From IMG/VR virus record IMGVR_UViG_3300042390_000257, positions 1 to 64,000 of that record: 64,000 nt of DNA; one strand, given 5' to 3'. The notes under the pieces were generated by a model that did no database searches, was not told the DNA's origin, and saw only the letters and a program-made list of their open reading frames with translations. The stretch is from a virus. Position 1 is the stretch's first letter, and the number at the start of each line of letters is the position of its first letter. The translations under genes were made by a program, and so were the position numbers. Shown in pieces: positions 1-64,000 of the stretch.

Positions 1-594
1 CACACCTCTGATCTGACCTAGTCAGCCATCAACGGGTGTCTGTGTAGAACGAGCCAGCCCACCGCACGACAAGCCAGTAGCCATGACAGTGCGCCAAGCC
101 GTGAGCCTCGGTGTCCCCTCGGGGACTCGGTAGCAGACACTCAGCAGAGTAGAGACTCAACCACTCAAGCATCACAGGCACTTGCCGTGATGGTTCTCCC
201 CAGCAGATGTCTGCACCACGGGAGCGACCGAGATGCGCCCCAGCGACGCTGGTGAGTGTGCGAGCGACCGCCGAGCCGATGACCACTGATGATGTTCAAC
301 GAGATCAAGTGACCAGCGCAAAGCACCGCCACCTGTGCATTGCTGGAGAGTCCGATGGATAACCCGAAATACAAACAACGATGTATCGGTGTGTAGCAAG
401 CACCAAGGTTGGCGAGCCGTTCATATAAGTAGCAATGCATCCAATCCCCTCGGGTGAAGCAAGGGAGGGGAGTCCACCGATCTTGGACTCATACATGATC
501 ATCGCAATTCGGGCAGGCGCCTCGGGCGTAGGGTTCAACCCCACCTGTCCACCATGTCCCGTGTCGGGACAGTAGCAACCAAAGGAACCACCAC
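1..594. other. gene-poor left end
   Basis: No + strand frame is open into the window from its left edge, since all three frames stop within the first 25 bases. The minus-strand open frames here lack ribosome binding sites and any recognisable motif, so I do not call them. The stretch has several GC-rich short inverted repeats: about 113-126, a degenerate relative of the recurrent hairpin; 171-191; and a tRNA-like minihelix at 511-554. It ends in the first full hairpin copy at 555-571. It is most likely a leader or regulatory region for the first + strand gene. Confidence 0.5.
555..571. repeat. recurrent hairpin copy 1 (loop TGT)
   Basis: TGTCCCGTGTCGGGACA, 7-bp arms around a three-base loop. 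It lies 24 bases before the first + strand start codon. The flanks do not extend the stem. Confidence 0.85.
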
Positions 595-1356
595 ATGAAT
601 CCAGTTGAGCAGATATTCGCAAACGCCTTTTCAATCACCACCACCAAGGAGAAGCCAGTGAAAACCACCACCAAGAAAGCCCGTACCCACACCATCAAGC
701 CTGTCGCCGTTGAAGCGCCAGTCGTTGCCGAAGTCGTTGAAGCGCCCGTTGACATCGTGGCAGTCACCGCCTCGGCAGTTGCCGAAGTCATCAACTACGA
801 CGGCGCCGTTGAGAATGCCAAGTTGGCGCTCCGCTCGGCATGCATCGCATCCAGTGTCGCCGTTGACGCTGGTGTGTCGCTCCGTACCCTTGAGGCTGAG
901 TCAAAAGTTGCTGGCAAGAAGATCGGCAAGTCAACCTTCAGTCGCTACGCCAAGGTCGGCGCTCAGTTGATCGTTGACCCGTCGCTTGATGCCGACGAAC
1001 TTCTCAACAAGGTCTACAAGGCTGAGGTCAAGGCTCGCAAGCAAGCCGAAAAGGCTAAGGCAAGCAAGGCAAGCGCCGAGACCGAGGGCGCCGAGAGCGA
1101 CACCGACAGCACCGAAGCAGTGGTCGCTCTGACCCTTGCCGAGATCGTCGCTGACCTCACCGAGAATGGCGCCGAAGCCATCGGTGGCATCGTTGCCAAC
1201 CTCGTCGCCTCGCTTGACGATGACCACTCAGTGTTCGCACTGCTCGCCGTGGCACTGCTTGAGGCAAGCGCCAACACGGCTCCGCTTGACGCCGACGAGA
1301 CCAAGCAGGTGCTCCAAGTGTGCGCCATCACGGTCGGCGTTCAGATCGGCGCCTGA
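595..1356 (+). CDS. Ala/Val-rich hypothetical protein, possible DNA-binding core
   Basis: 253 aa, not recognised. The first 60 residues are low complexity (Thr/Lys, then Ala/Val/Glu). Residues about 100-125 (GVSLRTLEAESK...STFSRYAK) read like a helix-turn-helix, followed by a Lys/Ala-rich helix and an acidic Ser/Thr/Glu linker before a hydrophobic C-terminal helical region. AAAGGA lies 8 bases before the ATG. A second start is possible at 658 (GTG with AAGGAG upstream), which would remove the first 21 residues. Being first in the early + strand block, it may be a regulator, but this is inference only. Confidence 0.7.
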   Translation: MNPVEQIFANAFSITTTKEKPVKTTTKKARTHTIKPVAVEAPVVAEVVEAPVDIVAVTASAVAEVINYDGAVENAKLALRSACIASSVAVDAGVSLRTLEAESKVAGKKIGKSTFSRYAKVGAQLIVDPSLDADELLNKVYKAEVKARKQAEKAKASKASAETEGAESDTDSTEAVVALTLAEIVADLTENGAEAIGGIVANLVASLDDDHSVFALLAVALLEASANTAPLDADETKQVLQVCAITVGVQIGA

Positions 1357-1372
1357 CCACCCTCGGGGTGGC

Positions 1373-1389
1373 TGTCCCGTGTCGGGACA
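1373..1389. repeat. recurrent hairpin copy 2 (loop TGT)
   Basis: Same 17-base core between a stop codon and the next ribosome binding site. The flanks GGGGTGGC and GTCGCCCC extend the stem to about 15 pairs with two G-U pairs. Confidence 0.9.
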
Positions 1390-1442
1390 GTCGCCCCAAC
1401 CATCACTATCGCCAACCACCACCAACCGCCTAGGAGGCAACC

Positions 1443-1724
1443 ATGGACATCAAAGAAACCCCCGAGCAAGTCATCGCCCGAGTCGCCAGTGGCTTCCGTG
1501 ACCACTTCAGTATGAACCGACTTGGTGGCGACGCTTACACCGAAGCGCCTGCTGAGATGGCTCAAGTCGCCCTCGCCATCTACTGGGCAATCGTGCCCCA
1601 AGACCTGAACGCCCGTGACATTGACAAGGCGTACGAGTACCGCTCGTTTCTTGAGCAGTGTGGCTTTAGCGATTTCTTTGCCCACGATTTCATCAGCGAT
1701 GATCAGCCTGACGCCACCTACTGA
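1443..1724 (+). CDS. hypothetical protein
   Basis: 93 aa, not recognised. A strong Shine-Dalgarno (TAGGAGG) sits 7 bases before the ATG. The protein is mixed helical and acidic, without signal peptide, membrane segment or cysteine pairs. It is a stand-alone gene between hairpin copy 2 and the gene at 1770. Confidence 0.7.
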   Translation: MDIKETPEQVIARVASGFRDHFSMNRLGGDAYTEAPAEMAQVALAIYWAIVPQDLNARDIDKAYEYRSFLEQCGFSDFFAHDFISDDQPDATY

Positions 1725-1769
1725 TCGCTCACCAAGTTCAACCAACCAACCAACAGCAAAGGAACCACC

Positions 1770-1988
1770 ATGGGACTTAACCATTATCCATCAGCCAAGA
1801 CCTACACCATCCACATCTCGCTCGTCACGCCCGATGGCTCGGAGCACGAACACAGCGACGAGATTGTGACGGGCATCCCCGAGCGAGCCGTCATCCTTGC
1901 TCAGACATGGGCACGACAGGTCGCCCGAGAGATCGGCGCCCGAGTCGTTGACGCCTACGCCTACGACGACGCTGGCTGTCTCGTCTGA
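1770..1988 (+). CDS. small hypothetical protein with an MGLxxY start
   Basis: 72 aa. AAAGGA precedes the ATG. The first dozen residues (MGLNHYPSAKTY) resemble the start of the gene at 2525 (MGLDQYLSAKKTF), and the leader DNA is also alike, so the two 5' ends may be duplicates. The rest (residues 15-72) looks like a small alpha/beta fold, possibly a dsRBD-like or stress-type small domain; no function is assigned. Confidence 0.65.
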   Translation: MGLNHYPSAKTYTIHISLVTPDGSEHEHSDEIVTGIPERAVILAQTWARQVAREIGARVVDAYAYDDAGCLV

Positions 1989-2004
1989 CCACCCTCGGGG
2001 TGAG

Positions 2005-2021
2005 TGTCCCGTGTCGGGACA
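2005..2021. repeat. recurrent hairpin copy 3 (loop TGT)
   Basis: The core is extended by GGGGTGAG on the left and CTCGCCCC on the right: 15 pairs with one G-U. GATAGTGA follows at 2040. Confidence 0.9.
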
Positions 2022-2073
2022 CTCGCCCCACAAACATCTGATAGTGACAAACAACAACGCCTGAGGAGGCAAC

Positions 2074-2415
2074 ATGAAAACAGTATGGATAGCAACAGCA
2101 GAAGACATCATTGACACGCTGGTCGGCGCAGGCGCCGAGACCTACGAGTGGTATCGGGAACTGGATGAAACCCACGATGGGAAGGGACAGATTATCTGCA
2201 CCATGGAGACGGGACTCACGGATGCCAACGACATCCATGTCGTCACCGTGAAGTTCAGCCCGAGCCGTGCCAAGGAAGTCGTCAACGCCATCATCAAGGA
2301 ACAGAAGGCTGGCTGGCGCACGGTTCAGAGCGCCGTGGACAGCGACGACTTTGACGCCGACGCCGTTGATGTCGTGCTCCAGCACATTGTGCTAGGCGAT
2401 TTGGTGTTTGGCTGA
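2074..2415 (+). CDS. hypothetical protein
   Basis: 113 aa, not recognised. It starts with a GAGGAGG ribosome site. Alternating strands and helices, acidic C-terminus (DSDDFDADAVD). It stands alone between hairpin copies 3 and 4. Confidence 0.7.
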   Translation: MKTVWIATAEDIIDTLVGAGAETYEWYRELDETHDGKGQIICTMETGLTDANDIHVVTVKFSPSRAKEVVNAIIKEQKAGWRTVQSAVDSDDFDADAVDVVLQHIVLGDLVFG

Positions 2416-2452
2416 CCCCTCGGGGTTAGAAACAAACACCCCTCGGGGTTAG

Positions 2453-2469
2453 TGTCCCGACTCGGGACA
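2453..2469. repeat. recurrent hairpin copy 4 (loop ACT)
   Basis: The core is extended by GGGGTTAG and CTGACCCC, 15 pairs with one G-U. A tandem run of CCAA units (about 2477-2513) follows before the next ribosome site. Confidence 0.9.
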
Positions 2470-2524
2470 CTGACCCCAACCAATCTCAACCAACCAACCA
2501 ACCAACCAACCAAAGGAATCAACC

Positions 2525-3010
2525 ATGGGACTTGACCAATACCTGTCAGCCAAGAAAACATTCAGCAACAGCCAGTGGGGCAAGGATGAGGAGCGCCGAA
2601 TACACGCCGAGATCGTCTCGGCGGTAGATGCATCCAGCATCCTTGAAGCCGACCACCCGTATGTCGTCGTGGAGATCACCGTGGCGTACTGGCGCAAGGC
2701 TCGTGCCATCCACGACTGGTTCTTGAGCAACTGTGTCTACGCCAACAACGCTGGCTACTCATTCCATGTCACCCGTGACGAGTTGTGGGCGCTCCACGAC
2801 CTCTGTGTTGTCATCCCGTTCGGGCTGGCAGTACATGGCGACGAGTACGCCGATTCACGCATCCCGAACCCGTCATGGTTCGGTGGGGGCGACGAGAAGT
2901 ACGGCGACTGGTACAAGGAGAGCCTCAAGTACACCGCCGATGTCATCTTCAAGTTGCTCTCGGATGGCAAGAACGAGAACTTGAGTTTTGAGTACTCGTG
3001 GTCAGAGTGA
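2525..3010 (+). CDS. MGLDxYL-family phage protein
   Basis: 161 aa. The start MGLDQYL, followed later by YWRKARAIHDWF (about residues 58-69) and a Cys/His-containing middle, is the signature of a conserved phage and prophage protein of unknown function that usually begins MGLDMYL and has a YWRKxNxIHxW motif. Both elements are visible here and the length is usual. The biochemical role is unknown to me. AAAGGA precedes the ATG. Confidence 0.75.
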   Translation: MGLDQYLSAKKTFSNSQWGKDEERRIHAEIVSAVDASSILEADHPYVVVEITVAYWRKARAIHDWFLSNCVYANNAGYSFHVTRDELWALHDLCVVIPFGLAVHGDEYADSRIPNPSWFGGGDEKYGDWYKESLKYTADVIFKLLSDGKNENLSFEYSWSE

Positions 3011-3020
3011 CCAGTGGCGG

Positions 3021-3037
3021 TGTCCCGAGTCGGGACA
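3021..3037. repeat. recurrent hairpin copy 5 (loop AGT)
   Basis: The core is extended by GCGG/CCGC to 11 pairs. TTATAC, a possible -10 box, lies 26 bases further on. Confidence 0.9.
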
Positions 3038-3104
3038 CCGCACACTTCAACCATAAGAAATCGTTATACCTACATCAACAACAACGCCGAGGAGGCAAAC
3101 AAAA

Positions 3105-3347
3105 ATGAAAGACCAACAGCACTACGAGATAGAAATCTTCAGACTCGGTTTCGGGAGTTGGTTCTCTCGGGTGTACATCGTGCATCCAAACCCATTCGCT
3201 GACCCGATCAGAACGCAGTGGTTCACCCGTAACACACTGACCAAGGGTGGCGCCAAGCGAGAGATCAATCGCGTACTCCGTGATGAGGCAATCATCTCAT
3301 CGGGCGAGCCGACATTTCAAAGCACCATCACCAAGGAGGAAAAATGA
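3105..3347 (+). CDS. hypothetical protein
   Basis: 80 aa, not recognised. GAGGAGG lies 9 bases before the ATG. Its stop overlaps the start of the next gene (ATGA), so the two are probably translationally coupled. Basic middle, no cysteines. Confidence 0.65.
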   Translation: MKDQQHYEIEIFRLGFGSWFSRVYIVHPNPFADPIRTQWFTRNTLTKGGAKREINRVLRDEAIISSGEPTFQSTITKEEK

Positions 3348-3622
3348 GTAACCATTTTGCGAAAGCCACTGCGGAGTTTGAGTTTCAGTACCGCATCGTG
3401 CAGACAGAGCGCGAGTTGCGAAGCGCCCAAGAGGACTACGAGTACGAGACTCGTACCCTCTGCAAGTTGGCAACCGAGCGCCTGAACGACAACATCGGTC
3501 GGGGCACGGAAGTCCTTGTCAGCAAGGCTGGGCGCCTGCTCGCACTTGAGACCAAGATTGCTGACCTCGCCCGTCAGTACGAATGGCTCATAGTGCTCAA
3601 GCAAGCACACCTTGATGCCTGA
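3344..3622 (+). CDS. hypothetical coiled-coil protein
   Basis: 92 aa, almost wholly helical with heptad-like spacing from residue 10 to 85. Overlaps the previous gene by 4 bases and has AAGGAGG upstream. No known family recognised. Confidence 0.65.
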   Translation: MSNHFAKATAEFEFQYRIVQTERELRSAQEDYEYETRTLCKLATERLNDNIGRGTEVLVSKAGRLLALETKIADLARQYEWLIVLKQAHLDA

Positions 3623-3635
3623 CCAGTATGGTGAG

Positions 3636-3652
3636 TGTCCCGAGTCGGGACA
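3636..3652. repeat. recurrent hairpin copy 6 (loop AGT)
   Basis: The core is extended by GGTGAG/CTCACC to 13 perfect pairs. GATAGTGA follows at 3668. Confidence 0.9.
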
Positions 3653-3708
3653 CTCACCTACAATGGCGATAGTGACTGATTAACCACCACCAATTAAAGG
3701 AGCCACCA

Positions 3709-5304
3709 ATGGCACTAAGTGACCGCACCAACGCCCGAAGCGCCCAAGACATCCTCGCTGAGGCTGTCGCCAAGGTCAGCACGGGCTTACGCCCATTCAG
3801 CAACCGCATCGCCCCTGAGGGCATCGTAGAGCACACGCTCGCAATCACCCCGATGCCTCACCAGTTAGTCATCGGTGAAGCCGTCAAGGCTGGGCACACT
3901 CGCCTGCTCATCGCTGACGACATGGGCGTAGGTAAGACCTACAGCGCCCTGTTGGCGCTGGATGAGTTGACCGCCTACCCTGCGCTCATCGTGTGCCCAC
4001 CAGCACTCGTGATCAACTGGGAACGCTCCATCAAGACTGCCCTGCCCCACCGCTCGGTGTCTCGCATCTCGGGTCAGAAGCCCACGAGTGTCCCCAACAC
4101 GGACATCGTCATCTGTCCCGACAGCGTCATCCAGTATTGGGCGCTGGCTCCAGTCGCCCAAGTCAATTCATGGGCACGAGCCAACCAAGGCAAGAAGCGT
4201 GAGCAACGGACACCGAAGCCCGTCAACATCCTCGCCAGTCACCCGTGGGCTGGCTTGGTGCAGGATGAGGCTCACCGCTCCAAGACCGAGGACTCGGGTC
4301 GGAGCAAGGCGATGGTCACCATTGCCAAGAACCTCAACCCCGAGGCGCCCGTGCTGTTGCTCTCGGGCACACCGTTGTTGTCCCGACCAGTGGAGTTGAT
4401 TCCGCTCCTCAACATCCTCGGTCACCTGCCGAGGTTCGGTGGCGCTAGTCGCTTCAAGACTCGCTACTGCGACCCCGTGTTCAACGGCTGGGGAACGACC
4501 TTCAATGGCGCCACCAATGTCAAAGAGTTGAACGAGCAACTCACCCAGTGGGTGATGATTCGGCGCAAGCGTGAGGATGTCATCATCCTCCCCGAGTTCT
4601 CTCGGTACATCACGCCCGTCGCATTGACTGGCAAGGCTGTCACGGACTACAAGCGAGCCGTGCGAGACCTTGAGGAGTTCCTCCAAGAGAAGCGAGACGA
4701 CGACAAGTTCTCGCTCAACGACCGTGCCCACGCCATCGTTCTGCTCGGTCAACTCCGACAGATCGCTGGTCTTGGCAAGGTCAGCACCGCCGTGGATGCC
4801 ACGGTCAGCCTCTTGGATGAGGGCGAGCAAGTGTTCCTCGTGACCGCCCACAAGGAGGTCGCTTGGAAACTCCGTGAGTCCCTCATCGCTGAGGGCATTG
4901 ACGCCCGTACCATCGTCTCCGTCACTGGCGACGACTCGGGCAAGCAGAAGCAGGATGCCGTTGACAAGTGGCAGGCAGGCACGGCTCGTGTCCTGATCGG
5001 CAACATTCAAGCAGTCAGCGAGGGCTTGACCATGACCTCAGGTGCAACGATGATCACGGTTGAATTGCCGTGGACACCGTCAGCGCTCAAGCAAGCCGAG
5101 GCTCGGCTCCATCGGTACGGGCAGACACGCCCGTGCACCAACAACATCCTCGTGAGTGCCCTTGATGGCGACTCGTCGGTTGACGAGCGTTTATGGGGCA
5201 TGCTGGAAGGCAAGGCAGGCGTCGTCGGCGCCATCCTTGACGACTCAGCCGAGACCTTAGTCGGCGGTTCCACAGCCAATGAATTGCTGGATTCGTACCG
5301 CTGA
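3709..5304 (+). CDS. SNF2-family DEAH helicase/translocase
   Basis: 531 aa. Superfamily 2 motifs stand in order: motif I DDMGVGKT (about 70-77), motif II DEAH (186-189), motif III SGTP (219-222), and in the C-terminal lobe GNIQAVSEGL then a motif VI of the form EARLHRYGQTRP (about 460-470). The HRxGQ(x)R form is typical of SNF2 proteins. Such proteins translocate on double-stranded DNA using ATP; phage copies are thought to remodel protein-DNA complexes or aid recombination. Length fits a minimal SNF2 core with no added domain. AAAGGAG precedes the ATG. Confidence 0.9.
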   Translation: MALSDRTNARSAQDILAEAVAKVSTGLRPFSNRIAPEGIVEHTLAITPMPHQLVIGEAVKAGHTRLLIADDMGVGKTYSALLALDELTAYPALIVCPPALVINWERSIKTALPHRSVSRISGQKPTSVPNTDIVICPDSVIQYWALAPVAQVNSWARANQGKKREQRTPKPVNILASHPWAGLVQDEAHRSKTEDSGRSKAMVTIAKNLNPEAPVLLLSGTPLLSRPVELIPLLNILGHLPRFGGASRFKTRYCDPVFNGWGTTFNGATNVKELNEQLTQWVMIRRKREDVIILPEFSRYITPVALTGKAVTDYKRAVRDLEEFLQEKRDDDKFSLNDRAHAIVLLGQLRQIAGLGKVSTAVDATVSLLDEGEQVFLVTAHKEVAWKLRESLIAEGIDARTIVSVTGDDSGKQKQDAVDKWQAGTARVLIGNIQAVSEGLTMTSGATMITVELPWTPSALKQAEARLHRYGQTRPCTNNILVSALDGDSSVDERLWGMLEGKAGVVGAILDDSAETLVGGSTANELLDSYR

Positions 5305-5316
5305 CTAACAGGGGAG

Positions 5317-5333
5317 TGTCCCGACACGGGACA
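5317..5333. repeat. recurrent hairpin copy 7 (loop ACA)
   Basis: The core is extended by GGGGAG/CTCCCC to 13 pairs. GATAGTGA follows at 5349. Confidence 0.9.
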
Positions 5334-5384
5334 CTCCCCACAAATCAAGATAGTGAACACCAACCCATAAGGAGAACCACCACC

Positions 5385-6284
5385 ATGTCCACCACCTACA
5401 GCACTGAAGCCACGCCCAAGCAAGTCCAGTTCCTGCTCTCACTGTGGAAGCAACTCAACGAGGTAGTCGTTGACACTCAAGACCCAGCCAGCAACTGGTC
5501 GGGCGACGAGGCTCAGACCGTCAAGGCTGACAACCTCTTATCTAAGACTCTCACTGAGTTAGATAAGGCAGTCGTTACAAAGTTCGTCAACAGCGAGAAG
5601 ATTGTCCTCAGCACGGTTGAGGTGATCGGGTTTGCCGAGGGCGCAGAGTCCATCGCCAAGTCAGAAATCTCCACGGCGATTGATGTGCTCAAGCGCCTGC
5701 TTGACTCAGCCAAGGCTGAACGAGCCACATGGGGCTTGCCCACGGTTGCCCCCGACTGGGTCAGCAAGTACCCAGCAGTCCCTGCCGATGCCGAGAAGGT
5801 CATTGAGGCGAAGTTTGCCAGCAAGTGCTCAGTCTGTGGCAAGCGTGACCAGTACATCGCTTACCTCAAAGGTGGCTGGAGTGCCCTGTGCCAGTCTTGC
5901 GCCCACACTGACGGCAAGACTGACGACCGCATTGACGAGGGCATCCAGCGAGTCCTGACAGCCGTTGGCAAGGGCAACGCCAAGGCTGGCAATGTCGGTC
6001 TCGCAGTGCCCGATCTTGACGAACTTGACGGGTTCGCTTACTACCGAGTCAGTCGCTCAGGCGTTGCCAAGGTCATCGGTGGCTCGCACTTCAACTCAGT
6101 GCAGAACCTCCCACAAGCCAAGCAAGATGCAGTGCTTGCCGATCTAGTCAGGCACGACCTGCCCGAACTGGCTCGTGCGTTCGGTATCCACTTCAAGGTC
6201 TGCGGTGTGTGCGGTCGCACACTCAAGGATGAGCACAGCCGAGCCATCGGCATCGGCTCTGACTGCCTCGCTGGTCTTGGCTGA
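5385..6284 (+). CDS. DUF6011-like zinc protein
   Basis: 299 aa. I start at 5385 because AAGGAG lies 11 bases before; an upstream in-frame ATG at 5316 falls inside the hairpin. N-terminus ATPKQVQFLLSL is an element seen in many phage proteins. A CxxC...CxxC zinc ribbon occupies about 145-172 (CSVCG, CQSC). The C-terminus has CGVCGRTL, then GIGSDC, the DUF6011 signature. Probably a nucleic acid or protein binding accessory factor; activity unknown. Confidence 0.8.
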   Translation: MSTTYSTEATPKQVQFLLSLWKQLNEVVVDTQDPASNWSGDEAQTVKADNLLSKTLTELDKAVVTKFVNSEKIVLSTVEVIGFAEGAESIAKSEISTAIDVLKRLLDSAKAERATWGLPTVAPDWVSKYPAVPADAEKVIEAKFASKCSVCGKRDQYIAYLKGGWSALCQSCAHTDGKTDDRIDEGIQRVLTAVGKGNAKAGNVGLAVPDLDELDGFAYYRVSRSGVAKVIGGSHFNSVQNLPQAKQDAVLADLVRHDLPELARAFGIHFKVCGVCGRTLKDEHSRAIGIGSDCLAGLG

Positions 6285-6288
6285 TCGG

Positions 6289-6323
6289 TTGGGGTTGAGT
6301 GCTGTGGTGGCGCTCAACCCCAA
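6289..6323 (+). terminator. intercistronic hairpin
   Basis: Inverted repeat with 11-bp arms (TTGGGGTTGAG / CTCAACCCCAA) just after the stop at 6284 and directly before hairpin copy 8. No U tract, so it may stop exonucleases rather than polymerase. Confidence 0.5.
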
Positions 6324-6324
6324 G

Positions 6325-6341
6325 TGTCCCGACTCGGGACA
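6325..6341. repeat. recurrent hairpin copy 8 (loop ACT)
   Basis: Core only, flanks unpaired; the neighbouring stem at 6289-6323 may serve instead. Confidence 0.85.
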
Positions 6342-6401
6342 GCACAACTACATCACACCCAATCGTTAGAACTACATAACAACAAACAAGGAGAACCGCT
6401 C

Positions 6402-6758
6402 ATGAGCAAAATAATCAACCCAATCATCAACCAACAAGGGTGGGCGCTAGTCACCGACCCTGATCTTGACAACCCAGCATGGGTTCAGTTCCAGTCCTGC
6501 GAGTTTGTGGCGAATAAAACTGGCGACCTCGTCGCCTACCAGTTCCGTGGAGTCAACCGAACCATCTCTGAAGATGGGATGGCGTACTGGCACTGGACTG
6601 ACATCGCCTTGATTACATACAGCGTGGAGCGCCCACTGCACTGGCTCGCTGATGTTGACGAGGTCACCATCTATGGCTTTGAAAAAATCACATGGGCAAG
6701 TCGTCGTGAAGACGAACTGCGAGAACAAGTAGCCATCAGCAGAGGAGAAGCGGTATGA
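6402..6758 (+). CDS. hypothetical protein
   Basis: 118 aa from the ATG at 6402 (AAGGAG upstream). Trp/Tyr rich, predicted mostly beta. First gene of a tightly overlapping run (6402-7579). Function unknown. Confidence 0.65.
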   Translation: MSKIINPIINQQGWALVTDPDLDNPAWVQFQSCEFVANKTGDLVAYQFRGVNRTISEDGMAYWHWTDIALITYSVERPLHWLADVDEVTIYGFEKITWASRREDELREQVAISRGEAV

Positions 6759-6940
6759 CCAAGTACATCGTTCACATCGGAACAGGAACAATCATCAATG
6801 CCGACGAGTGTGTCGTCGTTGACCTAGACAAACTAGACGACCACGACACTGAGATTTTTGACGCGGGTTGGGATGACGAGATCATTGAGGTCGCCCAGCG
6901 TGTCGGACAACAACTACAACCACAAGGAGAACCATCATGA
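6755..6940 (+). CDS. small acidic hypothetical protein
   Basis: 61 aa, 4-base ATGA overlap with the preceding gene. Many Asp/Glu. Ends in QGEPS from the codons that also form the next ribosome site (AAGGAGAACC). The same ending (EGEPA) recurs in the next gene, for the same reason. Confidence 0.6.
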   Translation: MTKYIVHIGTGTIINADECVVVDLDKLDDHDTEIFDAGWDDEIIEVAQRVGQQLQPQGEPS

Positions 6941-7191
6941 AGACAGTCACCATTACACAGTGGTACGAGTTCAGCGTTGTCGCTGAGGTGCAAGTGCCCG
7001 ACGACTACGAGACCGTGGACATTCAGGAAGCCTTTGAAGACTTCCCGATCAGCATTGAAGTCAAAATGCGAGACGATGAGGGTTGGTTTGGAGAAGACCA
7101 CGCCGTCATCTCGTACGCCACCGAAGACCTGACCACCACTGGTGGCATTGAAGTAATTGAACCCGAACAACCCGAAGGAGAACCAGCATGA
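6937..7191 (+). CDS. acidic hypothetical protein
   Basis: 84 aa, ATGA overlap on both sides. Beta-rich first half (TVTITQWYEFSVVAEVQV), acidic second half. No family recognised. Confidence 0.6.
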   Translation: MKTVTITQWYEFSVVAEVQVPDDYETVDIQEAFEDFPISIEVKMRDDEGWFGEDHAVISYATEDLTTTGGIEVIEPEQPEGEPA

Positions 7192-7418
7192 GCAAGCCCA
7201 CCGCCCAACAGATCATTGAGGAACACAGCACGATAATTGTCACCGCATTGGAGGACTACCGAGAGTGGTGGTCAAACAATGACGACGCAGAGGTCGTCGC
7301 TCAGATTGACGAAGCGATTGATGCGATCAACGGCTTCAGCGCCGAGGACTCAACGCTGGTGGCAACGCCTCCGTTTTATACACACCCCGACAGCAACGCA
7401 TTCATTAGTTGGGACTGA
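7188..7418 (+). CDS. hypothetical protein
   Basis: 76 aa, overlaps its neighbour by 4 bases. Helical and acidic, residues 5-50. Function unknown. Confidence 0.6.
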   Translation: MSKPTAQQIIEEHSTIIVTALEDYREWWSNNDDAEVVAQIDEAIDAINGFSAEDSTLVATPPFYTHPDSNAFISWD

Positions 7419-7420
7419 TC

Positions 7421-7579
7421 ATGAGCGACGACTGGTACTGCTGTGAGTCCACGGGCGTCAAGCCCGTGGGCTTCACCTACCACCCCAATGTCACCGTGTG
7501 CGATGCATGCGGTTTGAAGTTCCCGTACTACGACTGCGAGTGCGAACTTGTCCACGACTGTCCCGAGTCGGGACAGTAA
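7421..7579 (+). CDS. tiny cysteine-rich zinc-finger-like protein
   Basis: 52 aa, immediately after the gene ending at 7418. Three CxxC-like or paired-cysteine groups (CC at 7-8; CDAC at 27-30; CEC at 39-41; C47) suggest a zinc-binding fold. Its last six codons (CPESGQ, then TAA) are written by hairpin copy 9, the only copy inside a reading frame. There is no strong ribosome site; translation is probably coupled to the gene before. Confidence 0.55.
   Translation: MSDDWYCCESTGVKPVGFTYHPNVTVCDACGLKFPYYDCECELVHDCPESGQ
7560..7576. repeat. recurrent hairpin copy 9 (loop AGT), inside a coding end
   Basis: Core plus AC/GT gives 9 pairs. Overlaps the last codons of the 52-residue gene. Confidence 0.9.
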
Positions 7580-7609
7580 CTCTTACCTAACAACAACCTA
7601 AGGAGAACC

Positions 7610-7828
7610 ATGCAGGTGTACCAATTCCAAGTCAAGTGGAAAGACGACGCTCCCGAGACCGAGCCAGTGTGGCAGAACTTTGCCATCGGTGAATACAACG
7701 AGGACACCGTTGACGATGACTTTGACAACACGATCTTTTACTACGCCGAGAGCGCCGAAGAGATCATTGCACTGACCAACCCCGACAACGACGAAGACTT
7801 TTATGTCATAGGAGGCATTAACCAATGA
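7610..7828 (+). CDS. acidic hypothetical protein
   Basis: 72 aa with AAGGAG upstream. Very acidic (Asp/Glu about one quarter). Such small acidic early proteins in phages often act as DNA mimics or inhibitors, but nothing here proves that. Confidence 0.6.
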   Translation: MQVYQFQVKWKDDAPETEPVWQNFAIGEYNEDTVDDDFDNTIFYYAESAEEIIALTNPDNDEDFYVIGGINQ

Positions 7829-8181
7829 GCAAGATTTGCTTTGAGATACTGACCGAGTTGCAGTACTACTCGGGCATCGGTCAGAAGTGGGATTACTTCT
7901 ACATTGAAGAAGAGTTAATCCCAGCCGACTGGAGCACCACCAGCCTTGACGACAAGTACGACTTCCTCAACGAGGGCGGTTACTGGCACTCGGGATACTC
8001 CACCGATGTCATTGATGAGTACGGCAAGATCGTTGATGTTGATGAGAACGGCGACGCGGGCGAGCAGGATGAAGTTGTCTGCTCCTGCGAGATCGTAGTA
8101 AGTCAGGAGAAGGAAGGATTTCTCCTCATTGGTTATTCGTTAGATAAGCAACCAAACAGTTACTTATACACAGAGGAGTAA
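7825..8181 (+). CDS. acidic hypothetical protein
   Basis: 118 aa, 4-base overlap with the previous gene. Tyr- and Asp-rich; a CSC pair near residue 90. No family recognised. Confidence 0.6.
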   Translation: MSKICFEILTELQYYSGIGQKWDYFYIEEELIPADWSTTSLDDKYDFLNEGGYWHSGYSTDVIDEYGKIVDVDENGDAGEQDEVVCSCEIVVSQEKEGFLLIGYSLDKQPNSYLYTEE

Positions 8182-8183
8182 TC

Positions 8184-8417
8184 ATGAATCCATTCAGCAA
8201 GTTAATCCTCATCGGCGCAGGAGTCAGCCTCGTGCTGGCTCTTGCGAGCCGAGATAGTGACCAGCCCACATGCAAGGTTGCCTTTCATGGCAACGGCACA
8301 TGGGATGCCATTGGTTGGGACATCGCACTTGATGGTCTCAACAACTGTGACCTACCCATTCAGTATGGTGACGCTCCCGTCATCGTTAGTCCAAACGGAA
8401 CATGGAGATACAAATGA
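8184..8417 (+). CDS. small exported or membrane-anchored protein
   Basis: 77 aa. A hydrophobic N-terminal helix (residues 6-20, LILIGAGVSLVLALA) looks like a signal or anchor, followed by a short polar domain with two cysteines (C29, C55) that could form a disulfide outside the membrane. GAGGAG lies 5 bases before the ATG. Confidence 0.6.
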   Translation: MNPFSKLILIGAGVSLVLALASRDSDQPTCKVAFHGNGTWDAIGWDIALDGLNNCDLPIQYGDAPVIVSPNGTWRYK

Positions 8418-10576
8418 GCAAGCCAATCATCAACCTGTCCCCCGAGGCGAAGCGTCGCCTCCAAACAGAACGCCGTCGCATCGCTCGTGATCAGAGCAAG
8501 AGCGCTCTTGTAGAGATGGAGAAAGCCCGTGGTGCGCTCCGTTCCGATTCTAGGAACCAAAGGAATCGCACCAAGGAATCACAGGGAATTGCCATCATAC
8601 GCAACCTCGTGAGCCTGTGTCGTGCGGTCAATGCATCGTTCGGTGTCTCAGTACCGATTCACATGGGCGAAGCGCCTGTGGGCAGTAAATCACCAGTGGC
8701 ATACACAGACGGCACAAAGATCGTCGTTAAGTACCCCATGCCAGTCACTGCCGATGAGGCTGGCAACACGGTGTACATCAATGACATTGAGTCGCTCAAG
8801 CGATTGGTCAGCGAGGTCAAGGCGCTCCAGTATCACGAACTAGGACACATTCTGTTCAGCCAGCACATCAACTGGATGATGGCAGACTGTGGCTACGGCA
8901 ACGAGGAGTGGGTCAAGAAGTACCCCACTCTGTCCCAAGAGACAGCCACAAGTGTGCGCCGTGCATGGAACATATTAGAAGATCAACGCATGGAAACTGC
9001 ACTGGTCGCTCAGTCACCGTACCTCGCTCGCTACCTGACCTACTTGAGCGTCAACTGGATTCTCAATGAGGCGAACTGGAGCACCGACAACGGTGGCATT
9101 GACAAGTCATCCGAGAAGGGAATCGCCTGCCAGTATTTGTTAGTTATCAATCGTCGGTTCTTACCCATAGAACTACGCCGTAAGTCACGGAATAACTTCA
9201 ACACTTACTTTGGCGATTACGCCACTGTCTCAGCCGAAGAAATTGTTCGGGAGTATTGCCGAGCAACATCGGTTGAAGACAAGGTCGTCGCTGTCATCAA
9301 GTTCCATCAGTTGCTCAAGGCGCTGGACATCGTTCCTCCACAGTTTGATGACCACACTGGTCATCCCCGTAATGGGAAGCGCCCCGTACAGGACTCGGCG
9401 GATTCGGCTGACGATCAGGATGAGGATGGCAAAGAGATCACCAAGGGTAAGTCTAAGGATAAGACTGAACCTAAGGATGACGCCAAGGGTGACGACGAGT
9501 CAGAGGGAAGCGGATCGGGCGACCCACACGAAGGTGATGACGACGCACAGGATGGCGAAGGCTCATCTGCTGACGGTGACAACACCAATGACAGTGTGAA
9601 CGAGAGTTCAAGCAACGCCGACGATGATGGTAAGTGCAACAACGATGGTGATGCCAACGATGATGGCGAGGGTGGTGGTGCTGGCGGTGACGGTGGCACG
9701 GAGAAGCCACAGCAAGACGCCGACGACGCTGGCACATCCGAGGATGACACGACCTCTGACCTCAAAGAATTGTTGGATGAAATTGAGAACGAGATTCACA
9801 ATGACTCCGACATTGAGGACACAGTCCGAGCCATCAACGAGGACTTCAACCGAGGTGACATCAAGCAACTCGCTCCTGAGTTGTCAGGCACGCCAATGGA
9901 TGACGAGGGCGCCAACCGAGCACGGGACATTGCTTACCGACTCGGCACGGCGTTTGACTCGGCGTCATCGTCAGCCCTGCCAATTTGGGAAGAGGGTCAT
10001 CGTGAGGGTGTCATCAACGCCTTCCGATACCGCACTCGCAACGCTGGCGACAACGAGTACCGTCGCACACTTACCTCAACGGGTAACACTGGCTTAGATA
10101 TCGCCGTAACTCTTATGTTAGATACGAGCGGTTCAATGTCCAGTGTTGGTCGTGAGTTGGGCGTGAGCGGATTCGCCGTCAAGGAAGCCTGCGACCAAGT
10201 CGGCATTGACTGCACCGTGGTCACCTTTGACTCAGACTCGCAAGAGTTGTGGCGAGCGGTTGATCGCCATGTTGAGCCAGTCGCCTTAAAGCCAGGTGGT
10301 GGGACTAACCCCACAGGTGCATTCAATGTGTTGGATTCACACCGTGAGGAGCAGAAGTACCACCTCGTCATCATCCTCACGGATGGTGTTTGGAATGGCG
10401 ATGTCAAGTGCCATGACTACGCCAGTGATGGTCGTGTGTTCTTGGGAGTCGCCTTTGGCGCTGAGGTTGACACTGCATACCTCCTCAGGGTCGGTTGCGA
10501 CCAAGTTGTCAACATTGACACAATAGAACAACTACCTGAAGTTGTCAGAAACTTTCTTCTGAACTTCCTTGGGTAG
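8414..10576 (+). CDS. CobT-like protein with HELGH motif and von Willebrand A domain
   Basis: 720 aa from the ATG at 8414 (GGAG 6 bases upstream, overlapping the previous stop); an in-frame ATG at 8402 is less likely. Residues 141-145 are HELGH, a zinc metallopeptidase-type motif. About 320-450 is an extremely acidic Asp/Glu/Gly/Ser linker. The C-terminal third is a von Willebrand A domain with the metal site DTSGS (570-574). This layout matches the CobT-type subunit of AAA+/VWA chelatases and the VWA partners of MoxR ATPases. The AAA+ partner lies directly downstream (10713). Substrate unknown; remodelling of a host or phage protein complex is as plausible as metal insertion. Confidence 0.8.
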   Translation: MSKPIINLSPEAKRRLQTERRRIARDQSKSALVEMEKARGALRSDSRNQRNRTKESQGIAIIRNLVSLCRAVNASFGVSVPIHMGEAPVGSKSPVAYTDGTKIVVKYPMPVTADEAGNTVYINDIESLKRLVSEVKALQYHELGHILFSQHINWMMADCGYGNEEWVKKYPTLSQETATSVRRAWNILEDQRMETALVAQSPYLARYLTYLSVNWILNEANWSTDNGGIDKSSEKGIACQYLLVINRRFLPIELRRKSRNNFNTYFGDYATVSAEEIVREYCRATSVEDKVVAVIKFHQLLKALDIVPPQFDDHTGHPRNGKRPVQDSADSADDQDEDGKEITKGKSKDKTEPKDDAKGDDESEGSGSGDPHEGDDDAQDGEGSSADGDNTNDSVNESSSNADDDGKCNNDGDANDDGEGGGAGGDGGTEKPQQDADDAGTSEDDTTSDLKELLDEIENEIHNDSDIEDTVRAINEDFNRGDIKQLAPELSGTPMDDEGANRARDIAYRLGTAFDSASSSALPIWEEGHREGVINAFRYRTRNAGDNEYRRTLTSTGNTGLDIAVTLMLDTSGSMSSVGRELGVSGFAVKEACDQVGIDCTVVTFDSDSQELWRAVDRHVEPVALKPGGGTNPTGAFNVLDSHREEQKYHLVIILTDGVWNGDVKCHDYASDGRVFLGVAFGAEVDTAYLLRVGCDQVVNIDTIEQLPEVVRNFLLNFLG

Positions 10577-10607
10577 GAGTTGTTATCCAAATAATTGAGA
10601 GATACCG

Positions 10608-10644
10608 TCTCTCCCCCACCTCAGTAGTACATGGGGTGGGGAGA
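10608..10644 (+). terminator. GC-rich hairpin after the CobT-like gene
   Basis: TCTCCCC...GGGGAGA stem with a bulged C and three further pairs, 31 bases after the stop codon. No U tract. May limit read-through into the AAA+ gene or stabilise the upstream message. Confidence 0.45.
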
Positions 10645-10654
10645 TCGCAGTAAG

Positions 10655-10671
10655 TGTCCCGACTCGGGACA
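10655..10671. repeat. recurrent hairpin copy 10 (loop ACT)
   Basis: Core only; follows the separate stem at 10608-10644. Confidence 0.85.
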
Positions 10672-10712
10672 GCAGTAATAACCTAAACCACCAAACCACA
10701 AGGAGAACCATC

Positions 10713-11981
10713 ATGGCTCGCATCAGCGACCTCACAGTTGGCAAAGAGTTTGAAATCTCTGCCAAAAAGTCCAAGACAGTCAGCGCACGATTAGCCGACA
10801 GCACTCGGGTTGAAATCCCCGTGGGCGAAACAGTCGTCATCGTCACCAATGAAGTTGACCCCGATGGCACCGAGTTCGCTCGTTGCATCCAAGTCCGTCG
10901 CACCAGCGGTGAGGTTGTCTACCTCCTCCCGAAGTTGCTCTCGGATGGCACCATCGTGACCTCAGCAGTTGCGCCAGCAGTCAACGCACCAGCGTCGGCT
11001 CCAGTAGTCGTCGCACAGAAGCCCATCGTTGACCCGATGGATGTCCGTCTTGACCCGTACCGCCCATCATGGGACTTGCTCAAGAAGTATGTCTCACGCA
11101 AGTTGTTCGGTTCAATCAAGGACACCGACCTTCTGCTCCACTACTGGCGCACCCGTGACAACAATGGTTACTCAGCCAATGTCCTTTTTGAGGGCGACAC
11201 ACAGGCTGGCAAGACCATGTTCGTTCAGGTGCTCGCCTGCCTCGTGTCCAAGGAACTGGGCTTCCCCAAGCCCCTCCCAGTGTTCACCCTCAGCGGTTCC
11301 GCTGGTGTCACCGACTACGACTTGTTCGGTCAGTCGGTCGCACACATCGGTGCCGATGGCGTGGAGCGCCTCGTGTTCCTCAACGGCATCATTGAACTCG
11401 CCAGCAAGGTGCCATGCATCTTGTACCTTGACGAGATCAACATGATGCCCGAGCGAGTCACCTCAACGCTCCACCCAGTCGCTGACGACCGACGCTCGTT
11501 TGTCAACCGTCAGAAGGCTGTGGAGTCCGAGGGTGAGTACCTCATGGCTCAGACCAAGATGAACACGGGTTGCTGGATTGTCGGCACCATGAACCCTGCT
11601 GGGTACCGTGGTACATCGCCTCTCAACGAGGCATTCGCCAACCGCTTCACCAAGCGCATCCCGTGGGGATACGACCGTGATGTTGAGACCAAGTTGCTCG
11701 GCTCGCCCAGCATGGTCTTGCTTGCGGAATCGCTCCGTGAGGCTCGTCGCCTCGGCTCAATCCAAACACCAGTCGGCACCAAGTTGTTGGTGGATGCCAA
11801 GAAAGACATTGACGCTCTTGGCGTTGAGATTGGGTTGGCAGTGTTTGCCTCGTTCTTCAACGAGCGTGAGCGCCCCAAGGTGGAAGCCATCATCAATGAC
11901 AAGTCCATCCGCACCTTCTTGATTGAAGAGCAGGCTGGCAGAACTCCTCAGATAGTCGTCGGAGACGACGAACCGTTCTGA
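10713..11981 (+). CDS. CobS/MoxR-like AAA+ ATPase
   Basis: 422 aa. Walker A GDTQAGKT (161-168), Walker B YLDEIN (238-243), then GTMNPAGYRG (sensor 1 region, about 289-298) and NRFTKR with a likely arginine finger. N-terminal about 100 residues form a small beta domain plus an Ala/Pro linker. MoxR/CobS proteins form hexameric rings that work with a VWA partner, which here is the gene just upstream (8414-10576). The same pairing occurs in chelatases and in some large phages. AAGGAG precedes the ATG. Confidence 0.85.
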   Translation: MARISDLTVGKEFEISAKKSKTVSARLADSTRVEIPVGETVVIVTNEVDPDGTEFARCIQVRRTSGEVVYLLPKLLSDGTIVTSAVAPAVNAPASAPVVVAQKPIVDPMDVRLDPYRPSWDLLKKYVSRKLFGSIKDTDLLLHYWRTRDNNGYSANVLFEGDTQAGKTMFVQVLACLVSKELGFPKPLPVFTLSGSAGVTDYDLFGQSVAHIGADGVERLVFLNGIIELASKVPCILYLDEINMMPERVTSTLHPVADDRRSFVNRQKAVESEGEYLMAQTKMNTGCWIVGTMNPAGYRGTSPLNEAFANRFTKRIPWGYDRDVETKLLGSPSMVLLAESLREARRLGSIQTPVGTKLLVDAKKDIDALGVEIGLAVFASFFNERERPKVEAIINDKSIRTFLIEEQAGRTPQIVVGDDEPF

Positions 11982-11992
11982 GTAAGCAATGT

Positions 11993-12026
11993 CCTCGCTG
12001 GCTGGTACCCCCACCAGTCAGCGAGG
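11993..12026 (+). terminator. hairpin after the AAA+ gene
   Basis: CCTCGCTG/CAGCGAGG arms (8 pairs) with inner CTGG/CCAG, followed by CTTTA. Terminator-like, though the U run is short. Confidence 0.55.
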
Positions 12027-12058
12027 CTTTATCAACCACAACAACCAAAGGAAAACCC

Positions 12059-12547
12059 ATGAATCTATTCAAGAGAGTTGCGCTGGCGAATGCCGTTGTA
12101 GCGGAACACAATGCAGGAAAAGTACGGGCGGTGATTGCTTCCGAATACGGAATTACCGAGAACCAAGTTCAGTACTTCCTGAAGCATGCTCGTGAGGCTG
12201 GCTTGTTTGTTCGCCCCGTCAAGCGTGGTCGTAAGTCAAGCGCACAGACAACCATGCGCCGTGCCGAGATTGCCAACCGCTACCGCTCAGGTGAGTCAGG
12301 CCCGAGTATCGCTCGCTCCCTCGGAGTGACCGTTGAGACCGTCTACACGAGCCTCCGCACCGTTGGTGTGGAACGACGCAAGCGAGCCAACACGGAGCGT
12401 AACAACTCCATTGTGGTGCGCTACCAGTCGGGTGAGTCGGGCGTCAAGATTGCCAAAGACTTGGCAGTTACGCCCAAGGTCGTGTACGACACGCTCCACC
12501 GTGCTGGAGTTGTTATCCGTAAGAAAGAAGTTCTAACCAACGCCTAA
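12059..12547 (+). CDS. triple helix-turn-helix DNA-binding protein
   Basis: 162 aa, basic. Three tandem homeodomain-like units are visible: residues 10-45, 65-105 (YRSGESGPSIARSLGV) and 115-155 (YQSGESGVKIAKDLAV). The last two share the pattern YxSGESGxxIAxxLxVTxxxVYxxLxxxGV. They resemble the HTH of resolvases and phage regulators. A candidate for the protein that reads the recurrent 17-base repeat, though that link is only inference. AAAGGA precedes the ATG. Confidence 0.8.
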   Translation: MNLFKRVALANAVVAEHNAGKVRAVIASEYGITENQVQYFLKHAREAGLFVRPVKRGRKSSAQTTMRRAEIANRYRSGESGPSIARSLGVTVETVYTSLRTVGVERRKRANTERNNSIVVRYQSGESGVKIAKDLAVTPKVVYDTLHRAGVVIRKKEVLTNA

Positions 12548-12560
12548 GACTTAGACGGAG

Positions 12561-12577
12561 TGTCCCGAGTCGGGACA
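12561..12577. repeat. recurrent hairpin copy 11 (loop AGT)
   Basis: The core is extended by ACGGAG/CTCCGT to 13 pairs and followed by TTTG, so this copy looks most like a terminator. GATAGTGA follows at 12592. Confidence 0.9.
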
Positions 12578-12623
12578 CTCCGTTTGTTGGCGATAGTGAC
12601 ACATCAACCATAAGGAGAACCAC

Positions 12624-12932
12624 ATGACGATTGAGACGGGCATAGACCCGATTGCTGTTTTTGACGAGGCTGTCAAGTTACGACACCTCGCTGGGGCGCT
12701 GTACTGCGTAGCACTACATGCCCCATGCACCTGTGAAGGTGAACTCTGCCATGACCCGAATTGCGACGAATGCACAACTGCTGTAAGTAATAACCAAGTA
12801 TGCCCACGATGCATCAGCATGAGTAGGTACGAGGAATGGGTGGGCATTGAGACCCTCCCAGTCGTACACCCTCATGGGATATGGATTGGGTACAAGCCCG
12901 TAGAACCACACACCGAAGAGGAGACACAATGA
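12624..12932 (+). CDS. cysteine-rich hypothetical protein
   Basis: 102 aa. Seven or more cysteines between residues 28 and 63 (CTCEGELC, CDEC, CPRC) point to two zinc sites. AAGGAG upstream, ATGA overlap with the next gene. Family not recognised. Confidence 0.65.
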   Translation: MTIETGIDPIAVFDEAVKLRHLAGALYCVALHAPCTCEGELCHDPNCDECTTAVSNNQVCPRCISMSRYEEWVGIETLPVVHPHGIWIGYKPVEPHTEEETQ

Positions 12933-13240
12933 CCATTACTGACCCATGCATCTATTGCGGTGAGTCCACCACCTTTGGTGCCACTCATCCTGACGGAACG
13001 CTCATTGGCAAGTTCATCAACCGAGTCCCTGCTGACCTTGACGGGTTTGCTTGCGGTGAATGTGCAGGCTTTGAGTGTGATGAATGCGACGCGCAGATTT
13101 ACATTGACTGCGAGACTCGCGTGGAGTGGGAAGAAGACGAGAATGGCAAGTTCCATTACGGCAACTACCACACCGAGTGCTATGACGAAGCAAAACACGG
13201 TAAAGCCAAGTACGGCGAGAACATTAAGGAGACACAATGA
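12929..13240 (+). CDS. zinc-finger-like hypothetical protein
   Basis: 103 aa from the ATG at 12929, which overlaps the previous stop. Cysteine pairs CIYC (near residue 8), CGEC, CDEC and a final HTEC suggest a double zinc ribbon. GAGGAG 9 bases upstream supports this start over one at 12881. Confidence 0.65.
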   Translation: MTITDPCIYCGESTTFGATHPDGTLIGKFINRVPADLDGFACGECAGFECDECDAQIYIDCETRVEWEEDENGKFHYGNYHTECYDEAKHGKAKYGENIKETQ

Positions 13241-13623
13241 GCACACAAGCCAGCGACTGGTATCTGTACGCTGATACCGACCTGTTTGACCCCGAGAACA
13301 CCATCCAGTTCTTCAAGTACTGGCAGGCGATCAAGGGCGAGCACATAGACCACTACCTCAAGCACAAGGAACTCATTCCGCAATATGCATTGATTGAGAG
13401 GTTGGTTCGTGAGTTCCCTAAGTACACCGCAGAGCAAATGGATGAGTTGTTTTGCACTGGTTACGACACGGTGTACGCCGATGAGATTGCCAAGGATTAC
13501 GAAATAGAAAACGACGAAGAGTTGAAGGAACTGACCGAGAACCTCTTTGAGTACATCAAGTTACGCATTGAACAAGATCGCCATGAGAGGGCGGTACTAA
13601 AAGCACTGGAGGAAGAATTATGA
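13237..13623 (+). CDS. hypothetical protein
   Basis: 128 aa, acidic and helical, ATGA overlaps at both ends. No motif recognised. Confidence 0.65.
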   Translation: MSTQASDWYLYADTDLFDPENTIQFFKYWQAIKGEHIDHYLKHKELIPQYALIERLVREFPKYTAEQMDELFCTGYDTVYADEIAKDYEIENDEELKELTENLFEYIKLRIEQDRHERAVLKALEEEL

Positions 13624-13883
13624 GCCAGCAACAGGCTTACACGGGGAACTTAGGGATTACTCTTACCGTTCCTGAGGGGTTATATTTCCCCAACCAACAT
13701 CCTGACCATACGAACACACCCGATTCGGTGTGGGGCGAAGTCGCCCGAGTAGTTAGGGAATACCTTGAGGGCATTGGTGCCGAGGTCAATGGAGTCTTCC
13801 ATTATGCGACCCCGTACAAACACCCATACACCCCCCAAGTACATTCATCACACATCATCAACCAAGACATCACACATCACTGA
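13620..13883 (+). CDS. hypothetical protein
   Basis: 87 aa. GGAGGAAG upstream, ATGA overlap. The C-terminus is His-rich (about 9 of the last 30 residues) and low in complexity, suggesting either metal binding or a recently eroded end. Confidence 0.55.
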   Translation: MSQQQAYTGNLGITLTVPEGLYFPNQHPDHTNTPDSVWGEVARVVREYLEGIGAEVNGVFHYATPYKHPYTPQVHSSHIINQDITHH

Positions 13884-13952
13884 GGAGTGAACAAAATGGA
13901 TACAACAACAACAACACCACCAACACCACCAACGCCTGAGGAGGCAACCGAA

Positions 13953-14192
13953 ATGAATATCTTCCAAAGAAAACAAATAGCAAAAGAAATAGCCCGCGTC
14001 CAAAAAACCAGTCAGTTTGAGATGGCAACAAATCTGCTGGAAGAAATAATGATGTTTGTTCCTGTGGACAAAGACCTCACCCCAATGGTTATTTTGGATG
14101 CACTTGGCTGTGCAGGGTTGTCACTCACCGTTGGTGAAGACGCTTCACTTACATTTATTGAAATGACAAAAAAAGAAGGAGCAACAAAATGA
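13953..14192 (+). CDS. hypothetical protein
   Basis: 79 aa from the ATG at 13953, which has GAGGAGG 8 bases upstream. Starting at 13887 or 13896 would add a Thr/Pro repeat tail that is probably the leader. Helical, contains a hydrophobic middle ([16 protein letters not shown]). Function unknown. Confidence 0.55.
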
Positions 14193-14353
14193 GCAGTAAA
14201 TACAAGATCGTTCGTATGTGGAAATCTGATAAGAAAAACAAAACAATCAAGCGTGGACTCACGCTTGAACAGGCTCAAGCACATTGCAAAGACCCAAACA
14301 CTAGAGAGGCTGGAGTTTGGTTTGACGGATACGAGGAAGAGGTAACGGCATGA
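14189..14353 (+). CDS. small conserved phage protein
   Basis: 54 aa, ATGA overlap with both neighbours. The pattern YKIVRMW...[17 protein letters not shown] followed by WFDGYEEE is a common small phage and actinobacterial protein of unknown function. I recognise it from its GLTLEEAQAHC core. Confidence 0.7.
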
Positions 14354-14706
14354 ACAAGACAGAGAAGAACCTAGTAACGGAGTACATCAAACTTCACAAC
14401 GAGTGCAAGGTGGCTGAGATTCGTTTGAAGGAAATTGAGAAGGCGCTCAAGCAAGCCATTGACGAGGGCGACGAAGTCGTCGTGGATGGTTATGCGCTGA
14501 AGCACATCGCTCAGGATCGTCGGTCGTTTGACGCCATTGCCCTCAAGGACTTGGTCTCACCGTCGCTGTTCAAGAAGATCACCGAGGTCAGTGTCAAGGC
14601 AAGCGCCGTAGATAGCGCCATTGAACTTGGTGCCGTTGACGCCGAGGTCATTGACGCAGTCACCGAGTTGAAGCACTCGTCTTACTTGAAAGTGCTGGTG
14701 AAGTAG
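14350..14706 (+). CDS. hypothetical protein
   Basis: 118 aa, helical coiled-coil first half (residues 1-40), then a mixed domain. Overlaps the 54-residue gene by 4 bases. No family recognised. Confidence 0.65.
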
Positions 14707-15002
14707 TGGCTAACTTTAAGCCAGTCTTCAAGATCAGGGTGACACCAAGCAAGGACTTAGTTGTCCTTGAGGTGTCCGACCCTGACAATCCTGAGGACTT
14801 CATCCCGCTGATCAAAGACGCCGTGGATGTTGCTTGCTACGAGATCATAGAGGTGTACAACGCCGAGGAAGGCGACGCCCGATTCTTCCGTGACTGGGAG
14901 CATGCTAAGGCGTACTACGGCAATGAGCAGTGGCTCGGGGATGATGAGTTAGGTATCAGCCTTGACGACTTTGAGTGGGATGACGAAGATGACTTTTTAT
15001 AA
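14706..15002 (+). CDS. acidic hypothetical protein, GTG start
   Basis: 98 aa. The GTG start overlaps the previous stop codon by one base (TAGTG). The last 15 residues are nearly all Asp/Glu/Trp/Phe. Possible DNA-mimic-like surface; unproven. Confidence 0.6.
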   Translation: MANFKPVFKIRVTPSKDLVVLEVSDPDNPEDFIPLIKDAVDVACYEIIEVYNAEEGDARFFRDWEHAKAYYGNEQWLGDDELGISLDDFEWDDEDDFL

Positions 15003-15402
15003 GGATAAAAGTAACTATCCTGAACCCCAAATCCCAAAACAATCACCGTACGCAAAGCCGGAAGATAGTTACAACGGTGACTACGAACGGTGGAGTCCAA
15101 AAGGTAAGCCTAAGCATAAGAAACCCTCAGAAAACATAAAGCAGGGTCAACAAAACATTTCCAACGAGCCATATCCCATTGAACCACACCTCACCGAAGA
15201 CGAGCGTCTCAAAGTCAAGGCTATGAAAGAGGAGTCTCGTCGTAAGTTAGTGGAACTCACCAATCAACGAAAAAAGTTGAAGGAATTAAAAGAGTTAGAA
15301 GAGTTAGAAGCAACACAGTCATGCATGTGGTGCGGTGAGGTAATGCCAAGCGAAGAAGAGTTAGAGAAGCACGAACAACAACACTTTGAGGAAGGTGACT
15401 AA
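14989..15402 (+). CDS. protein with a classical C2H2 zinc finger at its C-terminus
   Basis: 137 aa, overlapping the previous gene by 14 bases. Pro/Lys-rich, likely disordered first 70 residues, a Lys/Glu coiled coil (about 75-110), then CMWC-x12-H-x3-H, exactly the C2H2 spacing. Start uncertain: ATG at 14980 or 14989, no good ribosome site. Probably binds nucleic acid. Confidence 0.6.
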   Translation: MTFYKDKSNYPEPQIPKQSPYAKPEDSYNGDYERWSPKGKPKHKKPSENIKQGQQNISNEPYPIEPHLTEDERLKVKAMKEESRRKLVELTNQRKKLKELKELEELEATQSCMWCGEVMPSEEELEKHEQQHFEEGD

Positions 15403-15824
15403 TGCAAACATTCATACCCTACGGTGATGACTTCACCGCTAATGCCAAAGTTCTAGACCGACAACGCCTCGGTAAACAGCGCGTAGAAGGTCTTCAGATT
15501 CTGAACACCTTGACTGGCGTCAGCACTGGCTGGCGTAATCACCCTGCCGTCAAGGCTTGGGTTGGTCACGAGGAGTTGCTTGCCCATTATGTGTTCGCCA
15601 TGTGCGACGAGTGGACTGGGCGCGGTTACAAGGACACCTGCCGTGACAAGGTGCGGTCGTTGTTTACGACCATTCAAGACCTCGCTGACCTGCCTCGCTT
15701 TGGCTGGCTCGTTGACCCCGAGGTTGCTAACTCACACCGAGCCAATCTTGTCCGTAAGTTGCCTGCTCACTACGGAGTGATTTGGACAGGCGTTGACATA
15801 TCAACCCCATACAAGTGGTCGTAA
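15402..15824 (+). CDS. MSMEG_6728-like protein, related to pyrimidine dimer glycosylases
   Basis: 140 aa. The N-terminus MQTFIPYGDD...LDRQRLGKQRVEGLQIL, then NHPAVKAWVGHEELL and WTGRGYKDT, matches the MSMEG_6728-type family common in actinobacteria and their phages. The family has been annotated as pyrimidine dimer DNA glycosylase, but I know of no proof. A role in DNA repair is possible. One-base overlap with the previous gene. Confidence 0.7.
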   Translation: MQTFIPYGDDFTANAKVLDRQRLGKQRVEGLQILNTLTGVSTGWRNHPAVKAWVGHEELLAHYVFAMCDEWTGRGYKDTCRDKVRSLFTTIQDLADLPRFGWLVDPEVANSHRANLVRKLPAHYGVIWTGVDISTPYKWS

Positions 15825-15833
15825 GGAGCCGAC

Positions 15834-16019
15834 ATGACCGATCAAGGAGCAATGCGCGTTGCTTACCTCAACGCTCTACACCAAGGATTAGCCACCGCTG
15901 AAGAAGACCTACGGGCTTTGTTAGGTGTCGCCCGTGTTCTCTTAGAGCGAGGCGACTTATCCACAGAGGATTACGACGAGTTGGCGGCGAGGATCACCGC
16001 TTGCGAATCCCTTGGCTAG
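15834..16019 (+). CDS. small helical hypothetical protein
   Basis: 61 aa, AAGGAG 6 bases before the ATG. Helical throughout. Last gene of the + strand early block, 17 bases before the terminator. Confidence 0.6.
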   Translation: MTDQGAMRVAYLNALHQGLATAEEDLRALLGVARVLLERGDLSTEDYDELAARITACESLG

Positions 16020-16035
16020 TTTCTTATATAAAAGT

Positions 16036-16086
16036 AACCCCCCTCCCGTGACCCTTGTGGGTTGCGAGAGGGGGGTTCTTTTTTTT
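16036..16086. terminator. strong intrinsic terminator between converging strands
   Basis: AACCCCCCTC pairs with GAGGGGGGTT, with an inner ACCC/GGGT stem, followed by eight T on the + strand. It ends the early + strand block; the - strand WhiB gene ends at 16102, so it can serve both directions, but the T run favours the + strand. Confidence 0.9.
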
Positions 16087-16101
16087 GTTTACGGCTTAAA
16101 C

Positions 16102-16524
16102 CTATTTGTTTTGTCGTAGTCGTTCGCGGATAGTTTTCTCGCTGGTCTTGAAGATCACGGAAGCCTGAGCAATGGGATTCTCAGCCTTTAACTTTCTAAG
16201 GTCTCTTACGATCTGAGTAACAGTTAAATCCTTACTCGCTCTGCCCATGCCGACATCACGGCGGTTCCTTGGTGCGATTCCTCCCCACAGCCCGTACTTG
16301 ATGTGGTTGTTGAGGGCAAAGTCTAAGCACTCAAGACGAACTGGACACTGGGCGCACATGACTCGCTGTGCCGAGTAGTTAGCCTTAGCACCGATTTCCT
16401 CCTGAAAGAAGGCGTCGGTGTTGGCGCCTCGGCATGAGGCTTGATCTTGCCATTTCAGTTCTGTGTAAGTCAGTGATGGTAGTTCTACATGTCGCTTGTT
16501 GGATGGTATTTTGGGTTGCATCAT
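16102..16524 (-). CDS. whiB: WhiB-family regulator with helical C-terminal extension
   Basis: 140 aa. Four-cysteine cluster ligand pattern: CRG (about residue 32), then CAQCPVRLEC, followed by the WhiB turn GLWGG. The C-terminal 55 residues are basic and end in an HTH-like stretch (ASVIFKTSEKTIRERLR). WhiB proteins carry a 4Fe-4S cluster and regulate transcription with the main sigma factor; they are confined to actinobacteria and their phages. Start overlaps the glycosyltransferase stop (TAATG). Confidence 0.85.
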   Translation of the reverse strand: MMQPKIPSNKRHVELPSLTYTELKWQDQASCRGANTDAFFQEEIGAKANYSAQRVMCAQCPVRLECLDFALNNHIKYGLWGGIAPRNRRDVGMGRASKDLTVTQIVRDLRKLKAENPIAQASVIFKTSEKTIRERLRQNK

Positions 16525-17603
16525 TACTTTCCGTATTGGTCAAATATCTGTTGGTGGAGTTGCGCCCCGTATTTGATGTCACGAGCCTTTACGCCCTCGT
16601 AACAGGCTTCTCCTTCTTCTACTCGGGCATCATAAGAGCGTAACGCATTGATGTGCCGAATCCAATCTGAGGGGCGCTTTGCTGTGCGACCAATTCCTAG
16701 TATGGACTTCAGGTGCGTGTATGAGTCAAGGTTCTGAGCAATGAACGGGATACCACAGGCGCTGTATTCAAGACCCTTGATGTCTGACTTGGCTCGGTTG
16801 AATGGGATGTCATTCAGGGGCACGATGCCAACATCAAAGTTCAATCCGCTTGGGTAGTTGAGATGGTCGGTCAATGGGGTCGTTGAGACCTGATCATCCT
16901 TGAGTCGTAATGCAGATGCCATGGTCGGCATGGATGGATGCGCTCCATGGTGGTGGAGAGTTATCTTTTCTGAGTTAACAAATGGGGTTATAACTCCAGC
17001 AAGAGTCTCTAGGTCTCGGCTTCGGTGACCCGTGCTTCCTGCCCAGCCAAATGTCGGCTTGGTTGACACAACATGTTTGTACTTGGGGAAGCGAGACACA
17101 TCAATGTAATTGGGCACAAGGATGACTTTTGTACCCCGAGCGAGTTGCTTGATGCGGTCATAAAGGTACGGGGTGCTTACTGTAAGTAAGTCTGAGGCGC
17201 ATAAGGTCGCTTTGTAATGATTGATATTAATTTCAGGACTGGTTTTAGGGTGTGTGGCGCGGAATGCTTGATTGGTTTCAGACAACCCCCAATACCAGTC
17301 ATCCACATCATTAATAATGATCTGACCTTCTTTTTGAGCAAGTTTGATACGGAGGTCAGCCCCCCTGTGCATGAGGCGTTGCATCCACACGGCGTCTACA
17401 TCATGGACTGCTCCATCAGCGTCGCGTATCTGAAACGCCCCATGCTGGGGATCAAAAATTAGAGTACCGACATGGAAAGTGTGACCAGTAATGAGGGGTA
17501 GGTATTGACCCACCCGTGCCCATCCTGAGCCACCCCATCTTTCAACACCATCGTCTACTTGGTCGGGACTAACCCAGTCACCTGACGCTACTCCAATTTT
17601 CAT
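16524..17603 (-). CDS. GT-B-type glycosyltransferase
   Basis: 359 aa from the ATG at 17603 (GAGGAG 6 bases upstream); the frame is open further but the upstream part covers the hairpin at 17616. A first Rossmann half (VGTLIFDP...DAVWMQRL), a hinge with VPNYIDVSRFP, and a second half with WAGSTGHRSRDLETL and a late GLEYSACGIPFIAQ, the usual acceptor/donor arrangement of family 4-like glycosyltransferases. Could modify the host envelope, phage proteins or DNA; no partner genes show which. Confidence 0.8.
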   Translation of the reverse strand: MKIGVASGDWVSPDQVDDGVERWGGSGWARVGQYLPLITGHTFHVGTLIFDPQHGAFQIRDADGAVHDVDAVWMQRLMHRGADLRIKLAQKEGQIIINDVDDWYWGLSETNQAFRATHPKTSPEININHYKATLCASDLLTVSTPYLYDRIKQLARGTKVILVPNYIDVSRFPKYKHVVSTKPTFGWAGSTGHRSRDLETLAGVITPFVNSEKITLHHHGAHPSMPTMASALRLKDDQVSTTPLTDHLNYPSGLNFDVGIVPLNDIPFNRAKSDIKGLEYSACGIPFIAQNLDSYTHLKSILGIGRTAKRPSDWIRHINALRSYDARVEEGEACYEGVKARDIKYGAQLHQQIFDQYGK

Positions 17604-17615
17604 TTTGTGCTCCTC

Positions 17616-17632
17616 TGTCCCGACTCGGGACA
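17616..17632. repeat. recurrent hairpin copy 12 (loop ACT), the only copy before a - strand gene
   Basis: Core only. It lies just upstream of the glycosyltransferase ribosome site and just after the stop of the lysozyme-like gene, the same position as in the early block but on the opposite strand. Confidence 0.85.
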
Positions 17633-17640
17633 ATCCTAGA

Positions 17641-18159
17641 TTATTTACACGGGCGTGTCCACGGTATAAAACCGCAACCCTTGTGGTGATCAAACCATTT
17701 GTACATTTCCCAAGCCCATGTGAAGTTCACAAGGGGGTCTTGAACCATGTCCCAACTTCCAAAGAAGTCTTCAACTTCGTTAGACCAAACTCCGTTGATC
17801 TGAAGGGGTCCATAATCTGAACCGTTCCATTGGGGGTGACCAGGAATTACATTTTGACAACGAGACTCTGACCATGCTTCCTCAAGAACATCAACTAATA
17901 GTTCTTGAGGCCAGCCAGCCTGTAGGGCAATGGGGGCGAGTTCCTCACACTTAGAGCCGAGAGGAACCAAGGTGGTTGTAGTGGTTGTTGGGGCAACCGT
18001 AGTGGTTGGTGGGGTTGTAGTGGTTGGTGGTGTCGTTATCACCACCGTTACTGGCACAATTGGCGCCAGTGTGTCGGTGCTCTGCTCGGGAATCGCGCAG
18101 GCAGTGGTTACTGTCAACAGTGTGGTTACTGCAATACTTACTTTATGGATTACTTTCAA
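17641..18159 (-). CDS. lysozyme-like lipoprotein
   Basis: 172 aa starting at TTG 18159, chosen because AAGGAGG lies 8 bases upstream; no ATG has one. Residues 1-21 form a lipoprotein signal ending in TVTTAC (C21). A Thr/Pro-rich linker (about 40-75) crosses the wall. The C-terminal domain has EAWSESRC and DYGPLQIN, the catalytic-glutamate and GxxQIN pattern of goose-type or SLT lytic transglycosylases. Likely degrades peptidoglycan from outside the membrane, for lysis or superinfection control. Confidence 0.75.
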   Translation of the reverse strand: MKVIHKVSIAVTTLLTVTTACAIPEQSTDTLAPIVPVTVVITTPPTTTTPPTTTVAPTTTTTTLVPLGSKCEELAPIALQAGWPQELLVDVLEEAWSESRCQNVIPGHPQWNGSDYGPLQINGVWSNEVEDFFGSWDMVQDPLVNFTWAWEMYKWFDHHKGCGFIPWTRPCK

Positions 18160-18180
18160 GGTTTTACCCTCCTTAATAAG

Positions 18181-18239
18181 AAGACACATCGGAAGGGGTA
18201 GTCATGTGTCTTCGTCGGAGACGCAAGGTTTGCCTTGCG
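18181..18239 (-). promoter_or_regulatory. double hairpin in the leader of the lysozyme-like gene
   Basis: Two perfect stems: AAGACACAT/ATGTGTCTT (18181-18212) and CGCAAGG/CCTTGCG (18222-18239). They lie between the WhiB stop at 18252 and the AAGGAGG site, so they could insulate the two genes or control translation of the second. Confidence 0.5.
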
Positions 18240-18251
18240 CCTTCCCACGAT

Positions 18252-18656
18252 CTATTTCAAGTTGGGGAGCACCTTATATTTGAGTTCATCAATTTGGGTT
18301 GCTTCACCAATTCTTGGATAGACCGAGAGATCAATGTTTGGCTGGTATGTGTTGTTTGCGCCAGTGCACTTAGTACATGCACACCCCTGACGATATCGGG
18401 TAATAGTCCCGTGTCCTCTCAGGGTTGTCTTGCGCCCGACATTCCTTTCTTGTGGAGTTAGTCCACCCCACATACCGAATTTTTCCTCGTTATTATTACT
18501 ATAGTCTAAACAACTTGCCCATACTGGACAACGATTACAGACCTCACGCGCAACGGCATAGTAGTCGTTGGGATTGGATGCTTCTAGTGGTGGGAACCAC
18601 GCATCGTTCGCCAGCCCACGGCATAGCGAATCGCTCATCCAATCAGTTAGTTCCAC
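18252..18656 (-). CDS. whiB: second WhiB-family protein with a GCxCxxC tail
   Basis: 134 aa, GTG start directly after the previous stop. Cluster ligands LCRG, CNRCPVWASC and the GMWGG turn mark a WhiB domain (residues 1-75). After it comes HGTITRYRQGCACTKC, a small zinc-binding motif often found alone in actinobacterial phage proteins; here it is fused. Regulates transcription by family analogy. Confidence 0.85.
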   Translation of the reverse strand: MELTDWMSDSLCRGLANDAWFPPLEASNPNDYYAVAREVCNRCPVWASCLDYSNNNEEKFGMWGGLTPQERNVGRKTTLRGHGTITRYRQGCACTKCTGANNTYQPNIDLSVYPRIGEATQIDELKYKVLPNLK

Positions 18657-18902
18657 TTATTCCCCCGATAGTCGTTGTTGGTCATCCCATTGGTCACGAA
18701 CAACGCGCTTGGCTGTAGGAGATGTAAACCAGTTCCATCCAAGGGTTTCGCGTATCCACTCGCCCTGTTCCTCACCAACCGCTTCCACGATGGTAGGCGC
18801 AATATCGCTCCACCATAATTTGAATGCGCTCATGTGATCAAACTTTTCTTCAAACTCTTCAAACATCCCAGCGACCCTATCAAGGTAGACGGTGTCTGTC
18901 AA
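18657..18902 (-). CDS. hypothetical protein
   Basis: 81 aa, Trp-rich and acidic, helical. Its start overlaps the stop of the large gene upstream by 4 bases. Not recognised. Confidence 0.65.
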   Translation of the reverse strand: MTDTVYLDRVAGMFEEFEEKFDHMSAFKLWWSDIAPTIVEAVGEEQGEWIRETLGWNWFTSPTAKRVVRDQWDDQQRLSGE

Positions 18903-20317
18903 TGATCTTCTACATTGATGATGTCCATTGCCATCTTGTCAAGGATGTCGTTGGGCACTGGGGCGGTCAATTCTCGGGATACTTCTCCAGCCTTGGCTCC
19001 AAAGATTCGGGACAGAGCGCCCGCAGAACCGCGCGCTTCAACTTCCATACGGATTACATCACGGGTATCAGAGATATCTTTAAACTTATTTACAAGGTTA
19101 AACATGCGATCAATCTCGCTACTGAGACCCGTATCCAGACCCTGACCTTCCATCTCTTCAGCGAACCTAGCGAACATGACGCGACTAACTTGCATCTCTA
19201 ATAAGGCTCTAAGTGCTGATTGAAGTTGGTCTTTTGTGCGGATTTCAACGGGAAGTTTGAAGCCACATTCTGTGTGTTCTTTATATGCAGGACATTTTGA
19301 AGCCAAATAGCAATTATCACAACTTCGCAATAGGTGATTTGCGTACCTAATTACGGTCGTTTCCTCAGGGTCAATTTCGTATTGTTCTCCCTGCTCAGAA
19401 CTGGTTTTGTTACCTAAGGAAGTAATCGTTTCTATGCCCATAACTGGTAGCAATACACGATCATTCTCGTGCCGCTTTTCAGGGGGGGTTATAGCAATAC
19501 TTGTACCCCCAGGAACCCCAACTTCTCCACTTGGTGTAGGGGGGGTTATAGCAATTATGTCACCGTTTTCATCGGTCATGGGTGTTGCCTCCGAGGGTCG
19601 TTTTGGTAGGTCATAGACCTTAGATTCCCATGCCTGCCATGACCTGATGGCGAGCATTGCTACCTCAGTAGTATCGTCTGCAATTACGAGTTCAGGGTTC
19701 AATCCGAGGCGCGCAATATCGGCGCGATGCTTCTTGCGAGCGGACTCTTTCTGCTGGGCTGGGTACCGCCGTAGACCATGACCATCCCACACTTGGGTCT
19801 CGCCATAGCGCAGGACGCTAGTCCATGAGCCAATGACAACGGTGTGCCAAGGGAGCGCCTCAATGGAGTCGGGCTTACTGGTTAGTCCGTAGAGGTGGGC
19901 ACCCCAACGCTGGGACAGGGATCGGATTCGGGGTATGTTCTTACCATTAATCGCCTTGTCAGAAATAGCCACGCGACCATAACGCTGACATAAGAATGCC
20001 AATCTTTCTAGGTCTTCGCCGTCAGACCACACCGGAATGTATTTATCTCCAAGCCATGTCCCGTCATAATCGGGGCGCCCGATAACAGTGGTGATGTTGT
20101 GTTCGTGTTGGCGTAGGAAGTCGTCAAATCGGGTGAGGTCTTCGTCGTTCTCTGAGGTGTAGATCAGGGTCTCTCCCGTGAAGACCTCAGATAGGACTAA
20201 CTCCTTAGTCTTAGGGATTGGGAAGTGGGTTAGATTAACCCCAAACCGTATAACATCGGCTTTCTCAAGGATGCGACGGTGTGAGCCTTTCTCGGCTCCA
20301 CCAAAGAATACCCTCAT
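18899..20317 (-). CDS. two-domain protein: possible TIM-barrel enzyme plus Cys-rich helical domain
   Basis: 472 aa. Residues 1-240 look like a beta/alpha barrel (repeated strand-helix units, with YGLTSK and GSWTSVLRYGETQVW). The last motif is faintly like the SW...RxG of tRNA-guanine transglycosylase/DpdA enzymes, but no catalytic aspartates can be assigned with confidence. A Pro/Gly linker follows with the phrase IAITPP twice. The C-terminal domain (about 340-472) begins CDNCYLASKCPAY...C and is helical. Both parts recall unannotated actinophage proteins. Function unknown. Confidence 0.5.
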   Translation of the reverse strand: MRVFFGGAEKGSHRRILEKADVIRFGVNLTHFPIPKTKELVLSEVFTGETLIYTSENDEDLTRFDDFLRQHEHNITTVIGRPDYDGTWLGDKYIPVWSDGEDLERLAFLCQRYGRVAISDKAINGKNIPRIRSLSQRWGAHLYGLTSKPDSIEALPWHTVVIGSWTSVLRYGETQVWDGHGLRRYPAQQKESARKKHRADIARLGLNPELVIADDTTEVAMLAIRSWQAWESKVYDLPKRPSEATPMTDENGDIIAITPPTPSGEVGVPGGTSIAITPPEKRHENDRVLLPVMGIETITSLGNKTSSEQGEQYEIDPEETTVIRYANHLLRSCDNCYLASKCPAYKEHTECGFKLPVEIRTKDQLQSALRALLEMQVSRVMFARFAEEMEGQGLDTGLSSEIDRMFNLVNKFKDISDTRDVIRMEVEARGSAGALSRIFGAKAGEVSRELTAPVPNDILDKMAMDIINVEDH

Positions 20318-20796
20318 ATGTCACCCCATGTCCTTTCAGACTTTTTGAGCGCCTGAGCGTCAAGTTCATCTACCACAGTATCCCATGCTCGGATGCTGTT
20401 GGGGGTATGGAACTCGGGGCGCATGAATTGGGGGACAGCCATCAGGAGGGCTGTAATGCCCTGTTTAACGGCATAGGCACAAGTCTCGGGGTCGGTATCT
20501 ATATAGAAGTGTGGACGACCTAATGCTGAGGCAATCGTCCATACGGCTTCGGCTCTAGGTGTTGAACCATCGCGCACGAGATCGGTCGTTTGATAGATAG
20601 CAGAGACCTTATAACCCTCTCGCTTAAGCCATGTCTTAACCATCTCAATGTCGTCGTCTGCATCAGCAACAAGATAAACACGACCCATGTACTTGTGGAA
20701 AAACGAGTCCCATAGGCGCCGACCTTCCATGCTCGGCTGACGCTGACCAAAGGTAGGTGCTTTGGTGGCTAACGCATCAAAGTGAAAGATGATCAC
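20314..20796 (-). CDS. HAD-like protein
   Basis: 160 aa. VYLVADADDDIEMVKTWLKREGYKVS and PHFYIDTDPETC...GITALL...RPEF read like the core strands of a HAD-type phosphatase fold, in the style found in many actinophages, but the classical DxDx(T/V) nucleophile is not clear (FHFDAL at the start is the best candidate). Overlaps both neighbours by 4 bases, so probably works with them. Confidence 0.5.
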   Translation of the reverse strand: MIIFHFDALATKAPTFGQRQPSMEGRRLWDSFFHKYMGRVYLVADADDDIEMVKTWLKREGYKVSAIYQTTDLVRDGSTPRAEAVWTIASALGRPHFYIDTDPETCAYAVKQGITALLMAVPQFMRPEFHTPNSIRAWDTVVDELDAQALKKSERTWGDI

Positions 20797-21251
20797 GAAT
20801 CATACATCCCTTTAGCGGTACGATTCTTGTGGGTCACAAACTCTTGCGCTGGGCAATAATGGCAGAGATATTGGCGTTGAGTCTTTGGGATACCGATCTT
20901 GCGACCAATGGTCTTGCTGTCGTCTTCATAGTCAATGCACATGCCTGCTGGGCGGTTGTGGCGACTGAAGCACTTGAGAGCCTCTACCTTGAGGTCGTCA
21001 CGCACCTCGCGCACTTCAATTTCGTTCTTCATCAACTCTTTTTTGACTTGGGTCTCATCACCGAGTTTTTCCCATGTGGCTTGGTCACAACGGAGAATCA
21101 TGGATTTATGAGCATCGGGGTCGGGGTTAGAAGCCTGACCTAAATGACGCTGACATAACTCAATGAGTTCCATGTCGTACTCGGCAGGACCTTCATAGTC
21201 CTTCATTCGGTACATGGTTCCACAGGACTGGCATGTCAAAAGACGAGGCAT
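20793..21251 (-). CDS. zinc-binding hypothetical protein
   Basis: 152 aa. An N-terminal CxxC (CQSC, 8-11), a middle CFSRHNRPAGMC, and a late CHYCP give at least six possible zinc ligands. The stretch GRKIGIPKTQRQYLCHYCP recalls an unnamed actinophage family. AAGGAG precedes the ATG. Function unknown. Confidence 0.65.
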   Translation of the reverse strand: MPRLLTCQSCGTMYRMKDYEGPAEYDMELIELCQRHLGQASNPDPDAHKSMILRCDQATWEKLGDETQVKKELMKNEIEVREVRDDLKVEALKCFSRHNRPAGMCIDYEDDSKTIGRKIGIPKTQRQYLCHYCPAQEFVTHKNRTAKGMYDS

Positions 21252-21283
21252 ATTGTTCTCCTTATTAGTTACAAATAGTTAAA

Positions 21284-21481
21284 TCAGTTGTATTGCGCGG
21301 TTTGAACGACAGCCATTTTGATGTCATTCATGTCGTACTGCGCCTGAAGCATCATGGCGCGTTCACGGACATCTTGCATTTCAACCTCGCCACCGCGGTT
21401 GGGTGGAAGGCTTTTGAAGACACCATCATTGATGCCGTGTTGAAGGTCTTCGTTCATTGATCGTGAGTTATTAACTGCCAT
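21284..21481 (-). CDS. small hypothetical protein
   Basis: 65 aa, AAGGAG upstream. N-terminal half polar, C-terminal half helical. First of the block of small, low-complexity genes running to 25384. Confidence 0.65.
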   Translation of the reverse strand: MAVNNSRSMNEDLQHGINDGVFKSLPPNRGGEVEMQDVRERAMMLQAQYDMNDIKMAVVQTAQYN

Positions 21482-21508
21482 GGTTACTCCTTAGTTAGTT
21501 TAAGTATA

Positions 21509-22126
21509 TCAGTCCCAGGGATCGCCGTCAAAACCAGAGGTGTCAGGTGCTTCTCTATCCTTCATACCTTTTCTAGCCTTACGATCACGGTTTGCGTCCC
21601 TAGCCATCTTAAAAAGTTCTTTAGCCGACCGACCAGTGTCTCTCACGGTCCATTTAGCGCCTGGTTCCATCACTAACTCACCATCTTCATTGTAACTAGT
21701 AGCGCCTTTTTTCTTAGTAGAACTACCGCTATCTTGGCTACCACTGTCTTCACTGTCATCACCAAAACTGGGGAATGGCGCAATTTCGGAACCATCTTTT
21801 CTACGCCGTGGTGCTTCGTTTTCGTTTTCGCCCTCAGAGCCAACTATTCGCACATCTTGTGGTTTTGATGGTTTCATTCCTTGATATAAATCATTTGCCA
21901 CTTTTGCAGCACCATCAAGGGCTTCAAACTTAAATGATGGCATTTTTGATCCTGACCAGTCTCGCTGTATACCCGAATTGGATGGGGTAAATTGACCGAG
22001 GCTTGGAGCCTTGGGGAACTGGATGTCCTTTTGGGCAAAATTAGCAGGCATTTGGTAATTGGTGGTTGGTAGGGAACCTTGAAAGTTCCGACGCCGACTA
22101 CTGTTACTGTTAGAGGTATCGCTCAT
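21509..22126 (-). CDS. disordered Ser/Gly/charged protein
   Basis: 205 aa from the ATG at 22126, which overlaps the stop of the gene upstream. Low complexity throughout: Asn/Ser-rich start, RRRKDG, a Ser/Asp stretch and a basic ARDANRDRKARKG tail. Likely unstructured; perhaps a virion-internal or scaffold-like protein, unproven. Confidence 0.6.
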   Translation of the reverse strand: MSDTSNSNSSRRRNFQGSLPTTNYQMPANFAQKDIQFPKAPSLGQFTPSNSGIQRDWSGSKMPSFKFEALDGAAKVANDLYQGMKPSKPQDVRIVGSEGENENEAPRRRKDGSEIAPFPSFGDDSEDSGSQDSGSSTKKKGATSYNEDGELVMEPGAKWTVRDTGRSAKELFKMARDANRDRKARKGMKDREAPDTSGFDGDPWD

Positions 22127-22413
22127 CCTAATGACTCCATTGAATAGCGCCCAGTTCCTGTCCATTCGCCTGAAGCGAGTTCTGTGCGTCTTACGGGCAT
22201 GCCTGAGAGCCACGAGCGATTGCTCGCGGCGTAACGGTTAATAGACAGGATGTCGTTGATACCAGCGACCATCTTGACCATTCCTCGTGTCTCAGGGAAT
22301 AACACTTGTGGGTGTGCAGGGCGAATCTCACGAATAGTTTTGGGGTCGCTAATCGCGGCTTCTAGAGCCTGATCAACGAGAAACTCTTCGTGGGATTGCC
22401 AAGGTTTTGCCAT
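22123..22413 (-). CDS. hypothetical protein
   Basis: 96 aa, compact and mixed in composition, unlike its disordered neighbours. Contains EIRPAHPQVLFPETRGM. Not recognised. Confidence 0.65.
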   Translation of the reverse strand: MAKPWQSHEEFLVDQALEAAISDPKTIREIRPAHPQVLFPETRGMVKMVAGINDILSINRYAASNRSWLSGMPVRRTELASGEWTGTGRYSMESLG

Positions 22414-22422
22414 TATTTGCTA

Positions 22423-22590
22423 CTAACGACTTTTACGCAAAGGTTGGTCTTCGTAACTCTCATCTTCGGTAGATGGTGCTTCGTGAAGATCAAGACCTAA
22501 TGGGTCAGTATCTTCATTTGCTTTTAATAGCCGTGCATAGTGTGAATTGCGATCTGTTTTTCGTGCGGGGCGCTTAGCCTGCTCATCCAT
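22423..22590 (-). CDS. tiny RKTDR-motif protein A
   Basis: 55 aa, AAGGAG 8 bases before the ATG. N-terminal motif RPARKTDRNSHYAR, then an acidic tail. The same motif (Px(R/N)(K/R)TDRxxHxxR) starts the proteins at 22767-23111 and 23115-23297, so these three are probably paralogues. Confidence 0.6.
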   Translation of the reverse strand: MDEQAKRPARKTDRNSHYARLLKANEDTDPLGLDLHEAPSTEDESYEDQPLRKSR

Positions 22591-22592
22591 GG

Positions 22593-22763
22593 CTATTTCT
22601 CCTTAGTTTTAAGTACAGGTCTTTGCTTAGGTTGATTATTAAAAGTTTTATGTACAGATGCTTTAATAGTTTCGCCTAATGTTTTGAAGTCATCGCTAAT
22701 TTCGTCAGCAGATACTGACTTGAGCCGTGGTCGTTGGAATTGTGGTCCGTTGAGTTGAGTCAT
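22593..22763 (-). CDS. tiny hypothetical protein
   Basis: 56 aa, sits between two RKTDR-motif genes. N-terminus MTQLNGPQFQRPRLKSV, then a helical acidic middle and basic end. Its last codons provide the ribosome site for the next gene. Confidence 0.55.
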   Translation of the reverse strand: MTQLNGPQFQRPRLKSVSADEISDDFKTLGETIKASVHKTFNNQPKQRPVLKTKEK

Positions 22764-22766
22764 GAT

Positions 22767-23111
22767 TTAAGCAAAGGGGTCAGTAACATTATCCATGTTG
22801 GTCTGATGAATCCGCATGTTTTCTTTATGCGCTTTTCGGTCACTGCGTGACGCCTTTCGCGCAACTCGCCCAGCACCAGGTCCTGAGTCAGGGGCGCCTA
22901 AGGCGTCTAGACCCTTATTGATGAGTTTCCCAAGACCAATAGGTGACCGTGAAGGCGGTTCTTCAGGAGACCTTGGGAATGAGCCATCCATGCTGTCGCC
23001 ACCACCTGAGCCATCTGAGTATGGCTTGTAGTTTGTGCTGAATGCACTGGTGCGTTCTGCATGTGCTCCACGATCTGTTCGTCGTGCTGGGTGTTGAGAC
23101 TGTGAGTCCAT
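22767..23111 (-). CDS. RKTDR-motif protein B
   Basis: 114 aa. Begins MDSQSQHPARRTDRGAHAER, followed by a Ser/Gly/Pro-rich middle and a basic helix (KASRSDRKAHKENMR). Largest of the three motif-sharing genes. Likely disordered. Confidence 0.6.
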   Translation of the reverse strand: MDSQSQHPARRTDRGAHAERTSAFSTNYKPYSDGSGGGDSMDGSFPRSPEEPPSRSPIGLGKLINKGLDALGAPDSGPGAGRVARKASRSDRKAHKENMRIHQTNMDNVTDPFA

Positions 23112-23114
23112 AGT

Positions 23115-23297
23115 TTAATAATCCTCTTTCCACATTTTTGCTTGGTTTGACATTCTGTTCATGGCGCTACGGCGTGTATCGGGGTCCATGTCGTCGTCCC
23201 AGTCACCAGTACCATAGTACTCATCTTGCTTACTGATACGCGTGTTATGTGCGTAACGGTCTGTCTTGCGGTTTGGGTTTAATGATTGTCCGTCCAT
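23115..23297 (-). CDS. tiny RKTDR-motif protein C
   Basis: 60 aa from the ATG at 23297, one base inside the upstream stop (TAATG). Motif NPNRKTDRYAHNTRISK at residues 7-23, then an acidic, Trp-containing end. Confidence 0.6.
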   Translation of the reverse strand: MDGQSLNPNRKTDRYAHNTRISKQDEYYGTGDWDDDMDPDTRRSAMNRMSNQAKMWKEDY

Positions 23298-23536
23298 TAC
23301 CACATGCGTCCTTCTTCGTAATAGTTATTTGCTGGTACCACACCTTTGGATTCAGCATGACCAGTGCGGAAATGAACTTGGCGTGGGTTTAAAGAACGCT
23401 CGTCCCACTGTCGTGGTTCACGCCAGTCACCACTTGAGTTATCGCGGTCGTTGGGAGTGGTCGGTGGCTTTTTACGACCACCACCGCTACCCATACTTCC
23501 ACCAGCAAGTGGCTGTAGTTCTTTAACAACTTCCAT
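23297..23536 (-). CDS. Gly/Pro/Arg-rich hypothetical protein
   Basis: 79 aa, low complexity with GSMGSGGGRKKPP and RSLNPRQVHFRTGHA. Not recognised. Confidence 0.6.
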   Translation of the reverse strand: MEVVKELQPLAGGSMGSGGGRKKPPTTPNDRDNSSGDWREPRQWDERSLNPRQVHFRTGHAESKGVVPANNYYEEGRMW

Positions 23537-23542
23537 GGTGTT

Positions 23543-23827
23543 TTACTTGCAGTCGCAGTTAGGCGTACCGCAATCACAATCTTTTTTGATGGTCACTGGG
23601 TATGACGGACCAGTGGGGTCCTTTGCAGTCATGTAGCCATGCATAGCAATGGCTTCAGCCTGTGATTCAACGGGACCCCAAGCCTCATCGTACATACTGT
23701 CACCTTGTTCATAGTCGTCACCCATGTACGCTTGGGTGCCACCGTAGGCAGGTGCGTTTACAGAGGTGTTCCAAGCCCGTGCTTGCTGGCGGTTACGACC
23801 GTGAATGCTAGGCATTACTTTTGCCAT
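23543..23827 (-). CDS. hypothetical protein with Cys-rich tail
   Basis: 94 aa. Ends CDCGTPNCDCK, a tight possible metal site. The rest is Tyr/Gly-rich. AAGGAG upstream. Confidence 0.6.
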   Translation of the reverse strand: MAKVMPSIHGRNRQQARAWNTSVNAPAYGGTQAYMGDDYEQGDSMYDEAWGPVESQAEAIAMHGYMTAKDPTGPSYPVTIKKDCDCGTPNCDCK

Positions 23828-23850
23828 GATAATTACTCCTTAGGATGTGT

Positions 23851-24336
23851 TTACTTCCACATTGGTGCAAGTGATTTTAGCATGCTTCTTCGTTGCATAT
23901 CTATAATTTGCTTGTCGGGGCGCTCTAACCCACGCGGAATACCACGAGGTCCTGCCTTGCCGTCATTAGTTAATCGGACTGGTTCTGCTCCTGGGGGCGC
24001 AAACTTCTTACCCTTAGATTCAAGCATGACCCCAGTTAAAAGATTAAATTCTTGAGGCCAAATATAATCCCCAGCATTAATCCGCTCTCCTTTATGAACT
24101 CCGCGGGAATATGCCCGCTGATTGGCACGAATCGCACTAGACAGTTTGTCCTGACGGCGGTTGCTGGACATGGTCCCAAGATACCCATCGGGGTATTGGG
24201 TGTCAGGACCAACTCCAAATGCAGAGATGCGCTGATCCTTGGCGCTACGGAATACAGGCGTTGGACCCGTTCCCGAGACCATGCCTGATTCAGGGCTAGA
24301 TGATGGGGACTGCCAGTTGGCAAATGAGGTAGCCAC
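23851..24336 (-). CDS. hypothetical basic protein
   Basis: 161 aa, Ser/Pro/Gly-rich start and basic second half. Contains IWPQEFNLLTGVML. Overlaps the 45-residue gene upstream by one base. Confidence 0.6.
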   Translation of the reverse strand: MATSFANWQSPSSSPESGMVSGTGPTPVFRSAKDQRISAFGVGPDTQYPDGYLGTMSSNRRQDKLSSAIRANQRAYSRGVHKGERINAGDYIWPQEFNLLTGVMLESKGKKFAPPGAEPVRLTNDGKAGPRGIPRGLERPDKQIIDMQRRSMLKSLAPMWK

Positions 24337-24473
24337 TAGCCACCAAATCCCGGAGATGTACCAGTGAACATGCCACCTTGACCGCCACCGAAAGGCTCTA
24401 CAGGGCGTGGTTTTTTAGTTCCTCGCTTGAGGAACTCATTACGGGGGTCAGGTCGGTATGTTTTCTTTGCCAT
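24336..24473 (-). CDS. tiny basic hypothetical protein
   Basis: 45 aa. Starts MAKKTYRPDPRNEFLKRG, ends Gly-rich. One-base overlaps with both neighbours show tight coupling. Confidence 0.5.
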   Translation of the reverse strand: MAKKTYRPDPRNEFLKRGTKKPRPVEPFGGGQGGMFTGTSPGFGG

Positions 24474-24634
24474 CAGTCGTAATCGTCCCATTCATAATCT
24501 TTAACTTTGGGTTTAACTTTGCTCTTATCTTTAGATGCTTTTCTTACATAGTAAAGATCGTCATCTTCATCATCAGTTGAGTATCCCAAATTGTCCAGCA
24601 TGTCATCCCATGAGGGTGGGTCTAGCGGTGCCAT
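24473..24634 (-). CDS. tiny acidic/basic hypothetical protein
   Basis: 53 aa. First half acidic (STDDEDDDLYY), second half Lys-rich (SKDKSKVKPKVK), acidic end. Probably disordered. Confidence 0.5.
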   Translation of the reverse strand: MAPLDPPSWDDMLDNLGYSTDDEDDDLYYVRKASKDKSKVKPKVKDYEWDDYD

Positions 24635-24646
24635 ATTGTTAGCCTT

Positions 24647-25384
24647 TTACTTCTTTTTTCTACTCTTTTGTTGCTTTTTTTGGAATTGTTCCCACGGCAT
24701 GGTTCCACCATCTTTGAGATGTCTTGCGTGTGCATCTCGGTCAATGTTTTCCAATGCCTGTTCTCGTGTTGCGTCTGCCTCTGCCTTGCGCTTGGCATGG
24801 TGCTCACGGTTCTCGGCTTGTTCTTCCTCGCGGGTCTTGGCGCGAGGTACTTCACCCTGAGTGACCGTCAGTGGGTCTGTCAAATCTCTAACGCGCGTAG
24901 CCTGTGTCCGAGCGCGGTCTGACATTTCAGGAGTCACCATTGATGGGGCACCTGATGGAGCACGATAGATGGGTGCGCCAGTATCTTCCATCATTCGTCG
25001 GATTTCATCGGAATGACGGATCGCGCGTTCTGCGACTCGGGCGTCTTCCAAACGACCAAGCACTGGGTCAAGTCGTTGGTTACCTAACACGCGACCGCTA
25101 CGCGTGGTAACCGTGAAGTTCGGGATGCTCGTAGAAACAAAAGATGAGCCTCCAGGGTAACCACTCCGTGTTCGTGGAGTTGTGCCAGTACCCGTTCCAC
25201 CAGTGGCTCTTTGACCACCAACCCCTACATCAGGAATGTCACTACTAGGAGGAGAACCAACACGACCAGTGCCTGTAGTGGGGTCTGGTTTATCGGGGTC
25301 GTAAGCACCTACTCCCCAAAAAGATTGTGCGCGACTAATGCGCGACATTGCTTCTTTATATGCCTTTGAGACATCGTCAGCCAT
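24647..25384 (-). CDS. disordered Gly/Thr-rich and charged-helix protein
   Basis: 245 aa. Residues 30-90 are Gly/Thr/Pro-rich; from about 170 on a long charged helix (REEEQAENREHHAKRKAEAD) ends in KKKQQKSRKKK-type basic sequence. Looks structural or nucleic acid associated. Not recognised. Confidence 0.6.
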   Translation of the reverse strand: MADDVSKAYKEAMSRISRAQSFWGVGAYDPDKPDPTTGTGRVGSPPSSDIPDVGVGGQRATGGTGTGTTPRTRSGYPGGSSFVSTSIPNFTVTTRSGRVLGNQRLDPVLGRLEDARVAERAIRHSDEIRRMMEDTGAPIYRAPSGAPSMVTPEMSDRARTQATRVRDLTDPLTVTQGEVPRAKTREEEQAENREHHAKRKAEADATREQALENIDRDAHARHLKDGGTMPWEQFQKKQQKSRKKK

Positions 25385-25386
25385 AA

Positions 25387-25677
25387 TTACCTCTCTACAG
25401 GTTTGAAGGACATAGCACTTATTGTAGTACCATTTTCGCCTTCAATGTCATCAAAACCTATGACAAAGGTGAGGTCAACACCGCGTGGTGCAACGAAACC
25501 ACGGGCAATAGCGCAAGCCTTGACGGCTTGGTTAACGGCTGATGCTCCGATAGCGCGAATCTTAGGTTGCTGTTTAGCGATAACTGCACGAGCAACGATT
25601 GAGCCGACGCTTTGGGGATTACTGCTACCTGACACTTTAATAATGTCCTCTAGCGGCGCATTTAATTCTTGAGACAT
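25387..25677 (-). CDS. spoVS: SpoVS-family protein
   Basis: 96 aa. Residues 12-96 match the SpoVS fold closely by eye: IKVSGSSNPQSVGSIVARAV, then IRAIGASAVNQAVKACAIAR, then GFVAPRGVDL. Stage V sporulation protein S and relatives are small Alba-like proteins that influence septation and sporulation and may bind nucleic acid. Here it stands in front of a nuclease gene. Role in the phage unknown. Confidence 0.85.
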   Translation of the reverse strand: MSQELNAPLEDIIKVSGSSNPQSVGSIVARAVIAKQQPKIRAIGASAVNQAVKACAIARGFVAPRGVDLTFVIGFDDIEGENGTTISAMSFKPVER

Positions 25678-25717
25678 TTGTACTCCAATATAAAAGGGTT
25701 TGTTTAACCCCCTTATC

Positions 25718-26086
25718 TTAGAAGTAATTAGCCTCTTTAAGCAGTTCTATGAGGTCATCAAGGCGTAAGACAGCATAAGTATCACCTAGTGAATTAACTC
25801 CCTTATTTGGTCGTTTAACTACTAGAGCAGGAATTGCGTCACCCTTTTGCTTGGCTTGTTCTACTGTGGCATCAAGCCACTGGCTGAGTTGGAACTGCCG
25901 TTGGTTCTTACATTGAACAATAGCATTTCTACCAGTTACTCGGTTTTTAATACCGTTGATATCGCCAGTATCAGCACCACCCTTGAGTGGTGTGCGCTCT
26001 GCGTCGGGGAAGCCATGCTCATTGAGGTAGTTCTTAATCATCGTTTCAAACGATGTACCTTTTTGTTTAGATGGATTTGCCACCAT
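25718..26086 (-). CDS. PD-(D/E)XK Holliday-junction-resolvase-like nuclease
   Basis: 122 aa. KGTSFETMIKNYL (conserved Glu), TPLKGGADTGDI (Asp of the active site) and IVQCKNQ (QxK) are in the order and spacing of Hjc-type resolvases. The ATG at 26086 overlaps the upstream stop. Likely cuts branched DNA in recombination or packaging. Confidence 0.7.
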   Translation of the reverse strand: MVANPSKQKGTSFETMIKNYLNEHGFPDAERTPLKGGADTGDINGIKNRVTGRNAIVQCKNQRQFQLSQWLDATVEQAKQKGDAIPALVVKRPNKGVNSLGDTYAVLRLDDLIELLKEANYF

Positions 26087-26295
26087 CAACCCTTTTTGAA
26101 AGCCTTGAGGATGTCATCAGTACTCTTGTTATCCCATTTGTACATTGATGCAATAATCTGAGCCAGTTTGTCACGGTCAGCCATAAGGGTCTCAATGAGA
26201 TGAACCGCCTCAGCAAATTTGGTGACATCGTAAGAGACGCCTGACGCCGTGTTGATGGTTTGCTTATTTTTGAGCCATTCGTAAATGTCACTCAC
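26086..26295 (-). CDS. small hypothetical protein
   Basis: 69 aa, helical, overlaps both neighbours (ATGA type). Not recognised. Confidence 0.65.
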   Translation of the reverse strand: MSDIYEWLKNKQTINTASGVSYDVTKFAEAVHLIETLMADRDKLAQIIASMYKWDNKSTDDILKAFKKG

Positions 26296-26789
26296 GCTGT
26301 GTACCTTGCCATTCTGTTGTCCTTACTACCAAGACCGATACGCCGTGATAGTTCGCGGGATAATAGTTGCGCCCCGCGTTCGCAGGTATCAAACATAGTC
26401 TGTACCAGTTTACGATATGCGCGAGCAACTTGGTATGCCTCCTGCTGGGCAACCACTGCTGGGTCTACATCGCGTCGTGCTTTAGCCAAGGTTACTCGGT
26501 CAGCCTTGTCGGCTGAGTTCCACTGGCTAATAAGAACCATGGACTCAGACAGTCGGCACTTGTGTGACTGCTTGTCTTCGTCAATCTCAGCCTTGACTAA
26601 CTCAGCCTGTGAGTATGAGACCCAACCCATGAACTCTCTATAGAGATTCATCAGATCGGCGTCTGACAACCCGTCTAGGTCCCTCGGTATCTCGGGTGGG
26701 GATTCCGCTGGTCTCGCTGGGAGACTGAACTTGTCCGTGAACCTCTCCAACGGATCGTTGGACGGTACTGATCTGATTATTCGTGTCAT
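26292..26789 (-). CDS. conserved actinophage-type hypothetical protein
   Basis: 165 aa. IPRDLDGLSDADLMNLYREFMGW (about residues 34-56) is an element I associate with unnamed actinophage proteins next to Cas4-like nucleases. The rest is helical and charged. It overlaps the nuclease gene upstream by about 150 bases in a different frame; GGGGAG lies 6 bases before the ATG, so the overlap seems genuine. Confidence 0.65.
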   Translation of the reverse strand: MTRIIRSVPSNDPLERFTDKFSLPARPAESPPEIPRDLDGLSDADLMNLYREFMGWVSYSQAELVKAEIDEDKQSHKCRLSESMVLISQWNSADKADRVTLAKARRDVDPAVVAQQEAYQVARAYRKLVQTMFDTCERGAQLLSRELSRRIGLGSKDNRMARYTA

Positions 26790-27657
26790 CATCTTCTCCC
26801 CAGCATTTGTTTTTGTATGGGCATTTCTTGCATGTTGCGTTGTCTATTCCTGACGCCCACATTGGGCGCATAGGTGGTCTCTTGCCTTCAAGATGAGAGA
26901 CCACATCTTTGCATCCTTCAAGGATACTCTCAATAATCTCAGGTTGGAACCTGACATTGAATTCTTTTACATCCTGCGTTGGCTTCCACTCGTATATAAA
27001 TGCCAGTTCGTGAATACCCATACAGAACATGTACATGTTTGCTTGGCGGAGATGGGATGGGAATGGCTTACGAATGCGATTCCATAATTCATCTATGGTT
27101 ATTTCACCCTTAGAGTAAGGCACAAATAACTCAGGAGCCTCAAACCTAATGGTCCCAGTACCCACACTCTTGATCTCAATCAAAAGTTGACCGTTTGCGT
27201 CTTCAACGATTCCATCTGCATGACCCGTGATGTTGTATTCCTCATTACGGATCGGGACTTCGGCGTATCGGATACTGTTGGAACCGCATTCACAATTAGT
27301 AAAGTCGTCCGTTGAGGTGAAACCACAGGCATTGCATTTGAATAGCCCCCGTAGAACTCCAGCGTTTCGTAACCACTGTTGCCACTTATGGTGGATGGCG
27401 TTACCTTCAGCAAAGATGTTAAGACGACCAAAAGTGAGTGTCTCGGCTGGTTTAGGGAAACCCTTAATCGCATACCATGACGAGCGCGGACACCAATCCT
27501 TCTTGCAGATTTCGCTGGGGTGTAAGCCTAAGGTATCGCGCTTAGCCTGACCATTGGCATTCTCTAATGACGCCTGGACTCGGACAATTGGTACGATCCG
27601 TCCAGTTGATTTGGCATTTTCTTTGAACTGGTCTAATAACCATTTACTGCTACTCAC
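26638..27657 (-). CDS. Cas4-like PD-(D/E)XK exonuclease
   Basis: 339 aa. GNAIHHKWQQWL (motif I His), GHADGIVEDANGQLLIEIKS (Asp and ExK of the nuclease core, about 155-174), and four cysteines that can hold an Fe-S cluster: C in KKDWCPRSSW near residue 50, then CKKCPYKNKC near 285-294. This is the Cas4/RecB arrangement; phage versions act in recombination with RecA-like proteins. The last 45 residues after the cysteines are Ser/Arg-rich and lie in the overlap with the next gene. Confidence 0.8.
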   Translation of the reverse strand: MSSSKWLLDQFKENAKSTGRIVPIVRVQASLENANGQAKRDTLGLHPSEICKKDWCPRSSWYAIKGFPKPAETLTFGRLNIFAEGNAIHHKWQQWLRNAGVLRGLFKCNACGFTSTDDFTNCECGSNSIRYAEVPIRNEEYNITGHADGIVEDANGQLLIEIKSVGTGTIRFEAPELFVPYSKGEITIDELWNRIRKPFPSHLRQANMYMFCMGIHELAFIYEWKPTQDVKEFNVRFQPEIIESILEGCKDVVSHLEGKRPPMRPMWASGIDNATCKKCPYKNKCWGEDDDTNNQISTVQRSVGEVHGQVQSPSETSGIPTRDTEGPRRVVRRRSDESL

Positions 27658-27982
27658 TGATCATCTCCAAAAAGTCGTCTTCGCGCAGGATGACATACCT
27701 CTTGCCACCTAAGTCAAATTGTAGAACTGGTGTTCGGTCTTCTTTGATAGCCACAGTTTCTAGATCACGGAGGTCCGTGAACTTGATTGAGTAAGACTTA
27801 AGGTTATCTGTAAACTTATTCTCAATAAGAAAATGTTCTGATCTGACATCATTCTTACGCAACCAACCCGATCCTGACCCAGCGTTACGGCTCCCCTTAT
27901 AGGCAGACGCTGTTCGGTCTTCTTGCTTGCGCGATTTCTTCTGAATGTATCGCTTTTCGCTACCGTCTGAGCCAATGATCAT
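27650..27982 (-). CDS. resolvase-like PD-(D/E)XK protein
   Basis: 110 aa. GSGSGWLRKNDVRSEHFLIENK gives a Gly-rich lead, an Asp and an ExK, followed by SYSIKFTDL and a terminal YVILREDDFLEM. This is the pattern of small phage resolvase or recombination endonucleases. Overlaps both neighbours by a few bases within the recombination operon. Confidence 0.6.
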   Translation of the reverse strand: MIIGSDGSEKRYIQKKSRKQEDRTASAYKGSRNAGSGSGWLRKNDVRSEHFLIENKFTDNLKSYSIKFTDLRDLETVAIKEDRTPVLQFDLGGKRYVILREDDFLEMISE

Positions 27983-28992
27983 TTGACAGCGAAATGGTTT
28001 CGTGCGACTTCAGTGAGGGCATCCCTAAGACCGAGGTCTTCACGGACTGATGCAAGGACAGCGTCCTTACCCTGCCATTTCTGACCGTTGAATGAGTAGA
28101 ACGCACCAGCGCGTGTGATGGCGTTAATAGCAATAGCAATATTAACGATATCTTTAATGGTGTCAAACTCACCGAGTTTAAAACCACTGGCGCTACCGTC
28201 CGCAAAGTAAAAATCAACCTGTGCTGTCTGTTGTGGGCGGTAAGTCTTATTCTTTAAAGTACGCGCTTTGATGACCTGACCGAAGGCTTCGTCTTTTTCC
28301 TTGATCCACTCATCGCGTTTAACTTCTACGCGAGTGAAATAATGGTAGTTCTTAGCCTTACCCCCAGGGGTAGTTCGTGGGTCACCATACATAACACCAA
28401 TCTTTTCGCGCCACTGGTTAATCATTAAACCTGTGCAACCACGGTCGGCATTAACCATTGAACGCTTCTGAGCCTTGGCGCTCTTCTTCATAAACTTGCT
28501 GGTGAGTCGCGCACCGAGACCTACGGTGAACTCTTCCATCATCTTTTCGTTCTCATCATTGGGGATAAGGGCTGGGAATGAGTCAACCACGATGCAGTCC
28601 ACGGCTCGGTTATCTAGAGCCTTGGTGATGAGGTCATATGCCTGTTCCATAATGTTGGTCTCAACGATCCAAATGCGCTCTAAGTCAATGCCAATTGCTT
28701 GGGCATACTCGGGAACGAACTCTTCAGCCGCGATCCATAGGACGACCCACTCAGGGTCTAAGGCTTGATTAGCCGCGATTGTCTTTAGAACAAGAGCAGT
28801 CTTACCTGATGATTCATCTCCAATGATCTCAGACCATTGGTTGACAGGCCAACCGCCACCGAGCATGAGGTCAAATGCTAAGACTCCCGTAGTAATACGG
28901 GGAAGTTCTTGGCGCATCTCTGAACCCTTGATGATGGTATTAGCGCCATGCTTCTTATTGATGATGTCCTTGATTGATTCAAAAGTGTCCAT
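27979..28992 (-). CDS. recA: RecA-family recombinase
   Basis: 337 aa. Walker A GDESSGKT (58-65), Walker B strand CIVVDSFPAL (about 134-143), conserved INQWREKIG and TPGGKAKNYH in the L2 region. RecA proteins coat single-stranded DNA and drive strand exchange. Neighbours (Cas4-like exonuclease, resolvase, polymerase) make a full recombination set. Shorter C-terminal region than host RecA, as in other phages. Confidence 0.9.
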   Translation of the reverse strand: MDTFESIKDIINKKHGANTIIKGSEMRQELPRITTGVLAFDLMLGGGWPVNQWSEIIGDESSGKTALVLKTIAANQALDPEWVVLWIAAEEFVPEYAQAIGIDLERIWIVETNIMEQAYDLITKALDNRAVDCIVVDSFPALIPNDENEKMMEEFTVGLGARLTSKFMKKSAKAQKRSMVNADRGCTGLMINQWREKIGVMYGDPRTTPGGKAKNYHYFTRVEVKRDEWIKEKDEAFGQVIKARTLKNKTYRPQQTAQVDFYFADGSASGFKLGEFDTIKDIVNIAIAINAITRAGAFYSFNGQKWQGKDAVLASVREDLGLRDALTEVARNHFAVK

Positions 28993-29007
28993 CTTGTTTT
29001 CCGTTTG

Positions 29008-29379
29008 TTAGATAGACCAAGAAGATTGGTCTGCTTGTGAGTATTTACCATTCCATCCGCAACAATAACAGCGGGGTGCAGGTGAATGACCATTGATCAT
29101 TCCTTTTGATCGGCTGAAGACTAGGCTACTGCCACATTCAGGGCAGTCATGTGTTTCACGCCGAGCGGCTTCGCCACCCTTCCATGAACGAATTGCGTCG
29201 CCCATGTTGATTTCACCGTTTGCGTCAACAGATGCTTGAACTTGTGAATGTGCCTGTGGTGCAGGTTGTTGAACCTGAGGAAACCTAATGTTACTTGGGC
29301 TAGACGGCATAGTTGATGGGGGTGTCCGCGGAGGGGGTGAGGGTTGATTACCTATTTTTCTTGACCACCAGTCACTCAT
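29008..29379 (-). CDS. zinc-ribbon protein
   Basis: 123 aa from the ATG at 29379, which overlaps the upstream stop. Pro/Ser/Gln-rich first 65 residues, then CPECGSSLVFSR and CYCCGW form a zinc ribbon. Just upstream of RecA in the operon; perhaps an adaptor for nucleic acid or RNA polymerase. Unassigned. Confidence 0.65.
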   Translation of the reverse strand: MSDWWSRKIGNQPSPPPRTPPSTMPSSPSNIRFPQVQQPAPQAHSQVQASVDANGEINMGDAIRSWKGGEAARRETHDCPECGSSLVFSRSKGMINGHSPAPRCYCCGWNGKYSQADQSSWSI

Positions 29380-29863
29380 CGTCTTCGTCCTCCTGTTCTC
29401 CGTTGAAATATGCGTCCCATCCATCATCTTCGTCGTCGTCGTCAAAGTCAGGAGGGTCAATTGAGAACATACTAATCACTGAGATCATCTGGTTGAGTGC
29501 ATCGGGTGGAATAACTAGTGGAATTTCTCCACATATTTTAATATCTTGGTTATCTAAGAGCATGGTTATAAGTGAGACACCAAACGAAGTGAAGAGGGCG
29601 ACAGAAACATCAACCTCTTTTTCGTCAAGGTCATTTTGTAACTGGATGATATGGGACACCCATTCAGAGCACTTAGTTATGTCGTCAAGTAGTCCGAGAG
29701 CCTTTAGGGTAAACCACTTACCCATAACATCTGTGGTTTCTTGTTCCATGACTTCTTCTGAGGGAAGCGAGAAACCAGCCATCTCGGCAATCTCTTGACC
29801 GTCTTGTGGGGACATAGTCAGGAGAAATGTTCTGTGGTTCAGTGGTTCATACTCTTCGTTCAT
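29372..29863 (-). CDS. hypothetical protein with acidic tail
   Basis: 163 aa. Helical body with hydrophobic stretches (about 85-105, VSVALFTSFGVSLITMLL), C-terminal Asp/Glu-rich tail. Overlaps the polymerase stop by 4 bases. Not recognised. Confidence 0.65.
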   Translation of the reverse strand: MNEEYEPLNHRTFLLTMSPQDGQEIAEMAGFSLPSEEVMEQETTDVMGKWFTLKALGLLDDITKCSEWVSHIIQLQNDLDEKEVDVSVALFTSFGVSLITMLLDNQDIKICGEIPLVIPPDALNQMISVISMFSIDPPDFDDDDEDDGWDAYFNGEQEDEDDE

Positions 29864-31959
29864 TTTCCCTTAGCCTCCGACCATGAGTTTGCTGAATGAC
29901 AGGATACCTTCAATGGGATACCAGCGATAACTCGGTCTTGACCCATGGCTTGAACCATTACTTTTTGTGCTTCTTCTATGTGCTTATTTGGGACTGCTAC
30001 CACTAACTCGTCATGCACCTGTACCAATATCTTGGCATTGAATGGTTTCAGTGCTTCGTGAACATCAATCATAGCGATCTTGCAGATATCAGCCGCGGAA
30101 CCTTGAACAATAGCATTGATTGCTTGGCGTTCTGCTCGTGCTCGTAAACCCTCATCACGACTTGTAAGTTCAGGTAGCCGACGACGACGACCCGACAAAG
30201 TACTCACATACCCGCGTTGTATTGCTTTTACAATCTCAGTGTTCTTCCACGCAGATATTCCACTAAATTGTTTGTAATAGTTATTAATTACTTCTCTTGC
30301 TCTTTTTTCAGTAATGCCTGTAGTGCGAGCAAGTTTCTGTGCACCACCGCCGTACGCTGTCAGGAAGTTAACTCCCTTACCCAACTGTCGTTCCTCGGAA
30401 GTTACATCAGCGACTGGTTTGTTTAGGACAAGGGCGGCAGCGCCAGCATGGATGTCCTGCTCTTCAAGGAAGAACTTACTCATATTCTTATCCTTAGAAA
30501 ACATGCACATAACCCTTAGTTCAATCTGATCATAGTCAGCCACGAGCAATGTATGACCGGCTGGTGCTACGAACAAACTCCGGATGCTGGAATCTCTTGG
30601 AATGTTTTGAAGATTGGGATTACTAGAAGACAGGCGACCAGTTGCGGTTCTGTGGAGATGGTATGAAGGGTGGAGGCTATTGTTGACTAACTTTAGGAGA
30701 AGGCTGTCCACATAGGTTGACTTCATCTTCTTTACTTCTTGCCACTCAAGTAGTAATGGGATGAGTGGGTGGGCGTTTTCAATGAAGCGCAATGCTTCTT
30801 CGTCAACAGAGGACGCACCTTTAGCAGTCTGCTTGTGGGACTTTAGACCAAGACCACCGTCTGCCTTGCTTTTAAATAAGAACTCTTGCTTGCTCTTGTT
30901 GCTATCGGGGTTGAATCCTAGGGGGGTGAACTGGGACATCTCATTTAAGAGATCGCGCATGCGACCATCTAGTTCCCGACCAAGGACAACCATGGCACTT
31001 TTTTTGACAGGAATACCAATGTCTTCCATGTCCATAATGACACGGAGTACAACCATGTCTTGATCAAGGGCGTTCCGTAGACCTTCTTTGTTCTTGATCT
31101 TGTTCCACAGTCGCTTGTAAAGCATCCATGTCCAGCGGACATCTAGGTGGACATATTTGGTAGCCGATGAGAACGCCACAGTATTGATGATCTTGCCGAG
31201 TTTGCCCTCTTTGTAATAGGCATCGTGCCCGTCATAGTTATGTGCGATTAAATCTGTCAGGCTGTAGCCACGGAGATTCTCATTCACGATGTGTTGCATG
31301 AGCATCGTGTCCATAAATCCTGACAAAGGTAACTCAACATTTAGATACTTGCGGATAGAGCGGGCGTCAAACTTGACATTGTGACCCACCTTGATGATGT
31401 TTGGGTCAGAGAATAAGGGTTCTAATGCTGTAAACACATCAGAACGAGATAGTTGTTCGGGTGGTGCGCTGAATACGGCGGGGATACGGTAACGAATCTT
31501 TGCCTCGGACTCAGTCCCATCCTTTTTTAGTTTGCGGTAGCCAGTAGGGGGAACGGTTGAACCGTCACCAACTTCTTCGGGGACAATGATCTCACCACAT
31601 AGATGACCCATTGGTATAGCCCAGGAATGACCATCGGTGGCTATACCAATCCAAAAGACTTCGTTACGCAAGGGATCAAGGGCGATGATACCTCGCCACT
31701 TTTCCATCAGTCGTTCTTGCGTGGCTTCTCTAACCGCTGGGGAAGTAGTCACCATGTCGGCTAGGTGTTGCTTGAGTTCAGTGTTAAATGCATTCATGGC
31801 GTCAGCATGACGCTCAACTACCCCGCGTGTCTCCACATCAAATGCAAAAGCACCTACGCTTTGCACGATCTTAACGATCTCATGAATTTCTTCAATCGTA
31901 GAAACAACAAGGGGAGGGGCTATTAGACCCCTCCCCTCGCTACGAATATCTACGCTCAT
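29860..31959 (-). CDS. polA: DNA polymerase I (family A) with 3'-5' exonuclease domain
   Basis: 699 aa. Exonuclease motifs: FDVETRG (Exo I), GHNVKFDARS (Exo II), KYVHLDVRW (Exo III). Polymerase motifs: GRLSSSNPNLQNIP, motif A DYDQIELR (D475 on), motif B RQLGKGVNFLTAYG (O-helix, keeping Lys and Phe), motif C VHDEL near residue 645. No 5'-3' exonuclease domain, as in T7-like and actinophage enzymes. This is the likely replicative polymerase, since primase, helicase and SSB lie beside it. Confidence 0.95.
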   Translation of the reverse strand: MSVDIRSEGRGLIAPPLVVSTIEEIHEIVKIVQSVGAFAFDVETRGVVERHADAMNAFNTELKQHLADMVTTSPAVREATQERLMEKWRGIIALDPLRNEVFWIGIATDGHSWAIPMGHLCGEIIVPEEVGDGSTVPPTGYRKLKKDGTESEAKIRYRIPAVFSAPPEQLSRSDVFTALEPLFSDPNIIKVGHNVKFDARSIRKYLNVELPLSGFMDTMLMQHIVNENLRGYSLTDLIAHNYDGHDAYYKEGKLGKIINTVAFSSATKYVHLDVRWTWMLYKRLWNKIKNKEGLRNALDQDMVVLRVIMDMEDIGIPVKKSAMVVLGRELDGRMRDLLNEMSQFTPLGFNPDSNKSKQEFLFKSKADGGLGLKSHKQTAKGASSVDEEALRFIENAHPLIPLLLEWQEVKKMKSTYVDSLLLKLVNNSLHPSYHLHRTATGRLSSSNPNLQNIPRDSSIRSLFVAPAGHTLLVADYDQIELRVMCMFSKDKNMSKFFLEEQDIHAGAAALVLNKPVADVTSEERQLGKGVNFLTAYGGGAQKLARTTGITEKRAREVINNYYKQFSGISAWKNTEIVKAIQRGYVSTLSGRRRRLPELTSRDEGLRARAERQAINAIVQGSAADICKIAMIDVHEALKPFNAKILVQVHDELVVAVPNKHIEEAQKVMVQAMGQDRVIAGIPLKVSCHSANSWSEAKGK

Positions 31960-32684
31960 TCTTCAGACGAAATGGCGAGTAATTCTTTGCGGTTGGGAAT
32001 CGGGATAATCTCTTCCGTATAAGCACTCCGAAGAAACTTGCCTAATTCATCATCGCTCAAGTCCTGAACGCCCCATTCCTCTTCAAGGTCACGAGCCTTT
32101 ACCAACTGATGGTTGGTAGCGGTGGTCGCACCCTTGCCTGAGCGTGAAACCGCCCAGTAGTGCTTGGGCAGAGGTCCTTGGCGAGGATCATCATTGAAGT
32201 TCTTCAACTGGTCAATGACGCGTGAGCCAACTTCGTATGAGCGGAGTACAGGTTCTTCACCTTGAGTCAACAGGACCACATTGAATGCGAACTTGTTGCT
32301 GGGCTTGTTACCTGATTCGCACAATGGGCATCCACGATCATCAATATTGGCGATGCAAGTGAATGACTTCTGACCAGTGCGCTCCATCCAGTGTTGGCGA
32401 TAGGCGGCGTATGGTGCGGCTTCAAGGAACTTGATAATGATTGGCTCTTCAGCAATCTTGAGGCGCTGTGCGTATGACGAGTCGGTAACGCTTGACTTCA
32501 ACTGGGAGACGCCTTCCCAACCACCGCGAATTACTTTGCGGGGTGCGGGTTCCGCTTTTGCGGGCTTACGCACGGGGGCATCGTCGTCGTCATCGTCATC
32601 CTCAATGGCTCGTGACTTTCGTGGGGCTTCATATGCGACTTCGTCTTTTTCAAAAGCGTCGTCGTCATCATCGTATCTGGGCAT
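31956..32684 (-). CDS. single-stranded DNA-binding protein, zinc type
   Basis: 242 aa. Acidic start (two Asp runs), then a core with FLEAAPYAAYRQHWMER, SFTC and CPLCESGNKPSNKFAFNVV (zinc ligands about 110-127), as in gp32-like SSBs of actinophages, and VLRSYEVGSRVIDQL. Usual length. Overlaps the polymerase start by 4 bases, consistent with a shared replication fork role. Confidence 0.8.
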   Translation of the reverse strand: MPRYDDDDDAFEKDEVAYEAPRKSRAIEDDDDDDDAPVRKPAKAEPAPRKVIRGGWEGVSQLKSSVTDSSYAQRLKIAEEPIIIKFLEAAPYAAYRQHWMERTGQKSFTCIANIDDRGCPLCESGNKPSNKFAFNVVLLTQGEEPVLRSYEVGSRVIDQLKNFNDDPRQGPLPKHYWAVSRSGKGATTATNHQLVKARDLEEEWGVQDLSDDELGKFLRSAYTEEIIPIPNRKELLAISSEE

Positions 32685-32734
32685 GATTTTTCTTTCTCGT
32701 GTGTGTTTGTGTTTGTTGGTTACTTGTCAGGCGC

Positions 32735-32821
32735 CTATTGGCGACCGATAAGTTCTTGGTGACCGAGCATATCTTGCGATTTGCTGTTCGGCGCGTTTTT
32801 CTTAATAATTTCCCAAGTCAC
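32735..32821 (-). CDS. possible 28-residue peptide
   Basis: GTG start inside the previous stop (AAGTGA). Reads TWEIIKKNAPNSKSQD then MLGHQELIGRQ, protein-like in composition, but too short to judge and without a ribosome site. The 50 bases after it (32685-32734) hold the SSB leader. Confidence 0.3.
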   Translation of the reverse strand: MTWEIIKKNAPNSKSQDMLGHQELIGRQ

Positions 32822-33246
32822 TTGGGCCAATTAGTTATTGCGTAATGTCTAAAGTCATTCCAGTGCTTGGAGTTTCTGTCGTCCAAGTTGAAGCGCTGTA
32901 TACAGTCTTTCAGGAATTCTACTTGCTTGCGAGTATACAGGCGACGACCCTTGGGTACTTTGTTTGGTAACTGAGATTTCCGAGGTGCGGATGTCCTGTA
33001 GTTGGTCTTTGGTATCCACCCTTGATGCTCCCACATTCTTAGTGTACTTGCTGATCGGTTGATTGCTTTTCCTGCTTCGCCAATTGTGAACATTTCTACA
33101 TCTACACCATTAATACGATAACTCTTAGATTGTGCGCCATTAATAGTATTGACTGCAATTGGTTTGTTTTTACCTCTATTTTTAGGCGGGCGGGAACCAG
33201 GCCAGTCAGGCAATCCTCCCATTAGTTCAATTGGGTCAATCCCCAT
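32818..33246 (-). CDS. MerR-like DNA-binding protein
   Basis: 142 aa. Core MFTIGEAGKAINRSASTLRMWEHQGW (about 52-77), then GRRLYTRKQVEFL, is a MerR-type winged helix that recognises DNA; no effector domain follows. The N-terminal 50 residues are basic and loose. Starts 2 bases after the upstream stop. May regulate the replication operon or act in replication. Confidence 0.75.
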   Translation of the reverse strand: MGIDPIELMGGLPDWPGSRPPKNRGKNKPIAVNTINGAQSKSYRINGVDVEMFTIGEAGKAINRSASTLRMWEHQGWIPKTNYRTSAPRKSQLPNKVPKGRRLYTRKQVEFLKDCIQRFNLDDRNSKHWNDFRHYAITNWPK

Positions 33247-33248
33247 TG

Positions 33249-33413
33249 TTATTCCTCGTAACTAACAATACCGTCAGCCAAATTATCGCACCATGAGACT
33301 ATTCGCTCTTGTTCATCTAATGAAACACCAGTTTCAGAATCACATAATGCATTTGCTAAATCTTCAGTTGGACATACAGAAATTACTCGTAAGAGACTAA
33401 CGATTGCATCCAT
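33249..33413 (-). CDS. small acidic hypothetical protein
   Basis: 54 aa from the ATG at 33413, two bases after the zinc-ribbon stop. The frame is open up to 33560, with an alternative start at 33554 that has GGGAG before it, but that would overlap the zinc-ribbon gene by about 140 bases. Not recognised. Confidence 0.5.
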   Translation of the reverse strand: MDAIVSLLRVISVCPTEDLANALCDSETGVSLDEQERIVSWCDNLADGIVSYEE

Positions 33414-33415
33414 TG

Positions 33416-33598
33416 TCAGGATGAACTCGGAGTCTCCTTCGCGGGCTTCTTGGTTGTCATTATGAACGGGACGACGCCACCAGTATGTCGGGAACACAGA
33501 GGTGGTCCGTTCGTTGGGATCATCGTCTCCAGTAGAGAGCCACATTTCGGACATTCCCATCTCCCGGGAGGTACTTGATCGGTTGTTGACTTAGACAT
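33416..33598 (-). CDS. zinc-ribbon protein
   Basis: 60 aa, GGGAGG 5 bases before the ATG. WECPKCGSLLETMIPTNGPP then CSRHTGG: a CxxC...CxxH zinc site of a kind frequent in small actinophage proteins. Function unknown. Confidence 0.65.
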   Translation of the reverse strand: MSKSTTDQVPPGRWECPKCGSLLETMIPTNGPPLCSRHTGGVVPFIMTTKKPAKETPSSS

Positions 33599-33631
33599 GA
33601 CTGCCTCCCTTTGTTTTAAGGTTATCATGTA

Positions 33632-34066
33632 TTACTTTTTAGGTTCAATGACCTTAAAAGCCCACGATTCCTTTTCGGAGTACAGTTCCTGGATTTCTGA
33701 TTGCAATTCGGGGTGTTCCCAAGCCACGGTAGCGAGGGCATCTTCATCCAACATCTGAACGGTGACGGATATCTGATCCCACAGGTCGTTCTTCTCAGCC
33801 CATTCGCGGGCTGACTCATGGTTCAAGGAAACTGAGACGCGACGCTCGCGCTTTAATTGAATACCACCCTTGGTCTCAATCCACTTGCTTCCCTTATGGT
33901 CGGCATATCCATCAGTGTCAACTAGCGCCGACAACTCTTTTTTCAATTCGTCGGTACGGGCAGTGGCTAAATCACTGAAGGTTTTTGATTTGAGGTATTC
34001 CTCGGTAAGCCTTTGGATGTAGTTGTCCTCAGACGGTGATGGTTCTTGTCTAATAATTTTGGGCAT
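33632..34066 (-). CDS. hypothetical helical protein of the replication operon
   Basis: 144 aa. Helical start with charged residues, then KGSKWIETKGGIQLKRERRVSVSL and a C-terminal helical part. I recall similar unnamed genes next to primase in actinophages. AGGAGG precedes the ATG. Confidence 0.65.
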   Translation of the reverse strand: MPKIIRQEPSPSEDNYIQRLTEEYLKSKTFSDLATARTDELKKELSALVDTDGYADHKGSKWIETKGGIQLKRERRVSVSLNHESAREWAEKNDLWDQISVTVQMLDEDALATVAWEHPELQSEIQELYSEKESWAFKVIEPKK

Positions 34067-34105
34067 TTGGTCCTCCTGGGTTGATTTGTAAATATAGCGC
34101 GCAGA

Positions 34106-35023
34106 TTACCAATTCGGCATTTGCGTTGAGTTTATTAATCCGAGTTCTATTTCATTATTGGTCATGTCACCAATGTCTTTGGCGGTAGTCCCCGAATAAT
34201 CCCACCACCATACACCTTTGCGGAAGTATGGCAAGGATTTAAAGAACTTCTTTGATGACTGTTTTCCAGCATCGTCGTTATCCATTGCAATGATTACCTT
34301 GTCAGCAACTGATGCTAAGAGACCGATCTGCTTGGTACTGACAGCCGCCCCAAAAGTCGCTAAGGCTTGTGGCTTGTCAAAGACACTGGCAAAGCGCACA
34401 ACATCAAGTGGGGATTCCACCAAGATTGCTGTACCGCCCTTGAAGCGTTCAATGCCAAACAGGCTCTCAGATTTCTTAACACCAACTGGGAAGTTGCGAA
34501 CCCAGTCCTTAGCCTTGGTCTGCCATCCCTGTAGGTCACCAAACTGGTTAACGATGGGGATAATCCAAGCGGATCGCTCTGTATCCCAACGGATACCATG
34601 ACTTCGGGCTTGGTCAGGGTCAATTGCTCGTTTCCTGAGTTCTATTTCGGGTGCGGCACCAAACTTTGAAAATGAAATCCAATCAACTTCGGGTTTCTTT
34701 TTAACAACTTCTACCTCAGAAGTAAGTCTTTCTAAGTTGCGGTCAATCAGAAAGTGATGAACAGCCATAATCGCGTCTGGTTCTCCAGTTAATTCTGAGA
34801 CCAGCATGCTCAATGTTCCGCGGGCACCGCATGAGAAACAAATCCATAGACCAGTCTCTGCGCTCATGCTCCATGATGGGGAACCATCATCGCGTCCCGT
34901 GACGCGCTTATGCACGGGACAGCGTCCTGAGATTTCCTTGCCCTCGGCACGGCGAATATCTACGCCGAGTGATTTGAGGACATTCCCAAGATCAGTCAAA
35001 TGCGTCTCCGACACCATAGCCAT
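34106..35023 (-). CDS. dnaG: DnaG-type DNA primase
   Basis: 305 aa. Zinc finger CPVH (35-38) and CFSC (62-65) of CHC2 type, then a TOPRIM domain with AILVESPLDVVRF (Glu) and VIIAMDNDDAGK (DxD) about 190-245. It lacks the helicase-binding C-domain of bacterial DnaG, usual in phages. Makes RNA primers for the polymerase. Starts at 35023 or the ATG at 35017; overlaps the helicase gene by about 30 bases. Confidence 0.9.
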   Translation of the reverse strand: MAMVSETHLTDLGNVLKSLGVDIRRAEGKEISGRCPVHKRVTGRDDGSPSWSMSAETGLWICFSCGARGTLSMLVSELTGEPDAIMAVHHFLIDRNLERLTSEVEVVKKKPEVDWISFSKFGAAPEIELRKRAIDPDQARSHGIRWDTERSAWIIPIVNQFGDLQGWQTKAKDWVRNFPVGVKKSESLFGIERFKGGTAILVESPLDVVRFASVFDKPQALATFGAAVSTKQIGLLASVADKVIIAMDNDDAGKQSSKKFFKSLPYFRKGVWWWDYSGTTAKDIGDMTNNEIELGLINSTQMPNW

Positions 35024-36245
35024 CCGCAGTCACCTCCGAGAAGTCCATGTTCTCCCAGTCCCACTTGATATGTACTTCACCTGTGGGTGCGGAACGGGCC
35101 GCGACTACGCGAATGATTGCTTGATCGTCTAAGTCAGGGTTACGCTCAACGCCGAGTACTAGGTCTGCGTCTTGCACGAACGACGATGAGTAACCAATTG
35201 CGTCGGTAGTAATTGCTCGCGTCTTCTTGTTACCAAGTTTCCAACCAAGAGCCTGCGTCGTTGCCACAACAGGAATGTCAAGTTTCTGAGACATACGCTT
35301 TAGACCACGGGTGATATTGGTTAATGCCTGCGGGCTTCCTTTGGCTTCACCTTCCTCATCGTCCATGAGATACACACCGTCAACGATCAATAGGTCAGGT
35401 GAGTACTCCTTGACCTTGCCCGTAAGGGCTGAGATAGTCGTGAGTGACGAGGTGTCTTCACTGAAGATAAACGGTTGCATGTTCTTGCGTTGCATGAGGG
35501 AGCGACGAATGCGTTCCATTTCTTTGTTATCTAACTCACCACGAAGAATCTTGTTGAATGGGGTCTTGGAGATGATTGCGTCGTAACGCGCTTCTTGTTC
35601 CTCAATGCTCATTTCAAACGAAACGAACATGGGAATCTTGCCATGAATGTGGCAAGAGTTAGCAATGATAAGAGCAAACAAAGACTTACCACGCTTTGGC
35701 TCACCCACGAATACAACGAACTGTTGCGGTCTGAGACCTGAAGTAATTCTGTCTAAACCAAAGAACCCTGTTGGGATACCGCGCAGGGAGTTTGGTGTGC
35801 TACGCATTTCTTCGTAGCGCATAACGCGAGTTTCCCAGTTTTGGATGATGTCAATATCCCGCATGCGGGACACTTCAACCGCGGCTGTTTGGATACCAAC
35901 CGTCAGTGTGTCTAGGGCATCTTTGGTACGACCAACATTCAACAATGGCATTGTTGTTGAGATGACCTCAATCAAACGGTGCTGAGTATGCGCCTGAAAG
36001 ATTTCCTCAATGAGTCGTGAGAATGTTTCAGCCTCGGCGTCATACAACTGGATGTCGGCGTACTGTGACTTGAATACACGCGCTGTCGGTACGGCATTGT
36101 GTTCTCGGTAAAAGCCCGTAAGCCAATGCCACACGCCCTGCCATGTATCTGAAAAGTGTTCTTCCTTAACTCCGGATTTTAACGGCGTTGCAATGTCAGC
36201 AGTTTGGATGATCTTTGAAACTAGGAGATGTTCGGGGGACGACAT
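34992..36245 (-). CDS. dnaB: DnaB-type replicative helicase
   Basis: 417 aa from the ATG at 36245. N-domain (1-130) helical, RecA-like ATPase with GEPKRGKS (181-188), Walker B LLIVDGVYLM and VVATTQAL. The Walker A is the DnaB-type form in which a Gly is replaced (GEPKRGKS). Unwinds DNA at the fork; loader, initiator and primase are adjacent. Confidence 0.9.
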   Translation of the reverse strand: MSSPEHLLVSKIIQTADIATPLKSGVKEEHFSDTWQGVWHWLTGFYREHNAVPTARVFKSQYADIQLYDAEAETFSRLIEEIFQAHTQHRLIEVISTTMPLLNVGRTKDALDTLTVGIQTAAVEVSRMRDIDIIQNWETRVMRYEEMRSTPNSLRGIPTGFFGLDRITSGLRPQQFVVFVGEPKRGKSLFALIIANSCHIHGKIPMFVSFEMSIEEQEARYDAIISKTPFNKILRGELDNKEMERIRRSLMQRKNMQPFIFSEDTSSLTTISALTGKVKEYSPDLLIVDGVYLMDDEEGEAKGSPQALTNITRGLKRMSQKLDIPVVATTQALGWKLGNKKTRAITTDAIGYSSSFVQDADLVLGVERNPDLDDQAIIRVVAARSAPTGEVHIKWDWENMDFSEVTADGYGVGDAFD

Positions 36246-36247
36246 GA

Positions 36248-36682
36248 TTACCACGCTCTTTCGGAACCAAGCACTGTAGCGCGTATCCCAATGATTGCTT
36301 GCTGTTCTTGGGTGGCAACATAAATAACATGAATACTTCTGTTGAAGCGTAGGTCTTCTGCCAATGTTTCAATGTCAGGGTAAGCCTCTACCGAAGTAGA
36401 AACACCTTTGCGGATTAACCAATGCTCAATTTCGGGAACTGCCTCAACTGGCATGAGCGTGTAAATCAATGTACCAATACCACGGCGGTTCACTGAATCA
36501 ATTAGAGACTTCAGTGGTAGTTCGTTTGGCTTCATGGTGTTAACCAGTGTGGGCATGTCTTTGACTTTTGATGCAAACCAGTTGCGTACTGACTTTGCAC
36601 CTTTTGGGTAACTTGCTAAGACTCCCTCAAACAAAACTGCTTGCTGGATTGGTGCGTATGGGGCTAGGTCATTGCCCTGCAT
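36248..36682 (-). CDS. hypothetical protein between helicase and loader
   Basis: 144 aa, mixed alpha/beta with IHVIYVATQEQQAIIGIRATVLG near the C-terminus. Placed between helicase and loader, starting on the last base of the loader stop codon, so likely a replication accessory protein. Not recognised. Confidence 0.65.
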   Translation of the reverse strand: MQGNDLAPYAPIQQAVLFEGVLASYPKGAKSVRNWFASKVKDMPTLVNTMKPNELPLKSLIDSVNRRGIGTLIYTLMPVEAVPEIEHWLIRKGVSTSVEAYPDIETLAEDLRFNRSIHVIYVATQEQQAIIGIRATVLGSERAW

Positions 36683-37275
36683 CAGGACACCGTGCTGATC
36701 GTCATGTCCTCTAGAACAGTTGCAACACGATCACCGTAGCGCCGAACAAATTCGGTTGGGGACAGGCATGTTGTAATGATTGTTTTACGAAGGTCCTCAT
36801 TGCGTCGGCGCAATAAACTCCCGATTTCATGTTGTGAGAATTCAGTTGATCGTTCATCCCCAACTGCATCAAGCACGACAATGTCAAAAACACCCTTGAG
36901 GTACTTGACGATGTGTGGCATGGAGTACATCTCGGGAAGTTCGTTATCGTTGTCAAACTGGTCCTTGAGCATCTCAACATAGCGATCTGCCGTAATGAAC
37001 CGACCTGAAGCAGATTTGTTTGTGAGGATGTCCCGCAAGATAGATACTGCGATTGGGGTCTTGCCAGCACCGCTTGGTCCATGCAAAAACAAACCGTTGG
37101 ATTCACCGCTGATGAACTTAGCGATGGCGTTAAAGGTCTTGTCTGAAATCAGAGATTCTTCGTACTGGGCGTCTTTCCAACGCGGTGGGAAGTTGGCCCA
37201 TGCAAGTCGCTCCTCAAGAGGTCGGTTCTGCCACCATCGTGCTGATTTCCATTCGGTCGGCGGTGCTGAGGTCAT
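36682..37275 (-). CDS. DnaC/IstB-like helicase loader ATPase
   Basis: 197 aa. AAA+ core with Walker A GPSGAGKT (66-73), Walker B VVLDAVGDE near 131-139, sensor-like IITTCLSP and an Arg in RRYGDRV. Loads the DnaB helicase at the origin. Overlaps the initiator gene by 4 bases; this initiator-loader order equals lambda O-P. Confidence 0.85.
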   Translation of the reverse strand: MTSAPPTEWKSARWWQNRPLEERLAWANFPPRWKDAQYEESLISDKTFNAIAKFISGESNGLFLHGPSGAGKTPIAVSILRDILTNKSASGRFITADRYVEMLKDQFDNDNELPEMYSMPHIVKYLKGVFDIVVLDAVGDERSTEFSQHEIGSLLRRRNEDLRKTIITTCLSPTEFVRRYGDRVATVLEDMTISTVS

Positions 37276-38522
37276 GTTGTGGTTCTCCTTGTGAGTTGAT
37301 AATTAACTACGGCTTGCTTGAGTGATGGTGCTAACTCACGCAAGTTCTTGCGGGCAAGAATATCTTCGGGGATGGCAATCCCTGCGTCGGTCAAGATACT
37401 ACGCACAGGAGCCAGTTCGTTGTCAAGCACTGTCGTGCAGTTTGTGATGAGGAAGGATGCTGACTGGATTAAAGTATCAAAAAACGAGATGTCTTCAAAT
37501 GCCACTTCTGCGATACCCACCAGCAACTCGGGGTATCTGTACGCGACATCCATCCCTCGCCTCCAAATAATCTTTTGCATTTTTTGATTAATGTCTTCGT
37601 CCCATGGGAGATCGGAGCCATGCTGAAAATCGTCGGATACCCACCCCAGTATCGGGGAGTTCTGCGAGACCCCCGTCATTTTGGACATCATCCCTGTTTG
37701 GACTTCTCGGGAACAAAAGACTCGCCATGGCGCTGGGGATTCAATGTTCCGTGATAGGGCAAAGAATTCCTCGGTCATCTTGGTCAGGTCGGGGACCTTG
37801 ACCCCAGCGTTGATTAGGCGCTTGATCTGAGCGCGGAATGCTGGGCGCTCCCCCGTGGGGGTTATCTTCCCACCAACCCTGCGGGCGGTGAGTTCAAAAT
37901 GGTCTAGGACTTGTGAGACTTCACTGGTGGTTTTCTTCAGGGCGATGGTCTCATCCCATGGTCGGTCGTTGTCAGGGTCAGCACCAAAAGTGGGCATAGG
38001 TTCTCCTTGTTGTTTTTTCGGGCGAAGCCCACAAAGGAAAATGTCGTTAGACATTTTCCTTTGTACTATATCTAAAGTACTATCTATAGAGACGCGTTCC
38101 CCCTGCTCACAGCCTCGTGGGGGGTTCACTGGTGACCCCCCTGGTAGGTCACTGGTGACCCCCCCTTTGGGGGTAGGCAGGTCACTGGTGACCCCACCTT
38201 TGCGTAGGGCTAGGTCACTGGTGAACCCCCCTTTAGGCTTGCGGTAATTGACAATTATGCTCTTCCCACGGTTCGCTGAAAGTATGGTTGATGTTACTAC
38301 TTTGTGTAACTCTAACCACTTAATTGATCGTTTAACCGTAGAAGGTGACAGTCCTGAGATTCCTGAGATGTCGTCAATTGTCATAATCGGATTGCCGTCA
38401 AAGGGGGTCAAGCGGATGATGCACATGAGGATATGGGAGTGGGTCGGATTGCCCTTTTTGGTGATCAAATCAATCGCCCATATTGGGACCGCGGCAAATG
38501 GTCCGTTAAGTTTTCTAGACAT
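37272..38522 (-). CDS. replication-initiator-like protein containing the candidate origin
   Basis: 416 aa. Residues about 42-72 form a winged helix-turn-helix (DDISGISGLSPSTVKRSIKWL), followed by a basic stretch and a repeat KGG(F/V)TSDL seen three times (96-130), then a C-terminal half of DnaD/lambda-O-like helical type. GAGGAG sits 5 bases before the ATG. The repeat DNA is the iteron array at 38123-38226, and the gene is first in the replication operon, upstream of the loader. Inferred to bind the iterons and recruit loader and helicase. Confidence 0.75.
   Translation of the reverse strand: MSRKLNGPFAAVPIWAIDLITKKGNPTHSHILMCIIRLTPFDGNPIMTIDDISGISGLSPSTVKRSIKWLELHKVVTSTILSANRGKSIIVNYRKPKGGFTSDLALRKGGVTSDLPTPKGGVTSDLPGGSPVNPPRGCEQGERVSIDSTLDIVQRKMSNDIFLCGLRPKKQQGEPMPTFGADPDNDRPWDETIALKKTTSEVSQVLDHFELTARRVGGKITPTGERPAFRAQIKRLINAGVKVPDLTKMTEEFFALSRNIESPAPWRVFCSREVQTGMMSKMTGVSQNSPILGWVSDDFQHGSDLPWDEDINQKMQKIIWRRGMDVAYRYPELLVGIAEVAFEDISFFDTLIQSASFLITNCTTVLDNELAPVRSILTDAGIAIPEDILARKNLRELAPSLKQAVVNYQLTRRTTT
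38031..38064. repeat. perfect 15-bp inverted repeat within the initiator gene
   Basis: ACAAAGGAAAATGTC, four-base spacer GTTA, then its exact reverse complement. Lies beside the AT-rich tract and iterons. No U tract, so not a terminator. Confidence 0.85.
38050..38226. other. candidate replication origin: AT-rich tract plus four iterons
   Basis: Core TCACTGGTGA occurs at 38126, 38149, 38182 and 38215, within GGTCACTGGTGACC units (one arm altered in the first and last). Spacings are 23, 33 and 33 bases. An AT-rich stretch (38053-38091) and the 15-bp inverted repeat lie next to them. The whole is inside the initiator-like gene, as in lambda ori within O. Confidence 0.7.
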
Positions 38523-38730
38523 GGTGGCTCCTCGTGGTGTCGGAAAGCATACACAAGAAAAGGAGGAGAAGGTGTTGCGTACACTGATTTCTTTCTGTAT
38601 GATCTAAACACCGAGTTGGTGGTTCTCCTCGGGTGTCGCTGATCTCCTTGCTCAGCGTGGTGGTTATGGATGGGGCGCTATAGTGTAGAGTTATGCTATA
38701 AGCGCCCCATTCCATACAAGGAGTCCACAC
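38523..38730. promoter_or_regulatory. divergent promoter region with inverted repeat
   Basis: Separates the - strand replication operon from the + strand Dps island. ATGGGGCGCTATA (38670-38682) faces TATAAGCGCCCCAT (38697-38710) with one extra base. TATAGT and TATGCT within it can serve as -10 boxes. A smaller inverted repeat lies at 38610-38637. Likely promoter(s) with an operator; exact start sites cannot be read by eye. Confidence 0.55.
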
Positions 38731-39174
38731 ATGGCGACAGCCCCAGCCCTTACCAAATCCCTCAAAACCCTGTTATCTGACACCGTCACTTTCTACTTCA
38801 TGGCGCACGGATTTCACTGGAATGTTGAGGGTTCTGACTTCAGCCAGTACCACGGTCTCTTCGCAGAAATCTATGAAGATGCCTACACGATGATTGACCC
38901 AGTCGCTGAGAACATCCGCAAACTGGATGATTACGCACCGTTCAATCTTCAGAAGTTTATTGATCTTCGGACACTTGAATTCAAAGAAGTAAGTCCGAAT
39001 CCTAAGGCAATGTCAACGGCATTGTTGAAGGCTAACGAGGCGCTGATCACTCAGTTAAATGCCTCATTCAAAGAAGCAAACAAAGCCGACCAGCAGGGTA
39101 TTGCAAACTTCTTGTCTGAGAGGGTTGACAGTCAAATGAAATGGTCATGGCAACTACGAGCATCGGTTAAGTGA
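38731..39174 (+). CDS. dps: Dps-like ferritin
   Basis: 147 aa. HGFHWNVEGSDFSQYHGLFAEIYEDAYTMID: the motif HxxHWNxxG...H...E of Dps ferroxidase sites is clear near residues 26-55; SERVDSQMKWSWQLRA closes the four-helix bundle. Dps dodecamers oxidise and store iron and shield DNA. In a phage it may protect the genome or the infected cell from oxidative stress, or be a DNA-associated virion factor. AAGGAG precedes the ATG; the gene leads a + strand island inside - strand surroundings. Confidence 0.85.
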   Translation: MATAPALTKSLKTLLSDTVTFYFMAHGFHWNVEGSDFSQYHGLFAEIYEDAYTMIDPVAENIRKLDDYAPFNLQKFIDLRTLEFKEVSPNPKAMSTALLKANEALITQLNASFKEANKADQQGIANFLSERVDSQMKWSWQLRASVK

Positions 39175-39184
39175 GGTAACCATC

Positions 39185-39475
39185 ATGGTTGAAAAGAATA
39201 AATACACACGCAGTGGAGAAACCTTCTCGGGTTATAACAAGCCGAAGGCGACACCTGATCATCCCAGCAAATCACATGCGGTCCTTGCAAAGCAGGGAGA
39301 GACCGTCAAGTTGATTAGGTTTGGTGAGCAAGGCGCCGAGACAGCAGGAAAACCCAAAGAAGGAGAGTCTGAGCGCATGAAGGATAAGCGCGCATCGTTT
39401 AAGGCTCGCCACGGTAAGAATATTGCTAAGGGTAAGATGAGCGCGGCTTATTGGGCCGACAAGGTGAAATGGTAA
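39185..39475 (+). CDS. small basic phage protein (DUF6321-like)
   Basis: 96 aa. SKSHAVLAKQGETVKLIRFGEQGA and KRASFKARHGKNIAKGKMSAAYWADKVKW match a small basic protein found in many marine and freshwater phages, sometimes listed as DUF6321. Function unknown. Follows dps by 10 bases. Confidence 0.7.
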   Translation: MVEKNKYTRSGETFSGYNKPKATPDHPSKSHAVLAKQGETVKLIRFGEQGAETAGKPKEGESERMKDKRASFKARHGKNIAKGKMSAAYWADKVKW

Positions 39476-39738
39476 TGGCTCCCCGTAAAACAGAAAACCC
39501 AAAGAGAACAGCAAAGTATTACCGAGATCATCCTGAGGCTCGGGAGAAGAAGGCTGAAACAGATAAGAAATTTAACGCCAAGCCCGAACAGAAAGAGAAG
39601 CGCCGCGAACTCTCAGAAGAGCGTCGTAAGCGTGGCGTCATGGGTAAGGGTGGAGATGATCTGTCCCATACCAAAGATGGTAAATTAGTTAAGGAAGACC
39701 CATCTAAGAATCGCGCCCGTAACCGAGGAAAGAAGTAA
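39475..39738 (+). CDS. small basic phage protein
   Basis: 87 aa, starts on the last base of the previous stop (TAATG). KTAKYYRDHPEAREKK-like beginning, then RKRGVMGKGGDDLSHTKDG and NRARNRGKK, typical of a small basic protein of cyanophages and other aquatic phages. Function unknown. Confidence 0.7.
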   Translation: MAPRKTENPKRTAKYYRDHPEAREKKAETDKKFNAKPEQKEKRRELSEERRKRGVMGKGGDDLSHTKDGKLVKEDPSKNRARNRGKK

Positions 39739-39740
39739 TC

Positions 39741-39903
39741 ATGGCTGAGAAGAAAAAGAAGGTATGGGAAACCAAAGACCCCACTAAGTCTGATAAGAAA
39801 CTAACCCCCGATCAGAAGGCTAAGGCTAAAGCCTCTGCTAAAGCCGCAGGTCGTCCTTACCCTAACCTTATTGACAATATGAAAGCGTCTAAAAAGAAGT
39901 AGA
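39741..39903 (+). pseudogene. frameshifted small basic phage protein
   Basis: ATG at 39741 opens MAEKKKKVWETKDPTKSD and runs into SAKSRRSSLP and a stop at 39866. If one base of the AAAA at 39840-39843 is dropped, the frame continues as AAGRPYPNLIDNMKASKKK to 39903, which is the C-terminus I recognise from a widespread small aquatic-phage protein. So the gene is either broken, shifted in translation, or carries a one-base assembly error. Confidence 0.6.
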
Positions 39904-39909
39904 TAACAA

Positions 39910-39933
39910 AACACCCCCGCAAGGGGGTGTTTC
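39910..39933. terminator. intrinsic terminator ending the Dps island
   Basis: CACCCCC, GCAA loop, GGGGGTG, then TTTCTT on the + strand and AAAA before it, so it can work for both the + strand island and the - strand gene that ends at 39965. Confidence 0.9.
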
Positions 39934-39964
39934 TTATTGTGGCTACATTTGGATGTAATTGTGG

Positions 39965-40792
39965 CTACATTGCCAAGAGTTGTATTGCGCTCAGAAGGTT
40001 TTCCACATGTTCAATCTTGTCACTGGCAAACATGTAGGTAACTGACGAGCCATCGGCACGGTGGATAACCACCGAGGTAGCGGATGTTTCCTCAATGATT
40101 GCTGGCTCAACCAAACCAATGTCATCAAGACCATTCAGCAGGATGCCAATGAGTTGTTCCTTGGTCGTAGTCTTTTCAATTTCAATACCAAGCAACTTAG
40201 CCTGACGGCGCAATGCAGAAATTGGTTGCATACGCAATTCTTCTTCAGTAAATGCCTCCGGTCTATATTCCTCAGCAATTTGTTTCTCTTTAATTCCATT
40301 AAGGACTTTCTCAAGTGCTTCTTCTCGGTCCGTTTTAACTGCGGGCACTTCGGGCGCTTCTTTAATTTCCTGCACATCAACGACATCAATTGGTGCAAGT
40401 GCATTTGTGAGATCAAGTAGACGGATACCGTTGGCGTGAGCCTTAAGTAGCGTGTCCTCAGTTTCAGGAGCGTCATCCCACAAAACGAGCAACGACTTCT
40501 CACCCGCTAATCGTTGTACATAATTGAGTACTGCGGAGTTTGCATCCTCAGTATCTTCCCAATCCTTGGCATCTTTTAAGACTGAGCGCGGAATACGGTT
40601 ACCGACCATGATGTACTCATGACCGAAGTCAATAATTGCGGTATAGACGCGGTCAAGACTTTCGTCAGGCTTACCGCCGTACCATGGCAGGACAAAGATA
40701 CTGTCATTGACCAGTTCGGACAATGAGTCTTCAATGATGTTGAGGCTGGCGTTACCTTTTCCGATAACACCAATAACTTTCTTGGTGGACAT
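39965..40792 (-). CDS. hypothetical protein with SAP-like C-terminal motif
   Basis: 275 aa. Rossmann-like start (VIGVIGKGNASLNIIEDS, strand-loop-helix), a helical linker with Pro/Glu, then a SAP-like SALRRQAKLLGIEIEKTTTKEQLIGILL and a short beta domain. Located at the end of the tail operon. Not identified. Confidence 0.6.
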   Translation of the reverse strand: MSTKKVIGVIGKGNASLNIIEDSLSELVNDSIFVLPWYGGKPDESLDRVYTAIIDFGHEYIMVGNRIPRSVLKDAKDWEDTEDANSAVLNYVQRLAGEKSLLVLWDDAPETEDTLLKAHANGIRLLDLTNALAPIDVVDVQEIKEAPEVPAVKTDREEALEKVLNGIKEKQIAEEYRPEAFTEEELRMQPISALRRQAKLLGIEIEKTTTKEQLIGILLNGLDDIGLVEPAIIEETSATSVVIHRADGSSVTYMFASDKIEHVENLLSAIQLLAM

Positions 40793-40801
40793 GTTGTTCT
40801 C

Positions 40802-41056
40802 CTATTGGAAGGACTGGCGTATTGATGAGTCACCTACGAGAGTGATCAATCGCAACACCGAGTGAGTGGCACTGGCAATTGTAGCCATAGCCAACCCACT
40901 AAACACAACATCCTCGGAAGATATAAAGACGGAAATAATGATTCCCAGAATTGCCCCAGACAAAACAATGACCCAACCATTCAGTTTTTTTGACAAGGCA
41001 CTTGTAATGATATGAATAACTTTATAAACGGCTAAGCCGCCTATGAGTAAGGTCAC
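40802..41056 (-). CDS. small membrane protein, possible holin
   Basis: 84 aa with three hydrophobic segments (about 2-20, 27-45, 50-74) and charged loops. Size and topology fit a holin, and it follows the last tail gene, a common place. No endolysin is directly beside it, so the call is tentative. Overlaps the gpI-like gene start side by 4 bases. Confidence 0.5.
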   Translation of the reverse strand: MTLLIGGLAVYKVIHIITSALSKKLNGWVIVLSGAILGIIISVFISSEDVVFSGLAMATIASATHSVLRLITLVGDSSIRQSFQ

Positions 41057-43338
41057 GGTTGTCCTACTCCTGTGTATCCGGGGATTCGGTTAAACCTCAG
41101 GTTAGCAAGAGCCGTGGTGTATTCAGTTGCTGGGACAACATTATCAATTACTTGTTTAACATTATTCACAGAGCGGTTGTAGTCGGATGTGTAATATGAA
41201 AAACTTGTATGTGCGGTAGCCCCACCCCACCGATAGTCAGCATTAGAGTTAATTGCACCAACGCCACCATCAGAACCACCAAGCCAGCCACCATTCTCGG
41301 AGTTACCATCAAAGTACTCACCAGGTGCATATGGTTCAAACAGTGGTCTTGTAACTTTCATTGGAACACCAGTAGTGGCTGTCGCCCAAACATGGATTGC
41401 GTATCTGTATGAGTTTAATGGGTACCAAGGTTCCGCAAAAGGTAACTCTAATTTCCAGTATTTTCTGAATCCATTTGTCAATGTGTCTTTGCGGTAAACC
41501 AGCGTTGATTGAGCGACAGTAACTGTGCCGTCATCATTTTGTAATGTTACCTTATAAACATTATCGTTAATATCATCAATGGAAAAATAGTAGTTAATTC
41601 CACGCAATACTGGGGTGTAATTATAAGTAGTGCCATCATTTGTAATATTTGTTGTCAAGGTAACCGAAGCGGCTGTAGATGGAGTAAGTGTTAGCACTCT
41701 GTTAGTAACATCAACCGTGTTAGTTCCTGTTGATGTGTACGCTCTCCAATATTTGCTGGCAACAGTTGCTGAAGCAGCAGATGTACTTATTCCACCCGTA
41801 AACTGAGGGTCTCGCACAAGATTAAGTTTTTGAGATTCAACATCAATATTATAAGGATAGTTATTTAGTGTATTAATACTATTTGGAATAATAAAGACAG
41901 ACTCGCTATTTGCATCCATAGCAACCCACATGTGTAAGTACATATCAGTTGTACTAAGAGTTCCATTTCCAGGTGTTCCCAAATAGACAGGTTGTTCATA
42001 CACACTGGTTGACCCATCTGTCTGCGTCGGAATAAAACTAGTAGCAGATGATGCAGTTCCAGTACTAGTAGTGAATGCCACTACTGACGCCGCTTGGACA
42101 GTTGTTGATAACGCCCAACCAAGAACACTTGCACCAGTAGCCGTTCCGTATGTAGCACCAAAGTCTAAGTACATATTGCTTGCTTGACTAACATTTTGAA
42201 CTTTAGTTTTCAGGCATGCAACTTGCATACCAGTTCCTGATGAATAAGTAACCTGTAAGGCAGTCGTAGGGGTGACAATATTCTTACCCGTAAAAACACT
42301 TGCCGCAGTTAATGCAATTGTTGGCGTACCAGTTGTATCATGTTGTAAGAGCCACTGACCAGTAGCAGGGGCGCTACTACCATTAGTAGTAACCGCCACA
42401 CTACTCATTGCCTTTTGTGTAGCACTAAATAAGTTACTTCTATTAAAAGTAATAGTAGAGTTACACCCTGATACTGCTGTTATGTATTCCTGGACTCCGG
42501 TTGGTAGTCCTTCGTTTTGAGTTAAGTAACCATAGTCGGTCAACACATTTCTTAGATTAGCGGCACCTAGGGATTCAATATCTAATGGAAGACCAACCTC
42601 TAATGCCAAGTTCTTAAGCATGTCACTGTTTGCCACATATGGGTCTTTTTGTTGCATGACATAGTCAACAGTTGTCCGCAGTACATCAATATCCCAACCA
42701 AACACATCTAGCATTCTATATAACGGACCAGACATAGCAATATCGGGGCGCTCTGGGAAACTCCCTATTGGGTTGGTTATACCAATTTGCTCATCCTGTA
42801 GTCGGTAATGAAGAGGGATACGCCTATATAACATGTTAGTTGAACCATAATTAAACGGCACAAGTTCTTCAGTAGAGCCAAGTTTTTCGTACCATGAACG
42901 GCTATTTGTAGATGAGTACTTTACAAATAGGCTGTAGTAGGCCCATGCACCACTAGTTAACCCCTGGTGAGGTAATTTAGAAATTGAGTTACTGGCTGTA
43001 ATCGTCTCAAGGACTTGCCCATCAGCCAGTGTTTGTGGTGGTCCAAATGGTGAATAACACAATGCTAAAGATACTGCTTGCGGAGTTTCACTAAGACTAG
43101 ACGGATCAACAAGTGTGGTTGTGATCGCCCAAGACAGTTGAACAGTGTCATAATCAGTAGCAACTGCCGAAAGGAATGAAGAACTTGCCGGAGTTGTAGG
43201 TGGAATTGTATACCCATCAGACTTTAAAGCGGATGAGTTGTCAACACCGATGTTTGCAGAACCTGCTTGGAGGAATGAACCAGTAGTTGATGCATTTGTT
43301 CCAACGGTACTTTTAAATGTAAAGGATATACGAGCCAT
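41053..43338 (-). CDS. P2 gpI-like tail protein with long C-terminal fibre-like region
   Basis: 761 aa. Residues 60-330 show the gpI type: LYRRIPLHYRLQDEQ, PLYRMLDVFGWDIDVLRTTVDYV, DPYVANSDMLKNLALEVGLPL. After about 340 the sequence turns into Ser/Thr-rich beta repeats with a carbohydrate-binding-like section (RYAIHVWATATTGVPM), suggesting a fibre or cell-binding part. Joins fibres to the baseplate. Follows baseplate J directly. Confidence 0.75.
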   Translation of the reverse strand: MARISFTFKSTVGTNASTTGSFLQAGSANIGVDNSSALKSDGYTIPPTTPASSSFLSAVATDYDTVQLSWAITTTLVDPSSLSETPQAVSLALCYSPFGPPQTLADGQVLETITASNSISKLPHQGLTSGAWAYYSLFVKYSSTNSRSWYEKLGSTEELVPFNYGSTNMLYRRIPLHYRLQDEQIGITNPIGSFPERPDIAMSGPLYRMLDVFGWDIDVLRTTVDYVMQQKDPYVANSDMLKNLALEVGLPLDIESLGAANLRNVLTDYGYLTQNEGLPTGVQEYITAVSGCNSTITFNRSNLFSATQKAMSSVAVTTNGSSAPATGQWLLQHDTTGTPTIALTAASVFTGKNIVTPTTALQVTYSSGTGMQVACLKTKVQNVSQASNMYLDFGATYGTATGASVLGWALSTTVQAASVVAFTTSTGTASSATSFIPTQTDGSTSVYEQPVYLGTPGNGTLSTTDMYLHMWVAMDANSESVFIIPNSINTLNNYPYNIDVESQKLNLVRDPQFTGGISTSAASATVASKYWRAYTSTGTNTVDVTNRVLTLTPSTAASVTLTTNITNDGTTYNYTPVLRGINYYFSIDDINDNVYKVTLQNDDGTVTVAQSTLVYRKDTLTNGFRKYWKLELPFAEPWYPLNSYRYAIHVWATATTGVPMKVTRPLFEPYAPGEYFDGNSENGGWLGGSDGGVGAINSNADYRWGGATAHTSFSYYTSDYNRSVNNVKQVIDNVVPATEYTTALANLRFNRIPGYTGVGQP

Positions 43339-44831
43339 TAGACTGCCGAGACACCGCCATAAGTATTGACAATGTTGACGGAACCTTTCTTTAATAGTCT
43401 GTCGGAAGCAATTGTAAGTTTTCCACTACTAGCAATTGAGTTAGCATCTGAAGGGTTAAACCCTGTTACAACAATATAGTCAACTCCACTAACTGCTGTA
43501 GCAACCCTGTACACATCACCTATTGTAATAGTTTGACCATCAAATGTTACATTGTCAAAAGCAAACAATGTATCAATAGCAGTCCGAACATCAGCAGAAA
43601 CAACTGACTGCACATAGTTAGATTTAACATATAAATCTAGATATATGTAAAGTTTGGTGAAAGTTATGGTACTTGGGACATTCACTAATGTAATTCCGAG
43701 CATTGCATTATCTAGGAGTTCACGAGATACTCGCTCACGCAAATCAGTTGGAATAGATACAGAAGCCGCTCCATCAGTTAGATAAGTTGCCTGAGGACCA
43801 ATAACCGTAGCCGTAACCGAAGCACCAGTTGATGCTGATCCTAAATAACTAACGGTTGCCTTAGATACACCCTGAGTTGTAAGTGCTAAATCTCCGAAGT
43901 CGGATAAAGACACAGCGCCATTACGCGTTCTAATCACACTAGGGATGGATCGTTTAATTGAGTCAATACTTTCAATATCAGAACCACCAGCGGCGGCAGA
44001 GGTATTTCCAATAACAGATATTCCAGTAATACCTCCACTAACAAATTTAGTGATGGTACCAGCAGCCACATTACCAGCAGACCCAGATGTTTGAATATAA
44101 GTGCATGTAATAGATGATTTAGTTGTAGGTATTCTTCCGTTAATACCATTTCCAAAAACAATTTGTGTAACTCCTGTGGGAGTTACATACACCGTGAATA
44201 CGGAGTCATTTGGTCCGTATTTAGTAAGATTGTTTACACGGGTCCATTCAACCACTTCACCAAAAACTCCTTCACTCACATAAACTCTGATCGTGCTTAC
44301 TGCGACGCTAGTTCGGTACAGCCTAAAGCGTTGTCCGGCAGTTCCATCACTAATACTGCTCGTTGAGTCAGATTCTGAAGTAACGGCTTCTGCCGTATAC
44401 TTCTTACCCTGAATAACGCTTAAAGTTGATGTTGCTAAAGACAATACTGAGTTTTCAGAGACACTGAGGAATTGTTGCCCATCAGTTGATATAAAGGCTG
44501 TATCAACAGGAATTACAATGGTAGATGCTGAGGTATTTTGTACACTTACTAATGCGGTGGCGGCTTTAATATAGTTTGGAACATACCCATATAGGTTTGC
44601 CAATGCCACAACGCTACTTCTTTGAGTAGCGGTACCAAGAAATGCTTCAGTAGAGGCACGATCAATGTAGTAATGCATAATATCGGCGCTGTATGCCCAC
44701 AAATCAATCAGAGTAGACATAAAATCCGACGAGTCACTACCCGCCCATTCAGGTAATGAACTGGACGCTCTAGTTGTAAGGTTAGTGCGAATAGAGTTAT
44801 AGTCTCTAGCGGTGTTGTCAAAGTTAGCCAT
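43338..44831 (-). CDS. baseplate J-like protein
   Basis: 497 aa. DLWAYSADIMHYYIDRASTEAFLGTATQR and TVYVTPTGVTQIVFGNGINGRIP, then AGNVAAGTI, are the marks of P2 gpJ/T4 gp6 wedge proteins. Forms the baseplate wedge with gp25 and gpI, which flank it (one- and eight-base overlaps). Confidence 0.85.
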   Translation of the reverse strand: MANFDNTARDYNSIRTNLTTRASSSLPEWAGSDSSDFMSTLIDLWAYSADIMHYYIDRASTEAFLGTATQRSSVVALANLYGYVPNYIKAATALVSVQNTSASTIVIPVDTAFISTDGQQFLSVSENSVLSLATSTLSVIQGKKYTAEAVTSESDSTSSISDGTAGQRFRLYRTSVAVSTIRVYVSEGVFGEVVEWTRVNNLTKYGPNDSVFTVYVTPTGVTQIVFGNGINGRIPTTKSSITCTYIQTSGSAGNVAAGTITKFVSGGITGISVIGNTSAAAGGSDIESIDSIKRSIPSVIRTRNGAVSLSDFGDLALTTQGVSKATVSYLGSASTGASVTATVIGPQATYLTDGAASVSIPTDLRERVSRELLDNAMLGITLVNVPSTITFTKLYIYLDLYVKSNYVQSVVSADVRTAIDTLFAFDNVTFDGQTITIGDVYRVATAVSGVDYIVVTGFNPSDANSIASSGKLTIASDRLLKKGSVNIVNTYGGVSAV

Positions 44832-45222
44832 ACATGTCCTCGTTTAAGATGTCACTAACATTAAGTGTAACACTTGATATTTGTGATGTGGGTATCTGGT
44901 AAGTAACAGTAATATTTACTGCCGTGGGTTCACTCAGTTGCTTTGAGTCACCTGAAGATATTTGTATATCATGAATAATTACACCACTGACATCTTCAGT
45001 CATTGCCAGTAATGCTTCCTGCTTAAAGTCCGCCCATATCAGTGGGTCAATAGTTGTATAGAGCATGCCATACGCACCCATACCATACTGAGGGCGCATA
45101 ACGCGCTCACCCCTAGACACAGCAAGAACATCAACAATCTTCTGTTTAATAATTGTATCAAAATCAGTAGTTGTTGCTATTTTTCCATTATTAAATTGTA
45201 GTGGTAGGTATATTGCTCTCAT
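44824..45222 (-). CDS. gp25-like baseplate wedge protein
   Basis: 132 aa. FDTIIKQKIVDVLAVSRGERVMRPQYGMG is the gp25/gpW core (residues 21-49), including the conserved ERVMRPxyG. Couples sheath to baseplate. Usual length. Starts at the stop of the tiny membrane gene. Confidence 0.85.
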   Translation of the reverse strand: MRAIYLPLQFNNGKIATTTDFDTIIKQKIVDVLAVSRGERVMRPQYGMGAYGMLYTTIDPLIWADFKQEALLAMTEDVSGVIIHDIQISSGDSKQLSEPTAVNITVTYQIPTSQISSVTLNVSDILNEDMYG

Positions 45223-45341
45223 TACTCATCACCACTTACACTTTTGTAAAGATTGTACATACAAAACATTATATAGAAAGAACCAAAACTGATGCTGGTA
45301 AGAGTTACCATTAACAGTTTAAAAGATTGTTTTTTAAACAT
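45222..45341 (-). CDS. tiny membrane protein in the baseplate operon
   Basis: 39 aa: MFKKQSFKLL then one hydrophobic helix to about residue 33 and a short polar end. The start overlaps the hub-protein stop and the stop overlaps the gp25 start. No ribosome site of its own, so translation would be coupled. Could be a holin-like or spanin-like peptide. Confidence 0.45.
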   Translation of the reverse strand: MFKKQSFKLLMVTLTSISFGSFYIMFCMYNLYKSVSGDE

Positions 45342-46497
45342 AATAATCTACCATTTCTACTGAGGATGTCCATGCTTCCTGCGTAAATACTGGACTAGGT
45401 GGTTCAGGGGGAGTAGACATTGCTTGGAATATTGGGTATTCATCATTTGTATCTTTTTTAGATACAAGGACATGCGTAAAGAACTCACTACGAGTAAGCG
45501 TATGTTTAACATCCTTAACATACCAAAGACCATCAAAACTTGATTCAAAGTTAGTAATGTTAACCAGCCCACCTGGAAGAACACCTGCCGTACCAGTTAA
45601 TGCCAAATCAGCATTAAGAATATTAATTCCTCTGTTATTGGCAGAAACCAAAGTCTCAGCCATAGCAACAGAAGTAGCGTTAACGCTTACATTATCAACA
45701 ATATTAAAATCAATTTGTTTTCCAAATCCAGTTGTTTCATTAAAGTCATTTGATGTATAGGTAAGTCCTTGGTTATCAAGGGCAGTTACTGAAACACTGT
45801 GGTTGGTTTTGGGTCTAACGGAATCTCCAAAGACACCCTTCATAGACAAGATAATTGCTGGGGATGTACTGGTGTCGCCATTACGGGCTTTAATATTCTT
45901 AAGTTCATGGTAGGAGGTTTGACGACCAAGTGAGCGCATGGGATTCCAAACATGAAGGTGTGTACCATGGAGTGATACACATAACCCATACATACCAGCA
46001 ACTTTATTTAAGAACTCCCAATCCGATTCCTCTGATTGGACAATGCGCGGATATTCAAACCCCTCAGAGATAGTAGAAACACTAAATTTATACTTATCAG
46101 CCAATTCAGTGGCGACTTTCTGTATAGAACAGTTTTCCCATAACTTAGTTTTCTTAGAGCGCATACCGTAAGATGCGCCGATACATAGCACTTCAACCAA
46201 TTGGAACGGGCTTCCGTTCACTGTTCCTTCGTAGTTTTTAAATGATGGTTCTATGGATGCAATGTAGCCACAGAACTCATGAAAGTTAATACCAAATCCC
46301 CAATAGCAATATACTGGTTTATTTATGTAATCAGTTATTAACTGTGATGGGATACCCGCTACTTTTATTTTTAAGAGGTCGTGCTTATTCTCACATAGGT
46401 CAAGTTCTACTTGAACAATTGACATTGTACGAGTAGGTACATCGTTTATAACAATGTCAACCTTTGGTGAGATTGGGCTTGATGACTTAAAGATCAT
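45334..46497 (-). CDS. gpD-like baseplate hub protein
   Basis: 387 aa. Late-control-D type pattern: SIQKVATELADKYKFS, YPRIVQSEESDWEFLNKVAGMYGL with the conserved SxxxFLxxLA-like block, and LPGGLVNITNFESSFDGLWYVKDVKHTLTRS-type C-terminus. Trimeric hub at the tube end. Overlaps the LysM gene by 4 bases. Confidence 0.8.
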   Translation of the reverse strand: MIFKSSSPISPKVDIVINDVPTRTMSIVQVELDLCENKHDLLKIKVAGIPSQLITDYINKPVYCYWGFGINFHEFCGYIASIEPSFKNYEGTVNGSPFQLVEVLCIGASYGMRSKKTKLWENCSIQKVATELADKYKFSVSTISEGFEYPRIVQSEESDWEFLNKVAGMYGLCVSLHGTHLHVWNPMRSLGRQTSYHELKNIKARNGDTSTSPAIILSMKGVFGDSVRPKTNHSVSVTALDNQGLTYTSNDFNETTGFGKQIDFNIVDNVSVNATSVAMAETLVSANNRGINILNADLALTGTAGVLPGGLVNITNFESSFDGLWYVKDVKHTLTRSEFFTHVLVSKKDTNDEYPIFQAMSTPPEPPSPVFTQEAWTSSVEMVDYYV

Positions 46498-46754
46498 TGA
46501 ACAGGAATCCGTAAGACTGTCCCTATGGGAATTTCATCAGGGAATGGAACATGAGGGTTAAGGTCAGCAATTTCCCAGTAACGCTCAGGATCATTTAATA
46601 CACGAGAAGCAATTAAATCAAAACTGTCACCAGTTTTAGTTGTATATGTATAATATTTAGAACCAGACTTATACTTTCTTAAAGATATGTAAGTACCAGT
46701 ACTGTCAGCAGTTGGTTGCTTATAATAGCGAGAAAGTGATTGTATAAATGACAT
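46494..46754 (-). CDS. LysM-like baseplate protein (gpX type)
   Basis: 86 aa. YTYTTKTGDSFDLIASRVLNDPERYWEIADLNPHVPFPDEIPIGTVLRIP is a LysM-like fold (residues 35-85) as in P2 gpX/T4 gp53 proteins that hold the hub. Stands between the hub and the 611-residue tail protein. Confidence 0.8.
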   Translation of the reverse strand: MSFIQSLSRYYKQPTADSTGTYISLRKYKSGSKYYTYTTKTGDSFDLIASRVLNDPERYWEIADLNPHVPFPDEIPIGTVLRIPVQ

Positions 46755-46756
46755 AA

Positions 46757-48592
46757 TTAACCCTTTGGAACATCTTTATCTGTAATTTGGATTTCCTGTG
46801 CAAAACCATCAACTCCTAATTTTGATTTAAATGTTTTCTTAATCTCAAAAGTTAGGCTACTTGGTGCATCTACATTTGCTTTAGATTTAATTTCGGCCTC
46901 TACTCTTAATATGACATCTACTACTACATAATAGGAATCTTTATCTAAACTATATGTTGAGGGTAAGTATGCTCGCTCAGCGTCAGCCTGTGTCCTACCA
47001 ATTGCTTTTGCCTGCTCAAGAACTTTATTTATAGGAGTATCTACAGTCTTATCTGAAGTCTTAGAATTGTTACTTCCGTCATTTGAACCAGCACCACCAC
47101 CGTACGCATGCCATTTTCTCCAAGAATCATGATCAGTAGATGTTACCGTTGGCGGTATTACTTCTAGTAATAAAACATCTCGTGACAAACCTAGTTGGAA
47201 ACTGCCCCATGCAGGGAATCCTTCAGCAATTCCAGTTAAGGCTCTTCCGGGACCTGGCTCCGTATTAGTTATTGTTTTTGCTCCCTGTATTCCCTCAGCA
47301 TCATTAAGGTATTTTCGCCACACCCGCACTGCTGGTGTGTGGCTAATTTTAATAGAATATTTACCTTCAACAAAAGTTCTATCAATAGTACTACTAGTAC
47401 CCTCAGGGTTTGTATCATCCATAAACCCAAATCTACACAATACTTTTTCAAAACCCAAAACATCGTCAAGGTCCGAAGTATCACCACGACCATCCCATGT
47501 CGTAGCATTATCGTCGTTGTTGTCACCCGCAAGAACAAATTGGTACTTAGGCAATCCAATTAAGAGATTACGGAGAAGGTCATATTCTGCTGGGTTACCA
47601 ACAGTTGGTTGGGGGATAGCAGTTCCATCTTTGTTGGGGTTCTCAATAGCCCCCTTTAGTGAATCAGTTAGGTATGTTTTTTCTTTGGCAAAACCAATGT
47701 ATTTAGCCTCAACAGTGATGTTAATAGCGCACACCGTTGGAACCATATTCCCACTAAATTTAGAAAACAGGACATTTGAACCCTGAATGAACCCATCAAT
47801 CATAAACATTGATGAGAACACAATACGAACAGGAGTACTAATTAAGAAGGCGCTGTTGCCGAACTGGATGTTATTAAGAGCACTAGTCATTTCTTCGGCG
47901 CTTTTGTAGTTCCCAGCGGCTCCAGAAACTGATCCTCCAGCAGATGTTTCCGAGGTATCCCACGATGAACTAATACTCTGTAGTTTTGCTAATGCTGCAA
48001 TTGTTTTTTGAGTAATACCTTGACCAATAATATTATCTAGTACTTGAATGTCGGATAAGACGCCATATTTACCAGGGTTTTGCTCAATTGTAGGACTGTA
48101 CGGGGGAGTAACTACACCTTGGCTTTGGTCCTGTGCCCCAGGAAGACCAACTAATAATTCTTCACCAAAAGTTGGAGGCGCAATAAAGTTACTTTGAGCA
48201 TTAACTTCTGCCTCGCGGTTTAGAAAAACATCAAATGAGAATGTGGCATTACCTGGTGTTGCTACTGAGAACTGACCCGGGTCTTGAAGCAATGGGTTCA
48301 TTAACCCTCCAGACACAGCAACTGCTCGTTGAATCTGTTGAGGATTAAACTGAAAGAAGAAACGCGAGTTACCTAATACCCCAGCAACATCTTCACTAAA
48401 ACTACCAAGTAATGACCGCATAAAACCGCGTTGAATAATTTGTGCATTTCCGCCACCAAGATCGCGTCGGTATGGTCCTGGGTATTTAAACTCAGGGTTA
48501 TCTTCTTGAGTTCGCGTTAATGAAACGCTACCTGGACCTGCAACACCCGTTGGCAAACCAGACCATTGTTGTGATACATACTGACTAGTCAT
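46757..48592 (-). CDS. tail/baseplate protein with CIS-tube-like motif
   Basis: 611 aa. RFFFQFNPQQIQRAVAVSGGL (about residues 76-96) is the FNPxxI opening of contractile-injection-system tube or adaptor proteins; further on LISTPVRIVFSSMFMIDGFIQGS and a C-terminal beta part. Likely links tube, hub and tape measure. Ends one base from the tape-measure stop. Confidence 0.65.
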   Translation of the reverse strand: MTSQYVSQQWSGLPTGVAGPGSVSLTRTQEDNPEFKYPGPYRRDLGGGNAQIIQRGFMRSLLGSFSEDVAGVLGNSRFFFQFNPQQIQRAVAVSGGLMNPLLQDPGQFSVATPGNATFSFDVFLNREAEVNAQSNFIAPPTFGEELLVGLPGAQDQSQGVVTPPYSPTIEQNPGKYGVLSDIQVLDNIIGQGITQKTIAALAKLQSISSSWDTSETSAGGSVSGAAGNYKSAEEMTSALNNIQFGNSAFLISTPVRIVFSSMFMIDGFIQGSNVLFSKFSGNMVPTVCAINITVEAKYIGFAKEKTYLTDSLKGAIENPNKDGTAIPQPTVGNPAEYDLLRNLLIGLPKYQFVLAGDNNDDNATTWDGRGDTSDLDDVLGFEKVLCRFGFMDDTNPEGTSSTIDRTFVEGKYSIKISHTPAVRVWRKYLNDAEGIQGAKTITNTEPGPGRALTGIAEGFPAWGSFQLGLSRDVLLLEVIPPTVTSTDHDSWRKWHAYGGGAGSNDGSNNSKTSDKTVDTPINKVLEQAKAIGRTQADAERAYLPSTYSLDKDSYYVVVDVILRVEAEIKSKANVDAPSSLTFEIKKTFKSKLGVDGFAQEIQITDKDVPKG

Positions 48593-51357
48593 TACGCCAT
48601 CCTCAGTTCTTTAATGCGTATTTCTCTTTCTAAGATCATGGTAACTTCTCGTGCTATGACTTCAGCATCAACATAACTATTACCACTGCTATTAACATTA
48701 ATAACAGGTGCAATATTAAAAGTTGATCCACTTTTAAAAGTAGAAATACTTGCACCGCTACCACGAGCCGACGAACGCATGTCAGGGTCGCCAGTGTCCT
48801 TAAACCCAGCATTTACTACTGCTTGTCGGGCGGCATCAGGATTAGTGCTATACATTGGGTCTTTGCCCTTATAAGAACCCCACGCATAAAAATCTGTACC
48901 ACCCGACATCTTGAAGGCGGCTCTCATATTTACTGCTGGGTCGTATAGTTCTTCGTTACTAGATATACCAAACTGAGTTCGGCGCGACGGGCCAAGGTTA
49001 TCTATCATGTTAATTTGCATGAGACCAAATGACAGGTCTTTTGTAGCGGCATTAGGGTTATATGACCCTGCATTCCATCTACTTTCACGATAAGCAATAG
49101 CAACGGCTTTAACTAAGTTCTCACCACGGAAGCCAGCATTATATGCGTAGCGCGCTACATCCTCACCAGTTAACTGCCCACCAGACTTACTAGGTGTAGT
49201 AGAAGTAGAAACACCACGCCGTTTCCGTGGGCTACCTGAACCACCACTTAAACCAGTAGAACCTGCTAAACCACCAGCGCGGAAAGCGGCTATAGAGTCA
49301 GACATACTCATCCCAGAGAGTGATGCAAGGGTAACTCCTGATGCTGTTGTACCAGTACCACTACTGTCATTACCATTTCCGCCATGTTCAGCGTTTAATG
49401 ATGGACCAGTACTTGCGGACATAGGCTCACCACCCCAAGGGCGCCCCTGCTTCTCATATTCATAACGACCGTTAGGGAGTTCTGCTGGCTGGACATGCCA
49501 AGGCTCGCCATTAACCCCACCAAAGTGCTTTAAACCAAAGCGAGCGGCATTCGCAGTAACCCAGTCAAGGTCACCAGTAAGGTCAGCCGCAAGACCAATT
49601 TCATGCATAGATTTTCCTGGGGGTGCGGCTGGAGCGCCACTTACATGTTCCCAGTACGAACCATCCCATACCCAGTTCTTTTTACCCTCAGAGTCCGTAG
49701 GACTGGATGTCTTACGGTAACGCGAGCGGAACATTGTTTCTTGTTCAAGTTTACTACGGTAACCTGTTCCTAAGCCAACTTTGCCACCAGATGCGGTAAT
49801 TAGTTGATCCACACGCTGTTGCATAGTGGGGTGCATTTTCCCTGTGACACCCGCTGTATTCGGGTCACCAGTTCTACCCCAAGTAGGTTTGGTTCTACCA
49901 GGACCAGGACCAGGGTCACCATCCAGGGCAGTTCCAATGGCCCCCATTCCTGAACCAACTCCTATCATTGCTGCTCCGACACCAGCACCTACACCAGTCC
50001 AACCAGTAGCAATTCCGACACCTAGTCCCACTGCAGACATGATTGGTCCAACGGTTTTTAAGATTCCACCAAGCATGGCGCGCTTAGGCTTAGTCTCAAT
50101 AGCCTTACCGACAATGTCTTTCATTCGTTCTTCAAGTTTTCCAAATGTCTTTTCAAGACTTTGTGTTGCCTTTTCAAGTTTGGCAAAACTCTCTTGTTGG
50201 GTCCCGTAGAAGTCTTCTTCACGATTAGTTTTAACGCGAGTTGTCTCTTCCATTTGGGTAGAGAAGTTGTCCTCAATACCAACCATTTTTCGTTGAGCCA
50301 CACTAGATGGGTCATACATACCCTTACCACCCTTGGCACCATACTGTTGGTTTGCCATGGCGTATTGGATAACTAGGTCTTGTGTAGCGGAATCAACACC
50401 CATGTCTGCTAATCGGGCGCGAGTGTTACTTCCTTGTTGAAGAGCACCTTCAATATTTTTAAGACCAGTCAACCCTGATGATCTTGCTAGGTTCTGAATC
50501 ATTTCAGTACCTGATCGTTGACCACCACCTGGTTTATAAATGCTCATACCAGTTGTCATAAACATACGGTTAGCAGTTTGTGCGCTACCCATGTTGGTAA
50601 GCATATTTGTTACGCCTTGTGCACCAAGACTATATCCTGAAAGGGCATTTAGACCTTCTACTGAAGAGGCATTACCAAGGGCGCTAATACCAGTAGACGC
50701 CTGCATTCCTAGTAGCGTGTTGATACCACCTTCACCAAGGCGATAGTTGGTTAGTGGTTGACGATAAGCATTACGAACCCCAGCATTACTCATACCAGTA
50801 ATTTGTTGATACATAACTGACATCTTGTCGGCTGATGATGAATACTCATAACCTCGCGCAATACGAGCGTCCAGGACACCCATACCAGCACCAACAACTT
50901 GACCAACACCTTGCGCTACTGCACCAAAAGCATTGGCGGCGGCAAGTGGCTTGCTACTAGCCATTGCTTCATATCGTGCCGCATTACCACCACCACCACC
51001 AGCGCCACCACGGTTTAATCCAGCACCGCTGAGCATCCTAGACATATACCCAGGCTTAGAGGTATCATCATCAGGAGAACCATTATTCATTGATGGGTTG
51101 TTACCACTGGCTAGTGAGTCTTTATGACCACGACCACGACCACCCATAACGCCTTTAACGGCGGCACCAGCCTTACTGGCGGCTTTACTCAGCCCTTCCA
51201 TACCAGCGGTAATACCACCTAGTACGCGCTTAAATTGCTCGGCTTCTTTTATGACTGTGCCAAAACCTGACTTACCAGTACCAACTACGGGCGTGGAAGA
51301 ATCACCAAGACTTCCACCACCCGAATTAGAACCCGATATATCAAAGGGGTCAGCCAT
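48592..51357 (-). CDS. tape measure / tail lysin with two peptidoglycan hydrolase domains
   Basis: 921 aa. N-terminal 400 residues are Gly/Ala-rich with helices (tape-measure style). Residues about 520-640 hold a VanY-type carboxypeptidase: SMHEIGLAAD (H585, D592) and EPWHVQ. About 750-850 is an SLT lysozyme-like domain with YRESRWN and SFGLMQIN. The C-terminus NSSGNSYVDAEVIAREVTMIL is typical of such tail proteins. Longest virion gene, right after the chaperone, hence the tape measure; the domains would cut the wall during DNA entry. Confidence 0.85.
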   Translation of the reverse strand: MADPFDISGSNSGGGSLGDSSTPVVGTGKSGFGTVIKEAEQFKRVLGGITAGMEGLSKAASKAGAAVKGVMGGRGRGHKDSLASGNNPSMNNGSPDDDTSKPGYMSRMLSGAGLNRGGAGGGGGNAARYEAMASSKPLAAANAFGAVAQGVGQVVGAGMGVLDARIARGYEYSSSADKMSVMYQQITGMSNAGVRNAYRQPLTNYRLGEGGINTLLGMQASTGISALGNASSVEGLNALSGYSLGAQGVTNMLTNMGSAQTANRMFMTTGMSIYKPGGGQRSGTEMIQNLARSSGLTGLKNIEGALQQGSNTRARLADMGVDSATQDLVIQYAMANQQYGAKGGKGMYDPSSVAQRKMVGIEDNFSTQMEETTRVKTNREEDFYGTQQESFAKLEKATQSLEKTFGKLEERMKDIVGKAIETKPKRAMLGGILKTVGPIMSAVGLGVGIATGWTGVGAGVGAAMIGVGSGMGAIGTALDGDPGPGPGRTKPTWGRTGDPNTAGVTGKMHPTMQQRVDQLITASGGKVGLGTGYRSKLEQETMFRSRYRKTSSPTDSEGKKNWVWDGSYWEHVSGAPAAPPGKSMHEIGLAADLTGDLDWVTANAARFGLKHFGGVNGEPWHVQPAELPNGRYEYEKQGRPWGGEPMSASTGPSLNAEHGGNGNDSSGTGTTASGVTLASLSGMSMSDSIAAFRAGGLAGSTGLSGGSGSPRKRRGVSTSTTPSKSGGQLTGEDVARYAYNAGFRGENLVKAVAIAYRESRWNAGSYNPNAATKDLSFGLMQINMIDNLGPSRRTQFGISSNEELYDPAVNMRAAFKMSGGTDFYAWGSYKGKDPMYSTNPDAARQAVVNAGFKDTGDPDMRSSARGSGASISTFKSGSTFNIAPVINVNSSGNSYVDAEVIAREVTMILEREIRIKELRMA

Positions 51358-51359
51358 TA

Positions 51360-51530
51360 CTATCCTCCGCTATTAACTTGCCATCGGGACAACCTGCCCC
51401 AAAACTCCCGTTCTCGTACGGGCATGTTTTTAATCTCTGCTAAAGAAAACCCTTTATAGACGGAGGCGACTGCATTGTATTCCCAATAGATATTATCAAT
51501 ATTAACCGAATAAAAGTGAGACCCAGTCAA
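51360..51530 (-). CDS. tail assembly chaperone, downstream frame
   Basis: 56 codons counted from a TTG at 51530, though probably expressed as a frameshift extension of the gene at 51502. Contains YWEYNAVASVYKGFSLAEIK and MPVREREFWGRLSRW, the pattern of second-frame chaperone tails just before tape measure genes. Its stop is 2 bases before the tape measure ATG. Confidence 0.6.
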   Translation of the reverse strand: MTGSHFYSVNIDNIYWEYNAVASVYKGFSLAEIKNMPVREREFWGRLSRWQVNSGG

Positions 51531-52260
51531 ACATCAGTGTGATTTCTTCTCCACAATGAGCACACGGGGCATTCACCTCCCGAGGAGTCGGGCCTACTTT
51601 GGCATCAAAGATTGCAGTAATAATGGTTGAACGATCAGCAATGCTGAGGTTTCGTGCCCACTCTTCTTTATTGGGTACTGACACCTGAGCACAGCGGGCA
51701 ATCATCATCGTGTTTTGTGCCGCTAGATTCTTATTTAGTTTGCCAACACGAGCACTGTCATCCGAGGTTGGGTGATTAAAGAGCACAACTGAGCCATCTT
51801 TAAGGGTTACTTCAATTGACTTACGGGCCAATTCTTGGTTACCTTCAATAGGGAAGTCGTCATACAGGTCAATCAACAAATCGTTGGATTGTGAACAATG
51901 CGGGCAAATAACTTTAAATTCACGAACTTTTCCGTATGTTGCACGAATAATTGCCAAGAACAAAAGATCACGGTCACCCACGATTAGTTCGTTCAAAACA
52001 TTTGGTGTTTCCTTAATATCTGTTTCACCTAAAGAGACAACTGCTCGCTTGAGTAGCGCCAGTGAATACTCACCGTAGTTACCCGTACGAGATTCAACCT
52101 CAGCGAGGAACTCTTCGTCCCCACCAGTCATTTCTCGTACAACCGCGGTATCAAGCCATTCATTACCTAACTTGATACCCCGAATAAGTTTTACTGATGT
52201 ATCGGGTGCTTTGGACATCACCGGAGGTTTATCCGATGACATCGTACTGATGTCTGACAT
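51502..52260 (-). CDS. tail assembly chaperone-like protein, first frame
   Basis: 252 aa. Ends CAHCGEEITLMFDWVSLLFG, with a second CPHC pair near residue 124: a zinc site. Body has conserved WLDTAVVREMTGGDEEFL, as in T4 gp26-like/hub-chaperone proteins of actinophages. It sits between tube and tape measure, the standard place. The end overlaps a second frame shifted by +1, see the downstream frame. Confidence 0.7.
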   Translation of the reverse strand: MSDISTMSSDKPPVMSKAPDTSVKLIRGIKLGNEWLDTAVVREMTGGDEEFLAEVESRTGNYGEYSLALLKRAVVSLGETDIKETPNVLNELIVGDRDLLFLAIIRATYGKVREFKVICPHCSQSNDLLIDLYDDFPIEGNQELARKSIEVTLKDGSVVLFNHPTSDDSARVGKLNKNLAAQNTMMIARCAQVSVPNKEEWARNLSIADRSTIITAIFDAKVGPTPREVNAPCAHCGEEITLMFDWVSLLFG

Positions 52261-52281
52261 GTAGTGCTCCTTATTTAGTTA

Positions 52282-52905
52282 TTAGACTGTTGCGTTAGCG
52301 TTATCAGGAGTCCAGTTGATAACGAAACCTTCGTGGTTAACCGTCATCTGCTGAATCATGATTGAACTGTTACCAGCATTGAGGTCACCCAATGCAAAGC
52401 CAGCGGGCCACGCATTGTAGATAGTGTACTCAAGTGCCTTGGTACCAGGGACCACATTTTGTGTTAACGAACCAGGGTTGGTGGCATATCCACCAGTGCC
52501 ACCAGCAGTAGCACTGGTTGCCGAGTGAGGGTGGTCATAGACCGACACGACGATGTCACATCGGTAGTCTGAGACTGCGCCACGGCTACCATTGTTACCT
52601 GGAACAGCCTGAACCCATGCATGCATGAATTGTTGCCATGCCCACAATTGGTCCTGCTTGGCGAAAACACCACGGCTGAAGGTAATCGGGTTAAAGTCAG
52701 TCTGACCAATCATCTTGTGCGGATGAGTGTTCATGCCACCTTCGCGGTACGGGACCATTTCGTTAGTAACGCTTAGTCCAGTCACCACTGCGAAACCAAG
52801 GTTACCAATGTCCCTGGTAAGGGCTGACAAGTTTTCGTCGTACGGTTGAATTTTAACCGTAAACTTAAAGTCGCGTAGCGGATCGGTACGAGTTAAAAAG
52901 GCCAT
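52282..52905 (-). CDS. tail tube protein (gp19-like)
   Basis: 207 aa from the ATG at 52905 (AAGGAG 4 bases upstream). DFKFTVKIQP start, FAVVTGLSVTNEMVPYREGGMN (the conserved GLxxxxxxxxYREGG block) and a late WPAGFALGDLNAG are typical of contractile tail tube proteins. Directly after the sheath, as usual. Confidence 0.9.
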   Translation of the reverse strand: MAFLTRTDPLRDFKFTVKIQPYDENLSALTRDIGNLGFAVVTGLSVTNEMVPYREGGMNTHPHKMIGQTDFNPITFSRGVFAKQDQLWAWQQFMHAWVQAVPGNNGSRGAVSDYRCDIVVSVYDHPHSATSATAGGTGGYATNPGSLTQNVVPGTKALEYTIYNAWPAGFALGDLNAGNSSIMIQQMTVNHEGFVINWTPDNANATV

Positions 52906-52913
52906 GTTTCTCC

Positions 52914-54467
52914 TTAGATATTCTCGGCAGTGGTTGATCCGCCGAGCCATTGACTGACATTGATAATGATAAATTCTGCGGGGTACAGCAACGATACACC
53001 AATCTCTATATTTACTTCACCATCGTCAATTGATGTCTGAGTGTTGTTGGTTGAGTTACAAACAACATAAAACGCCTCAGATGGTGTGCGTCCACGCAAT
53101 CCACCAGAACCCCAGAAGTCACTCAAGAACTTTTCCAACTTCAGGCTGATAGAACTCCACAAACGCTCATCGTTAGGTTCAAACACTGCAAACTCAGTCA
53201 AGAACTTTGAAGTGCTCTTGACATAGTTCAATGAACGACGAACCGAGATGTACTTGTCAGGACGAATCTTGTTTAGGGTACGAGCACCTTGAACAACAAC
53301 ACCAGCGCCAGGGATGGCTTTAAAGGTGTTAATACCAGCCTCATACATGGTTCCGACTTCTGCTTGGGTGTAAGCAGAAGTGACACCAAGAGCGTTACGG
53401 ATGTCAATGTTGTAACCAGCAGGTGGCTTAGCGACAGTGCGCTCAGTCTCTAGGCGAGCGTAGATACCAGCAATTGCTCCACCTGGGAAGGTGTCACGAA
53501 TTGCGCCAACGCCTGACTTAGTTGGGTCAGCCATCTTAAGCATGGGCCAGTAAACAGCACCATAACCCTGGTTGGTACTGTAACCACTAGCGGTGGTGAT
53601 AGCCAAACCAGCGGTGGTGTCAGAAACTTTGGGGTCAATGATTGCAAAGCAGTCACCGCGGTTAGCACAGACTTCCAAAACTTTAGCAACAATCACGCTG
53701 TCGGACTGACCAACGGCGTTAACAATGAGTGATTCAGGAAGTGTTACTAACTTATCAAGTGCGGTGGCAAATGAAGCAGAAGCCGCACCTGAACCGTCGT
53801 AACCGCCCGTTAACGCCTTAGCAGTACCCGCATTAATTAGGGTAAAACCAGCGGCGGGAACAACCGAGGCTAGGTTTGTAATTGTAATGTACGACGAATA
53901 GTTATTTACAATTGCCGTTGCATAACGATTACTGGCGGGGTCAGGGCTTAGTTCTGACCAATATTCCACTTCAGTTCCATTGTAAGTAACTGAGAGGTTG
54001 AATGTCGGCAATGTTCCGGAAGTTCCACCAATCGTTGGTGCAACGAGCGTAACTTGTCCAGTCGTTGGTGTAACACTAATGTTGTTACCATGAGTACCAA
54101 CGCTAGTTGCCTGAACATTAAACAATACTGCTGGTGTTGAGGCGGCTGTAGACGCCGTGTAGTTCATCACAGAAGCGCCAGTGGCGGCAAGTGCGACAGA
54201 GGCACCACTTGCAACATAGGCACGAGTGACATAACAGTTACGACCACCATTAGCAAAGTACTGATAGACGGCATAACCGAGGTCATAGTCCTGTGAGAGG
54301 TCACCAAATTGCGAGGTATAACCTGACCAAGAATTAATCAGGGTTGGGGTACTTGGTCCACGCAACGAAGTACCCACAAAAGCGGCTGTTGAGGTACCAG
54401 TATTACGGGCTACGGTTGTCTTTAACGGAGATTCTGTAACATAGACTCCGGGGCGGGTATAAGCCAT
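52914..54467 (-). CDS. tail sheath protein
   Basis: 517 aa. MAYTRPGVYVTESPL start, PSTPTLINSWSGYTSQFG, GRNCYVTRAY, and a C-terminal half with KFLTEFAVFEPNDERLW and PSEAFYVVCNSTNN...VNIEIGVSLLYPAEFI are diagnostic. Contracts on infection. It identifies the phage as a myovirus. Confidence 0.95.
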   Translation of the reverse strand: MAYTRPGVYVTESPLKTTVARNTGTSTAAFVGTSLRGPSTPTLINSWSGYTSQFGDLSQDYDLGYAVYQYFANGGRNCYVTRAYVASGASVALAATGASVMNYTASTAASTPAVLFNVQATSVGTHGNNISVTPTTGQVTLVAPTIGGTSGTLPTFNLSVTYNGTEVEYWSELSPDPASNRYATAIVNNYSSYITITNLASVVPAAGFTLINAGTAKALTGGYDGSGAASASFATALDKLVTLPESLIVNAVGQSDSVIVAKVLEVCANRGDCFAIIDPKVSDTTAGLAITTASGYSTNQGYGAVYWPMLKMADPTKSGVGAIRDTFPGGAIAGIYARLETERTVAKPPAGYNIDIRNALGVTSAYTQAEVGTMYEAGINTFKAIPGAGVVVQGARTLNKIRPDKYISVRRSLNYVKSTSKFLTEFAVFEPNDERLWSSISLKLEKFLSDFWGSGGLRGRTPSEAFYVVCNSTNNTQTSIDDGEVNIEIGVSLLYPAEFIIINVSQWLGGSTTAENI

Positions 54468-54485
54468 GAGTAATCCTCCAGTGGA

Positions 54486-55166
54486 TTAGTTAATAGGTTC
54501 GGTCAGATTGGAGTTCGTATCAGAAATACTACTACTAATTGTGGTAACTCGCTTAGAGGATACCAGATTAGATGTAGTCATTTCTGCGGACATTTTTAAG
54601 GTATACACTTTTCTAAATATCCTCTTTCGGTAACCAGCCTCCGGGTCAAGGAGATCGGCTGTAACCCAATCAAGGAGATCAAATCTGCGGATGGTTCCAT
54701 CCTCAGGTACATCTATAAAGCCATAACGCAAACGGGCGCGGGTATGGAGCATTTGAGAACTAAGTTGGCGGTCATGCAATGCAGAACGGGTGTAAGTAGA
54801 TACCTGATACAGGATGTCTACTGGTAAGAAATCGTTAGCAGACACCACAGAGGCATTTCCGCTGTATTGAGTGAAGTCATGGTGCTCACTGGGCCAATAC
54901 TCCATGGCAGTGGCTCCAGTAATCTGTACTGAAGCGGCTGTACCAGTTGAAGCGTAAACCCGTACTTCTGAGTGTTGGCGATCCAATGCATGGACGATGT
55001 CAATCATTTCAATGGTAATAAATGGGTAGGTGCGCTCTGTGTCACCCTCAGGGTAGCGAAAGAACACCTGTACGGGTCGTGCGGCGTTCTTATCATCCGT
55101 CACGGTCATACCCGAGAATCGGGCCTTAATAGCGGCGTCTTCTGCTAACAGAAATCCGGGGTTCAT
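54486..55166 (-). CDS. tail terminator/completion-like protein
   Basis: 226 aa. Beta-rich, with FFRYPEGDTERTYPFITIEMIDI near 35-57 and a basic end. It lies between neck genes and the sheath, where tail terminator proteins are encoded. Function by position only. Confidence 0.55.
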   Translation of the reverse strand: MNPGFLLAEDAAIKARFSGMTVTDDKNAARPVQVFFRYPEGDTERTYPFITIEMIDIVHALDRQHSEVRVYASTGTAASVQITGATAMEYWPSEHHDFTQYSGNASVVSANDFLPVDILYQVSTYTRSALHDRQLSSQMLHTRARLRYGFIDVPEDGTIRRFDLLDWVTADLLDPEAGYRKRIFRKVYTLKMSAEMTTSNLVSSKRVTTISSSISDTNSNLTEPIN

Positions 55167-55573
55167 TTAAGCACCGCCTTAAGCGCATCATTAATAATAT
55201 CGCTAATGGCATTTCCGCTGTTTGCCAAAGACCGAATGCGTCCACTTGCTGGGGTATTCTGGTCCCCATACTCCAGCGTCATGTATTTACTTTGGACTTC
55301 CTGATCACCCTTAATAGTATAAGAAAGGGAATCACCTGATGGAGAAAGACCTACATGGAGGTTATTAGCAATAGATGCCCACTCGGGGTTCTTGGATAAA
55401 CCACTTCTTACTTTATCCTGATGTTTTTTAATACCTTTTTTTAGTTCCTTACTAAACTTATTATCTGCACCACCAAAGGCTTGGATCATCTGCATAACAG
55501 GATCAGTATCAGGGATAGAGACTAAAGAATTCTTATTTGCCATAGATTTAATACCAGGGGTATACAAAGACAT
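55163..55573 (-). CDS. HK97-gp10-like neck protein
   Basis: 136 aa from the ATG at 55573 (GAGGAGG upstream). KYMTLEYGDQNTPASGRIRS (about 96-115) is the (LEYG)..P...(R) block of HK97 gp10-type tail-head joining proteins. Overlaps the next gene by 4 bases. Confidence 0.65.
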   Translation of the reverse strand: MSLYTPGIKSMANKNSLVSIPDTDPVMQMIQAFGGADNKFSKELKKGIKKHQDKVRSGLSKNPEWASIANNLHVGLSPSGDSLSYTIKGDQEVQSKYMTLEYGDQNTPASGRIRSLANSGNAISDIINDALKAVLK

Positions 55574-55637
55574 AACTACCTCCTCTGGGAATCTAGGCAA
55601 ATGTGCATTGAAGACGCGCATCTCCAATACATGTATT

Positions 55638-56177
55638 TTATCCTAAATTTGCTATTGATGTAGGCCAAGGGAGGTTAGATATTGAATAAGCCGCAGGACC
55701 TGGGTCATTAACCATTTCCTGTGAGATGTAGGTTTCAATACCCTCAACGACAAGCATGACATCGTCTCGGGCGCGACCACGGACTCGGTAGGACACCACG
55801 CTGAAATAGCGCCCGTCATACTGGAACATATCGTTAAGGCGGTTTTGGTATTCCCAAGGGGAAGAAATACCAGCGGCTCGGAAGTCATCAATAGATGCCA
55901 CAAAGTTAGTCAATTGAGTGGGTTGACGACCTTCAGGAATAGCGCGCTTTTGGTCTTCAGATTCCGTAATCATCAGGACAGGAACGACTACACCAGTCTT
56001 GTAGCGACGACCGCCATTACCATAGGTACCTTCGTCGTAAACATCGTCGTAGAGGCTGGATGCTGAGGCGCTAGTGCCCAGTGGTACAAACTCATACCAT
56101 ACGATGGCTTCGCCAGCCTGAGAATGGTATGAGCGGTAATGCTTCCTGATAACGGATAACTCTCTGCGGACATCCAT
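55638..56177 (-). CDS. head-tail connector-like protein
   Basis: 179 aa, beta-rich with YHSQAGEAIVWYEFVPLG and VPVLMITESEDQKRAIPEGRQP. Position (between adaptor and gp10-like gene) suggests head closure. Not firmly recognised. Confidence 0.55.
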   Translation of the reverse strand: MDVRRELSVIRKHYRSYHSQAGEAIVWYEFVPLGTSASASSLYDDVYDEGTYGNGGRRYKTGVVVPVLMITESEDQKRAIPEGRQPTQLTNFVASIDDFRAAGISSPWEYQNRLNDMFQYDGRYFSVVSYRVRGRARDDVMLVVEGIETYISQEMVNDPGPAAYSISNLPWPTSIANLG

Positions 56178-56182
56178 GGCTA

Positions 56183-56983
56183 TCAGTAATACGCGATGTT
56201 AGAGAATGATCCAGTAGGAATTGCGCCGTCAATAAGAACATCCGTACGGAGGTCCTCTTCCTTAGTCTCAGTTTCCACAATACCTGCATCAATGGTGGGC
56301 CATAGGCGTTCAGGCATTGTGTAATCACCAATTTCGCGTGAGCGGTACAAGGGAACAAGGTAATTCGTGGTACGCGAGTTACGGCGAAGGGTGAATACTT
56401 CAATACGGTCAAAGCCGATATTGAGAGCGGCGGCATGGCGCTTGTATTCGCCTTCCCACTGCGCCAGCAATGATTGCACCATACGGAAACGCTGGCTGGC
56501 TGGGATGTGGATTGATTCTGAGGTCATAACATCAATGTCACGACTGAACTCAGTCATTAGCGCCCAAAGTGCTTCGCAGATCGTGGCAATGCCGATGGCA
56601 TTAATAACAACATCAGACATTTCTTCAAGTTTATATTTTAGGTTAACCGTGTGTTTTTCAACAGCGCGCTGGGCGTAAAAAGAAAGGTCACCTGGGGTAA
56701 CCCATTCATAATAGTAACCCTCAACTAACAGTGTGGTGCTTGATGACAGGGTGTTAGATAGACGGACAACACCATTACGGGGGTCAATCGTGTATTCGCT
56801 GGGTGCCAATGTTGAGGCTGATCCTGAACCCGAATACTTGGCAACCCAAATAGTGCTGGTGTCAATGTTGATATGACCCAACTCATATGTGCGACCTACT
56901 ACAGGAAATGATACCTGAAAGAACTTCGGAAAGTCCCGTAGATAGGTTCTTGCAATTGTTTCAACATCTGTGATGGTTGCCAT
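56183..56983 (-). CDS. head-tail adaptor-like protein
   Basis: 266 aa from the ATG at 56983. Beta start, then helical LMTEFSRDIDVMTSESIHIPASQRFRMVQSLLAQWEGEYKRHAAAL, the helix bundle common in adaptor (neck 1) proteins. Next in line after the tail-fibre gene. Confidence 0.6.
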   Translation of the reverse strand: MATITDVETIARTYLRDFPKFFQVSFPVVGRTYELGHINIDTSTIWVAKYSGSGSASTLAPSEYTIDPRNGVVRLSNTLSSSTTLLVEGYYYEWVTPGDLSFYAQRAVEKHTVNLKYKLEEMSDVVINAIGIATICEALWALMTEFSRDIDVMTSESIHIPASQRFRMVQSLLAQWEGEYKRHAAALNIGFDRIEVFTLRRNSRTTNYLVPLYRSREIGDYTMPERLWPTIDAGIVETETKEEDLRTDVLIDGAIPTGSFSNIAYY

Positions 56984-56997
56984 GAACACCTATCTTA

Positions 56998-57153
56998 CTA
57001 TTGATCGCCGGAACCTGCTCCCGGAATTGAGTCTTGGGCGGCTTGATTGACGCCTGGTTGGGTATCTCTAAGTCGGTGAACCATAAAACCGCGCTTCAGA
57101 ATGATCTGCTCCGCGGCAACATTTTCAATTGGTTCAATTGGTGTATCGCTCAT
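56998..57153 (-). CDS. tiny hypothetical protein
   Basis: 51 aa, ATGA overlap with the collar-domain gene. MSDTPIEPIENVAAEQIILKRGFMVHRL then a Gly/Gln-rich end. Not recognised. Confidence 0.55.
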   Translation of the reverse strand: MSDTPIEPIENVAAEQIILKRGFMVHRLRDTQPGVNQAAQDSIPGAGSGDQ

Positions 57154-58646
57154 GCGTAACGGATGAACCAGCGAACTCGGAGGCTATTAGAGAGAACGCT
57201 AATTGTGGGGTTAACAGAACCACGATTAGCAATGACCAAAGCAGGGTTACCAATAGCCGTTGAAACCGTGGGTGAGGATGGTCCATTTGTATTTGCTGTT
57301 AATCCGCCACTGTTATTTTGAGTTGAACTAGCACCAATGTTGGAACCAGTTGACAAAGTTCCTGAACCACTCGTGGTCACATATGTAGCGGGAGGTCCCG
57401 TAAATGGTTGAGCGCCGTTGTCGTCAACACCAATACCTGAACCAGACCCAGGGGGGCAAACAAAACCACTATTGTAGTCATTGCGACGCCTAATAAATCG
57501 GAATCCCGCACCTGGTAACTGGAAGTCCTGGTATGCGCCGTGCACATGGTCTGGTACCCCATGGGCGTGGCTGGCGGTGTCATGGTAGTGACCATTAATA
57601 CCGTGGTTGTGGGCGTCTACTGTATGTGAGTGATTAAGCCCACCGAGTGTCCCTGCCACTGTTCCAATTGTTGCTGTGCCCGTGTGGTTGTGCTCAGGTA
57701 GTTTGCTTGCATCAAGAGTTGCAGTGCTATTTCCCGTTGTGCGGGATGAGGTAATTGAAGCACCAAGGGCACCCACAACTCCCATGTCACCAACTAAGTT
57801 GGGTAGATAGAAGTTACCGCTGGTCGGGTAGATACCGTTGGCTGGGTTAGGGAACGAGTAACCAATGGCGCTAAATAGACTTGCATAGGTAGTCGTAGAG
57901 AGTCCCTGACCATTACATTCAAGGTAATAGGCTGAGTTAGGTGATGCTGCTGTAGCGGCGGTACCAGCAAAGGCGAACATGCCACCAATCGGGATTTTGG
58001 CCTGCTCAACATCTGTTGATTCACCCATTTTGATCCAGACAGATGTCATGCGAATGTAAGCATCATCACCATAAATGACCATGTCACCAATGACATCCTT
58101 AGATGTTGCGGTTGGGATAGAAGCCGCAGTATAAGTAATGGGGCGAGCATCAATAATGCGCTTATCCGTAATGTTCCCCAGGTTGGCACTGGTATCTAGA
58201 GGGGTGCTTGGGAGCAGATAAATAGATGCAATCAAAGCATCTGTGGTGGGGTTGTATGTGTTGGCTGTAGAGCCACCACTTTCAACAACCGTGGTGCTCC
58301 GTGGGAGAGTCGGGTTAGTACCGTCAGCGGTACCAGTAATAAATGCTACGGATACAGAGCCTGAGGTAAGGCGAGCAACCACAAGGTCAAAGCGTGGTGA
58401 AGTGGAATCAGGGTTGTCAGTAACTGTTCTTTCTGGGAAGGTGTATGGGGTACCACCAATGACAGCAACACCAGTCGCAATTGTTACGGCGTTAGAAGCG
58501 GCAACAGTGATCACCCCACCGCTACGAATGTAGTTTGCGGAGTTTCCAAGGGACTCAAGATCAACCGAGTCAGGTTCGGCCTGATTGATGTTTAAGTATT
58601 TCTTCCCTGAACCCGTCGCAGTAGCGTTGGGGACGATCAGTGCCAT
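57150..58646 (-). CDS. collar-domain tail fibre protein
   Basis: 498 aa. The first 200 residues are beta-rich with repeats of short strands; then PIGGMFAFAG...LECNGQGL...YPTSGNFYLPNL, a phage tail collar domain (about 235-300); then PEHNHTG and a long His-rich run (HSHTVDAHNHGINGHYH), as in T4 gp12-type fibres where His ligands hold a metal. C-terminus ends VRWFIRYA. A receptor-binding candidate placed among head-tail genes. Confidence 0.8.
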   Translation of the reverse strand: MALIVPNATATGSGKKYLNINQAEPDSVDLESLGNSANYIRSGGVITVAASNAVTIATGVAVIGGTPYTFPERTVTDNPDSTSPRFDLVVARLTSGSVSVAFITGTADGTNPTLPRSTTVVESGGSTANTYNPTTDALIASIYLLPSTPLDTSANLGNITDKRIIDARPITYTAASIPTATSKDVIGDMVIYGDDAYIRMTSVWIKMGESTDVEQAKIPIGGMFAFAGTAATAASPNSAYYLECNGQGLSTTTYASLFSAIGYSFPNPANGIYPTSGNFYLPNLVGDMGVVGALGASITSSRTTGNSTATLDASKLPEHNHTGTATIGTVAGTLGGLNHSHTVDAHNHGINGHYHDTASHAHGVPDHVHGAYQDFQLPGAGFRFIRRRNDYNSGFVCPPGSGSGIGVDDNGAQPFTGPPATYVTTSGSGTLSTGSNIGASSTQNNSGGLTANTNGPSSPTVSTAIGNPALVIANRGSVNPTISVLSNSLRVRWFIRYA

Positions 58647-58654
58647 TAGTTACC

Positions 58655-58924
58655 TCAAACGGTGTCGTAGATGTTGGAGTGACGCACGAGGTAGTCGTAC
58701 AAGTCACGGGGGAGTTTGTAGCGCTTTCCGTCTACGAACTCAAAAGTAGTGCGACCCCAATACATCTTCCATGTGCCCTTAACACGAGCAACAACGAAGT
58801 TGTCATCAGAGTTACTTGCAGTGGCTGGCGCTACTGCCTTAGGTGTTTGTTCCAAGACTTCCACTGCTTCATCAATGTCATCTTGTTGTTCTGCAAAAGC
58901 CATCGTATTTTTACGCGATGTCAT
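58655..58924 (-). CDS. hypothetical structural-region protein
   Basis: 89 aa. AGGAG precedes the ATG. Acidic start, then VARVKGTWKMYWGRTTFEFVDGKRYKLPRDLYDYL, a small beta domain seen in unnamed phage structural genes. Between capsid and fibre genes. Confidence 0.6.
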   Translation of the reverse strand: MTSRKNTMAFAEQQDDIDEAVEVLEQTPKAVAPATASNSDDNFVVARVKGTWKMYWGRTTFEFVDGKRYKLPRDLYDYLVRHSNIYDTV

Positions 58925-59008
58925 GGGTTTCTCCTATTGTTTGTTTTATGAAATTATTAATGGTGGGGGATTTCTCCCCCACCACCAACACTAGATTGAT
59001 TCTAAGAA

Positions 59009-60118
59009 TCAGGAAATTGAACCACCGAGGGTGTTGATAACAACGCGGGATTCGTGAGTAATAACTCCGAAGCCCCAAATTGCGTACCAAGCCAAGCCGT
59101 GTTCACGACCGAAGTCAATGACACCACCGTCACGGAGTTCCACTGGCAATGCAATGGCGTGACCAAATGCGTTGTCACCGATCATGATGGCGTTGTAAGC
59201 GTCAGCGTTCTCTTGGAAGCCCGCCGAAGCGTTGCTGTCAAGGGTTGCGCCAAGTTCGTACAACGGGGCGCCAGACGCAGTTGCGTCCAAGCCCTTCTTG
59301 ACCTGTGTGGTTTCAATGAACACGACATCGTAGATACGACCGATTTCACCGAGCATGAAGTTGCCAGGTGCGGCGTACTTCGTGACTTCAATGAATTCGG
59401 GCCAGTCGCGGAGCGAACGAGCCTGTGCGGGGTGAACGAAACAGACATAGGTGTCGCCCAAACGCGGGATGTTCTGACCAGCAAGAACTTCAACTGCGTC
59501 CTTGATGGAAGCAGGCGAGAGGTAGCCAGGTGCAGAAGCCGAGCCGAGGGTACCAGCGTCGTACGGGCTGAGTGCGCCACGAGCCGAAGCGGCGGTGCGA
59601 CCGAAGACAACTGACGGAGCGACAGCAGAGCCGCCACCGAAAGGAACGCCAGCCTTGTACAGCGTGTTACGGGCCTGGATGTCCATGCTCTGTGCCATGT
59701 GGCGACCGAGCAAGCGTGAAGACGAAGCCATGACATCGTCAAATGCCGCATTGAGCAAGAGTTCCGTAACGGCAACTGCTTGACCATGTTCGGTCACGGT
59801 GATCTGAATCTGGCTTGCTGACAAAGAAACAGGCTCCATACGCACACCTTCGGTGAGCGTGGCGCCTGCTGATTCGTCAACGCTGAGGTTGTTGTATCGC
59901 ATAAAGTTGATGGTCAAACCAGGCTGAACGCCCAATTCGGTCTTCTTTACTGCGAACTGCTCAAAGCGCAGAACTGGCATGGCTTGGAACAAGATTTCCT
60001 TGGACCAAATTTGTTGAATTGCGGGTGAAAGAGTTGCGTCACTGGAATAACCGGTCGTGGTAATTGAACCAAGACCTGCTCCGGTAATCGCACCTCCTAC
60101 TGGGGCGGGAAGGGCCAT
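59009..60118 (-). CDS. major capsid protein (N4-gp56 type)
   Basis: 369 aa. LSPAIQQIWSKEILFQAMPVLRFEQFAVKKTELGVQPG and GQAVAVTELLLNAAFDDVM, with RHMAQSMDIQARNTLYKAG, match the N4-gp56 branch of the HK97 fold. Forms the capsid. Preceded by the scaffold gene and followed by connectors, the usual order. Confidence 0.9.
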   Translation of the reverse strand: MALPAPVGGAITGAGLGSITTTGYSSDATLSPAIQQIWSKEILFQAMPVLRFEQFAVKKTELGVQPGLTINFMRYNNLSVDESAGATLTEGVRMEPVSLSASQIQITVTEHGQAVAVTELLLNAAFDDVMASSSRLLGRHMAQSMDIQARNTLYKAGVPFGGGSAVAPSVVFGRTAASARGALSPYDAGTLGSASAPGYLSPASIKDAVEVLAGQNIPRLGDTYVCFVHPAQARSLRDWPEFIEVTKYAAPGNFMLGEIGRIYDVVFIETTQVKKGLDATASGAPLYELGATLDSNASAGFQENADAYNAIMIGDNAFGHAIALPVELRDGGVIDFGREHGLAWYAIWGFGVITHESRVVINTLGGSIS

Positions 60119-60161
60119 TTTAATATCCTCCGTGGATAGTTAGTTGTTGGGTTATTTGGTT

Positions 60162-60947
60162 TTAGAAACGGCCTCGGGAGTTCCGAGTCGCTTGCATGAG
60201 CCGTTCGCGCATTTTCGTGTACTGATCCATCGGCATATTACGGATATCATCCGCAGACATCGTTTGGTATTCCTGTTGGTTGTCCATTGGCCCAGTCGGG
60301 GGCGCAGTTACCTGCGGTCCCCGCAGACGACCACTTTGTGAGGTCGCCTGTTGGATTGATTCAATTATAGCACTACTACGCTCACGAAGTACTGCAATAC
60401 TGTTTTCAATATCTTCTTCACTATTACCCGCAATGAGGTCAATCAATTCCGGGATAATTGTTTCTTGCTCTTCCGTCAAACGACGCTGACGATAAGACTC
60501 AATTTGCTGGATGCGGCGTTCTTTTTCAAGAAGCGCTTCCTGCACCTGGCGCTGTTGTTCCATGTCTTCAAACTTGGAACGCCATTCCTGCTCAACCTGG
60601 TTAATGCGTTGGTTGAACTCATCTTCGCGCTTAGAGAGAAGTTCCTTTGCGCTGAGTTCCTGAATCTCACGCTGGCGGAGGATTTCAGACTCAGACTTGG
60701 CGCGCTCATCGGCTTCTTTGCGAGCGGCTTCGCGCTCCTGAGCGATGATACCCAATTGCTCCTCAAGGGTCTTGACACGACTGTCAGCGTCTTCAACGCG
60801 TCGGTACAACTTGTCCTTCTCCTGACGGCGAATTGCTTCAACCTCAGTCTCAGAGAACACGCGACCCTCAGTCTTGGGGGCTTGCTGTTCTTGGGGTGTG
60901 CTTTCAACGGGGATCATAATCCCGTCACCATTAAAGGCGTTACTCAT
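60162..60947 (-). CDS. scaffolding-like coiled-coil protein
   Basis: 261 aa, highly charged coiled coil from about residue 35 to 175 (EKDKLYRRVEDADSRVKTLEEQL), flexible Pro/Gln end with RERLMQATRNSRGRF. Between portal and capsid genes, so probably the scaffold that shapes the procapsid. Confidence 0.75.
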   Translation of the reverse strand: MSNAFNGDGIMIPVESTPQEQQAPKTEGRVFSETEVEAIRRQEKDKLYRRVEDADSRVKTLEEQLGIIAQEREAARKEADERAKSESEILRQREIQELSAKELLSKREDEFNQRINQVEQEWRSKFEDMEQQRQVQEALLEKERRIQQIESYRQRRLTEEQETIIPELIDLIAGNSEEDIENSIAVLRERSSAIIESIQQATSQSGRLRGPQVTAPPTGPMDNQQEYQTMSADDIRNMPMDQYTKMRERLMQATRNSRGRF

Positions 60948-61000
60948 TTTCCTTACCTCTTTGTTGTTGGGCTTTTATTAGCAGTTGTTAAATAACGGTT

Positions 61001-62674
61001 TTATTCTTCGTTGGGCACACGACGCTGGGCAAGCCTTGCTCCGTATGCTCGTTGGATTATGTTGTTAACCATCTGTCCTTCGGCGTCACCGATGCCTCCC
61101 ATAGGGGCACCTGCTTGTCCTTCGGCTGTATTTTCATCACCAGATACTACACTATTCTCCCCGTCTTGTCCGGGGAAAATACCAGTAGTAATCATTACTG
61201 CCTGTTGTATTTGAGCGCGCACCATATCTAGTGCACCTTGGTCCAATGCGTCGTCACGCAATTCCTCAAAGATTTCAAGCAATTTCTCTCGTGGGAACTC
61301 TTCACCAAGAGCGCGCAATGCGCCTTCCTTGGATTCTAAACCAAGAGCCATCTTGGCTTGAACTTCGTTAAGTTTGATAAGAACATCAACGGGTAACGGT
61401 TCAGGCCAGTGGACTTGGGTTTGGTAGGTAACGGGGTCGGCGGGGTCAAGTTCATACGCCTGGTCAGGCTCGGGCATTGCCCCAAGACCCGGGTTGTACT
61501 GGAGCATCTGTGGTTCAAAGACAGCCGCAGTACGGATGATTACTTCATTGATTTTTTCTAGACCCTTAGTGAAGTGAATCTTCTTTTGGTTGTATTTATT
61601 CATCATTGGCTGGTATTGGATAGCCAATGCCACGCCTGATGTATTAGAGACTGGTTGGAACTGACCTAAGGCTGTTTCAGGTACGCCAGTAATTTCATGC
61701 ATGGCGCGCTTAATGAACTGAATGTATTCCAGTGCACCAGCCATGTTTCCGCTGGATTCAAGGTTGAATACATTGGCTTCCTTAGGAAGACCAGCCCAGA
61801 CCTTCTTAGGTCCGCGCTCCAACTGGCTTGCCTTAGCGCCAGTGATGATAGTGACTGGGGCGGCGTGGTAGTTAATAATGTCCGATACTTCGGTCATCTT
61901 TTCATTCAGTTCGCGGTTTAGCGAGATAATGTCCCAAATGTCTGACTGACCCCACGGTGATGACGAGATAGTCATGTTAGGAATATGGACAATCGGGATA
62001 ACACCAATTGCATTGTCGTACTGATCAATCAACTCATCATTGATGTACTGCTCCACAGAATCCTCAGTCAGGATTTCGGTGAAGGTGTACACCTGACGGG
62101 TTCCCTCAGGACTGGTGCCCCAAAAGCGGTACTTCAACTTGAACCGCAGGATGCGATCACGGTCGTGTGGGTGATACTCGGGGAAACAATGCGCTGGGTT
62201 CAGCGGGATAATACGGATACGACCAGCATGTGTGATACCAGCAGAGTCAATAAATGGCTCTTCGTAAGCGACCTTGACAAAGCAGTCACCAGTTACTCCA
62301 GCCAACTGACCCATTTCCCATAAGACATAGTGCTTAGAGTTATGTTGTTCCCATACTGTTTGGAGCAAATGCGGAATGATGGCTGCGTTCTGTTCTGGAG
62401 TTTTGAACTGGATACCCTTACCAAAGCAGAAGTTAGTGATGTAGTCCGACATGGTACGGACATAGTTCATTGTGATGTTCTGTTCGCCCATCTCACGGCG
62501 GTACGACCAGTGGTGACCCAGATACCATGCCCAGCACGATGAATAGCGGTTTAGGCGCGGTCCATGTACCTCAAATTCCTCATCGGCTAATTCCACCAAG
62601 CCCAAAGGCGAGATAGAAACCGTGAGGTCACTAGATGAGGCTCTATAAGATGGTGACCAAAAGTCAACGGGCAT
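61001..62674 (-). CDS. portal protein
   Basis: 557 aa. YRREMGEQNITMNYVRTMSDYITNFCFGKGIQF near the N-terminus, KVAYEEPFIDSAG, LNRELNEKMTEVSDIINYHAAPVTIITG, EITGVPETALGQFQPVSNTSGVAL and a Glu/Gly-rich C-terminus fit a phage portal. The 12-mer ring is the packaging vertex. Scaffold and capsid follow; a terminase gene is expected just outside the window. Confidence 0.85.
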   Translation of the reverse strand: MPVDFWSPSYRASSSDLTVSISPLGLVELADEEFEVHGPRLNRYSSCWAWYLGHHWSYRREMGEQNITMNYVRTMSDYITNFCFGKGIQFKTPEQNAAIIPHLLQTVWEQHNSKHYVLWEMGQLAGVTGDCFVKVAYEEPFIDSAGITHAGRIRIIPLNPAHCFPEYHPHDRDRILRFKLKYRFWGTSPEGTRQVYTFTEILTEDSVEQYINDELIDQYDNAIGVIPIVHIPNMTISSSPWGQSDIWDIISLNRELNEKMTEVSDIINYHAAPVTIITGAKASQLERGPKKVWAGLPKEANVFNLESSGNMAGALEYIQFIKRAMHEITGVPETALGQFQPVSNTSGVALAIQYQPMMNKYNQKKIHFTKGLEKINEVIIRTAAVFEPQMLQYNPGLGAMPEPDQAYELDPADPVTYQTQVHWPEPLPVDVLIKLNEVQAKMALGLESKEGALRALGEEFPREKLLEIFEELRDDALDQGALDMVRAQIQQAVMITTGIFPGQDGENSVVSGDENTAEGQAGAPMGGIGDAEGQMVNNIIQRAYGARLAQRRVPNEE

Positions 62675-62717
62675 CGGGGTTAATCCTTAAGTTTCGTGTT
62701 TTTACTACACATAAATA

Positions 62718-62999
62718 TTAACTGTCCCCTGACTTCTTTACTTTTACAGGAGTAATAGACCTAATCATACCACGAGGAATGTGCATAGGATTTGAACAAA
62801 TAAGGATACCATCATCGTCATAATAGTAAGACGAGTACAAGGTCAGGTACTTATCCGCATGTTCATCTATAACCCAACCAATAGTAATGGGATCAATAAT
62901 GCGTGGTTCGTATTTGGCTGGATCAATCCAACCACCAGGACCATCAAAGGCATCATCCCAAATAACAACAACTGCTTTGAGGTTTTCCTTATCAGTCAT
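62718..62999 (-). CDS. conserved actinophage hypothetical protein
   Basis: 93 aa from the ATG at 62999 (GGGGG 4 bases upstream); a start at 63017 (ATGA overlap with the phosphoesterase stop) would add six residues. AVVVIWDDAFDGPGGWID and HIPRGMIRSITP mark a small family common in actinophages. Function unknown. Confidence 0.6.
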   Translation of the reverse strand: MTDKENLKAVVVIWDDAFDGPGGWIDPAKYEPRIIDPITIGWVIDEHADKYLTLYSSYYYDDDGILICSNPMHIPRGMIRSITPVKVKKSGDS

Positions 63000-63013
63000 A
63001 CGACCCCCACTAA

Positions 63014-63982
63014 TCATTCCGGAGAGTAAACCTTACCACGGAAAAAAGCGGTCTTATTATGGATAGGTATCTGTTCATACCAAAAGGCACCTTCGCCATC
63101 CTCATAGGAAACCACGGCTAGACCCTGTTGCCAGTCCTCCACAATGGTCATGGGGCGACCATCCAGGTCAATACCACCCTTAGTGCTGGGTACGGCACCG
63201 TCACAGCGGGCTAGTGTCCCTGGGGACGCCGCCATGATGGTCTTTGCCCCATCCCAGTCTTCTCGTGACCGTTCAGCCCATTCCCTACGGTGAATGTGCC
63301 CGTAGATGACGGATACCTTGCTGTCGTTGAGGTAGGCGTGGGCGGTTGAACCGTTAGACCTGACCTTGTTTCCGTGGATGACTTTGAGCCTTTGATTAAT
63401 CCATACTTGCCCAGCAGGGTAGCCAGCCACATAATTAACCCCGTAATCATTGAAACGGCATAGATAAGGCACACTAAGGCAAGGCCAAGAGTCTGGAGTA
63501 TTCCCCCGACGCAAGCCGAACGAAACCTTTGCATTGTCCAAGATGAAGTTGACAAGGCGTTCTTCATGGTTACCTGAAATCCAATCTATGACGGCTTCTG
63601 GAGCGGCGGCTCGTAACTCAGCGCACAGAGTAGTAGCGCGGTCAATAGACGCCTGAGTAGTAATTGCGTATGCTGGGCTGAGACGGTACTTGCCGAACTC
63701 AGGAAAGTCAAGGTTGTCACCGACCATGATGATTCGGTCAGGGCGCAACTTCTTGATAATCGCCATGGAGATAGAGAGAGCCTCTTCGTCATGGGTGGGT
63801 TCAAGGCTCCCGTCCGCATTTCGGTAGTAACCGATTTGCATGTCGGGGAGGATAACGGCTACTTTGTAACCCTCTGTATTACTTTGTATTACTTTGCGTA
63901 CTGGAAGTTTGATTGAGGGTCCTGGTTGTACCACGGGCCACTCAGGTCCTTCAGCCCACTTGGGGTTGAATTGGATACCCAT
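63014..63982 (-). CDS. calcineurin-like metallophosphoesterase
   Basis: 322 aa. ILPDMQIGYY (D-x-x, motif I), IIMVGDNLDFPEF (GDxxD, motif II), ISGNHEERL (GNHE, motif III) and VIYGHIHRREW (GHxH, motif V) give the two-metal site. Hydrolyses phosphoesters, perhaps nucleotides or DNA ends. The frame is open to the right edge of the window (six more codons), so the true start could lie beyond 64000; the ATG at 63982 has no clear ribosome site. Confidence 0.85.
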   Translation of the reverse strand: MGIQFNPKWAEGPEWPVVQPGPSIKLPVRKVIQSNTEGYKVAVILPDMQIGYYRNADGSLEPTHDEEALSISMAIIKKLRPDRIIMVGDNLDFPEFGKYRLSPAYAITTQASIDRATTLCAELRAAAPEAVIDWISGNHEERLVNFILDNAKVSFGLRRGNTPDSWPCLSVPYLCRFNDYGVNYVAGYPAGQVWINQRLKVIHGNKVRSNGSTAHAYLNDSKVSVIYGHIHRREWAERSREDWDGAKTIMAASPGTLARCDGAVPSTKGGIDLDGRPMTIVEDWQQGLAVVSYEDGEGAFWYEQIPIHNKTAFFRGKVYSPE

Positions 63983-64000
63983 GAGGTCATGAACCTCAGC

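Follow-up and report, generated by a model that had tools for sequence, protein, structure and literature searches.

The sequence comparisons described here make it very probable that a tail gene in the window (64,000 nucleotides, positions 1 to 64,000 of IMG/VR record IMGVR_UViG_3300042390_000257) produces two forms of a T4 gp26-type assembly chaperone of a contractile-tailed phage, a short one and a longer, +1-frameshifted one. The genes concerned are on the minus strand between 54467 and 48592, in the order sheath, tube, PF12322 chaperone-like gene and tape measure. The sheath gene (52914..54467), which denotes a contractile tail, was identified by profile matches to PF04984 and PF17482, and the tube gene (52282..52950) by a match to PF06841 (T4 gp19; E 8.1e-24). 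ORF1 (51502..52260) encodes 252 aa with two CxxC pairs and would be the short (G-like) form of the chaperone; it belongs to PF12322 (T4_baseplate) and phrog_150, with 53.5 bits against the Pfam profile (cutoff 24.5) over residues 75-201. The gene that follows (48592..51357, 921 aa) was named tape measure from its position and length. ORF1, flanked by the gp19-like tube gene upstream and the tape measure gene downstream, thus occupies the position of a G/GT-type gene. The tape measure protein also carries VanY (D-Ala-D-Ala carboxypeptidase) and SLT lysozyme-like hydrolase domains. No tRNA genes were found within the window.

The 3' end of ORF1 reads GAC TGG GTC TCA CTT TTA TTC GGT TAA, with the TAA at 51504-51502 directly after the residues LLFG. 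A second frame is open from 51533, continues as TAT TCG GTT AAT ATT GAT AAT ATC TAT TGG GAA TAC, and ends with the TAG at 51362-51360, two bases short of the tape measure ATG (51357-51355). Both ends had been given in the initial annotation, and both coordinates are correct. The putative C-terminal extension encoded in this frame (ORF2, T-like, 51360..51515) includes near its end a GGAGG (51364..51368) that probably serves the tape measure gene as its ribosome site. Frame arithmetic places ORF2 in +1 relative to ORF1, which is equivalent to -2. The annotation had located this offset at CTT-TTA, and a CTTTTA is indeed found at 51516-51511, with both CTT and TTA in phase with ORF1. It had also judged the second frame to have no good start. 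The sole ATG, GTG or TTG ahead of the conserved core is the TTG at 51530-51528, and no Shine-Dalgarno (SD)-like sequence is present in the 16 bases upstream of it (GAAATCACACTGATGT); the ATG at 51425 and the TTG at 51392 fall within the core or after it.

We propose that the majority of ribosomes would terminate at 51502, giving the 252-aa short form, and that a minority would slip one base forward at CTT_TTA (51511..51516). The P-site tRNA-Leu would move from CTT (51516-51514, CUU) to TTT (51515-51513, UUU), one base would be passed over, and TAT would be the next codon read. The +1-frame extension would then be appended, resulting in a predicted fusion product of 299 aa. Taking lambda gpG/gpGT as the model, we would expect the short form to coat the tape measure protein and the extension to bring in subunits of the tail tube. 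That the +1 frame overlaps ORF1, is under coding selection, lacks a usable start and is accompanied by a conserved site can be read from the sequences themselves; the slippage event we infer from their conservation, and a low shift efficiency, as in lambda, would be the natural reading. The likeness to lambda lies in a chaperone gene ahead of the tape measure with a short product and a minority, C-terminally extended one (PMC5009743). The two differ in that lambda shifts by -1, whereas the window would shift by +1 on a four-base site, in a member of the T4 gp26-like family with two CxxC pairs.

We have searched for relatives of ORF1 by tblastn against named phages, which gave six records, all of them Streptomyces phages of the BRock kind. 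Scans of IMG/VR, together with one scan of GTDB genomes, led to 275 loci, the window included. Since three of the scans retained the best 80 of at least 448, at least 547 and at least 551 relatives, and a further scan for cyanophages the best 80 of at least 598, the counts that follow apply to the sampled loci. A profile search over all three forward frames located ORF1 in 274 of the 275 sampled loci and a homologous ORF2 in 269. The six loci with no called extension comprise four in which 20 bases or fewer separate the end of ORF1 from the edge of the available sequence (L023, L048, L191 and L259), a spurious match (L274), and the window's own record again, with no ORF1 match (L026). Many loci are overlapping stretches of one contig, and distinct junctions were taken as the fair counting unit: the 269 loci comprise 127 distinct 66-base junctions, and ORF1 forms 106, 62, 28 and 12 clusters at 90, 70, 50 and 40% identity.

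In all 269 loci ORF2 overlaps ORF1 and is in the +1 frame. As controls, we have compared neighboring genes, using one locus per 50% cluster wherever a neighbor was identifiable. Relative to ORF2, the next long gene was spread over the three frames as 10/10/7, and the split for ORF1 relative to the preceding gene was 11/9/6. Neighboring genes shift frame freely and the ORF1-ORF2 frame is locked, which is more than chance. A -1 shift on an X_XXY_YYZ heptamer would place the extension in -1, and this was the case in none of the 269. The order tube, chaperone, tape measure also appears in the gene tables of BRock, LuckySocke, GiJojo, SP-15 and LIS04; the tape measure is so named only in that of LIS04, and in the other four it was taken from size and place. 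The comparison of relatives agrees with the tail assembly chaperone role ahead of the tape measure that had been assigned to the gene at the outset.

Past the ORF1 stop, it is mostly the third codon positions of the +1 frame that diverge in ORF2. For pairs similar in length and sharing 70-97% ORF1 identity, pN/pS in ORF2 was 0.161 in the window's group (19 pairs) and 0.204 over 173 pairs. Judged by these substitution patterns, ORF2 is under purifying selection. A selected frame of this kind might be a small gene in its own right, with a non-AUG start codon or with initiation coupled to the ORF1 stop. The gene tables of BRock, LuckySocke, GiJojo and SP-15 present it in this way, with a small gene and its own start annotated over ORF2, and the extension is joined to the chaperone in none of the seven phage gene tables examined (BRock, LuckySocke, GiJojo, pSt2308, SP-15, LIS04 and GXN1). 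In a distant huge phage (LR756511), moreover, an ATG overlaps the ORF1 stop. Some ATG, GTG or TTG lies ahead of the ORF2 core in 77 of the 127 junctions, but there is none in the remaining 50, and a start accompanied by an SD-like stretch (four or more matching bases) was found for ORF2 in 14 of 127 compared with 123 of 127 for ORF1, for which the best start anywhere in the first 80 codons was chosen, a control biased in favor of ORF1. These counts make independent initiation a poor explanation of ORF2. A free gene, furthermore, need not hold one frame, yet ORF2 holds +1 throughout and the neighboring genes occupy all frames; in the window, its only candidate start would be the TTG at 51530, which has no SD. 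A separate gene would also leave the conserved CTT_Y or TTT_C inside ORF1 unexplained, and we regard it as very unlikely.

This conservation favors the +1 shift. An in-phase CTT_Y(TA) or TTT_C is present within 20 codons of the ORF1 stop in 127 of 127 distinct junctions. The window's subgroup (39 distinct junctions) has CTT followed by YTA in every case, as CTTTTA in 27 and CTTCTA in 12, always four codons before the stop. In the sister subgroup, an in-phase TTT_C occurs in 88/88 distinct junctions; one junction with both words (L147) was assigned to this group by distance to the stop. Taking one sequence per 70% cluster of the TTT_C group (40 rows), TTTC is invariant at all four positions (40/40) and the two bases after it carry 0.39 and 0.28 bits, making it a four-base island amid variable sequence. 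The codon after TTT starts with C in all 88 junctions and encodes R in 43, Q in 32, L in 10 and P in 3. The base is thus kept and its meaning is not. In the ORF1 bodies, TTT makes up 32% of the Phe codons in the TTT_C group and CTT makes up 24% of the Leu codons in the window's group.

Both words let the P-site tRNA re-pair one base forward, from CUU to UUY and from UUU to UUC. By inspection, the slip codon of the window is as far from the conserved Y.EY of ORF2 as that of the Streptomyces phages, which puts the two words at homologous places; other members differ in this spacing. In the ORF1 tree, CTT_Y and TTT_C are on opposite sides of a single branch (support 100/99). The slip from CTT to TTT that the initial annotation had proposed thus appears borne out by the relatives in both direction and site.

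The same frame would be reached by a -2 ribosomal shift, with one extra residue. Phage Mu uses such a shift (PMC5009743), and the frame arithmetic is the same for -2 and +1. However, base-pairing reasoning indicates that at CTG TTT C and TCA CTT YTA the codons reached by a two-base step backwards (TGT and CAC) would pair badly with the P-site tRNA, and the C that always follows TTT is accounted for by a +1 slip to TTC and not by -2. A -2 shift is therefore highly improbable. Slippage of the RNA polymerase, which would add or drop a base in some transcripts, might be suggested by the T-rich site (CTTTTA), but it is the least probable of the three explanations, the T runs in the window's subgroup being just two to four long and interrupted by CTTCTA in 12 of 39 junctions.

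The proposed +1 site shares its slip codon with that of RF2, for which a 2016 review describes CUU_U as the +1 site and the most efficient one tested, with UUU_U in a minority of species (PMC5009743). CTT_T occurs in the window and in 27 of its group's 39 junctions, and CTT_C in the other 12. In RF2 a stop occupies the A site, whereas the A-site codon here is TTA or CTA; the ORF1 stop is four codons from the slip codon, and there is no clear upstream Shine-Dalgarno stimulator. TTA, at 11.5 per thousand, is not very rare in the window. A second in-frame CTT_TTG is found in the middle of ORF1 at 51961-51966 of the minus strand (GAT CTT TTG TTC). Within ORF1 of the family, CTT_T is mildly under-represented (24 observed versus 33.6 expected), and avoidance of TTTC is weak or none (17 versus 19.3). 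An in-frame CTT_T that is hardly avoided within ORF1 means that the word alone cannot be very efficient.

Taking one sequence per 70% cluster, we obtained no clear signal of a stimulatory RNA structure in the 46 or 66 bases that follow the site. The mean folding z was 0.05 and 0.25, respectively, in class A and -0.42 and -0.49 in class B, with a standard error of about 0.2; there may be a weak downstream folding effect in class B. For the upstream 60 bases, the mean z was -0.41 and -0.53, and controls ranged from -0.36 to 0.11. A search for an SD-like stimulator likewise gave no clear signal, the anti-SD pairing having a mean percentile of 0.37 (class A) and 0.43 (class B) versus control positions. 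In having no evident stimulator the sites resemble the influenza PA-X shift (UUU_CGU), and the sister subgroup most often has TTT followed by CGN (43/88). PA-X differs in its eukaryotic ribosome and its unrelated gene.

We have then compared ORF1 and ORF2 with gp26 and gp51 of T4, which have been described as hub assembly chaperones, gp51 being essential and of unknown function (PMC3004832). With PF12322, T4 gp26 scores 215.6 bits and gp51 177.5, and the BRock protein scores 33.4. The match covers gp26 completely (residues 1-206 of 208) and gp51 over residues 1-201 of 249, leaving a C-terminal tail of about 48 aa that resembles ORF2. Comparing ORF1 by hhalign with the single T4 gp26 and gp51 sequences returned short cysteine stretches only (probabilities 13.5 and 7.5), so family membership rests on Pfam and PHROG. 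In profile comparisons, ORF2 matched the short gp51 of cyanophages (score 30.2, E 2.4e-5; reached in 0/60 column shuffles, maximum 17.6), and the latter matched the tails of T4-like gp51 (60.5, E 1.4e-11). The direct match between ORF2 and the gp51 tails was weaker (22.0, E 0.0008; 0/60 shuffles, maximum 14.0). The tail comparisons used 13 T4-like gp51 rows, less L286, which was out of frame. A control against the rest of gp51 gave 14.6 over 11 columns, reached in 2/60 shuffles. The phrog_150 spans (gp51 13-280, gp26 14-235, Bellamy short gp51 244-281) agree with these comparisons. On these profile scores, the extension is homologous to the gp51 C-terminus. No PDB sequence matched gp51 at E 0.01. 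The likeness to T4 thus consists of a shared Pfam family and a gp51 tail like ORF2, but in T4 the short and long forms are two genes, whereas in the window's half of the family the long form would arise by a +1 shift.

In cyanophages and KVP40 the arrangement is different again. The 82 loci (L303-L384) give 80 distinct junctions, and the short gp51 is in -1 in 80 of 80; every gp26 has an in-phase T_TTT_TTC three codons before its stop. The 80 loci taken from IMG/VR are 72-96% identical to one query gp26; being mostly close relatives, they make the uniform site weaker evidence than the count implies. An ATG in the gp51 frame follows within 14 bases of the gp26 stop in 78 of the 80 junctions, and this, together with the close kinship, leaves -1 frameshifting in cyanophages and KVP40 as a candidate only. 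The other two junctions (L360 and L373) have no such ATG, which favors a putative -1 frameshift product at least there. In the sampled loci the extension follows T_TTT_TTC in -1, whereas that of the window is in +1.

A more distant set of 40 loci was assembled around Bacillus phage SP-15, Listeria phage LIS04, GXN1, two huge phages and IMG/VR contigs; three were cut by contig ends and six were duplicates, leaving 31 distinct ones. The extension was here chosen as the longer open frame and not by profile, and it was in +1 in 27 of 31 and in -1 in 4 (L276 and L417-L419). In 21 of the 27 +1 junctions an in-phase TTTC lies somewhere in the overlap, a site count that carries no chance level, and two have TTT_T only (L301 and L416). 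Four others (L404, L407, L409 and L413) have no YTT_Y and share AAT CCC AGT; the CCC_A in it could be another +1 word. Among the -1 rows, L418 and L419 have the in-phase heptamer TTTTTTC, L417 has TTTTTTT, and L276 has none. L276, from huge phage LR756511, is the one member of the tree's +1 half found to deviate, its extension-like ORF lying in -1 and its ATG overlapping the ORF1 stop as TAATGG.

We have placed 75 proteins in one tree: 28 cluster representatives, the 31 distant ones, 7 of the 82 from cyanophages and KVP40, and 9 T4-like gp26/gp51. A half with -1 extensions and separate genes (19 rows) is split from a +1 half (55 rows plus L276) with support 100/100; the root is arbitrary, and the long branches of two gp26 rows and an uneven composition call for caution. 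We lean towards a reading in which the gp26-like family divides into a +1 half (CUU_Y and UUU_C, occasionally UUU_U or CCC_A; phages of actinobacteria, Bacillus and Listeria and many uncultured lineages) and a -1 half (U_UUU_UUC; cyanophages and KVP40, with the separate gp26 and gp51 of T4 nested inside), with roughly a single change of direction, at one and the same U-rich spot. If this is true, the family could be a natural experiment on the evolution of frameshift direction.

A 2022 paper by Vladimirov, Gautam and Davidson (Virology 566:9-15) reportedly identified T4-like tail assembly chaperone genes and, judging from its title, argues for another mechanism. Vladimirov et al. 2022 is cited elsewhere for short and long gene copies (PMC10885494) and for poly-T -1 signals in T4-like chaperone genes (PMC12846349). 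The gp26/gp51 reading, with its chaperone role, and the -1 case were thus both anticipated in earlier literature. The 2016 review describes lambda-type chaperone frameshifting as widely conserved, with T4 as the exception, and lists -1, -2 or +1 shifts among tailed-phage chaperones (PMC5009743). It regards the shift of HSTV-2 as very likely +1; this haloarchaeal myovirus shares with the window its tail type, the proposed +1 direction and the chaperone position (PMC5009743, PMC8211752). Our literature search, which covered titles and abstract openings, returned no +1 paper on the gp26-like family, in a setting where "+1" is unsearchable and subscription papers are mostly missing. The whole text of the BRock genome announcement does not mention a frameshift.

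Systems of this kind are therefore known. Within the literature covered, the proposed +1 form and its pair of slip words are new, and what makes them valuable is how broadly and cleanly they are conserved and how they contrast with the -1 half. A large branch of the chaperone family of T4, the phage that had been called the exception, keeps a minimal +1 site with no evident stimulator. A passage in PMC10885494 states that no general motif for forward shifts had been identified so far; the 127 distinct junctions offer YUU_Y as a consensus. They also correct the annotation, as the extension would belong with the chaperone to which the gene tables leave it unjoined. The recorded hosts are Bacillus subtilis W-23 for SP-15 and Streptomyces lividans for LuckySocke, which makes the proposed shift testable in laboratory hosts.

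Some of the sampled loci are filed under genomes of cellular organisms. Three contigs of 4.5-10 kb with this phage tail locus (L263, L265 and L267) are listed in GTDB under Bacillota, Acidobacteria and Pacearchaeota MAGs and are probably phage contigs that were assigned to the wrong genome in binning; the contig of L265 and that of an IMG/VR locus (L079) are equally long (9,944). Two further loci (L264 and L272) are in actinobacterial chromosomes and have, by eye, the sheath, the chaperone with its +1 extension and the tape measure, the tube being seen in L272. Their tape measure genes contain NlpC/P60-like stretches, and by the same inspection these loci would be prophages or phage-tail-like particles.
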